From: Defluviitaleaceae bacterium
GTDB taxonomy: Bacteria; Bacillota; Clostridia; Lachnospirales; WQUN01
Assembly: GCA_009786535.1 (NCBI GenBank)
Contig: WQRX01000002.1
Coordinates: forward strand, 41,813 to 76,144
DNA length: 34,332 nt
Reading direction: 5' to 3'
In this document: in pieces, positions 1 through 34,332 of the stretch
Layout of the letters: each line of letters starts with the position of its first letter
Numbering within the stretch: position 1 is the stretch's first letter
Made by a program: the position numbers and the translations under genes
Notes under the pieces: generated by a model
What the model saw: only the letters and a program-made list of their open reading frames with translations
Told to the model about the DNA's origin: nothing
Databases searched by the model: none

Positions 1-1380
<1,380 letters not shown>

Positions 1381-1393
1381 TTAGTCCTCCTAT

Positions 1394-3304
1394 TTATTTA
1401 TAATTTATCCAGCACGTCATTTCGCCTACCGCGCGGTTTGCCCACAGGTAGTAGGGAATCCACGTAAGCACCGCGTCCTCGCTTTGGGTTTGCGGTAATC
1501 CCTTCCTATACAATGCATCATTTTCTTCGGGGGAAAGGCGCTGCCCCACCGCCTTAATTTTTACCGCACCGCCAAAGAAGTCTGCATCATACCCCGTGGC
1601 GAAATCCACATCGCCCGTTAGGAAAATGCGGTGCAAGTCGCGCCCGTTGTCGGCTTCTTCCAAGCAATACACCACAGGACCGCGCTGTACGGCAACCTTG
1701 CCCGCGTTTTCCCGTACCGACGGGTGGGCGTGTATCATTTCCACGGGCATGGGAAGGGTGATGGAAATTTCTTCCCCCTCGGCTACGCCACGCAAATAGG
1801 CATAGCCATCTTTTATATCGCACGTTTCAATATTTTTACATGTTAACTGAAAGCCTTCGCACCACGCGGGCATACGCACCGCAAGGGTTGCGCCTGCGAA
1901 GGCTTCGCGGATTTTAATCGTTACGGTTTCCTTGTGCGGATAATCCGTTTCCATGTCTAAGGCAATCTTTCCGCCGTCAAGAACCGTATCCACCGAGCCT
2001 CCCGCAAATAAATTTACATACAGCGTATCTCCGCGTTTTGCATACGCATAACTACCCAGCGAGGTAAGCATACGCGCAAGGTTGGGCGGACAGCAAGAGC
2101 AGCCAAACCATTTTTGCCGCGCTGCTTTTACATGGTGCTTGCCCCTGTCCTTTTCGCAGGCTTCGGGTACAACCTCCAGTGGGTTTACGTAGAAAAATGA
2201 TTTACCGTCCGCCGACATTCCGCTGATTATACCGTTGTATAACGCGCGTTCCATCACGTCCATGTACTCGCCCTTGGGATTGATAGAAAACATGCGCTGT
2301 GCAAAAAACACCAGCGCAATAGATGCGCAGGTTTCTGCATACACCGTATCGTTGGGCAGGTCGTAGCCAAAGCTAAACGCCTCGCCATGGTGGGTAGCCC
2401 CTACCCCGCCTGTGATGTACATTTGCTTGCGGGTTACGTCTTCCCACAAGGTGCTGCACGCGGATAAAAGGGTTTCGTCCCCCGTTTCCCGCGCTACGTC
2501 TGCCATGCCCGCGTACATGTACAACGCGCGCACGGCATGTCCAATTGCCACTTTTTGCTCACGCACGGGCAAGTGGGATTGATGGTACGTATGCCCCGTA
2601 CTTCCGTTGGGGTGTTCGCCGTCAAAATAAAAGGGTCGGCTGCCCCGCTCATTAATAAAGTAGGTAGCCAACCGTAAATGTTTTTCGTCCCCCGTGAGTT
2701 GATACAACTTGACAAGGGCAAGTTCAATTTCTTGGTGACCGGGCACGCCGCGTTTTTTCCCTGCTTCCGCGCCAAAGGTTGCGTCAACTAAATCCACATA
2801 TTTGCATAACGCCTTAGTGAGTTTATCCTTCCCCGTGGCTTGCCGGTATGCTACGGCGGCTTCAATAAAATGTCCAAGGCAATATAATTCATGGTTGTCG
2901 CGCAAATTGGTAAAACGCTTTTCCAGCCCATTTATAATGAAGTACGTGTTTAAATAACCGTCGGGCTGCTGGGCAGAAACAACAAGGTCAATCGTTTCAT
3001 CGGCGAGCTTTTCCAACGGGGCATCGGGGCAAGTCGCCAGGCTATACGCTACGGCTTCCAGCCATTTTGCTACGTCCGAATCTTGGAAAACAAAGCCGTA
3101 AAACTCACCTTGTTCCAAACCTGAAGCAATTCTAAAGTTTTGCAACGCATGGCTTGGGGCGGCATCGGGAATGCGGTCGTTTAACGCTTCCCATTGGTAG
3201 GGTATCACCTGTGTACGCGCAAGCTCCATAAAATTGCGCCAAAATGCACCCTTAATTACCGAGTCCTTTACGCCCAGCGGTTTTGCGTAATTCTTTCTCG
3301 CCAT
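1394..3304 (-). CDS. GH127 beta-L-arabinofuranosidase (DUF1680 / HypBA1-like)
   Basis: The product is a 636-residue protein of the GH127 family, whose type member HypBA1 removes beta-L-arabinofuranose from hydroxyproline-linked arabino-oligosaccharides of plant extensin using a zinc-bound cysteine nucleophile. The expected residues are visible: E308 in HHGEAFSFG matches the acid/base Glu, E324 and C326 in AETCAS match two zinc ligands, and C404/C405 in GCSCCPPNLARM match the remaining ligand and nucleophile. Length and motif spacing agree with HypBA1 to within one or two residues, as I remember it. There is no signal peptide, so the substrate is imported first. An in-frame ATG at 3310 overlaps the recU stop, but GAGGAG lies only 1 base before it and 7 bases before the ATG at 3304, so I chose 3304. 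recU ends at 3307, so translation is probably coupled. GH127 is certain; exact substrate is inferred. Confidence 0.95.
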   Translation of the reverse strand: MARKNYAKPLGVKDSVIKGAFWRNFMELARTQVIPYQWEALNDRIPDAAPSHALQNFRIASGLEQGEFYGFVFQDSDVAKWLEAVAYSLATCPDAPLEKLADETIDLVVSAQQPDGYLNTYFIINGLEKRFTNLRDNHELYCLGHFIEAAVAYRQATGKDKLTKALCKYVDLVDATFGAEAGKKRGVPGHQEIELALVKLYQLTGDEKHLRLATYFINERGSRPFYFDGEHPNGSTGHTYHQSHLPVREQKVAIGHAVRALYMYAGMADVARETGDETLLSACSTLWEDVTRKQMYITGGVGATHHGEAFSFGYDLPNDTVYAETCASIALVFFAQRMFSINPKGEYMDVMERALYNGIISGMSADGKSFFYVNPLEVVPEACEKDRGKHHVKAARQKWFGCSCCPPNLARMLTSLGSYAYAKRGDTLYVNLFAGGSVDTVLDGGKIALDMETDYPHKETVTIKIREAFAGATLAVRMPAWCEGFQLTCKNIETCDIKDGYAYLRGVAEGEEISITLPMPVEMIHAHPSVRENAGKVAVQRGPVVYCLEEADNGRDLHRIFLTGDVDFATGYDADFFGGAVKIKAVGQRLSPEENDALYRKGLPQTQSEDAVLTWIPYYLWANRAVGEMTCWINYK

Positions 3305-3306
3305 CG

Positions 3307-3840
3307 TCATTCTCCTCTAATTTTTATATACTCGTTAATCGCCGTTAAATAATGCACGGGGAAGCCGTTTTTATTTTGCACAAGAAGGCGCGAATTAAAA
3401 TCTTTATAGGGTATAGATTTGCGTCCGCCGTTTTTTTCATTTTTCTTTGCCGCGGCAATGGTTTCGCAGGGCAGTAGAAACATCTCATTTTTTTCTTGGA
3501 AATGGACGAGCAGGAACGCCATGCCCTTCTGCCGCGTAAAGTCTTGCATAAATTCCACTTGGTGGTCGTGTATGTTGCGCAGGGGCAGGCTTAGCCGGCG
3601 GGTTTCCTTTGCGTCAAAACAAATGGGCAAGCCCTGCGCCGCACCAATAAAGTCTACGGTGCTTTTTTTTTCGAAGTAGGCGTGGGTAATGGTGTGCGCC
3701 TTATTATCCACAGCAATGGGCGTAATGGGAGTAGGCACTTTTTGGATAAGGGCAAGCCCTTTTTGGCGGTATAGCTGGTTTGTCATGTCAATTAATTCTT
3801 CAAATAAACTGCCGCGCAAGCCGCGCGTGTTCCATGCCAT
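3307..3840 (-). CDS. recU: Holliday junction resolvase RecU
   Basis: RecU is the Firmicutes Holliday-junction resolvase, a PD-(D/E)XK-fold nuclease that cuts four-way junctions during recombinational repair and chromosome segregation. The 177-residue product shows the family landmarks: an N-terminal NTRGLRGSLFEELI segment, the basic-to-Pro stretch ALIQKVPTPI, STVDFIGA with the first acidic catalytic residue, and CFDAKETRRLSLPL with the D/E-x-K metal-binding core. Length fits the shorter clostridial forms. GAGGGG lies 5 bases before the ATG at 3840. In Bacillus relatives recU sits beside the penicillin-binding protein gene ponA. Here it is instead the first gene of an operon with two arabinofuranosidases, with coding regions separated by only two bases. 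It diverges from the gene at 3904. Confidence 0.93.
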   Translation of the reverse strand: MAWNTRGLRGSLFEELIDMTNQLYRQKGLALIQKVPTPITPIAVDNKAHTITHAYFEKKSTVDFIGAAQGLPICFDAKETRRLSLPLRNIHDHQVEFMQDFTRQKGMAFLLVHFQEKNEMFLLPCETIAAAKKNEKNGGRKSIPYKDFNSRLLVQNKNGFPVHYLTAINEYIKIRGE

Positions 3841-3864
3841 ATGTTCCCCTCCCCTCTTTGGTGT

Positions 3865-3893
3865 AGTATACTAAATCAAATATCTTTTGTCTT
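3865..3893 (-). promoter_or_regulatory. Possible recU promoter with a 10-bp palindrome
   Basis: On the minus strand TATACT (3870-3865) with AAGACA (3893-3888) at 17-base spacing could serve as -10 and -35 for the recU-GH127-GH51 operon. The -35 matches poorly. The -10 lies inside the perfect palindrome TAGTATACTA, so the same element could serve the divergent gene at 3904. Confidence 0.3.
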
Positions 3894-3903
3894 GGAGGCT
3901 TCT

Positions 3904-4374
3904 ATGTTATCCCTCGCCCTTCCCCCCGCCGCTGTAAAAAATTTTATGGGGCAACTCTTACGTGAAACGCAGTTCGATTTTTTCGCCGTGCGCAATGTAG
4001 AGCTAACCCTCGCCACACACATCTCCATTTCGGGCTTGTTGGAAACGGAAGGCGAAGAAGCGCCCGGCAAAAAAAAATATACCTCGTGGGGCGAACTGCG
4101 CCCACTGGTATATGATTTAATAAAACGCGCCACTAAGCCCAAGCTAATAAAAATCGTCTTTTCGCACCCCGCGCCCGTTGATATACATACAAACGCCGCC
4201 GCACTTTTTTTGAATATGACATACGAAGGCGACCGTATAATTTTTACCACGGCAACTTCCCAGCAAAGCTTTGCGCTGGAAAAAACATTGGACACCGCAT
4301 GGGACGAATGGGTACAAACCTTTTTTATAAACAAAAATATTTCTGTAGAAAATAATCTGGGAGATGATGTATAA
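3904..4374 (+). CDS. DUF5721-like protein of unknown function
   Basis: This 156-residue soluble protein begins MLSLALPPAAVKNFMGQLL. It resembles a short family, DUF5721, that I associate with Lachnospiraceae and related Clostridia, in which a Lys-Phe-Met-x-x-Leu-Leu opening is followed by FDxFxVRxVEL and a beta-rich core. No catalytic motif, membrane segment or signal peptide is visible. The ATG at 3904 is preferred over an upstream in-frame ATG at 3841 because GGAGGC sits 4 to 5 bases before it and the longer form would overlap the divergent promoter region. Its end is 14 bases from the convergent pseudosortase gene and no terminator is visible there. The family assignment is from memory of sequence pattern; the function is unknown. 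Confidence 0.75.
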   Translation: MLSLALPPAAVKNFMGQLLRETQFDFFAVRNVELTLATHISISGLLETEGEEAPGKKKYTSWGELRPLVYDLIKRATKPKLIKIVFSHPAPVDIHTNAAALFLNMTYEGDRIIFTTATSQQSFALEKTLDTAWDEWVQTFFINKNISVENNLGDDV

Positions 4375-4388
4375 TGCCCCCAACCCCG

Positions 4389-5321
4389 CTAAGAAGTAAT
4401 TTTGCGCAGCATTCGCGCTTGTAATACGTAGTGCAACGCAGGGTTTGCCGTAGGCGCGGTAATGGTCAAAATTTGGTCGTACTGCATCACATCTAAACGT
4501 GTATTGTATAAAGAAGCCATGGTAAACTGCTCCACCGCATCGCCAAACGCGGCGTCGCTGGGGTGGTTTATTTTTTTGAAGGGGAAAACATCGGGCGCTA
4601 CATAAAAGGAAAAAATCTCCCAATCAAAATTGCCGTACATCGTAGAAAATTGAATGGTAGGGAACATAAGGAAAAAGTCATATTCAAGGTAGGCTTGCAA
4701 TGCGTCGCGCACGGGACTGTCGGCAGAAACATGGATAACCATGTTATGCTCCTCACCGATGAGCAAGTCCACTTGATGGTCAAGAAAAACCCAGCCATAG
4801 GGCGATGCGCCAAAATCGTTCGTTTCATATTGAAGCACCAGCATATCCATATCCGCAATCAGCAACCGCCCAACGATGTAAGGGTTGTCGTATTCCTCCC
4901 ACAGAGCCACAAATTCGGGCAATGGGTCCATTTGCGGGCGAGGTACGTATACTTGTGTTTCGTAAGGCGGGGTGTAATATGCGTCATTTGTGGTTTCGCC
5001 ATTTATTGGCGGCGCGGTATTTTCTGCCGTGGGCACGGGTGCAGGTGTTGCCACCGCCAACATTGTGGGTGTGTAATAATCGTCGGGGTTAAAGTATGCC
5101 GTATACCAATAAATGACCCCTGTAACCAACGACGCAACGCACAAAAACGCCAAAATACCCACCGTAAACCATGGTATTTTAATTGTTTCATAATTCGGCG
5201 TTAATTCACCGTTAATTTCGGTCGAAATTATCTTCGATTCATTTTGAACCTGACGTGTAATATAAATTACTTCACTTTTTTGTGATTTACGCTGTCCACT
5301 TTTTACCTCATACCATTGCAT
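4389..5321 (-). CDS. Catalytically dead class B sortase-like membrane protein (pseudosortase)
   Basis: The product is 310 residues: a cytoplasmic N-terminus of about 50, one membrane segment at about 51-72, a Pro/Thr-rich linker at about 78-128, and an outer domain with the class B sortase order of elements. These include NPYIVGRLLIADMD (sortase B NPDVVGWIxIPGT), YGWVFLDHQVD (YGSIFLDYRN), the AYLEYDFFLMFPTIQF helix and strand, IFSFYVAPDVFPF, a SLYNTRLDV segment and QILTIT. The catalytic His is probably H197. Where sortases have LTLSTC, this protein has LTITAP, placing Pro at position 290. The catalytic Arg region reads LHYVLQAR instead of ARFVVxAR. The only Cys in the protein is C61, inside the membrane segment. 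It therefore cannot form a sortase acyl-enzyme. It is the last gene of the envelope operon, 11 bases after the DHHW gene; AAGGTGA is its ribosome site. The fold call is strong; a binding or scaffold role is inference. Confidence 0.8.
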   Translation of the reverse strand: MQWYEVKSGQRKSQKSEVIYITRQVQNESKIISTEINGELTPNYETIKIPWFTVGILAFLCVASLVTGVIYWYTAYFNPDDYYTPTMLAVATPAPVPTAENTAPPINGETTNDAYYTPPYETQVYVPRPQMDPLPEFVALWEEYDNPYIVGRLLIADMDMLVLQYETNDFGASPYGWVFLDHQVDLLIGEEHNMVIHVSADSPVRDALQAYLEYDFFLMFPTIQFSTMYGNFDWEIFSFYVAPDVFPFKKINHPSDAAFGDAVEQFTMASLYNTRLDVMQYDQILTITAPTANPALHYVLQARMLRKITS

Positions 5322-5332
5322 TGCTTGTCACC

Positions 5333-6625
5333 TTACCTCGCTGAATATAGTTGTTCTATCAAATCTGCCATTGTGGTTGCCGGTATATAGTTTATAAAAA
5401 CCAAGTCAACGTCATAATTCTCCGCTACTACTTCCAGTACACTTTTATTAAATTGCCGTGGGTCAATTACGACAATTTTTTCATAATGGGGTGCCATCCA
5501 AGGTATCATAGCGTTAGCGAAGGAATCTTTTACCACTACCAGCGTGCGTCCGTTTAAATTTGACGTGGTAAAATAATAAATGTCGCGGTCGCCGCCCAAA
5601 AATATTCGGTAACACAGGTTAGAAATATCGTCGGGTATCACAAACATATTAATCGAAAATGCTGTTCCGTCATTTAACGTGTAGAAATGTATGGTGTCTG
5701 GATGAGCAAGCACGGTACGGTTACGCGTACCCACCGCCAGCGAGCCGATAAAGCCTTCAATCGTGTGTTCAATATAATTTTCAATGGTGATTGGCGCAAA
5801 GCCCGCCGCTTCTGCGAAGGCAAGATAAGCATAATATGCGCCAAGCATGGTCCAGTGGTGGTCGGTACGAAAGAAGATATATTCCTCGGCGTGGGCTTGC
5901 AAAATGCTGTGCGCGTCAACAGGGATAATTGAAGAGTGCAGCAAGCCATTCACAAAATCAATAGTAGTCCGCTGGCAGGAATTTACCGCGGCATACCGCG
6001 CGCCCATAAATTCCACCTTTACGGGTGAGATAACAGAGAAAATACGCAGCGGATTTGTACGACCTTCCAGCGCAATTGCATAGGCGTTTAAAACCTCGGC
6101 ATAGCGTGTTGCCAGTGTCAAATTTTCAATATAACGCAGGTAAAACACAGCATCGGGGTGGAAGTGGATATCCACACCAAAGGGTCGGCTCGGGTCTACA
6201 TTGCCACCCGTAAAAATAGGCACAGGTATGGGGGTTATCACTTCGCCGTCTTCGTCGTATTCAATCATGGGGGGTGCGGGCAGTTCCAGTTGCTGCGGAA
6301 GCTGCGCAGGTATTAACCCCTGCCCCAAATCCGCCGCATCAAACACCACCACCATGCCCCCGCCCTGCCGATGCACCCCATATGAATGCTCCACAATATT
6401 GGCAAAGCTAAGCCAAGTCGTGCGGTTATTTGTATTGTCCAGCAAAAACGACTCAAAGGATTTTGCAAGGTCGCCCCTGATAAAATTGCGAAGCGTGACC
6501 TCGGGGAACGGTTCCATATTTCGGTTTTCAAATTCCGATGCGCGCTCGTCCATGGGTAATACATAGACAAATGCCACCGCAAGAAGAAGTGCGAGGATTG
6601 ACAGCGCAACGTTTAATTTTTCCAT
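5333..6625 (-). CDS. DHHW-family / AlgX-AlgJ-like SGNH O-acetylation protein
   Basis: This 430-residue protein has an N-terminal signal anchor (about 7-25) and an extracytoplasmic AlgX/AlgJ-type SGNH-like domain. The family motif is visible as T-D255-H256-H257-W258-T, and the putative catalytic serine is S368 in VVVKDSFANAM. In characterised systems (alginate, cellulose and Gram-positive wall polymers) proteins of this type accept acetyl groups delivered across the membrane by an MBOAT protein and transfer them to the polymer. The MBOAT gene ends 10 bases upstream, which supports that pairing. A low-complexity insertion rich in Pro, Ile and acidic residues lies near residues 100-150. The polymer modified is unknown; the neighbouring peptidoglycan carboxypeptidases suggest a wall polymer. 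Confidence 0.88.
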   Translation of the reverse strand: MEKLNVALSILALLLAVAFVYVLPMDERASEFENRNMEPFPEVTLRNFIRGDLAKSFESFLLDNTNNRTTWLSFANIVEHSYGVHRQGGGMVVVFDAADLGQGLIPAQLPQQLELPAPPMIEYDEDGEVITPIPVPIFTGGNVDPSRPFGVDIHFHPDAVFYLRYIENLTLATRYAEVLNAYAIALEGRTNPLRIFSVISPVKVEFMGARYAAVNSCQRTTIDFVNGLLHSSIIPVDAHSILQAHAEEYIFFRTDHHWTMLGAYYAYLAFAEAAGFAPITIENYIEHTIEGFIGSLAVGTRNRTVLAHPDTIHFYTLNDGTAFSINMFVIPDDISNLCYRIFLGGDRDIYYFTTSNLNGRTLVVVKDSFANAMIPWMAPHYEKIVVIDPRQFNKSVLEVVAENYDVDLVFINYIPATTMADLIEQLYSAR

Positions 6626-6635
6626 AAGCGCCTCC

Positions 6636-8003
6636 TTAAAACCTAAAATAAATAAACGGCGTAAACGTTTGCCCGATTAACAGCACAAAGCTTACACACG
6701 CTACGCCGAAGTTAAACATCGGCTCGGCTACGGGCATTCTTTCTTTTACATAATGCAAAATGCGAATGGGCGCACGGGTAGAGAAAATGGCAAGTATGGG
6801 CAGTACCCATACATTCGCCATCAGCAATTCTACTGCGCGATAATCGTACCAACTCCCACCAAAACCGAAGAACCGTGCCGTCGCCGTGCCCAGCTGTGCA
6901 AAATCGGTAAAATAGAAGAGAATCCACCCGTACAATACAACAAACAGGCAGTACAGATGTGCAAAAAAGGCGGGGAGTTTCTGCAAAAAATTATTTAATA
7001 AATATTTTTCAATTAATAAAATTACGCCAAAATACATGCCCCAAAGAATAAAATTAAACGATGCACCATGCCATAAACCCGTAGCCGCCCAAACAAACAT
7101 GATATTAAATACAGCGCGTTTTCGGTTGCCGCCCAAGGGTATGTATAAATAATCGCGGAAAAACCTCCCAAGGGAAATATGCCACCGCCGCCAAAAATCA
7201 GTAATAGACTTGGATACGTAGGGGTAATCAAAATTTTCTAAGAAATTAAAGCCGATAATTTTACCAAGTCCTATTGCCATGTCTGAATAGGCGGAAAAGT
7301 CGAAGTAAATTTGGAACATGAACATTATGGCGCCCAACCATATGCCAAGGGTGGACGCATAAGGCGAGCCCAGCAATTCCGCCGCGACTAAGCCCGCATG
7401 GTTGGCGAAGATTATCTTCTTACCAAGTCCCATAATAAAACGCGAAATACCTTGGCTGATTAAAGGCACGGTAATTTCGCGCTTGGTTAGTTCGGCGGCT
7501 ACGTCGCTGTAGCGTACAATCGGTCCTGCCACAAGCTGGGGGAACATGCACACAAAAGTTAAAAATGCGATGGGGTTGCGTTGCGCCTTCACTTTTCCGC
7601 GGTACAAATCAATAGTGTACGACATGGTTTGGAAGGTGTAAAACGATATGCCGATGGGCAACCCCGGTGCAAACGTGACCGATATGCCAAAAATCCCCAG
7701 GAAAAATTCCGTATACTTAAAAATGATAAGCAAGCCCAACGAGGAACACATGGAAAGCACCAACAACGCTTTGGCTTGCCACTTACCGTGGTATCGCTCC
7801 ATAAATAAGCCGATTAAACAGTCCATAGACGCAGAGAAAATAATAAGCACTACCCAAGCGGGTTCGCCCGCGGCATAAAAAAAGAGCGAAAATATAAGCA
7901 GTACAAAGTTTCTGGCGCTAAGATATTTTTTAGGTATGGAGAAATACGCGATAAGAAACGCGGGCAAGAAAAAAACAAGAAAGGTTAAGCTCGAAAACAC
8001 CAT
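6636..8003 (-). CDS. MBOAT-family O-acyltransferase (AlgI/DltB/PatA type)
   Basis: This is a 455-residue polytopic membrane protein of the membrane-bound O-acyltransferase family, which moves an acyl group, usually acetyl, from the cytoplasm to a partner outside. Family signatures are present: FPQLVAGPIVRY in the first half, FWRRWHISLGRFFRDYLYIPLGG, and GLWHGASFNFILWGMY containing the catalytic His at 312. About ten or more hydrophobic segments are visible. It lies 6 bases after the VanX-like gene and 10 bases before the DHHW gene, so it is in the middle of the operon and almost certainly works with the DHHW protein. AlgI-type proteins are of this length and have the same motif order. The acyl donor and final acceptor cannot be read from the sequence. 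Confidence 0.93.
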   Translation of the reverse strand: MVFSSLTFLVFFLPAFLIAYFSIPKKYLSARNFVLLIFSLFFYAAGEPAWVVLIIFSASMDCLIGLFMERYHGKWQAKALLVLSMCSSLGLLIIFKYTEFFLGIFGISVTFAPGLPIGISFYTFQTMSYTIDLYRGKVKAQRNPIAFLTFVCMFPQLVAGPIVRYSDVAAELTKREITVPLISQGISRFIMGLGKKIIFANHAGLVAAELLGSPYASTLGIWLGAIMFMFQIYFDFSAYSDMAIGLGKIIGFNFLENFDYPYVSKSITDFWRRWHISLGRFFRDYLYIPLGGNRKRAVFNIMFVWAATGLWHGASFNFILWGMYFGVILLIEKYLLNNFLQKLPAFFAHLYCLFVVLYGWILFYFTDFAQLGTATARFFGFGGSWYDYRAVELLMANVWVLPILAIFSTRAPIRILHYVKERMPVAEPMFNFGVACVSFVLLIGQTFTPFIYFRF

Positions 8004-8009
8004 ATTATA

Positions 8010-9320
8010 TTATCCCCTAGCAGGCGGCTCGCTGTGTATTTCTTCCGTATAAAAATTGCCTGTAATTCCTGCATTATTTGCCATGTCAATGCTGGGACGA
8101 TGGTCAAAATGCCACCATTCCGACGCCAGCGGATTAAAGCCCGCATTCGCAAAATACCACTGCATACGCACAATACCGCCCGTCATTGCCGCGCCCGTCA
8201 TTTCCACATTTCCACCAAGCACCTGCTGTGCAGAAATACCGCGCGGGGTATTAACTATCGCCGCAGAGGGGCTAAGCTCGTGTATGCGCGTGCCTGCGTT
8301 AATTCGGTCAAATTGCGTGATGTGAATAAACGCATAGTCCCCCGTTTGGTGTATTTCCGAATCGCGGATACGCGCTAACGTTGCATCTACCGCGCCGCCG
8401 CGCTGATGGTTAGACACACCCGTGGAAATAAACCACGTTAATGTCCATGCCGAATCGCGTATCGCGTTACCCACCAACGGCTGGGCGTTCATTAGTTGGT
8501 TCATTGCCGTCACCACCGCTTGCTGGGTGGAATGCGGGCGAAATACTTCATAAACGATTAGCGTTTCGTTATTGGAAAGCGCGAGCTGTTGCACATTATG
8601 CAATGCCCGCGCCATGGTATACATACCGGGCACAATATATTCATAACGCCCAAGGCGATAATTAAAACCGTAAGCGCTGTACAATACTTCGCCCGTGATA
8701 TTGGGCAGGTCAAACCCGCTGGAGCGGAATTCCGCGTCCCGCGCGTTAATAATATCAAAAATTACCGAGGGCAAAACGTCGGGCAAATTAATAAAGCAAC
8801 GGCGATGGTCTACCCAGCCTGTAGTTTCGTTAGGCAAGCGCACGTACCACCATTCGGCTTGTGCATCCAAAATGGTAAAAACACTGCCGGGGGGCAGGCT
8901 AACGATTTGGCTTCCGCCGCCTGCGGGTGCATCACGCAGGGGACTGGTTGCCGCGACCCACCCCGTTGCGCCAATTACGGGCAACTCCGTTAAACCGCCT
9001 TCATAGTGGTAAAAGACCATATCCTCTGCCATGGGGGGAAGCACAAAGCCTTCACCATCCACCTCTTCAAAGGGGTCGCCGATAATGCTTGGGGCTACAG
9101 GGTCGCCGTTTTCGTATGCGGGGGTAGTATCGCCGCCGATTTGCGGCAATTCCAAATTGCCGATAAAAATTAGCAAAATTGCAATGGCTACCATTAACAA
9201 CACCATTATAATTGCTATCTTTACGCCGTCCACACCTGCTTTGCGCCGCCCTGTGGAAACACGGTTTACTTTTTTTAGCAGCGCGTTATTTTCTTTGCGC
9301 CCCGGTCTGTTTAAATTCAT
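8010..9320 (-). CDS. Membrane-anchored VanX-like M15 D-Ala-D-Ala peptidase with SH3b domain
   Basis: The 436-residue product has a basic cytoplasmic tail, one membrane segment at about 33-53, an acidic linker, a bacterial SH3 domain (about 120-170, ending TTGWV) and a C-terminal M15 zinc peptidase. The M15D features are clear: FRPHSTQQAV with the substrate-binding Arg, S-N-H305-Q-R-G-G-A-V-D312 with two zinc ligands, and E401-W-W-H404-F with the catalytic Glu and third ligand. The catalytic domain resembles D-Ala-D-Ala dipeptidase VanX more than carboxypeptidase VanY. Known VanX enzymes are cytosolic, whereas this one faces outward. Its ATG overlaps the stop of the S11 carboxypeptidase gene by 4 bases, so the two are coupled. 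It may cleave D-Ala-D-Ala or stem peptides in the wall; the specificity is not certain. Confidence 0.87.
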   Translation of the reverse strand: MNLNRPGRKENNALLKKVNRVSTGRRKAGVDGVKIAIIMVLLMVAIAILLIFIGNLELPQIGGDTTPAYENGDPVAPSIIGDPFEEVDGEGFVLPPMAEDMVFYHYEGGLTELPVIGATGWVAATSPLRDAPAGGGSQIVSLPPGSVFTILDAQAEWWYVRLPNETTGWVDHRRCFINLPDVLPSVIFDIINARDAEFRSSGFDLPNITGEVLYSAYGFNYRLGRYEYIVPGMYTMARALHNVQQLALSNNETLIVYEVFRPHSTQQAVVTAMNQLMNAQPLVGNAIRDSAWTLTWFISTGVSNHQRGGAVDATLARIRDSEIHQTGDYAFIHITQFDRINAGTRIHELSPSAAIVNTPRGISAQQVLGGNVEMTGAAMTGGIVRMQWYFANAGFNPLASEWWHFDHRPSIDMANNAGITGNFYTEEIHSEPPARG

Positions 9321-10537
9321 TGTTCGCTCCTGTTAAATAAAATCACGCCTGTTTCCATATCCCATGTCACCTGAGTATTGGTTGCATGTGCCACAAATTC
9401 CATAGAAACAAAGATACTGCCGTTAATAATTTGCGCGGGGGTTTCGCCCACAAACACATCGCCGTTTACAATTGCTAAATTGCGCCCGATAAAAAACGTA
9501 ATATTGTCACCGTTCGGGTGTGTTAGCTGCGCAAGCATATGCACACCCTGCCATTCCACCGTATAACCCAGCTGCTCGAACACGGCGCGTATGGGCAGCA
9601 GTGCCTCGCCATGCTTAACGGTTGGGGGCGTATCTAAGGGAAAAAGCCGCCCATCCATAAAGACGCGAATACGCTCGGCGCGTTCTGCCTCTCGTCTTTC
9701 AATTTCATCGAAACCAAATTGCAGTAAGCGGCGGGCATCGCCATGGCGGGATGCATTGTCGGGCGCATTCATTACCACGGCAATAACGCGGCGTCCGTCA
9801 CGTTCCGCCGTTACGGAATGGTTCCACCCTGCTTGGCGAAGTGTACCTGTTTTAAAGCCGTCCGTTCCCGCAAACGGCACACTGGCGCCGGGTAATAAAA
9901 AATTCGTATTATTATAGCGCACGCCGTTAAAATGCATATGAGGGATTGCCGTAATACGCAAAATATCAGGAAAACGGGAAATGAATTCCCGCGTTAGAAT
10001 GGCTATGCTGTACGCATTTGTATGGTGAGGCAGCGCGCCGTGGGAATTGGTGAAGCTGCTGTACATACCCAATTCTGCCGCGACTTCATTCATACGTGCT
10101 ACAAAAACCGCCTCGCTGCCCGAAATATGTTCGGCAAGCACCACCGCCGCCGCGTTCGCAGAAGGCAGCATTAATAATTGCAGAAGTATTTCCACGGAAA
10201 TATATTCCCCCGCGGGCAACGGCACAAAAGACCCCTGCTGCCGCCTGTCGGAAGAAAAAGCCGCAGCGCCCGCGCTTACCCTTATTCGTGTGTCCGGCGT
10301 CAAGTTCCCTGCCTCAATTTCAAGGTATGTAATAAACGCCGTCATGCTTTTGGTCATGCTTGCGGGTATCCAGCGGCGTTCCATTTCCCGTTCGTATAAA
10401 ATTTCCCCTGTATGATAGTCCATCACCACAGCAATAGAGGCGGAAATATTTGGCGCGCCCTGGACGGGCGCAATAAAAAACGCCACCGCGAGTAAAAGCG
10501 CTAATGGCACAATCCATAATTTGCGTAAAATTTTCAT
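9317..10537 (-). CDS. S11 D-alanyl-D-alanine carboxypeptidase (DacA/DacF type) with C-terminal copper-amine-oxidase-N-like domain
   Basis: This 406-residue penicillin-binding protein trims the terminal D-Ala of peptidoglycan pentapeptides outside the membrane. A signal peptide covers about 1-27 (VQGAPNIS region). The three active-site motifs are S60-M-T-K63, S126-A-N128 and K229-T-G231. The C-terminal part (about 290-406), with PPTVKHGEALLPIRAVFEQL and the later ISFVSMEFVAH-like repeat, resembles the copper amine oxidase N-terminal domain common as a wall-associated module in Firmicutes, in place of the usual DacA stalk. An in-frame ATG at 10543 sits 1 base after AAGGTGG, while the ATG at 10537 is 7 bases away, so I chose 10537. 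It is the first gene of the five-gene envelope operon. Confidence 0.92.
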   Translation of the reverse strand: MKILRKLWIVPLALLLAVAFFIAPVQGAPNISASIAVVMDYHTGEILYEREMERRWIPASMTKSMTAFITYLEIEAGNLTPDTRIRVSAGAAAFSSDRRQQGSFVPLPAGEYISVEILLQLLMLPSANAAAVVLAEHISGSEAVFVARMNEVAAELGMYSSFTNSHGALPHHTNAYSIAILTREFISRFPDILRITAIPHMHFNGVRYNNTNFLLPGASVPFAGTDGFKTGTLRQAGWNHSVTAERDGRRVIAVVMNAPDNASRHGDARRLLQFGFDEIERREAERAERIRVFMDGRLFPLDTPPTVKHGEALLPIRAVFEQLGYTVEWQGVHMLAQLTHPNGDNITFFIGRNLAIVNGDVFVGETPAQIINGSIFVSMEFVAHATNTQVTWDMETGVILFNRSEQ

Positions 10538-10630
10538 TTGCATCCCACCTTAACAAAATTCGCGGGGATTATATCACAATTCTTCTTTAAGGGCTATATA
10601 TATGCCTTTTAAAATTTACCGTCGCGCAAA

Positions 10631-10668
10631 TAAAACCGCCCGACTGCTTTTCCACAGCTTCGGGCGGC
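10631..10668 (-). terminator. Rho-independent terminator after the hydrogenase-MCP gene
   Basis: An 8-bp perfect stem (CCGCCCGA at 10636-10643 with TCGGGCGG at 10660-10667) closes a 16-base loop. On the minus strand it is followed by TTTTATTT. It lies about 37 bases past the stop of the gene ending at 10705. Confidence 0.8.
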
Positions 10669-10704
10669 TTGTTTGTTACGGATATTGATTATCCTTAAAA
10701 GTTG

Positions 10705-12621
10705 CTACGTATTAATTTCGTCCATCAGGTTGCCAATGTCTTCCGATTTTTGCTTAATGCCCGCAACGTTGTTGGTAATAGCACCCGTAGCTTGGCGGAT
10801 TTCGTTAATCTGGTCGGCTAGGGTAGATGTGCTTTCGGCTAAGCGATGCAATACCTTGGAGATATTGTCGTTATTGTCGCGGTTTTTGGTTGCGGCGGTC
10901 ATGGATTTTTTGGCAAGGTCGCCTACTTCGCTCGCTACTACGGCAAAACCTACGCCAAATTGCCCTGCGTGCGCCGCTTCAATGGCGGCGTTGATGGACA
11001 GGATATTGGTATTACGGGCAATATTGGTAATTTCACCAATGCTTGCGGTTAACTGCTTAAATACGTCCTGTACTTCCTCCAAGGCTTTTTGCATTTCCAT
11101 ACTGTGCGAAACGGCTTGCTCTACACGGCTGTTAATGGCGGTTGTATCCTCCGCAATGCTAATATTATCGGTAGAAAGTTGTGAAATTAATTCGCTAATC
11201 GAGCCGAAGGTATCCACAATGCGTTGCGCGCCTACTAACTGTGCTTTTAACTGCTCTTTAATAAAGTAAACACAGTTTTCGGGCAGGTTAATGCCCAACG
11301 CAATGGCTTGCGCCATTTTTTTGCAAGTAGGATACCCGCACGAGCAGCAGTCGATGGTTTTATCCAGTTCGCTATGTTTGTGCAGCGCTTCGAAAGCTCT
11401 ATTTGTTTCCGAGTTTCCTGCCCACACGCCCGAATTATAATTAGTATACGAGCAAACAAAGTCGTTTAGCTTCAAGTCCTTATAATAATCACGCAGACCT
11501 TGCAAACGCTCGGCGGGATTGGTCATAATTTTTGGCTTGCCCGTCACTTCGTCCATGACCACGTTGCCTTCTTCATCATGATATTGGTATTCCGCGGCAT
11601 ACTGCACTTGCTTACGCACGTGGAAGGTTTTAATCATTGCATAGTCGGTATGCCCTGTTCTTCCCTCTGTCGCTGTACCAAAGTTACAGCCGCGTCCGCA
11701 ATTTAAGCAGTCGATAAGGTGCGGCGTAGTGCTTACTTTGTGTATCCATGAATTAAATTCACGTAAAAACGGATAGAGATGGCGCTCGCCTTCGGCTTGC
11801 AGTACCAGCGCATCCGGACCCACATAGAAGGCTACATTTTCCTTTAAGCCGCCGGGGATGGGGTACAATGCACCCATACCGTAGTCAACCTCGTCATTTA
11901 CTTTGGGGTAATTACGAATGCTGCGACCGCCCGTATCTCGACGAATGTATTCCATCATATTCTTAAAGGTCACGTTGTAGCCGATAAGACCTTGCCCGCG
12001 AGGGGATTCAATCTCCACTTTTTTGGCAATACAGGGGCTAAGAAAGGCGAGTTCGTCGCTAAGGCCCTTGTACTTTTTCAAGTGAATAGCGGTACACATC
12101 ATGGGGCTTTGTATGGGGATAAGCTGCTTTAACATTTCGGGATGGTGCTTTTCGATAAAGCTAACCACGGCGGGGCATGGCTGAGAGATAGCCGCCTGTG
12201 CGCCATGCTGTTTAATGTATTCCAAATACGCCCAAGACGTAATGTCTGCCCCATAGCTAACGCTGTAGAAACGTTTTACGCCTTTTTCTTTTAAATAACC
12301 GAGAATATGCTCGTATTCATCGCCGTAGTTTAATAACATTGCGGGCGCGATAAGTACAGAAATGTTTTTACCTTGCTTAAGTGCGTCGAAGAATCTTTCC
12401 GTATCATCTTTAAACTTGCGCACACCGTGGGTGCAGGTATCTATGCACGTGGCGCACAAAATGCATTCCTTTCCATCGGTGTACACGTGCAGTGTGCCGT
12501 CATCGGCGGGTACTACTACGTTTGCTTTCAACTCCGGGCATTCGCGAATGCAGTTGTTACAACCTATGCAATTTTCTTCATCGGTGTAGATTAATCCCTT
12601 GTTTAAATCTGCTCTTGCCAT
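10705..12621 (-). CDS. [FeFe]-hydrogenase-like H-cluster protein fused to a chemoreceptor signalling domain
   Basis: The 638-residue soluble protein has three parts. First are two [4Fe-4S] ferredoxin motifs (C18/C21/C24/C28 and C53/C56/C59/C63). Next is an [FeFe]-hydrogenase large-subunit domain with L1 SQPCP (C149), L2 SPCIAKK (C197) and L3 NCGRGC (C308/C312), followed by a CGYPTC iron-sulfur motif. Last is a chemoreceptor-type hairpin (about 530-575; NAAIEAAHAGQFGVGFAVVA) with coiled-coil arms. In L1, catalytic hydrogenases have two adjacent cysteines; here the first, the proton-relay Cys, is Pro. In L2 the usual Met-Pro-Cys is Ser-Pro-Cys. These changes fit the sensory, low-activity classes (HydS-like). 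There is no membrane segment. ATG 12621 is chosen because GGGGGA precedes it by 8 bases; the longer frame to 12726 crosses the promoter region. A role in sensing H2 or redox state is inferred. Confidence 0.85.
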   Translation of the reverse strand: MARADLNKGLIYTDEENCIGCNNCIRECPELKANVVVPADDGTLHVYTDGKECILCATCIDTCTHGVRKFKDDTERFFDALKQGKNISVLIAPAMLLNYGDEYEHILGYLKEKGVKRFYSVSYGADITSWAYLEYIKQHGAQAAISQPCPAVVSFIEKHHPEMLKQLIPIQSPMMCTAIHLKKYKGLSDELAFLSPCIAKKVEIESPRGQGLIGYNVTFKNMMEYIRRDTGGRSIRNYPKVNDEVDYGMGALYPIPGGLKENVAFYVGPDALVLQAEGERHLYPFLREFNSWIHKVSTTPHLIDCLNCGRGCNFGTATEGRTGHTDYAMIKTFHVRKQVQYAAEYQYHDEEGNVVMDEVTGKPKIMTNPAERLQGLRDYYKDLKLNDFVCSYTNYNSGVWAGNSETNRAFEALHKHSELDKTIDCCSCGYPTCKKMAQAIALGINLPENCVYFIKEQLKAQLVGAQRIVDTFGSISELISQLSTDNISIAEDTTAINSRVEQAVSHSMEMQKALEEVQDVFKQLTASIGEITNIARNTNILSINAAIEAAHAGQFGVGFAVVASEVGDLAKKSMTAATKNRDNNDNISKVLHRLAESTSTLADQINEIRQATGAITNNVAGIKQKSEDIGNLMDEINT

Positions 12622-12763
12622 GCGATGTTTCCCCCACTCGTAAATTATTTTGACATGACGAAGCATATCAAAATATATTGTAAATACATCAAAAATGATT
12701 ATAACCTTGTTTCTATATAAGTGCAACTTATTTATAAATAAAACTTATTCAAATAAATCTCAT

Positions 12764-12793
12764 TTGACAATCCCCATTTCTACGATTTATTAT
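12764..12793 (+). promoter_or_regulatory. Vegetative-type promoter of htpG
   Basis: TTGACA at 12764-12769 and TATTAT at 12788-12793 are separated by 18 bases and lie 35 bases before the htpG start. No CIRCE element (TTAGCACTC inverted repeat) is visible, so HrcA control is not indicated. Confidence 0.65.
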
Positions 12794-12828
12794 TGTAGCA
12801 ACACTAAAATAACGGAGGTATGTGTACC

Positions 12829-14787
12829 ATGGAAAAAGGAAATTTATCTATCCACAGCGAAAACATTTTGCCCATCATTAAAAAATGGCTGTATGCAGAC
12901 ATGGACATTTTCGTGCGGGAGTTGGTGAGCAACGGCGTAGATGCGATTACAAAGTTGAAAAAACTAAACGAATTTGGTGAGGCGACCCTTCCCCAAGGGG
13001 AAAGCTTTGCTGTACGCGTAATTGTGGACAAGCCAAACAAGCAAATCCGCTTCGAGGACAACGGCATAGGCATGACCGCCGATGAAATTAAGGAATATAT
13101 TAACCAAATCGCTTTTTCCGGCGCGAATGCCTTCATGGAAAAATATAAAGACCTTGCCGAGGGCGAATTTATTGGGCATTTTGGACTTGGCTTTTACTCC
13201 GCGTTTATGGTGGCGGATAAGGTGGAAATTGACACCCTCTCCTTCCGCGAGGGCGCAGCCCCCGTGCGCTGGCGCTGTGAGGGCGGCATTGAATATGAAA
13301 TGGAAGACAGCGACCGCACCACGCGCGGTACGACCATCACCCTCTATATAAATGAAAGCGGAGAGGAATTTTTAGAAGAATTTACCTTGCGCGGCACCTT
13401 AACTAAATATTGCGGTTTTGTACCCGTGCCGATTTTTATTGAATCGGAGAAAGAGGAGGCGGAAGAAGCTGTAGTGGAAGGCACAGTTGAAGGAGAAGAT
13501 GCTTCGTCTGAAGAGGAGAAAACCGAAGAAAAGCCCGAGGAAAAACCTATCAATGATACGTCGCCTTTATGGATAAAAGCACCCGGCGAATGCACCGACG
13601 ATGATTACAAAGCATTCTACCGCAAGGTATTTAGCGACTTTAACGAACCGCTTTTCTGGATTCACCTAAACATGGACTACCCCTTCCGCCTAAAGGGTAT
13701 TTTGTACTTCCCCAAGCTCAAGCACGACCTTGAGTATATGGAAGGGCAGGTAAAACTGTTTAACAACCAGGTATTTGTTGCGGATAATATAAAGGAAGTG
13801 ATTCCCGAATATTTGCTTCTTTTGAAGGGCGTAATGGATTGCCCCGATTTGCCGTTAAATGTGTCGCGTTCTTTCCTGCAAAACGACGCAAATGTGAAGA
13901 AAATGAGCGGTTATATTTCCCGCAAGGTGGCGGACAAGCTGAATAGCCTGTTTAAAAAAGACCGCGAAACCTACAACGGCTATTGGGACGATATCGCCCC
14001 CTTCATTAAATACGGCTGTATTAAGGAACGCGATTTCTACGACAAAATTAAGGGCAGCCTGTTATACAAAACTACCGACGGCGAATACCAAACCCTTACC
14101 GAATTTACCGACGCTTTGCCTGAAGTCGCGCAAGAGGGTTTTGGTGACAGTTCCAAGGTAAAGAAGACGGTGTTCTACGTTTCCAACGAGCAGGTGCAAA
14201 GCCAGTATATTAAACTGTTTAAGGACCAAGGGCTAAAGGCCGTATTGCTGCACACAAACCTTGACGCGCCCTTTATTTCCTACCTTGAAACCTACGAACC
14301 CGACGTGAAGTTTAACCGCATTGACGCGGATTTAACCGACGCGCTAAAGGACGAAACATCGGAGGAAATTATCAAGGGCGAGGAAAAACAATACGAGGAT
14401 TTGCAAACGCAGTTCCGCAAAATTTTAGGCGATGAAAAATTAAAACTTGACGTGCAGGCGCTAAAGTCCGGAGGGGTATCTTCCGTAATGTTGCTTAGCG
14501 AGCAGTCGCGCCGTATGCAGGAAATGTCTAAAATGTTTGGCGGCGGCATGGCAATGCCGGGTATGTTTGAAGACGAGCTTACGCTGGTGCTAAACCGTAA
14601 CCATACGCTGGTTAGCACGCTACTCGTGATAAAAGACCTGCCCGACCGCACCGAGCATGTGGAATTATTGGCACATCATTTATACGACCTTGCCATGCTG
14701 AGTCACAAACCCCTACCCACCGAGCAAATGACCGCGTTTATCGCAAGGAGCAATAAACTGCTGGAAATGGCGACGCAAGGGCAATAA
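12829..14787 (+). CDS. htpG: Molecular chaperone HtpG (Hsp90) with acidic inter-domain linker
   Basis: HtpG is the cytosolic ATP-dependent bacterial Hsp90 dimer. The 652-residue product shows the GHKL ATPase motifs: ELVSNGVDAITK, DNGIGMTADE and GHFGLGFYSAF. It also has the middle-domain catalytic-loop region (NVSRSFLQND) and a C-terminal dimerisation domain. Residues about 205-242 form an acidic, Glu-rich insertion between the N-terminal and middle domains, in the place of the charged linker of eukaryotic Hsp90 and ahead of the conserved INDTSPLW. The ATG at 12829 lies 10 bases after GGAGG, whereas the in-frame ATG at 12820 is only 1 base away, so the shorter start is chosen. The gene appears monocistronic, with its own promoter and two downstream hairpins. 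Confidence 0.96.
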   Translation: MEKGNLSIHSENILPIIKKWLYADMDIFVRELVSNGVDAITKLKKLNEFGEATLPQGESFAVRVIVDKPNKQIRFEDNGIGMTADEIKEYINQIAFSGANAFMEKYKDLAEGEFIGHFGLGFYSAFMVADKVEIDTLSFREGAAPVRWRCEGGIEYEMEDSDRTTRGTTITLYINESGEEFLEEFTLRGTLTKYCGFVPVPIFIESEKEEAEEAVVEGTVEGEDASSEEEKTEEKPEEKPINDTSPLWIKAPGECTDDDYKAFYRKVFSDFNEPLFWIHLNMDYPFRLKGILYFPKLKHDLEYMEGQVKLFNNQVFVADNIKEVIPEYLLLLKGVMDCPDLPLNVSRSFLQNDANVKKMSGYISRKVADKLNSLFKKDRETYNGYWDDIAPFIKYGCIKERDFYDKIKGSLLYKTTDGEYQTLTEFTDALPEVAQEGFGDSSKVKKTVFYVSNEQVQSQYIKLFKDQGLKAVLLHTNLDAPFISYLETYEPDVKFNRIDADLTDALKDETSEEIIKGEEKQYEDLQTQFRKILGDEKLKLDVQALKSGGVSSVMLLSEQSRRMQEMSKMFGGGMAMPGMFEDELTLVLNRNHTLVSTLLVIKDLPDRTEHVELLAHHLYDLAMLSHKPLPTEQMTAFIARSNKLLEMATQGQ

Positions 14788-14824
14788 AGAACAAGTGTAA
14801 AGAGTGTTTTCTATAATTTTTATC

Positions 14825-14864
14825 AACCCCAACTGATTACAAATTGTAAGCAGTTAGGGTTTTT
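14825..14864 (+). terminator. Rho-independent terminator of htpG
   Basis: AACCC-C-AACTG (14825-14835) pairs with CAGTT-A-GGGTT (14851-14861) with one internal mismatch. A run of five T follows on the plus strand. Confidence 0.75.
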
Positions 14865-14883
14865 ATGTGCTTGTAAAAACATT

Positions 14884-14919
14884 CCCCAAGCCGTTTCTAT
14901 TTAGGCTTGGGAAGTTTTT
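14884..14919. terminator. Bidirectional terminator between htpG and the histidine phosphatase gene
   Basis: CCCAAGCC (14885-14892) pairs with GGCTTGGG (14904-14911). The plus side is followed by AAGTTTTTTATT and the minus side by AATGTTTTTAC. It can serve as a second htpG terminator and as terminator for the minus-strand gene ending at 14923. Confidence 0.8.
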
Positions 14920-14922
14920 TAT

Positions 14923-15555
14923 TCAACGCGATGCACTATAATCTTCTTCGGATAAAACCTCTAAATGACGGCGTTGGTTTACGTGAACTACGGTACGTTC
15001 CTCGCCATTTATGTGCCATTCGTGAATGCCCGTATCGCCGATGGGGAAGCGTATGGGACTTGCAGTCACAGGCAGGCGCAAAAAGCTGTAGCCCAGGTTC
15101 CAAATAAATAACCCGTGCGAAACGACTGCGATAGTCGCATTTGGCGGGTTTTCATTAATTAGGCGAGAAAGAACCGTTTCCGCGCGCATTCGCAGTTGAA
15201 TTTCGCTTTCTTGCTCGTAAAGTGCCGTGTGGGGGTGTTTTATGGTCGGCGCAGGGTATTTTGCGCGGGCTTCTTCTTTGGAAAGCCCCGAAATTAAGCC
15301 CGTGTTCCATTCCATTAGCTCGGGGTCGTACGTTACGCCAAGGTTAGTACGCACGCCAAGTATTTCTGCCACCTTGCTTGCGCGCTTTAACGGGCTAGCG
15401 AATATGTTATCGATACAATGGCGCTCGGCAACCCAGTCTGCCATCAAATGCGCCTGTTTTATGCCCAGCGCGGTAAGCTCCGCATCATATCGTCCTTCAA
15501 TTACACCTGTAATATCCCCTTCGGATTGCCCATGGCGGATAATGAGGAGTTTCAT
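14923..15555 (-). CDS. Histidine phosphatase family protein (phosphoglycerate mutase-like)
   Basis: This 210-residue cytosolic protein belongs to the histidine phosphatase (PhoE/GpmB-like) superfamily. The phospho-acceptor motif LIIRHGQSEGD has R7, H8 and G9, and a second active-site His is in VVSHGLFIWN. An LTALGIKQA segment typical of cofactor-dependent mutase-like phosphatases follows. The substrate cannot be predicted from these motifs; many homologues are broad-specificity phosphatases rather than mutases. The HD-domain gene ends two bases upstream, so the pair is one transcript ending at the hairpin at 14884-14919. Confidence 0.9.
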   Translation of the reverse strand: MKLLIIRHGQSEGDITGVIEGRYDAELTALGIKQAHLMADWVAERHCIDNIFASPLKRASKVAEILGVRTNLGVTYDPELMEWNTGLISGLSKEEARAKYPAPTIKHPHTALYEQESEIQLRMRAETVLSRLINENPPNATIAVVSHGLFIWNLGYSFLRLPVTASPIRFPIGDTGIHEWHINGEERTVVHVNQRRHLEVLSEEDYSASR

Positions 15556-15557
15556 TT

Positions 15558-16067
15558 TTACCCCCTACTCTCTATGCCAAACTCTTGCATAAGCTTGTTA
15601 AACCGAGATTCTTCATGCTTTGCGACGGGGAACGCGGGGTTGTATAAACAATGTTGCAATACATCCGCATCGATGAGAATTTCATCCAATTCTGCGAATT
15701 TGCCGTGCTTGTCGCTATGGTTATAAATGGCAGTGCAAATGGCATCGGTTTCTTCGGGGGTGGTGAGTTGCCATTCGTTCAATAATTCCCGTGTAAAAAC
15801 TGCGCCATCTTTTGCATGGTTGGCAAGGATGGCGGGTACTTTTTTGGGGTCGTGGTTCACTTCGTCTTTCTTTTTATAACTGTAAAGGTCGTGAAGCATA
15901 CCCGCCATAACCGCCAATTCTACATTGGCTTTTCTCTTTTTTGCAATTAACGCGCAAGCGAAGGCTACGCCGTATAGATGTAAATACGCCACGCGTTTGT
16001 CTTCTGCATCTTTCTTTGTGGCAAGCATGACGTTGATGTGTTCCCGCATTTGTTCGACACGATTCAT
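15558..16067 (-). CDS. HD-domain phosphohydrolase
   Basis: The 169-residue product carries an HD metal-dependent phosphohydrolase domain: H30 in AYLHLYG, H59-D60 in GMLHDLYSY, and a downstream IDADVLQH that supplies the last metal-binding Asp. Proteins with this layout hydrolyse nucleotides or other phosphate esters; the substrate here is unknown. I set the start at 16067 because AAGGAGT lies about 7 bases before it; the longer frame from 16115 has no such site. It is followed within two bases by the histidine phosphatase gene, suggesting two phosphatases acting in one process. Confidence 0.85.
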   Translation of the reverse strand: MNRVEQMREHINVMLATKKDAEDKRVAYLHLYGVAFACALIAKKRKANVELAVMAGMLHDLYSYKKKDEVNHDPKKVPAILANHAKDGAVFTRELLNEWQLTTPEETDAICTAIYNHSDKHGKFAELDEILIDADVLQHCLYNPAFPVAKHEESRFNKLMQEFGIESRG

Positions 16068-16190
16068 TGAAAGACTCCTTTTATTCATGTTCGTGCAATA
16101 TTTTTGCATAATCAATAGCTACCTTATGCTTGAGTTGGTTTGCCTTATTTTTATCGGGATTCCCATTCAAATTTCAAGAATCCACACCCC

Positions 16191-17876
16191 CTAATGCAAA
16201 TTTTTCAGTAATGCACTGCCCTTCACCAGCGCGAGCCACAGCGCCAGTGCGGTAAGCACCAGCCCGCCGCCAAATAATACGGCAAATGCTAAAAGCGGGG
16301 TGTGCAGCCAAAACCAGCCTACAAAGCCAACGCCTACGGCTACGCCCATTCCGCCAAAAATCATTAACAGGATATTCATATTTTGCTTAACGGCTACCGC
16401 CTCATTATCCCAGTCCAGCATGGGCTTTACCGTGTCGAAGAATAGTCCAAGGTAGTTAAGAAAAATGGCACAAGGCAAGGTTATAAGAACACCCGCTATA
16501 GCAAGGAGAATGGGCGGCGAAAACAGGATAATAAGTGGGATAAATACCAGCAATAAGCCCGCAAAAATGACCGTAAGCCCGCACGCCGCTTTGGCGTTGA
16601 GCTGGGTGCGGTAGCGCACGGGCAGGTATTTCATTACAAAAAAGTTGCGCCCCTCACGCGATATTGCGGAGGCGGTAATGGTCGCCGCGCCGCTCATGGT
16701 AAGAGATAGGATAGCCATGGCAACCAGCGCTAACGCCGCGGTGCGCGGGTCGGATAAATCTACCGCCGACAGTACTTCCAGTATGCCTTCTCCTTCGCCC
16801 GCAGTTAAAATAGGCACGATAGAAATAACAAGGATAATGGGCATAAAAAGCACCATGAGTACGCAATTCATAAACGCAACGGGACTGCGGAAAAGTACGC
16901 GCAGCTCCTTCATTACATAGGCGCGGAACACACTTTGCCCCGCCGCATGGGTGAGGATATCGTCGGCGGTCATTTTCTTCCCGCCCGAGCCTGATTCGGA
17001 TAAGCCCAGTACGCCTTTGAAATATAGCAACTTCGCGAGGATAAAGAAAAACATAAGCCCCAAAATTGCCATAGAAATATTAGAAATTTGTAATCTTATA
17101 ACTGTATATACATTAGGATACACCGCCGCCCCTACCGCCTGCGCCGCAAGTGCGTTGGTGGGGAAAATCCACTGCATCGCCGTCATTGCTACGGGTTCGC
17201 CCATGAGCATATTCAAGAGGGCTTCCTCGTCTATGGTAAACATGTTTTGCGATTGGGTCATAAACACGATAGCGAGGGCAAGCCCAAACAAGCCAATTAT
17301 CCAGTTATAACGGTCGGGGTTGCGGATAAAACGCACAAAACGCATAAGCAGCATAACAATAACCGTAGAATATACCAGTGGTAAAATTGGAAGCGTTAAT
17401 GCGGTAAATATCATGTTAAAGGTGAGCATTCCCGCACCGATATGCCCCCACAGCGCGGCAAACATTACGCCAACAAGCAGCACCGCAAGCAAGTATTCAA
17501 ATACCAGCGCCACGGCAAATTTGGCGGCGATAATTGCCGCAGGCTTAACAGGCATCGGTAATAGATATTCCACGTCCTTGGAAAAATAAAAAATAGCGGG
17601 TGCCGCCATCAGCGACAGCATAAAGATAAGCACCGCGCCCATGTTTAACGTAACGCCAACGGCTAATTGCAGTTGATTTACCTGTGCGAAAAAGTAGTAC
17701 AGGTTATTTAGCATATAATAAATAAGCCAGCCCATAGGCATAAAGGAAATGCCCACAAAACCCCATAAAAGTATGCCCGCCCATTTATTTTCTTTACCGC
17801 CTACTTTCATGTTAAAGACGGCTTGCCCTACGATAATCTTCAAAAAGGTGCGGAACATGGCGGAAAACTTACGCAT
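16191..17876 (-). CDS. ABC transporter permease (ABC-2-like exporter type)
   Basis: This is a 561-residue integral membrane protein with about 12 hydrophobic segments and no ATPase motifs. Its layout, with a basic N-terminus, a KDVEYLLPMPVKP segment after the third membrane span and a duplicated membrane half, matches the putative ABC exporter permeases of Firmicutes that pair with a separate ATPase. Its start overlaps the ATPase gene by 8 bases, so the two form one transporter. The substrate is unknown. It is the last gene of the four-gene operon starting at 20929; no clear terminator is visible after it. Confidence 0.82.
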   Translation of the reverse strand: MRKFSAMFRTFLKIIVGQAVFNMKVGGKENKWAGILLWGFVGISFMPMGWLIYYMLNNLYYFFAQVNQLQLAVGVTLNMGAVLIFMLSLMAAPAIFYFSKDVEYLLPMPVKPAAIIAAKFAVALVFEYLLAVLLVGVMFAALWGHIGAGMLTFNMIFTALTLPILPLVYSTVIVMLLMRFVRFIRNPDRYNWIIGLFGLALAIVFMTQSQNMFTIDEEALLNMLMGEPVAMTAMQWIFPTNALAAQAVGAAVYPNVYTVIRLQISNISMAILGLMFFFILAKLLYFKGVLGLSESGSGGKKMTADDILTHAAGQSVFRAYVMKELRVLFRSPVAFMNCVLMVLFMPIILVISIVPILTAGEGEGILEVLSAVDLSDPRTAALALVAMAILSLTMSGAATITASAISREGRNFFVMKYLPVRYRTQLNAKAACGLTVIFAGLLLVFIPLIILFSPPILLAIAGVLITLPCAIFLNYLGLFFDTVKPMLDWDNEAVAVKQNMNILLMIFGGMGVAVGVGFVGWFWLHTPLLAFAVLFGGGLVLTALALWLALVKGSALLKNLH

Positions 17877-18594
17877 TCGCCGTCACCTCCATAAAAATAT
17901 CCTCCAGCGATTTATTATTGTGTTGGGCGATAAGCTCGTCCAGTTCGCCCATGAAAATGATGCGCCCTTTGTTGATAAGGGCGATTTTGTCGCACAATTT
18001 TTCCGCAACTTCCAGCATGTGGGTAGAGAACAACACGCAGTTGCCCGCTTCCGCATGGGCGCGCATCATTTCCTTTAGCTGGAAAGACGAGCGCGGGTCT
18101 AGCCCCGTTAGCGGCTCGTCCAAAATCCACAGCGCGGGGTTATGCAACAACGCACCCATGATAATGATTTTTTGCCGCATCCCATGGGAATAGCTTTGAA
18201 TACGCGCGTTTAATGCGCCCGTCATTTCAAAGGTTTCGCCCATTGAGGCGATTTTTTCCTGTCTCTGTTCGTTGGAAACACCGTACATATCGCCCATAAA
18301 ATTCAAGTATTCAATGCCTTTTAAGCGCAAAAACATGTCGGGCGAGTCGGGTACGTAACCAAAGCTCTGCTTTGCCGCTAACGGGTCGCTGGTTATATCA
18401 TGCCCGTTAATTGTAATTGTACCGCCGTCCGGTTCAAGTACGCCTGTTATCATTTTCATTGTTGTTGTTTTGCCCGCACCGTTTGGACCGATAAAACCCA
18501 AAATCTGCTTGCTTTGCACTTCCATGGAAATATTGTCCACCGCTTTAATAATATTATTGCCATAGGTCTTGCTTACGTCTGTTATTTTTAACAT
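17869..18594 (-). CDS. ABC transporter ATP-binding protein
   Basis: This 241-residue ATPase has Walker A GPNGAGKTTT (about 36-45), a degenerate signature SYSHGMRQK in place of LSGGQ, Walker B LWILDEPLTGLDP and the switch His in FSTHMLE. The signature variant is common in ABC-2 type exporters of the CcmA/YbhF group. It overlaps the permease gene by 8 bases and shares a base with the sugar kinase gene upstream. It powers the permease encoded at 16191-17876. Confidence 0.94.
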   Translation of the reverse strand: MLKITDVSKTYGNNIIKAVDNISMEVQSKQILGFIGPNGAGKTTTMKMITGVLEPDGGTITINGHDITSDPLAAKQSFGYVPDSPDMFLRLKGIEYLNFMGDMYGVSNEQRQEKIASMGETFEMTGALNARIQSYSHGMRQKIIIMGALLHNPALWILDEPLTGLDPRSSFQLKEMMRAHAEAGNCVLFSTHMLEVAEKLCDKIALINKGRIIFMGELDELIAQHNNKSLEDIFMEVTANA

Positions 18595-19604
18595 TATTTG
18601 CCTCCTGCGAGTTCTGTATATTTTTGGGGGGAAAGGAATTTGCGCAGCTCCTCACGGTATTCGGGGGTAACTGTGCCGTCCAGTTGTTCCTTTGCCCAAA
18701 ATAGTGCGCCAAGGGCGGGCGTGGCTTCCAAAAGTTCAAAGCGCACGGGCATTTGCACATTTTCTTTAATCACGCGTACAAAATTGTCTACCATACCCGG
18801 GTATTTAATTACATTCCAAATACTGCCCGCCTTTACAACTACAACTTCGTTTTTAAAGGAAAGATTTTGCACGCAGCCCACCACGCCCTCGGCACAGGAA
18901 ATGCCAACATCATCAAAGATTTTTTGCGCCACGGCATCGCCTGCCAGCGCCTCGCCGTCGGCAAATTGAATTAAATTGCGCGAAATACCCGACCGCCAGC
19001 CGTATTGGCTTATGGCAGTGTGCAATTCCTCGGGTTTTGTGATTTTCATTAATTCGAAAACGCCGTCTTGTAACGAAGTTTTCTGCCCCATGCGGAAGAG
19101 TGCGTGATATACCGCTTTTATTGCCCTGCCAGAAATATGCCCGCCGCCTGCCGCATCGCCCGACAGGTCGCCAATGCCGCCGACTTGCAATATATCGCCC
19201 GCATCGTCCACACCCAGTGTTACCGTACCTGTGCCGTTAATGGAGCATATGCCCGCAGAAGATATCGCCTTAACACCCAGAATACCATCGTTAGCAACTT
19301 CAAATTTGGTGAAGCCGATTTTTTTGATACGCTTCGTAAGCTCTGCTACCTGCCCCGGCTCGTCCGCACCTGCAAGCCCAAAGCCCGCCGCGGCAATATC
19401 ACTGATTTTTATTTTATTTTTACGGCAAACCACTTCTAAATGTCCTGCCATGGTTTCCTGCATCCAGTCGTAACCGCGGTCGTGGTTCTCGTGACTGCAA
19501 TTAGACGCACGGTGAAGGTTTACAAACTTGCCGTCGGCACGGCATAAGAGATAGTCTGTTTTAGAGTTCCCCCCGTCTACGCCCAGAATATATTTTAAGC
19601 TCAT
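18594..19604 (-). CDS. BadF/BadG-type sugar kinase (N-acetylglucosamine / MurNAc kinase-like)
   Basis: The 336-residue protein belongs to the ASKHA superfamily, BadF/BadG/BcrA/BcrD group, which includes eukaryotic GlcNAc kinase and clostridial MurK. The phosphate-1 loop LGVDGGNSKTDYLL is at 5-18, a second glycine-rich motif is in SINGTGTVTLG, and GGIGDLSGDAAGGGHIS is the typical central motif. The residues fit an amino-sugar kinase rather than a benzoyl-CoA reductase activator, since the Cys ligands of the latter are absent. Its ATG overlaps the transporter gene by 4 bases, so import followed by phosphorylation is plausible. The sugar could be GlcNAc or MurNAc from wall recycling; this is inferred. 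Confidence 0.85.
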   Translation of the reverse strand: MSLKYILGVDGGNSKTDYLLCRADGKFVNLHRASNCSHENHDRGYDWMQETMAGHLEVVCRKNKIKISDIAAAGFGLAGADEPGQVAELTKRIKKIGFTKFEVANDGILGVKAISSAGICSINGTGTVTLGVDDAGDILQVGGIGDLSGDAAGGGHISGRAIKAVYHALFRMGQKTSLQDGVFELMKITKPEELHTAISQYGWRSGISRNLIQFADGEALAGDAVAQKIFDDVGISCAEGVVGCVQNLSFKNEVVVVKAGSIWNVIKYPGMVDNFVRVIKENVQMPVRFELLEATPALGALFWAKEQLDGTVTPEYREELRKFLSPQKYTELAGGK

Positions 19605-20929
19605 GCTGCTTCCCCCTCGTCCTTGTTAAAATCTTTATCGCCGGGTACAAATTTGAAAATAATCGCGGCGGCGATAAACAAAATCGCAATGCCCGCAATG
19701 CCGTAATGCTCGTAACCCGTGGCCAGCGCAATTGCGCCGAAAATAAACGTACCCAGCATGGAAGCGAAACGGCTGCACACGTTGTAAAAGCCAAAGTATT
19801 CGTTTGATTTTTCCTTGGGAATAATCCGCGCGAAATACGAACGGCTAAGCGCCTGAATGCCCCCCTGCGCCGTACCCACCAGCATAGCCAACGCCCAAAA
19901 CATGATGCGCAGGGTGCTATCGTCCCGCGCGGGGTTCATAAACAAGGCAATAGTGCAAATCACGCAATAAGTGAATATTGCGAAGTAAATCATTTTTTTT
20001 GCGCCTACCTTTTGCGACATTTTTCCGTAAATTACCGCACAGGGCATTGCCACAAACTGGGTAACCAGCAATACCGCAAGCAAGGTAATTTCATCAATTC
20101 CGATAGACGCGCCGTACATCGTTGCCATGCGGATTATCGAGCCTACACCATCCGAGTATAAAAAGAACGCCACAAGGAAAATGAGAATATGCTTTTGCGT
20201 TGCAATTTCCTTTGCCGTTGTCCATATACGCACAAAGCTCTTGCGCACATACTGATTTTCGGGCTCGCTACCGATTTTTTGATGTACATTTTTCATAAAC
20301 GGCCCCATAAAGGCAAGCCACCACACCACAGCAATAACAAACGCAACGCGGTATGCTAACATTATATCCATGTCTAATATGCCCAATTGGACGAGTACAA
20401 CCAGCGGAATACTTAACATAAAGGGCAGTGCGCCGCCAATATAGCCAAACGCGAAGCCTAAGCTGGATATCCAGTTCATTCGCTTATTGTCCGTAACGTC
20501 TACAAGGAAGGTATCATACACTTTTGTATTGCCCGCGTAGCCGATGCTTGAGATGAAAAATACACCAAGTATCACAGGCCACAACGATTCGGGAACGAAG
20601 GCAAGCCCAAATGTGCCCAGCAGCCCCATTACGGCAAACACCGTAAACAGAATTTTCTTCTTCCCTTTATACCCGGAAAGCGTGCCTATTATCGGCGCAA
20701 GCAACCCAATAACCACCATACTTGCCGAATTTGTCCAAGACCAGAAAACGCTTGCATTTTCTACCCCTGCCCTATTCGTCGCTTCGATGAAGAACAGTGA
20801 CATAATTACGGTCATTACAATCATTACATACGATTGGCTTGCCCAGTCGTACAGCACCCAGCTAAATTCCTCTTTTGTTAAATCCTTGCGAAACGGTATC
20901 CATGACCGCACTTGTTTTTCATTTTCCAT
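19601..20929 (-). CDS. MFS transporter of the UMF1 / Atg22-like family
   Basis: This is a 442-residue, 12-span major facilitator superfamily permease. The N-terminal EEFSWVLYDWASQSYVM motif (about 20-36) is the hallmark of the UMF1/Atg22-like family. LVGTAQGGIQALSRSYFARI in the second half is also characteristic. Most bacterial members have no defined substrate. GGAG lies 9 bases before the ATG. It is the first gene of the operon with the amino-sugar kinase and the ABC pair; the 4-base overlap with the kinase gene suggests it imports the kinase's substrate. Confidence 0.9.
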   Translation of the reverse strand: MENEKQVRSWIPFRKDLTKEEFSWVLYDWASQSYVMIVMTVIMSLFFIEATNRAGVENASVFWSWTNSASMVVIGLLAPIIGTLSGYKGKKKILFTVFAVMGLLGTFGLAFVPESLWPVILGVFFISSIGYAGNTKVYDTFLVDVTDNKRMNWISSLGFAFGYIGGALPFMLSIPLVVLVQLGILDMDIMLAYRVAFVIAVVWWLAFMGPFMKNVHQKIGSEPENQYVRKSFVRIWTTAKEIATQKHILIFLVAFFLYSDGVGSIIRMATMYGASIGIDEITLLAVLLVTQFVAMPCAVIYGKMSQKVGAKKMIYFAIFTYCVICTIALFMNPARDDSTLRIMFWALAMLVGTAQGGIQALSRSYFARIIPKEKSNEYFGFYNVCSRFASMLGTFIFGAIALATGYEHYGIAGIAILFIAAAIIFKFVPGDKDFNKDEGEAA

Positions 20930-20965
20930 TACATTACGCTCCTTTGGTTTTTCTTTTGCAGGCGC

Positions 20966-20989
20966 AGTATAGCATACATATTTATATGT
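20966..20989 (-). promoter_or_regulatory. Extended -10 promoter and 14-bp palindromic operator candidate of the transporter-kinase operon
   Basis: On the minus strand TGC-TATACT (20974-20966) fits an extended -10. Directly upstream lies the palindrome ACATAT-TT-ATATGT at 20976-20989, where a repressor would occlude RNA polymerase. No good -35 is visible, consistent with an extended -10 promoter. Confidence 0.45.
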
Positions 20990-21039
20990 TGTGCATACTA
21001 GGTGTGTAAAAAGAATGTAAAGATTTTGGAGGGATTCAC

Positions 21040-21207
21040 ATGGACATCAATTGCACGCATCAATGCTTCTATCAAAAAGACGGCAAATGTAATTTGCAGG
21101 AGTTACCCCTTATCACAAGCAATACTTATGCAGCGCACGATGTAGACTGCCCGTATTTTTCAGAAACATATACAGTAGCATCGCCGCGCGGGCACGGTTT
21201 TATGTAG
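21040..21207 (+). CDS. Small Cys-containing protein, 55 residues
   Basis: The short frame starts with ATG 9 bases after a strong GGAGG and encodes MDINCTHQCFYQKDGKCNLQ followed by a spacer and CPYF. The four cysteines in the pattern C-x3-C-x7-C-x19-C suggest a small metal-binding or disulfide knuckle. Similar tiny clostridial proteins are found in databases under misleading names such as hydroxymyristoyl-ACP dehydratase; that label is not supported by anything visible here. Its last 8 bases overlap the 3' end of rnhA on the other strand. Function is unknown. Confidence 0.75.
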   Translation: MDINCTHQCFYQKDGKCNLQELPLITSNTYAAHDVDCPYFSETYTVASPRGHGFM

Positions 21208-21667
21208 CGGGAATTACATCGTCCTGCCATTCATCGGTGCGCAGAATTGCTGCGCGGGCAAGTTCGTCGCAGCGTTCGTTTTCGGGGTTGCCTGCATGAC
21301 CCTTTACCCAGTGGCAGGTGACTTCATGTTTTTCCAGAAGAAGAAGAAGGCGCGCCCATAAATCGGTGTTTAGGGCGGCGTCTTTTTTGGTGCGCATCCA
21401 GTTATTTGCCTGCCAGCGTTTTGCCCAGCCCTTGGCAACGGCGTCGATTACATAACGAGAGTCGGAATATAAGGCAACACGGCAGGGTTGATTTAGGGCT
21501 TCTAAACCAATTATAACGCTAAGGATTTCCATACGATTATTTGTGGTTAAACGATAACCGCTGGAAAATTCTTTGCGATGCGCGCCAAAAAGTAAAACCG
21601 TACCGCACCCCCCCGGACCGGGATTGCCCGAGCAAGCGCCGTCGGTATACAGCGTAATTTCTTTCAT
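21200..21667 (-). CDS. rnhA: Ribonuclease HI
   Basis: RNase HI degrades the RNA strand of RNA-DNA hybrids in the cytosol. The 155-residue product has the complete catalytic set: D9 in LYTDGACSGNPGPGG, E47 in NNRMEIL, D69 in LYSDSRY and D134 in NERCDELA, plus the basic handle region with KGWAKRWQANNW. It is of normal length with no fused hybrid-binding domain. Its ATG overlaps the ispD stop by 4 bases and GGAGG lies inside the ispD end, so it is the second gene of that operon. Confidence 0.97.
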   Translation of the reverse strand: MKEITLYTDGACSGNPGPGGCGTVLLFGAHRKEFSSGYRLTTNNRMEILSVIIGLEALNQPCRVALYSDSRYVIDAVAKGWAKRWQANNWMRTKKDAALNTDLWARLLLLLEKHEVTCHWVKGHAGNPENERCDELARAAILRTDEWQDDVIPAT

Positions 21668-22344
21668 ACATGTGCCTCCAGCAGAAAATGCGCAAGCAAT
21701 AAATCCTCGCGGGTGGTAATTTTTATGTTGTGCGGATCGCCTTCTACCACATACACCGCGCCGCCGTTTGCTTCAAAAATTGCGCTGTCGTCGGTAAAGC
21801 CGGCGAGGCTTGGTGTGTTTTTGTAGGCATCTAAAATAAGCGGGAACAAAAAGCCCTGCGGCGTTTGCACTTGGCGGAAACGCGCACGCATAGGCGTAGC
21901 GACGATTCGCCCGCTTTCGTCCACTTCCTTTACCGTATCTGTAAAAGGCAAGCCCGTAATTGCCGCACCATGCTTACGCGCCGCGCTTGTAACTGCATGA
22001 ATAATCTCCGCAGAAACCAGCGGACGCACACCGTCGTGTATAAGTACGATTTCGGTTTTCGGATTTAAATGCTGCAAGGCATTACAGATGCTTTCGCTTC
22101 GACTTTCACAGCCGTCAATAACATGCTTGACCTTACATAGCCCATGATCATGTACCATTTTTAATACATCGCAAGCGTGCCCTTGGGGCACAGCCACTGC
22201 AATTTCATTTACATACGATATGCGTTGAAAAACCTGGATAGAATGCGCAAGCACGGGCTTTTCTCCCAACTGCAAAAACTGCTTGGGCGTTTCGCCCCCA
22301 AAGCGTGTTCCGCTGCCCGCTGCGGCGATAATTACAGATACCAT
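21664..22344 (-). CDS. ispD: 2-C-methyl-D-erythritol 4-phosphate cytidylyltransferase
   Basis: IspD attaches CMP to methylerythritol 4-phosphate, the third step of the MEP isoprenoid pathway. The 226-residue product has the nucleotide-binding start MVSVIIAAAGSGTRFGG with PKQFLQL, the HDGVRPLVS motif, and the C-terminal EGDPHNIKITTREDL characteristic of IspD as opposed to TarI-type ribitol-phosphate enzymes. I chose ATG 22344, with GAGGTG about 7 bases upstream; the frame extends to 22467 but the added 41 residues lack family similarity and cover the divergent promoter region. TATAAT on the minus strand near 22362-22367 could be its -10. Confidence 0.94.
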   Translation of the reverse strand: MVSVIIAAAGSGTRFGGETPKQFLQLGEKPVLAHSIQVFQRISYVNEIAVAVPQGHACDVLKMVHDHGLCKVKHVIDGCESRSESICNALQHLNPKTEIVLIHDGVRPLVSAEIIHAVTSAARKHGAAITGLPFTDTVKEVDESGRIVATPMRARFRQVQTPQGFLFPLILDAYKNTPSLAGFTDDSAIFEANGGAVYVVEGDPHNIKITTREDLLLAHFLLEAHV

Positions 22345-22368
22345 AAAATGCACCTCAAATACATTATA

Positions 22369-22395
22369 CATATTTTTCGCAAACGGGCATATAAA
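22369..22395 (+). promoter_or_regulatory. Sigma-E-like sporulation promoter of the spoIVF-type operon
   Basis: CATATT at 22369-22374, a 13-base spacer and CATATAAA at 22388-22395 resemble the mother-cell sigma-E consensus (CATATT / CATACAAT). The start site would fall near 22402, just before AAGGAG at 22411. The downstream genes are of sporulation type, which agrees. Confidence 0.4.
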
Positions 22396-22422
22396 TTTCA
22401 AAAAGCAGACAAGGAGTATGCC

Positions 22423-22707
22423 ATGGAACGCGTACACTACAGGCGGGTGCGCCCGCCCGCGCAACACATAAATACATATTACGAACCCGAGGAAGAACCC
22501 GTTGGCGCACTGGGCGAAACGTTAATTTTGCAAGGCATTATCAGCGGGGTTATTTTGGTAATTGTAATGCTGGTAAGCATTATCACATTTGCCCCATTAT
22601 CGCCGGCGCAGGAGGCTATCGCCGGTGCATTGTACGGCGCACAAACGCCGCGCGAATTATTTGACACCGCCCGCCAATTCGCTACTTCCATAGGTGTGCC
22701 GTGGTAA
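22423..22707 (+). CDS. Small single-span membrane protein in the SpoIVFA position
   Basis: This 94-residue protein has a hydrophilic N-terminus of about 34 residues rich in Arg, Tyr and Glu, one membrane segment at about 36-58, and a short outer tail ending IGVPW. AAGGAG lies 6 bases before the ATG. Its stop overlaps the start of the SpoIVFB gene by 7 bases, so the two are coupled. In Bacillus the gene immediately before spoIVFB encodes SpoIVFA, which tethers and inhibits the protease and has a membrane span plus an M23-like outer domain. This protein has the span but none of the peptidase domain. I propose it as a reduced SpoIVFA or an unrelated replacement; similarity to SpoIVFA in sequence is not evident. 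Confidence 0.75.
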   Translation: MERVHYRRVRPPAQHINTYYEPEEEPVGALGETLILQGIISGVILVIVMLVSIITFAPLSPAQEAIAGALYGAQTPRELFDTARQFATSIGVPW

Positions 22708-23531
22708 GATTAAACCGAAAAACCGTTGTAATTTTGCTTGCGCTTTTGCTGCTGCCGTGGACGCGCGCCGTCGGCATGGTTTTATGCTCGTTGTTGTTGC
22801 ACGAATGGGGACATGCCTTTGCGGCAACGTGGTTTGGCGCAAAGGTGACCCACGTGCGCTTATCCGTTTTTGGTTTTGTTGCGCGGGTGGGGCGTATGGA
22901 TAATATCCTTCCGCGCTACCGTGCGTTTATCTATTTTGCAGGACCGTTGGTGAATATCCTTATCGCAGTATGGGCGTTTACGGTGCATCATCTTTCTTAC
23001 ATAGGCGTATTTTGGCTACGCGATTTAGCTTTTTACAACGCCGTGCTTGCGGCGTTTAATTTGCTTCCCCTACTCCCATTGGACGGCGGGCGTCTTACGC
23101 AGCATTTCCTGGGCAATGCCGTTGGGGTACTGCGCGCTAATCGGTTTTTACTGCGTTTTGGGCGCGGTGCGGCGATATTTATTGCGGTGCTGGGTTTTTT
23201 TCAAATTCTGCTTTTTTCCTATAACATTACGCTGCTGTGCGCGGGCATTTACCTGTGGCGCAAAAATGTCACTTTGCAAACAGAGCTGCGCATGGAGGCA
23301 TTTCTCACGCTGCAAAAAAAATCCGCCGTTCTGCGCGGTACACGCGGGAAAAGCAGATATAAAATAAAGCCGCTGCGCGTCCCTGCCGAAATGCCGTTGG
23401 CAAGGGCAATAGAGCGTTGCGGCTGGTCATATATGCGGGAATTTTACGTAGAGGGGATAATCATACGCGAGGAAGAAGTGCTTGCGCAGTTATTCGCTCC
23501 CGCGCCCGTCGCTACGATGGGTGAGTTGTAA
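22701..23531 (+). CDS. spoIVFB: SpoIVFB-like site-2 (M50) intramembrane metalloprotease
   Basis: In sporulating Firmicutes this protease cleaves pro-sigma-K within the outer forespore membrane. The 276-residue product starts with GTG and has H34-E35-W-G-H38 in the second hydrophobic segment, FAGPLVN in the middle and NLLPLLPLDGGRL with the third zinc ligand Asp at about 125. At least five membrane segments are visible. The C-terminal part (about 215-270) is short and only weakly resembles the CBS domain of Bacillus SpoIVFB. Its last 42 bases overlap the 3' end of the opposite ABC gene. Gene order with the small upstream protein and sporulation-type promoter supports SpoIVFB over another M50 protease; pro-sigma-K is not in the window. 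Confidence 0.85.
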   Translation: MVRLNRKTVVILLALLLLPWTRAVGMVLCSLLLHEWGHAFAATWFGAKVTHVRLSVFGFVARVGRMDNILPRYRAFIYFAGPLVNILIAVWAFTVHHLSYIGVFWLRDLAFYNAVLAAFNLLPLLPLDGGRLTQHFLGNAVGVLRANRFLLRFGRGAAIFIAVLGFFQILLFSYNITLLCAGIYLWRKNVTLQTELRMEAFLTLQKKSAVLRGTRGKSRYKIKPLRVPAEMPLARAIERCGWSYMREFYVEGIIIREEEVLAQLFAPAPVATMGEL

Positions 23532-25244
23532 CCGATAATACACGCCTTTTTGCGCAAGCAATTGCGAATGCGTGCCGATTTCTGCAATTTTTCCCTGCTC
23601 CATTACCACAATTTTATCGGCGTTGATAATATTATTCAAATTATGCGTGGTGATAAGAATTGTATGGTCGCTACGCAAATTTTCGATGGTTTGCATCACG
23701 TTTCGTTCGCTTTCTGCGTCCAGTGCGCTGGTGGCTTCATCAAAAACAAGGATGGGGGCAGCGTGGCATAGTGCGCGGGCAATTGCAATGCGTTGTTTTT
23801 GCCCGCCCGAAAGGCTTGCCCCTCTTTCGCCGCATTCAGATTCATACCCGTCGGGCATTTCTGTAATAAATGCGTGGGCAAAGGCACGTTCTGCCGCCGC
23901 TTCCATTTCCGCTTGCGTAGCATTCCCTTGTTTACCCATGGCAATATTTTTTGCAATACTCATGTCAAAGAGTTTACACTGCTGGTCAACATAGGAAAAA
24001 TATTTGCGCCATTGCATTATGTGCGCCGTATCATAGGTCAAATTACCGATACGTACGTTAGGCAAATCGCGCTCATACATGCCCATGAGTAACCGAAGCA
24101 TAGTGGATTTTCCACTGCCCGACGCACCAACAAACGCCACCATTTCATTAGGATTAATCGTAAGTGTTACATCCGTGAGTGCTTTATTTTCTGCATTTTT
24201 ATAGGCGAAGTTTAATTTTTCTACTTGCAAGGTATAATCGCCGTTCCAATTTATGGGCAGCGTATTTACGGGTTTATTTGCATTGGGTGCGGCGTCAATT
24301 ACATCAAATACACGCCGCGCCGCAACTACAGGTGGTTGCAAACCCGCAAAGGCCGCACCCATGCCGCTCATCGCGTCGCCTATTGCGCCTACCAAGGGCA
24401 GCAGCAGCATCACCTGCGGGAATTCCATAAACCCGCGCGCCACCAAATACCCGCCAAACACAAACACTAAAATTAAACTAAGCCAACCCTGTACAGTGGT
24501 GAATAAATTTTGCCACATGCTGATAAATGCCTGTTTAAATTCGATTTTCTGCAATTTCCCATTTTCACGGTCAAAAGAAATAAGGGCTCGTGGTTGTCGC
24601 CCAAAAGCGCGAATGGTCAACGCCCCGGAGAAAATGTTGGACACTTCTTTTACTGCATCTGCGTTACTTTCTAACTGTTGTTTGCCCAAGCGTGCCAGTG
24701 GCGCGGCAAACCGCGCCTGTGCAAAAAATACCAGCGCACCCAACGCAAGGGCACCCAACCCCATGCGCCAATCAACAATAAACACCGTAACTGCGGCAAA
24801 AACAGCCGTAATTACCATGCGCACAAAATTAGAAAGCGCACTGCCTGTAATATCGGTTGCGGTATTGGTATCGGTATTTAATGTAGCAATTCCCTCGCCC
24901 GAATGCTTTTCATTCTCCAAGCTGGAGGTCATAAACGCGCGGAACATTTGCACACGCAAGTCGCGTAAAATATACGCATCAACCACGGCGTACATATATA
25001 CGCCGGTGCCCACTAACAGCATTCCCCCAACAATAAGTATACCCATCAGCACCAGCGCGTTAATAACCATCGAAAAATCCATGGCAAGCAAGCCTTCCGT
25101 CACACCTCGGAAAACTAAGCTATTAATTAACGGGAACAAAAAGCCTTGCACGTTATACAAAAAAATCCCCAGTGTATACGTCACGGCATACGGCTTTACA
25201 TATCGAAACATGCGAAAAAATATCTTACGGTCGGCGGCGCTCAT
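23490..25244 (-). CDS. ABC exporter half-transporter (permease-ATPase fusion), third gene of the set
   Basis: The 584-residue protein joins a six-span exporter membrane domain (about 1-310) to an ATPase domain (about 340-575). Walker A is GASGSGKST, signature LSGGQKQRIAIARAL, Walker B ILVFDEATSALD, and the switch His is in ITTHNLN. All catalytic motifs are canonical. Its ATG overlaps the preceding ABC gene by 4 bases, suggesting a heterodimer with that protein. The 3' end lies inside the opposite spoIVFB gene and no terminator is visible. The substrate is unknown; lipids, drugs or peptides are all possible for this family. No peptidase C39 domain is present. Confidence 0.94.
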   Translation of the reverse strand: MSAADRKIFFRMFRYVKPYAVTYTLGIFLYNVQGFLFPLINSLVFRGVTEGLLAMDFSMVINALVLMGILIVGGMLLVGTGVYMYAVVDAYILRDLRVQMFRAFMTSSLENEKHSGEGIATLNTDTNTATDITGSALSNFVRMVITAVFAAVTVFIVDWRMGLGALALGALVFFAQARFAAPLARLGKQQLESNADAVKEVSNIFSGALTIRAFGRQPRALISFDRENGKLQKIEFKQAFISMWQNLFTTVQGWLSLILVFVFGGYLVARGFMEFPQVMLLLPLVGAIGDAMSGMGAAFAGLQPPVVAARRVFDVIDAAPNANKPVNTLPINWNGDYTLQVEKLNFAYKNAENKALTDVTLTINPNEMVAFVGASGSGKSTMLRLLMGMYERDLPNVRIGNLTYDTAHIMQWRKYFSYVDQQCKLFDMSIAKNIAMGKQGNATQAEMEAAAERAFAHAFITEMPDGYESECGERGASLSGGQKQRIAIARALCHAAPILVFDEATSALDAESERNVMQTIENLRSDHTILITTHNLNNIINADKIVVMEQGKIAEIGTHSQLLAQKGVYYRLQLTHRSDGRGSE

Positions 25245-26896
25245 ATTCTACCCCCATCCATTTCAATAATTGTGTCGCAGAAGGCAACGGACTGTGCGCG
25301 GTGCGCCACCATAATTACGGTTTTATCTGCAGCAAGAGCATTAAAACTTTGTAAAATTTCCGCTTCCGTTGTGGGGTCAAGTGCGCTGGTTGCCTCGTCG
25401 AATAGGATAATGGGCGCATCACGGTAAAACGCCCGTGCCAACGCAATGCGTTGCTTTTGCCCGCCGGAAATATTTTCCGCCGATTCGTTTAACACAGATT
25501 CAAATTTCTGCGGAAGGGATTCGATAAAATCTAAAATCCCCGCGTCGCGGCAGGCTTGTGTAAGCCGCACGGGGTCGGAAGGGGTGCGTTCCCCCGTAAT
25601 ATTCGCGCCAATGGATTCGGGGAAAAGGAAACTATCCTGGGGCACATAGGCAAATGTATTACGCAACGATTCCAACGAAACCGTTGTAACGTCCGCTCCA
25701 AATACGGACAATTTACCCGCTGTGGGCGTATACAATCCCAGTAATAATTTTAACACCGTACTTTTTCCACTGCCGCTACCACCAATAAATGCCACACGCC
25801 CGCCTTTTTTTATTTGGAAACTTACGCTATCTAAAGCGCGTTTTTCTTCCGCGCTGTCTGTAACGGGGTAGGAAAATACGAGATTGGTTGCTTCTACGGC
25901 AATATCCCCTTGCGGGGTTAAAATCGCACCGTTGCTTATGTTTTCTGCATCATCCTTGACGGCTTCCGTCAAGCGTTGTGCGCCACCCTGTGCGGTTTTG
26001 AAATTATTTTGATTCTGGCTCAGCATCATAAGGAAATTGCCCGCTTCGCTCGCCAAGCCAATGAATGCAATAAATTCCGCAAACGTTAAATTTCCGTTAA
26101 TCACACGATGGCTCGCCACCGCCATAATAACAATTAACGGCGCGATGGAAAACAGCATGCCCACCATTACCAGCGGCGTAAATGAAAGGATATACCCCTT
26201 CGTTGCGGCAATAAGCTGCGCCATGCTGTCATTGATGCGCCGCTCCATCACTTCCTCTAAGGAATACGACGCAACGGTGGATGTGTTTTGCAAAGAATCA
26301 TTAACCACAGCGATAACGGTGGCTTGCGCTTCCGACCTTTTTACTGCCTTACTTTGAATGGGCGTGGAAATTAGCACCTGCATTACCACCAACACAGGAA
26401 ACGAGGCAAAGAAAATAAGTGTTAAGCCGGGGGCAAGCATTAACATATACACGAATGTAACCAACAAACTAATTACATCTGCGATTAAACGAAGTCCACC
26501 GCCCGCTACCAGCAGCACTGCCTGCGGTAAGTCGTTGGAATAAACGGAAAGGTTCTCCCCGCTGTTTGCGCCTTCAAAAGCAGAAAAGGGCTTTTGCAAG
26601 AAATACCGTACAAAATTTTCACGAAAGCGGTAACTTGCCTTCGCCGCAAACCGCCCAAGCAACAACGCAGAAAGCGCCGCCGAACCCGCACGTATGACCA
26701 TCAACGCCGTCACCACCGCAAAAAAGCCTAACAACGCGCTTGTATCAAAGTCTAACGCCGCTTGCGCCATATCGCCCGTAAGCCGCGTTGTCACCACGCC
26801 CGCCACCGAAAGCACCAGTGCAAGTAATAAAAATACAAGCACAAAACCCCCATACGGCTGCCGATTTTTGGCTAAGGTTTGAAATAATAGCTTCAT
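25241..26896 (-). CDS. ABC exporter half-transporter, second gene of the set
   Basis: The 551-residue protein has an N-terminal six-span membrane domain and an ATPase domain with canonical Walker A GGSGSGKST, signature ISGGQKQRIALARAF, Walker B IILFDEATSALDP and switch His in VAHRAQS. It shares one base with the third-subunit gene upstream (TAATG) and four with the gene downstream. With both neighbours it forms an operon of three half-transporters. GGGGGA about 8 bases before the ATG is a modest ribosome site, in line with translational coupling. The substrate is unknown. Confidence 0.94.
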   Translation of the reverse strand: MKLLFQTLAKNRQPYGGFVLVFLLLALVLSVAGVVTTRLTGDMAQAALDFDTSALLGFFAVVTALMVIRAGSAALSALLLGRFAAKASYRFRENFVRYFLQKPFSAFEGANSGENLSVYSNDLPQAVLLVAGGGLRLIADVISLLVTFVYMLMLAPGLTLIFFASFPVLVVMQVLISTPIQSKAVKRSEAQATVIAVVNDSLQNTSTVASYSLEEVMERRINDSMAQLIAATKGYILSFTPLVMVGMLFSIAPLIVIMAVASHRVINGNLTFAEFIAFIGLASEAGNFLMMLSQNQNNFKTAQGGAQRLTEAVKDDAENISNGAILTPQGDIAVEATNLVFSYPVTDSAEEKRALDSVSFQIKKGGRVAFIGGSGSGKSTVLKLLLGLYTPTAGKLSVFGADVTTVSLESLRNTFAYVPQDSFLFPESIGANITGERTPSDPVRLTQACRDAGILDFIESLPQKFESVLNESAENISGGQKQRIALARAFYRDAPIILFDEATSALDPTTEAEILQSFNALAADKTVIMVAHRAQSVAFCDTIIEMDGGRI

Positions 26897-28509
26897 TAAT
26901 TGAATCCCCCAAAATGATTAAAGTCTACTACCCTATCAAATAAAGGCTTGCTGGAATTGCGATGGCTTATACAAATCACCGCACAGTTAGGATAGATGCG
27001 GAATAAATTTGTGATTATTTTAGATTCCAACGCTTCGTCCATGTTAGAAAACGCCTCGTCAATAAGCATAATTTGGGGTTGTAGCGCAAGCATTTGCGAC
27101 AAACCAATGCGCGATTTTTCGCCCCCGCTCAGCACCTTATTATTTAAAATCGTTTCGCCCTTCGTATCCCATTGGCTTTCTAATTCCGCCAATTGGATTA
27201 ATTGCGAAAGCGCATCCTGTGTTTTTTCCGTGCCCAGCAAAATATTTTCGCGCAAGCCCAGTGTTAGGGCATTCGTGTGCTGAAAAGTGATGCCGAAAAT
27301 CTTACGCACGGAAACAAGGCTGATTTCCCGCAAATTTATGCCGTTGATAAGTACATCGCCCGTATATTCGGTAAAACCCATAATAATGTTAAAAACGGTG
27401 GATTTTCCGATACCGCTTTCACCAAAAAACATCACCTTTTCGCCTCTTTTTACGTAAAAATCAGGCACAGAAATTACGCGCCCGCCTTCAAATTCCACTT
27501 GCACATTTTCGGTGCGCAGGCTTTCGAAGGAAATAATATGTATGCCGCCTTGGTATTCGGGTTCGACATTATTAAATTCTTGCAGCTTCGCCAAAAAAGG
27601 CTTCGACATTTTATAGTCAATATACCCTCGATGAATGTCCGCAAAACCGCTAAGAAACAAGGGAATATTAATATAAAGCACCATAATATTACCTGCATTC
27701 GCCTCAAACCCCGTTGAAAAATACATCGCACCCAAAATTATAATCAGCGGCGCAATAATGCGTACCAGCCCCGTTACCGCACTAATGTAGCCTTCAATCA
27801 CAGATAGGCGAACGCAAATGCTTTTAATTTTGCGCATAATCGCCGCCGAACGAGAAACAAAAAAAACGTATGCATTTTTGGCTTTTACATTGCTTACATT
27901 TTCGAATGTTTCCTGCGTTACGGCGGCAAATTCGCTCACGTTTGGCACGTAGGCTTGGTTTAAAGAAGAAACGCGGTTACCCATGCCCGCCGTTAATAAA
28001 AAATACACAGGCAGCGCCGCCAGTGTAAAAATACCCGCAAAAACATTCAAGCGAAATACGACAATACCATAGAAAATAAAAATAATGATGCGGGAAACCA
28101 CAGCAAGCACATTGCCGTAAAAATGCCCCGTAGCCTGCGAAGCCGTCCATAAGCTTGTAAATAACTCCGCCGCAGGACGGTTGGTAAAATAACTATGCTT
28201 TGCACGTATTAACCGTTCGATATAATACCGCGGCCAGCGCAACACATACGCCGTATATTGAAAATCCGCACGCAGGTACACACCAACGGCATTAAGCCCG
28301 TACACCAGCGCAAACAAACCCGCCGTAAGTAATAGCTGCCTGCCAAAACCATCAAAATTTTGCACCATCAAATAATCGTTAAGGGCCTGCGCAAGCAAAT
28401 CATTGGCATACAGCAATAAAAAACCCGCACCAACGGCAAGTAATATGTACAGCACAAGAGTTAGCTTCGTTCTTGCACCCTTGGTTGCGATTTTGGTGAT
28501 GATTTTCAT
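26896..28509 (-). CDS. ABC exporter half-transporter with divergent ATPase, first gene of the set
   Basis: The 537-residue protein has the same fused layout. Walker A is GESGIGKST, signature LSGGEKSRIGLSQML, and the switch His is in CISHRNS. Walker B is IMLIDEAFSNMDEA: the usual D-loop SALD is SNMD, and the residue pattern differs clearly from the next two genes. It is likely the asymmetric partner of a heterodimer, or a separate homodimer. ATG 28509 is chosen because GGAG lies 7 bases before it; a GTG two codons upstream is less well placed. Its promoter is at 28532-28559. Confidence 0.92.
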   Translation of the reverse strand: MKIITKIATKGARTKLTLVLYILLAVGAGFLLLYANDLLAQALNDYLMVQNFDGFGRQLLLTAGLFALVYGLNAVGVYLRADFQYTAYVLRWPRYYIERLIRAKHSYFTNRPAAELFTSLWTASQATGHFYGNVLAVVSRIIIFIFYGIVVFRLNVFAGIFTLAALPVYFLLTAGMGNRVSSLNQAYVPNVSEFAAVTQETFENVSNVKAKNAYVFFVSRSAAIMRKIKSICVRLSVIEGYISAVTGLVRIIAPLIIILGAMYFSTGFEANAGNIMVLYINIPLFLSGFADIHRGYIDYKMSKPFLAKLQEFNNVEPEYQGGIHIISFESLRTENVQVEFEGGRVISVPDFYVKRGEKVMFFGESGIGKSTVFNIIMGFTEYTGDVLINGINLREISLVSVRKIFGITFQHTNALTLGLRENILLGTEKTQDALSQLIQLAELESQWDTKGETILNNKVLSGGEKSRIGLSQMLALQPQIMLIDEAFSNMDEALESKIITNLFRIYPNCAVICISHRNSSKPLFDRVVDFNHFGGFN

Positions 28510-28531
28510 GCGCACGCTCCTTTCATGCAGA

Positions 28532-28559
28532 ATTATACCATTAAATCAACACAGCACAA
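28532..28559 (-). promoter_or_regulatory. Promoter of the three-gene ABC operon
   Basis: On the minus strand TTGTGC (28559-28554), a 16-base spacer and TATAAT (28537-28532) lie about 23 bases before the first ABC gene. The -35 touches the palindrome ACAACGTTGT at 28556-28565. Confidence 0.6.
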
Positions 28560-28570
28560 CGTTGTACTTC

Positions 28571-28599
28571 TTGACACAGCCGTCATGCCAAAACATAAT
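28571..28599 (+). promoter_or_regulatory. Promoter of the flavodoxin-fold reductase gene
   Basis: TTGACA at 28571-28576 and CATAAT at 28594-28599 are separated by exactly 17 bases. The start codon is 31 bases downstream. It is back to back with the ABC operon promoter. Confidence 0.75.
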
Positions 28600-28630
28600 G
28601 AAGCATCTTAACCATTCAAGGAGCGATACT

Positions 28631-29287
28631 ATGTTTAAAATCCTAATCGTAAACGCAACACCTAAGACGGACGGGCTGTGCTATTCCTTTGTAGAAGTCG
28701 CGGAAGAAACCGCCGACGCCCTAGGCATACACGCCGAAACCATTCGCCTTGCGGGTTATGGGCTTCGCAAATGCATGATGTGCCACGACGGCTGGGGTAT
28801 CTGCTTCAAGGAACATACATGCCTATTCGGCGAAAAGGACGGCTTCGCCGCCCTTCAGCAAAAGGTAAACGAAGCCGACGCTTTCGTATACATCACCCCC
28901 GTTTATTGGGGCGAAATTAGCGAAGAGCTAAAAATTTTCTGGGACAAGCTGCGCCGCTGCGAAACCACCAAGCAATGGAACGGCAAGGAGGATATTATCT
29001 CCTTCCACAAAAATAAGCCCAGCATCCTTGTGGCAAGCGCAGGTGGCGGCGGGGGTGGCATCCCCAGCACCTTCACCGCCATGGAGCGCGCCGTCGACCA
29101 GCTGGGCGAACACACGGGCTGCCAAAACGGAACGGCAGGTATTTTCGACTACATTGGCGTTACCCGCTGGAACGCGGAATACAAACGCACCGCCCTAAAA
29201 GAAGCCATCAAGGAAATGGTCGCCTTAAAACGCGACAAAAAAATACCGCCCGTGATGAACCACCCGGCGGATTTGGAGAAGTTTTAA
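28631..29287 (+). CDS. Flavodoxin-fold NAD(P)H-dependent FMN reductase-like protein
   Basis: This 218-residue cytosolic protein starts with a beta strand and FMN phosphate loop, ILIVNATPKTDGLCYSF. A Cys cluster, CMMCHDGWGICF, follows at about residue 50, then YITPVYWGEISEELKIFWDKL, typical of the NADPH-dependent FMN reductase / multimeric flavodoxin family. A glycine run (AGGGGGGIPST) precedes the C-terminal part. I chose ATG 28631, with AAGGAG 7 bases upstream and a consensus promoter in front; the longer frame from 28403 runs through the ABC gene and promoter. It probably reduces quinones, nitro compounds or thiols with FMN; the substrate is not known. It is transcribed alone. Confidence 0.88.
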   Translation: MFKILIVNATPKTDGLCYSFVEVAEETADALGIHAETIRLAGYGLRKCMMCHDGWGICFKEHTCLFGEKDGFAALQQKVNEADAFVYITPVYWGEISEELKIFWDKLRRCETTKQWNGKEDIISFHKNKPSILVASAGGGGGGIPSTFTAMERAVDQLGEHTGCQNGTAGIFDYIGVTRWNAEYKRTALKEAIKEMVALKRDKKIPPVMNHPADLEKF

Positions 29288-29307
29288 ATTATTGCGTGCT
29301 ATTTTAC

Positions 29308-29616
29308 CTATTGTTCAAATAGCGCGGCATGATAACGTTTGCTATGCAACACCCGGTAAATAACAACTTCTTTTTTAAGCACCCGGTAAAAAATAATATA
29401 AGGGCTTACGATTATCGTACGGTATTCACCTTTAATGCGTAGCTTATCATTCACCACACTCCCGATAAATGGGAAGGTAAGCAGACCTTCCATGGAATTA
29501 ATTATTTTCCCAAGCATTTTATTTGCGGCGGGTTCGTTGTCTTGTTTAATATAAAAATGAATTTCATCCATATCATCCAAGGCTTTTTGTAAATAATGTA
29601 GTTTATACATGTGCAT
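29308..29616 (-). CDS. ParE/RelE-superfamily toxin
   Basis: This 102-residue protein is a type II toxin of the RelE/ParE superfamily. It opens YKLHYLQKALDDMDEIHFYI, the ParE-like first strand and helices, and has the central RIKGEYRTIIVSPYIIFYRV and terminal VIYRVLHSKRYH. ParE toxins poison DNA gyrase; RelE toxins cleave mRNA on the ribosome. The first-helix pattern and the C-terminal basic Arg-Tyr segment favour ParE. The start could be the ATG at 29616 or the one at 29610. Its gene overlaps the antitoxin gene by 8 to 14 bases, which is usual for such pairs. Confidence 0.88.
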   Translation of the reverse strand: MHMYKLHYLQKALDDMDEIHFYIKQDNEPAANKMLGKIINSMEGLLTFPFIGSVVNDKLRIKGEYRTIIVSPYIIFYRVLKKEVVIYRVLHSKRYHAALFEQ

Positions 29617-29857
29617 ACCGCGCTTTTACTTGGTCGTGGGTATAGGTGGGAAGCCCCGCAATACGTTGCTCTTCCGCTTCCAGTAATTTTTCTTTTAATT
29701 CCAGCAAACGATTTTGTTTTTCAAATGCCGCAATTGCCATAACCACAAGATCTCCTTCTCCATTTTTGGTTAGATATATCGGCTCGCCGCTTTCTTTGGC
29801 GATACGTGATATTTCTGTGTACTCGTTTCGTAATGACGTTGACGGTTTAATAATCAT
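29603..29857 (-). CDS. Phd/YefM-family antitoxin
   Basis: The 84-residue protein has the Phd/YefM DNA-binding fold: an N-terminal SLRNEYTEISRIAKESGEPI segment, the LTKNGEGDLVVMAI strand pair and a helical C-terminal tail that would wrap around the toxin. It would neutralise the ParE-type toxin encoded immediately downstream and repress the shared promoter at 29879-29914. The combination of a Phd antitoxin with a ParE-like toxin is a known mixed arrangement. Confidence 0.9.
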   Translation of the reverse strand: MIIKPSTSLRNEYTEISRIAKESGEPIYLTKNGEGDLVVMAIAAFEKQNRLLELKEKLLEAEEQRIAGLPTYTHDQVKARYAHV

Positions 29858-29878
29858 AAGCTCACCCTTTTATTTAAC

Positions 29879-29914
29879 ATATCATAATTATATCATTAAA
29901 GCGATATTCTGCAA
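29879..29914 (-). promoter_or_regulatory. Promoter and operator candidate of the Phd-ParE operon
   Basis: On the minus strand TTGCAG (29914-29909), a 16-base spacer and TATAAT (29892-29887) lie 30 bases before the antitoxin start. The direct repeat ATATCAT (29879-29885 and 29890-29896) overlaps the -10 and is a plausible antitoxin operator. Confidence 0.65.
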
Positions 29915-29933
29915 GATGAATGGCAAAACGCTA

Positions 29934-30722
29934 CTACTTTGTACAAAATCGGTTAAAGCCGGAAAAGGCTAGGGTTACCCCCAAGCTCCTGCACAGGTCG
30001 GCTAAATCGCTTTCATCGTTTTCGTTTGACCATGTACCCGTTTCTATTTCCTCCACCTGCGAAAAGCCCAATGTGTCAAATACCTTCAAGGTATCCCAGA
30101 AAATTGTGGGATACCTTTCTTTTAATATTTTTTGCGCTTCCGCAGGCAGGGTTTGGAAAAATTCTTCCGTAACATAACCAAGGTCAAATACGAATAAACC
30201 GCCTTGCTTTAACACGCGATATACCTCGCGCAACGCCCTATTTCGACTGTCGCCGCCGCCTTCTATATTAATTACCGCCGCCCGCCCCGATACCACATCA
30301 AGGCAATTATCGTGGAAGGGCATATCACATACATTAAACGCCGCGTATTCGATATTTGGCGGGGGGTTGTCCATCGCGGCAAACAGTTTTTGCCACTCAC
30401 GCACCACGGTGGGGCATAGGTCGTTGACCATGATACGTGCGTTGTAATCCTTCATAAGAATGGCGGGGATATGTCCGCCATCCGGTCCTGCGCATATTTC
30501 CAATATCAGCCCGCCGTGGGCGGTGATTTTTTCCACCTCGGCGCGGTATCGCCCATCGCGGGCAATGCCGCCGCGTTCAACGTCCTCTCGCCAACGATGA
30601 AAAATCCATTTTTCCTCCACCATGCGCTGTGCATAATCAAGGTTGTACGCAAGCTCTTCCTTGGGCACAAAATGAGGGAAGTCGTGAAATTCATAAACGC
30701 GGTTAAAGTGTGGGGTGAACAT
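29934..30722 (-). CDS. Class I SAM-dependent methyltransferase
   Basis: This 262-residue cytosolic protein has a Rossmann-type methyltransferase domain. Motif I is LEICAGPDGG (about 74-83), followed by an acidic residue ending strand 2 (MVNDL), FNVCDMPFHDNCLDVV as motifs II/III, and EVYRVLKQGGLFVFDLGY as the post-motif III strand. It resembles the Methyltransf_11 group (UbiE-like); no substrate-recognition domain is recognisable. Its ATG follows the RelE toxin stop directly and its ribosome site AAGGAGAAT lies inside the toxin gene's end, so it is translated from the RelBE transcript. The role within that operon is unknown. Confidence 0.87.
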   Translation of the reverse strand: MFTPHFNRVYEFHDFPHFVPKEELAYNLDYAQRMVEEKWIFHRWREDVERGGIARDGRYRAEVEKITAHGGLILEICAGPDGGHIPAILMKDYNARIMVNDLCPTVVREWQKLFAAMDNPPPNIEYAAFNVCDMPFHDNCLDVVSGRAAVINIEGGGDSRNRALREVYRVLKQGGLFVFDLGYVTEEFFQTLPAEAQKILKERYPTIFWDTLKVFDTLGFSQVEEIETGTWSNENDESDLADLCRSLGVTLAFSGFNRFCTK

Positions 30723-31052
30723 TTAGAGATTCTCCTTGCTATTTTCATTTAGTATTGTATTTATATCTCTACCGCCATACATGATGCGCATTACATAAAC
30801 ATCATTACCGGCAACAAGGTAAAACGTGCTGTAATTTCCGATATTCATCCTTCTTAGTTCTTTGCTTTTCCACGGCTCTTCGGGGTGTAAAACGTACCGA
30901 CTGGGCATGTGTTCCAGTGTTTTTAACTCATTCCATATTCGTCGTATAACATTTTTGGCAATCGCGGGTTCTAATAATGTACGGGCAATATATTCATAAA
31001 TATCGCGCAAATCATGTTTTGCGGGTTTTGTGAGTTTAACGTTATATATCAT
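30723..31052 (-). CDS. RelE/ParE-family toxin
   Basis: The 109-residue protein opens with MIYNVKLTKPAKHDLRDIYE and has the typical KELRRMNIGNYSTFYLV strand pair and VMRIMYGGRDI near the C-terminus, the order seen in RelE/YoeB/ParE toxins. It overlaps its antitoxin gene by 4 bases. It is distinct from the toxin at 29308, sharing only the fold. The likely target, mRNA or gyrase, cannot be told with confidence from sequence alone. The methyltransferase gene follows without any gap. Confidence 0.88.
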   Translation of the reverse strand: MIYNVKLTKPAKHDLRDIYEYIARTLLEPAIAKNVIRRIWNELKTLEHMPSRYVLHPEEPWKSKELRRMNIGNYSTFYLVAGNDVYVMRIMYGGRDINTILNENSKENL

Positions 31053-31354
31053 ATGTTGTAATCCCTTTGCATTTCAGAAATTACATCATCAATATCGTAA
31101 AATTCACCGGCAACCATAGCGGCGTAACCTTTTTCTAACTCGGCATTCAAACCGTTTGCGGATAATGCACCCATTGCAACGGGTACTGCAGGGGGCAGTT
31201 TTAACTCGAAAGGCATTCCCCGATGCATAACAACTTGACGCAAAAAGTGCCCAATCGCGTTGGACATGGGTATGCCCAAGCGATTAAGCACTTGTTCTGC
31301 TTGTTGCTTTATTTCCGGTTCAACCCGTGCGAATACGTTGGCGGTACGCTGCAT
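31049..31354 (-). CDS. RelB/DinJ-family antitoxin
   Basis: The 101-residue antitoxin has an N-terminal ribbon-helix-helix domain, ANVFARVEPEIKQQAEQVLNR-type, with a LGIPMSNAIGHFLRQVV helix typical of RelB/DinJ. The C-terminal region (IDDVISEMQRD) would bind the toxin. ATG 31354 is preferred to a GTG three codons upstream because GGAG lies 8 bases before it. It probably autoregulates through the promoter at 31376-31404, where the inverted repeat CATGC/GCATG overlaps the -35. Confidence 0.9.
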   Translation of the reverse strand: MQRTANVFARVEPEIKQQAEQVLNRLGIPMSNAIGHFLRQVVMHRGMPFELKLPPAVPVAMGALSANGLNAELEKGYAAMVAGEFYDIDDVISEMQRDYNI

Positions 31355-31375
31355 GATTATCACTCCTTCGCGTTA

Positions 31376-31409
31376 ATTGTAAGCGATTGTCATGCACTGT
31401 GCAAGCATG
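31376..31409 (-). promoter_or_regulatory. Promoter and operator candidate of the RelBE-methyltransferase operon
   Basis: On the minus strand TTGCAC (31404-31399), a 17-base spacer and TACAAT (31381-31376) are near consensus. The inverted repeat CATGC (31391-31395) / GCATG (31405-31409) surrounds the -35 and could bind the ribbon-helix-helix antitoxin. Confidence 0.7.
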
Positions 31410-31446
31410 TTAACACAAAAATAAAATATCACAATAACTTATGACG

Positions 31447-31941
31447 TTATAATAACCACATATCCTTCAAACTCCCCGCAAACGCCGCATCAAAATCCTC
31501 ACGCTGTATACGGTCGATGAAAAGTTCAAAAAATGTTTGCAATTGGTATGCTACGTTTTTGCCTTCAACTTCGTCGGCGGGTGGGGTATGCTGCGGGAAT
31601 AGCAACGTACTTTGCAAGGCATTTTCAAAGGCGTGGTTTAACATACCGAGTTGTTTATATAGCTCGTCCTCATTTTCCCCATGCTGCATCAACAAATCCT
31701 CGCGCAGCTCGGCATATCTTTGGGACAGGCTTTCGATGGTGGCTTCAAACCCATTGGGATGGTTAAAGCCCGTGCGAAAAAATTCGACCATGAAGCCCAG
31801 CTTTTGGGTGGATTGGGGGTGCAGCAGGTGGATAAACTCCCCATTTTCGTTCATTTCCTTGGTGAGTTCCCTGCCCGTTCTTTCTTTGAAGGTTATCGCC
31901 CGCGCTTCAAATCTTTCCTGCGGGCAAATTGGGTTTATCAT
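31447..31941 (-). CDS. Hypothetical protein, 164 residues
   Basis: I do not recognise this protein. It is soluble, acidic and predicted to be mostly helical, with no signal peptide or membrane span. The first half contains TGRELTKEMNENGEFIHLL and a HPNGFEATIESLSQRYAEL helix; the second half ends in FFELFIDRIQREDFDAAF. No metal-binding or catalytic motif is visible. AAGGAG lies about 8 bases before the ATG. The gene at 31957 ends 15 bases upstream, so the pair is one operon and the proteins may interact. No terminator is evident before the RelB promoter. Confidence 0.75.
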   Translation of the reverse strand: MINPICPQERFEARAITFKERTGRELTKEMNENGEFIHLLHPQSTQKLGFMVEFFRTGFNHPNGFEATIESLSQRYAELREDLLMQHGENEDELYKQLGMLNHAFENALQSTLLFPQHTPPADEVEGKNVAYQLQTFFELFIDRIQREDFDAAFAGSLKDMWLL

Positions 31942-31956
31942 GTCGGTTGCTCCTTT

Positions 31957-32586
31957 TTAATAAATTTCCTGTGAAAGCATTTCTTCATAACGCGCGGCGA
32001 TGGTTTGCGGGGGTTGCCCTTGGGTGCCCAGGTTTATGAAGGTTTCGTCCAGGGATTGGTACATATCAAAGCGCTGAATTAGGCTTGCCATAAAGGTATT
32101 TTTGGCATGTTGGGAAAGGGGTTTCGTGGGTGGGGCTTCCTCTGTGGGTTCGGTGGGCGGCGTGGTGGGGGGCATTTCGCCAAGGGTCATTTGTTTAATA
32201 TTTTCGGGGTGGCGCAGGGGCGGGATAAAAGGTACATAATTGGGAATGGCGTTGGGGAAATCCAGCAGGCGGTTTTTTATCCACGCCATGGCAAGAGAGC
32301 CTTCATCCGCTTCATTTTTTAGGTCCAGCAAAATACTGCCTTGCAGGTTGTGCAGGGACTGGTTGAGCTGGTTCGCCATGTTGTGTTCGCCATAACGTTC
32401 CGCTTCGCTAATTGCCGCAAGTAATTCGATGGGAATACGGGAGAACGCCTTACGCCCCATAATGCGGTTTACCAATTCTTCCGCCGTCCAATTTTTCTCG
32501 TTTTCGCCGCCGGGGCTTACCGATGTTGCGTTTACAAAGGACGGGACATAGTTCGCCTTGCCGGTGGGTAGGTTCAAAATATTCAC
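31957..32586 (-). CDS. Hypothetical protein with Pro/Thr-rich linker, 209 residues
   Basis: I do not recognise this protein. The GTG at 32586 is chosen because GGAGG lies 7 bases upstream, while the frame's longer form has no ribosome site. It begins VNILNLPTGKANYVPSFV. A helical region at about 35-110 follows (IPIELLAAISEAERYGEHN), then a Pro/Thr/Glu-rich linker at about 140-160 (PPTTPPTEPTEEAPPT) and a C-terminal helical part. No signal peptide or membrane span is visible. A small GGGCA/TGCCC hairpin at 32602-32619 precedes the ribosome site in the leader. It is the first gene of a pair with 31447-31941. Confidence 0.72.
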   Translation of the reverse strand: MNILNLPTGKANYVPSFVNATSVSPGGENEKNWTAEELVNRIMGRKAFSRIPIELLAAISEAERYGEHNMANQLNQSLHNLQGSILLDLKNEADEGSLAMAWIKNRLLDFPNAIPNYVPFIPPLRHPENIKQMTLGEMPPTTPPTEPTEEAPPTKPLSQHAKNTFMASLIQRFDMYQSLDETFINLGTQGQPPQTIAARYEEMLSQEIY

Positions 32587-32671
32587 TTTATTTCCTCCGA
32601 TGGGCAATAAAAAATGCCCTAATGATGCCACCAAATAAGGTGGGTATATAGAGCATCCATGCTTTTATTCC

Positions 32672-32710
32672 ATTACTTCCCTGCATTACTTCCCTGCATT
32701 ACTTCCCTGC
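32672..32710. repeat. Triple tandem repeat of a 13-bp unit
   Basis: ATTACTTCCCTGC occurs three times without mismatch or gap at 32672-32684, 32685-32697 and 32698-32710. It lies 86 bases upstream of the start of the hypothetical pair and could be a regulator-binding iteron or a slippage-prone tract. Confidence 0.9.
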
Positions 32711-32761
32711 ACATGTATCGGCAGGCAGCTGGAAAACATTAATAGCGAAACAAATGAGAAA

Positions 32762-32834
32762 CGGTCTTGGCAGAGTGGCACGCGAAACCGCGAATAGAGC
32801 GGTTTCGCGTGTTTTGCCACGATAGGCAAGACCG
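32762..32834 (-). terminator. Long nested hairpin after the SpoVB-like gene, probable terminator
   Basis: Three paired blocks nest around a 7-base loop: CGGTCTTG/CAAGACCG outside, GTGGCA/TGCCAC in the middle and an 11-bp perfect CGCGAAACCGC/GCGGTTTCGCG inside. On the minus strand it starts 18 bases after the flippase stop and is followed by GTTTCTCATTTGTTT, a poor U-tract. The length is more than a simple terminator needs. The rest of the 266-base gap between genes (32587-32852) holds only this hairpin, the 13-bp repeats and a small leader hairpin. Confidence 0.55.
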
Positions 32835-32852
32835 ATTTCGAATTATTTCGCT

Positions 32853-34332
32853 TTAGTTACGTGCAAATAATGCCTTCACCTCGGCTTTTGTAATACACCC
32901 GCTTAGGATTATTCCCCACAGGTACACGATAACCAGCAAGCCGATGGCGAGGGTTAAGCCAAAGCGTAAGCCCAGGGTTTCCAAGAAAAGCTTATCCGCA
33001 AACACCCGCGCCAGCGCACCTGCGATGCCCGCCGCCATAAGGGGCTTCACCAGCCAGCTTACAAAGGGCAGCTCGAAGTCGATATGCTGGCGTATTTTAT
33101 GCATTCCCAGCGCGATAACCACCACAAGGCTAAGCAACCAGCCAAAAATATAAGCGGGCAAGCCAAAATGGGGCACGGCAAAAAACGTAAATGCAATGGT
33201 GATGCCTGAGGAAATAAGGCTGTTTCGGAAAATAAATAGCTGACAGCCCAGCCCGTTTAACACCCCCGAAAGGATAATTTGCATGTAAATGAAGGGGCAC
33301 ATAATGCCCAGCAATTGCAACATTAGACCAATGGGCTGGTTATAAATCGCCATGCCCAGCTCGTGGGAAAAAAAGACAAACAATGCCGCCGCCCCCATAC
33401 CCGTTACCGACGCGAAAAGCAAGCCCTTGGAAGTGGCAAGGCTAATGCGCCGAAAATTACCCGCGGCAGAGGCTTCCGCCACGGCGGGGACAAGGGTAAC
33501 GCTCAACGCCGTAAGCACCGCCGTTGGGAAGAAAATAAGGGGCACCGCCATACCCGTAATGCGCCCAAACTCGCTAATGGCTTCGCTGGCGCTTAGCCCA
33601 TATAGCTGTAGCCGCGCGGGAATAAACACATTTTCCACGGCGGTAAGCAGCGACCCCGCCACGCGGTTGCCCGTAAGGGGCAGCGCCATGCACATAATAA
33701 GCGTAAACGCCTGCTTGGAAGTAAGGGTGGGCTTTTTCACCAGCTTTCGCTTTTTCTTAAAAAAGCGGTACGATATGTAGGTAAAGCCGAAGGAGAATAT
33801 TTCTTCCGCCACAATGGCAATGAAGGCGACGGCGGCGGCGTATTCCAGCCCACGGGGTACAAAACGCGCCGCAAGTAAATACACCACCAACATTCGAATA
33901 ATTTGCTCAAGCACCTGATTAATGGCGGGGATTTTTGCTTCCTGCAAGCCGATGAAATACCCCCGCATACAGGTACCCGCCGCCATAAAGGGGAAGGCAA
34001 ACGCCAATATCCGCAGGGGAAGCACCACCCGCATGTCGTTAAAGAAATGCACCGCCAGCAACTCCGCGCCAAAGTACAGCACCGCCGTAAGGGCAAAGCC
34101 CAGCAAGGTGGTAATAACTACGCTTTGCTTTAGCACGCGCCCCATGTTGCCGTACTCGCCCTTTGCCCGCTCCTGCGCCGTTAGCTTGCTAACCGTCGTA
34201 TTAAACCCCGCGCAGGAAATGCTCCACGCCAAGGCGTACACGGGCATAATCAACTGGTACAAGCCCATGCCTTCCGCGCCCATTAAATTGGACATATATA
34301 TCCGATACACAAAGCCCAAAATGCGGGTAATT
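32853..34332 (-). CDS. spoVB: SpoVB-like polysaccharide/lipid II flippase (5' end cut by window edge)
   Basis: This is a multispan MOP-superfamily flippase of the SpoVB/MurJ type, which moves lipid-linked precursors across the membrane; SpoVB acts in spore cortex synthesis. 493 codons are in the window and the frame is open to the right edge. The visible N-terminal part reads ITRILGFVYRIYMSNLMG followed by AEGMGLYQLIMPVYALAW, the signature of SpoVB. The TTG at 34319 is not a start: the conserved R-x-LGFxYRIY motif continues upstream of it. About 12 to 14 membrane segments are present, and the C-terminus ends KAEVKALFARN. The remaining missing N-terminus is probably about 15-20 residues. SpoVB is favoured over MurJ, but other paralogues of this family exist. 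Confidence 0.88.
   Translation of the reverse strand, partial: ITRILGFVYRIYMSNLMGAEGMGLYQLIMPVYALAWSISCAGFNTTVSKLTAQERAKGEYGNMGRVLKQSVVITTLLGFALTAVLYFGAELLAVHFFNDMRVVLPLRILAFAFPFMAAGTCMRGYFIGLQEAKIPAINQVLEQIIRMLVVYLLAARFVPRGLEYAAAVAFIAIVAEEIFSFGFTYISYRFFKKKRKLVKKPTLTSKQAFTLIMCMALPLTGNRVAGSLLTAVENVFIPARLQLYGLSASEAISEFGRITGMAVPLIFFPTAVLTALSVTLVPAVAEASAAGNFRRISLATSKGLLFASVTGMGAAALFVFFSHELGMAIYNQPIGLMLQLLGIMCPFIYMQIILSGVLNGLGCQLFIFRNSLISSGITIAFTFFAVPHFGLPAYIFGWLLSLVVVIALGMHKIRQHIDFELPFVSWLVKPLMAAGIAGALARVFADKLFLETLGLRFGLTLAIGLLVIVYLWGIILSGCITKAEVKALFARN

Follow-up and report, generated by a model that had tools for sequence, protein, structure and literature searches.

A sortase-derived protein without catalytic residues as a likely non-catalytic partner of a neighbouring MBOAT-DHHW O-acyltransferase

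Sortases are cysteine transpeptidases, and a class B sortase relative that lacks the catalytic residues and is encoded in a putative wall O-acetylation operon raises the question of what such a protein does for the cell. The gene, here called pSrt for pseudo-sortase, lies in a 34,332-nucleotide stretch of a Defluviitaleaceae genome (the window; Table 1). A first-pass annotation of this DNA had proposed a maintained pseudoenzyme, and our results point to a likely non-catalytic subunit of the neighbouring MBOAT-DHHW O-acetyltransferase, for which pSrt would act as a scaffold or ligand-binding protein. No description of a sortase pseudoenzyme was found in the openly licensed literature searched.

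Table 1. Positions in the window of the pSrt gene, its predicted parts and the genes of its cluster.
Feature	Position	Strand	Remark
pSrt (pseudo-sortase)	4389..5321	-	Class B sortase relative without catalytic residues, 310 aa
Transmembrane helix (predicted)	5091..5171	-	pSrt residues 51-77
Sortase B barrel (predicted)	4401..4925	-	pSrt residues 133-307
Ser199 of pSrt	4725..4727	-	Catalytic His position
H197 of pSrt	4731-4733	-	Tyr position of YGH
Pro290 of pSrt	4452..4454	-	Catalytic Cys position
His297 of pSrt	4431..4433	-	Catalytic Arg position
C-terminal tail of pSrt, LQARMLRKITS	4392..4424	-	pSrt residues 300-310
DHHW (SGNH-like) protein, PatB1 type	5333..6625	-	TDHHW, KDS, DPR; 11 bases upstream of pSrt
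MBOAT O-acyltransferase, DltB/PatA type	6636..8003	-	C-terminal acyl-shuttle hexapeptide FIYFRF (6639-6656)
SH3 and M15/VanY-like peptidase	8010..9320	-	
S11 D-Ala-D-Ala carboxypeptidase (DacA)	9317..10543	-	Copper amine oxidase N-like domain; first cluster gene

The reading frame is unbroken over 310 codons on the minus strand, which confirms the intact frame of the first-pass annotation, with the DHHW gene 11 bases upstream and the AAGGTG ahead of pSrt overlapping the 3' end of that gene. In the structure model one domain is confident, the N terminus and the linker are predicted poorly, and residues 133-307 align to the sortase B barrel, the predicted fold that the earlier reading had asked for. 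A Pfam search with the window protein returned no match, and against TIGR03064 it scored 41.5 bits, well under the cut-off of 153.75 bits that the genome's other SrtB also fails to reach (124.9 bits).

We read the catalytic positions from three joint alignments of 51 family members and 24 sortases, later extended to 54 members, and in all three the window protein has Pro290 in the Cys column, His297 in the Arg column and Ser199 in the His column. The earlier assignment of the Cys and Arg positions therefore stands, but its H197 is not the catalytic His; that reading arose from a two-residue gap in a single-sequence alignment to B. anthracis SrtB and is ruled out by the joint alignments together with family member P0051, which has Y-D-H there and places the His column at 199. 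The loss extends over the whole family. The Cys column of the 54 members holds Pro (50), Gln (2), Glu (1) or Ala (1) and never Cys, and the Arg column holds Phe (34), Tyr (13), His (3) or one each of Trp, Lys, Ser and Asn and never Arg, an aromatic F, Y or W thus being found there in 48/54. The His column is Pro in 36 members and His only in P0051 and P0056 (2/54). Few members (5/53) have a Cys elsewhere within their last 180 residues. All three residues are present in 24/24 comparison sortases, and the window protein is a sortase-derived protein without the catalytic His, Cys and Arg. In one locus (L050:4312-6395) the gene is present in tandem, the first copy (P0051) having His together with Glu at the Cys position and the second (P0057) Ser and Ala, a pair that is possibly a picture of stepwise catalytic loss.

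The comparison set consists of 23 of the 29 non-family sortase-like frames plus P0052, a candidate family member that was dropped as an ordinary sortase; three of the frames (L011, L013, L015) are N-terminally shortened, and the set omits the second copies in L017, L018 and L025, the long L032, the distant L001 from the same genome and the degenerate L024. A Cys is present in 28/29 of the non-family frames, as judged by a regular expression and, for three motifs, by eye. Pfam Sortase (PF04203) matches 24/24 comparison sortases vs 0/51 family members. Five members of the family (P0005, P0011, P0013, P0051 and P0057) are named 'class B sortase' in public records despite having no catalytic Cys or Arg, which is a practical annotation problem.

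The window protein belongs to a family and is no lone mutant. A protein search found 51 members at E 3e-45 or better, the next hit being an ordinary sortase at 6.5e-11; a profile search, restricted to the 7996 candidates with the most words in common, added two, and locus L049 one, for a total of 54. Scanning genome contigs with the single pSrt protein gave no matches, and an alignment scan of the contigs gave 10 loci, L051 being an ordinary sortase that was excluded from the locus counts. In wider samples, 8/392 genomes of the order match at E 1e-55, seven of the eight belonging to the host family, and 1/391 genomes of the class, namely the window's own; within the host family pSrt is present in 7/38 genomes. 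The named loci lie in metagenome-assembled genomes labelled Defluviitaleaceae (seven) or Oscillospiraceae (two), and Lab288, Emb289, Th196 and Co191 are codes of samples from higher-termite guts (PMC7024585). In a midpoint-rooted tree of 53 members (the L049 copy left out), 27 class B sortases and the degenerate sortase P0053, the members form a single clade (support 100/100), and six sortases encoded in genomes of the same family of bacteria group with it (98/89).

P0053 (L078:9094-9945, genome G045, from another family of the same order) is a degenerate class B sortase in which YGK replaces YGH and TITAPS replaces TLSTC. It was rejected as a relative of pSrt, as it branches outside the clade and its branch is very long. 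Inspection by eye of the frames listed for L078 between 5000 and 16000 showed no MBOAT or DHHW gene, and no DHHW match was obtained in G045, whose two other hits proved to be ordinary sortases; the flanking genes are presumably aminotransferase-like and ComEA-like.

In the window, pSrt closes a tight cluster that runs from the S11 D,D-carboxypeptidase through the SH3-M15/VanY-like peptidase, the MBOAT and the DHHW gene. The DHHW gene lies directly upstream of pSrt in 10/10 loci (the window and L042-L050), at gaps of -11 to 360 bases, and the MBOAT gene precedes it in nine, that is, in every locus not cut by a contig end, an association with both genes that the first-pass annotation had suggested looking for. 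The peptidase genes vary in place: the VanY-like gene stands between the S11 gene and the MBOAT in 7/9 loci showing the MBOAT (in L048 with gaps near 700 bases) and lies behind pSrt in L044, L047 and L050; DacA heads the cluster in nine loci and follows pSrt in L044. Within the host family, an MBOAT at 71-100% identity occurs in the same seven genomes as pSrt, and in the other 31 genomes the MBOATs reach at most 53%, or no match appears at E 1e-20. Over nine loci (without L044) the distances of pSrt correlate with those of MBOAT (0.83), DHHW (0.75) and DacA (0.73). We rejected this correlation as proof of a partnership, since DacA correlates almost as well and the acyltransferase is therefore not singled out. 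In G020, a genome 70% complete, a 122-residue end fragment of a DHHW protein belongs to the same clade (57% identity) and has no pSrt behind it, and no family match was found there at E 1e-10.

Two further genes of the window were noted. One at 1394-3310 (minus strand) encodes a GH127 protein that comes close to the model for aceric acid hydrolase (E 2e-135, under the cut-off of that model), and a GH127 gene adjoins the cluster in L033 and L034 too. The other, at 10705-12726 (minus strand), encodes a single chain that combines 4Fe-4S motifs with the C-terminal domain of iron-only hydrogenases and a signalling domain of the methyl-accepting chemotaxis type, and is possibly a redox or hydrogen sensor.

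The neighbouring enzymes fit the earlier proposal of wall O-acetylation. The window's DHHW protein matches 4NZK (E 5e-32) and PatB1 (E 5e-7) and has TDHHW, KDS and DPRQ, the Tyr of DxRY being replaced by Gln; over the 10 loci, KDS, DHHW (TDHHW in 8, LDHHW in 2) and DPRQ are each found in 10/10. PatB1 is described as a secondary-wall-polysaccharide O-acetyltransferase with a triad made up of Ser from KDS and Asp and His from TDHHW (PMC9487903). The MBOAT resembles DltB, and the FXYXXF ending is shared by 9/9 MBOATs at pSrt loci; this motif is reported to act as an acyl shuttle, its Tyr becoming acetylated in PatA and feeding PatB (PMC12148441). Judged by these motifs, MBOAT and DHHW both seem catalytically competent, and no other catalytic component appears necessary for the pair, in agreement with pSrt being non-catalytic. 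Among 42 further MBOAT matches of the host family that do not adjoin pSrt, 8/8 checked, three of them from pSrt genomes, have the same FXYXXF end. Therefore pSrt is not generally needed by such enzymes and is a feature of a single lineage of the system.

The motifs of the DHHW and MBOAT proteins are those of PatA1/PatB1 of the Bacillus cereus group. The systems differ in that the account of PatB1 used here names no sortase-like third gene, and in that patB1 there adjoins csaB and S-layer genes (PMC9487903), while the window's contig has no SLH or PF04230 match, the two PF04230 matches of the genome lying on other contigs. SLH domains are found in 38/38 host-family genomes, are hence not specific to those with pSrt and do not discriminate, and they were set aside as evidence for an S-layer link; an S-layer polymer is possible as the acceptor but is not indicated by pSrt.

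The family shares with class B sortases (SrtB; TIGR03064, PF04203) the predicted barrel, the N-terminal membrane anchor and the residues N193, E235, F237, D282 and T286, and it differs from them in lacking Cys and Arg in 54/54 and His in 52/54 members. It also differs in the conservation of its transmembrane helix and C-terminal tail, which the comparison sortases do not show. G68 and W72 of the helix are identical in 54/54 members, and P50, S64, T67, Y73 and Y76 are conserved in at least 90% of 51; in the tail, R303, R306, T309 and S310 are identical in 54/54, and Q301 and I308 in 53 each. Mean entropy in family vs sortases is 1.33 vs 2.68 bits for residues 50-80, 0.41 vs 1.65 for residues 296-310 and 1.19 vs 1.59 over the domain, figures to be read with the different diversity of the two sets and the poor alignment of sortase transmembrane helices in mind. 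From this pattern we infer that the helix and the tail may be contact sites. Acyl carriage by the invariant Thr-Ser was considered and dropped because the MBOAT already provides a Tyr shuttle in its FXYXXF end, and a PatB enzyme did not accept O-acetyl-Ser as donor (PMC12148441).

Accessory proteins are known from related pathways. AlgF of alginate O-acetylation has been proposed as a non-enzymatic linker of the acetylation enzymes (PMC10641220), and pSrt may by analogy be a similar partner; AlgF differs in being periplasmic with two beta-sandwich domains, which the pSrt model, a sortase B barrel with a predicted membrane helix, does not show. DltX of D-alanylation likewise is an extra protein beside an MBOAT-SGNH pair and has a conserved C terminus, but DltX, a microprotein, itself bears the FXYXXF shuttle (PMC12148441), unlike pSrt, which stands beside an MBOAT with its own shuttle, ends in R-x-I-T-S and has Thr-Ser as its last residues in 54/54 members with no FXYXXF.

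We consider it probable that pSrt is a sortase-derived pseudoenzyme, anchored in the membrane, that serves the neighbouring MBOAT-DHHW O-acyltransferase as a subunit without catalytic activity, and that it is a non-enzymatic helper of wall acetylation is likely because the family genes adjoin the same likely enzyme in 10/10 loci. The MBOAT would move an acetyl group onto its own C-terminal Tyr peptide, and the DHHW protein would take it on its Ser and pass it to a wall polymer, perhaps a secondary cell wall polysaccharide. pSrt would dock on the pair through its conserved helix and tail, and a partner or the acceptor may sit in the old sortase groove, keeping DHHW aligned with MBOAT and substrate. 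In true sortases the groove holds a short peptide that adjoins a C-terminal membrane helix, and a reuse in which it grips the FIYFRF peptide of the MBOAT and hands the acetylated peptide to DHHW, as a peptide-shuttle chaperone, is distinctly unlikely.

Other roles can be weighed against that of an acyltransferase subunit. The native ligands of the sortase fold are a short peptide and an amine of the wall precursor, and pSrt could bind a sorting-signal-like or wall stem peptide uncut and thereby bring the acetylation enzymes or D,D-peptidases to sites of wall assembly, or modulate a real sortase. DacA and the VanY-like peptidase in the cluster would suit this role, as would the further class B sortase match in 7/7 host-family pSrt genomes (residues were read for some only), among them the ordinary enzyme with YGH, TLSTC and Arg elsewhere in the window's genome. 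In one of the 10 loci (G016, L038/L049) a class B sortase carrying YGH, TC and R lies 74 bases behind pSrt (L038:10227-11210), which may point to protein anchoring; it also amends the first-pass picture of the context. The Cys-bearing homologues that would have refuted that annotation did not turn up, 0/11 family copies beside DHHW in the 10 loci having kept the Cys. However, the other nine loci show no other sortase nearby, and the family has changed the residues around the sortase His (N172, M173 and F179 in L010 numbering) and the TLSTC strand, including the LST that precedes the Cys. The protein may thus not accommodate the native ligand any more, and we hold this role to be rather unlikely. 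The partner could also be a D,D-peptidase, because both such genes are in the cluster, with pSrt as a wall-peptide binding subunit for DacA and the VanY-like enzyme and the acyltransferase a mere neighbour. The position of DacA, at the head or behind pSrt, agrees with this, but the place of VanY behind pSrt in L044, L047 and L050, its distance of about 700 bases from its neighbours in L048 and the constant adjacency of DHHW and pSrt make it very unlikely.

That pSrt has a different catalytic activity using new barrel residues is highly improbable: eleven polar residues are invariant in 51/51 members (Q164, N193, E235, N273, D282, T286, Q301, R303, R306, T309 and S310), but Q164, N193, E235, D282 and T286 are shared with sortases, five others lie in the C-terminal tail, and the old active-site columns are mostly Pro or aromatic with no new conserved nucleophile. 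A functionless, decaying sortase hitch-hiking in the operon is scarcely credible. pSrt does evolve faster than its neighbours (mean distance 0.75, vs 0.55 for DHHW and 0.36 for MBOAT, L044 left out), but dozens of homologues show no frame damage and the tail is conserved to its last residue. Differences per site at the three codon positions are 0.41, 0.33 and 0.63 for pSrt (nine loci; L050 left out) and 0.30, 0.19 and 0.60 for DHHW, a pattern of purifying selection on pSrt that is weaker than on DHHW. The view of the first-pass annotation that the pseudoenzyme is maintained is well supported by this pattern, the near-invariant tail and the 100/100 clade.

If pSrt is indeed an acyltransferase subunit, the sortase fold would have gained a new job, in a family of sortase pseudoenzymes with a new partner. 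It would also give a handle on how MBOAT and SGNH partners stay together in Gram-positive wall acetylation.
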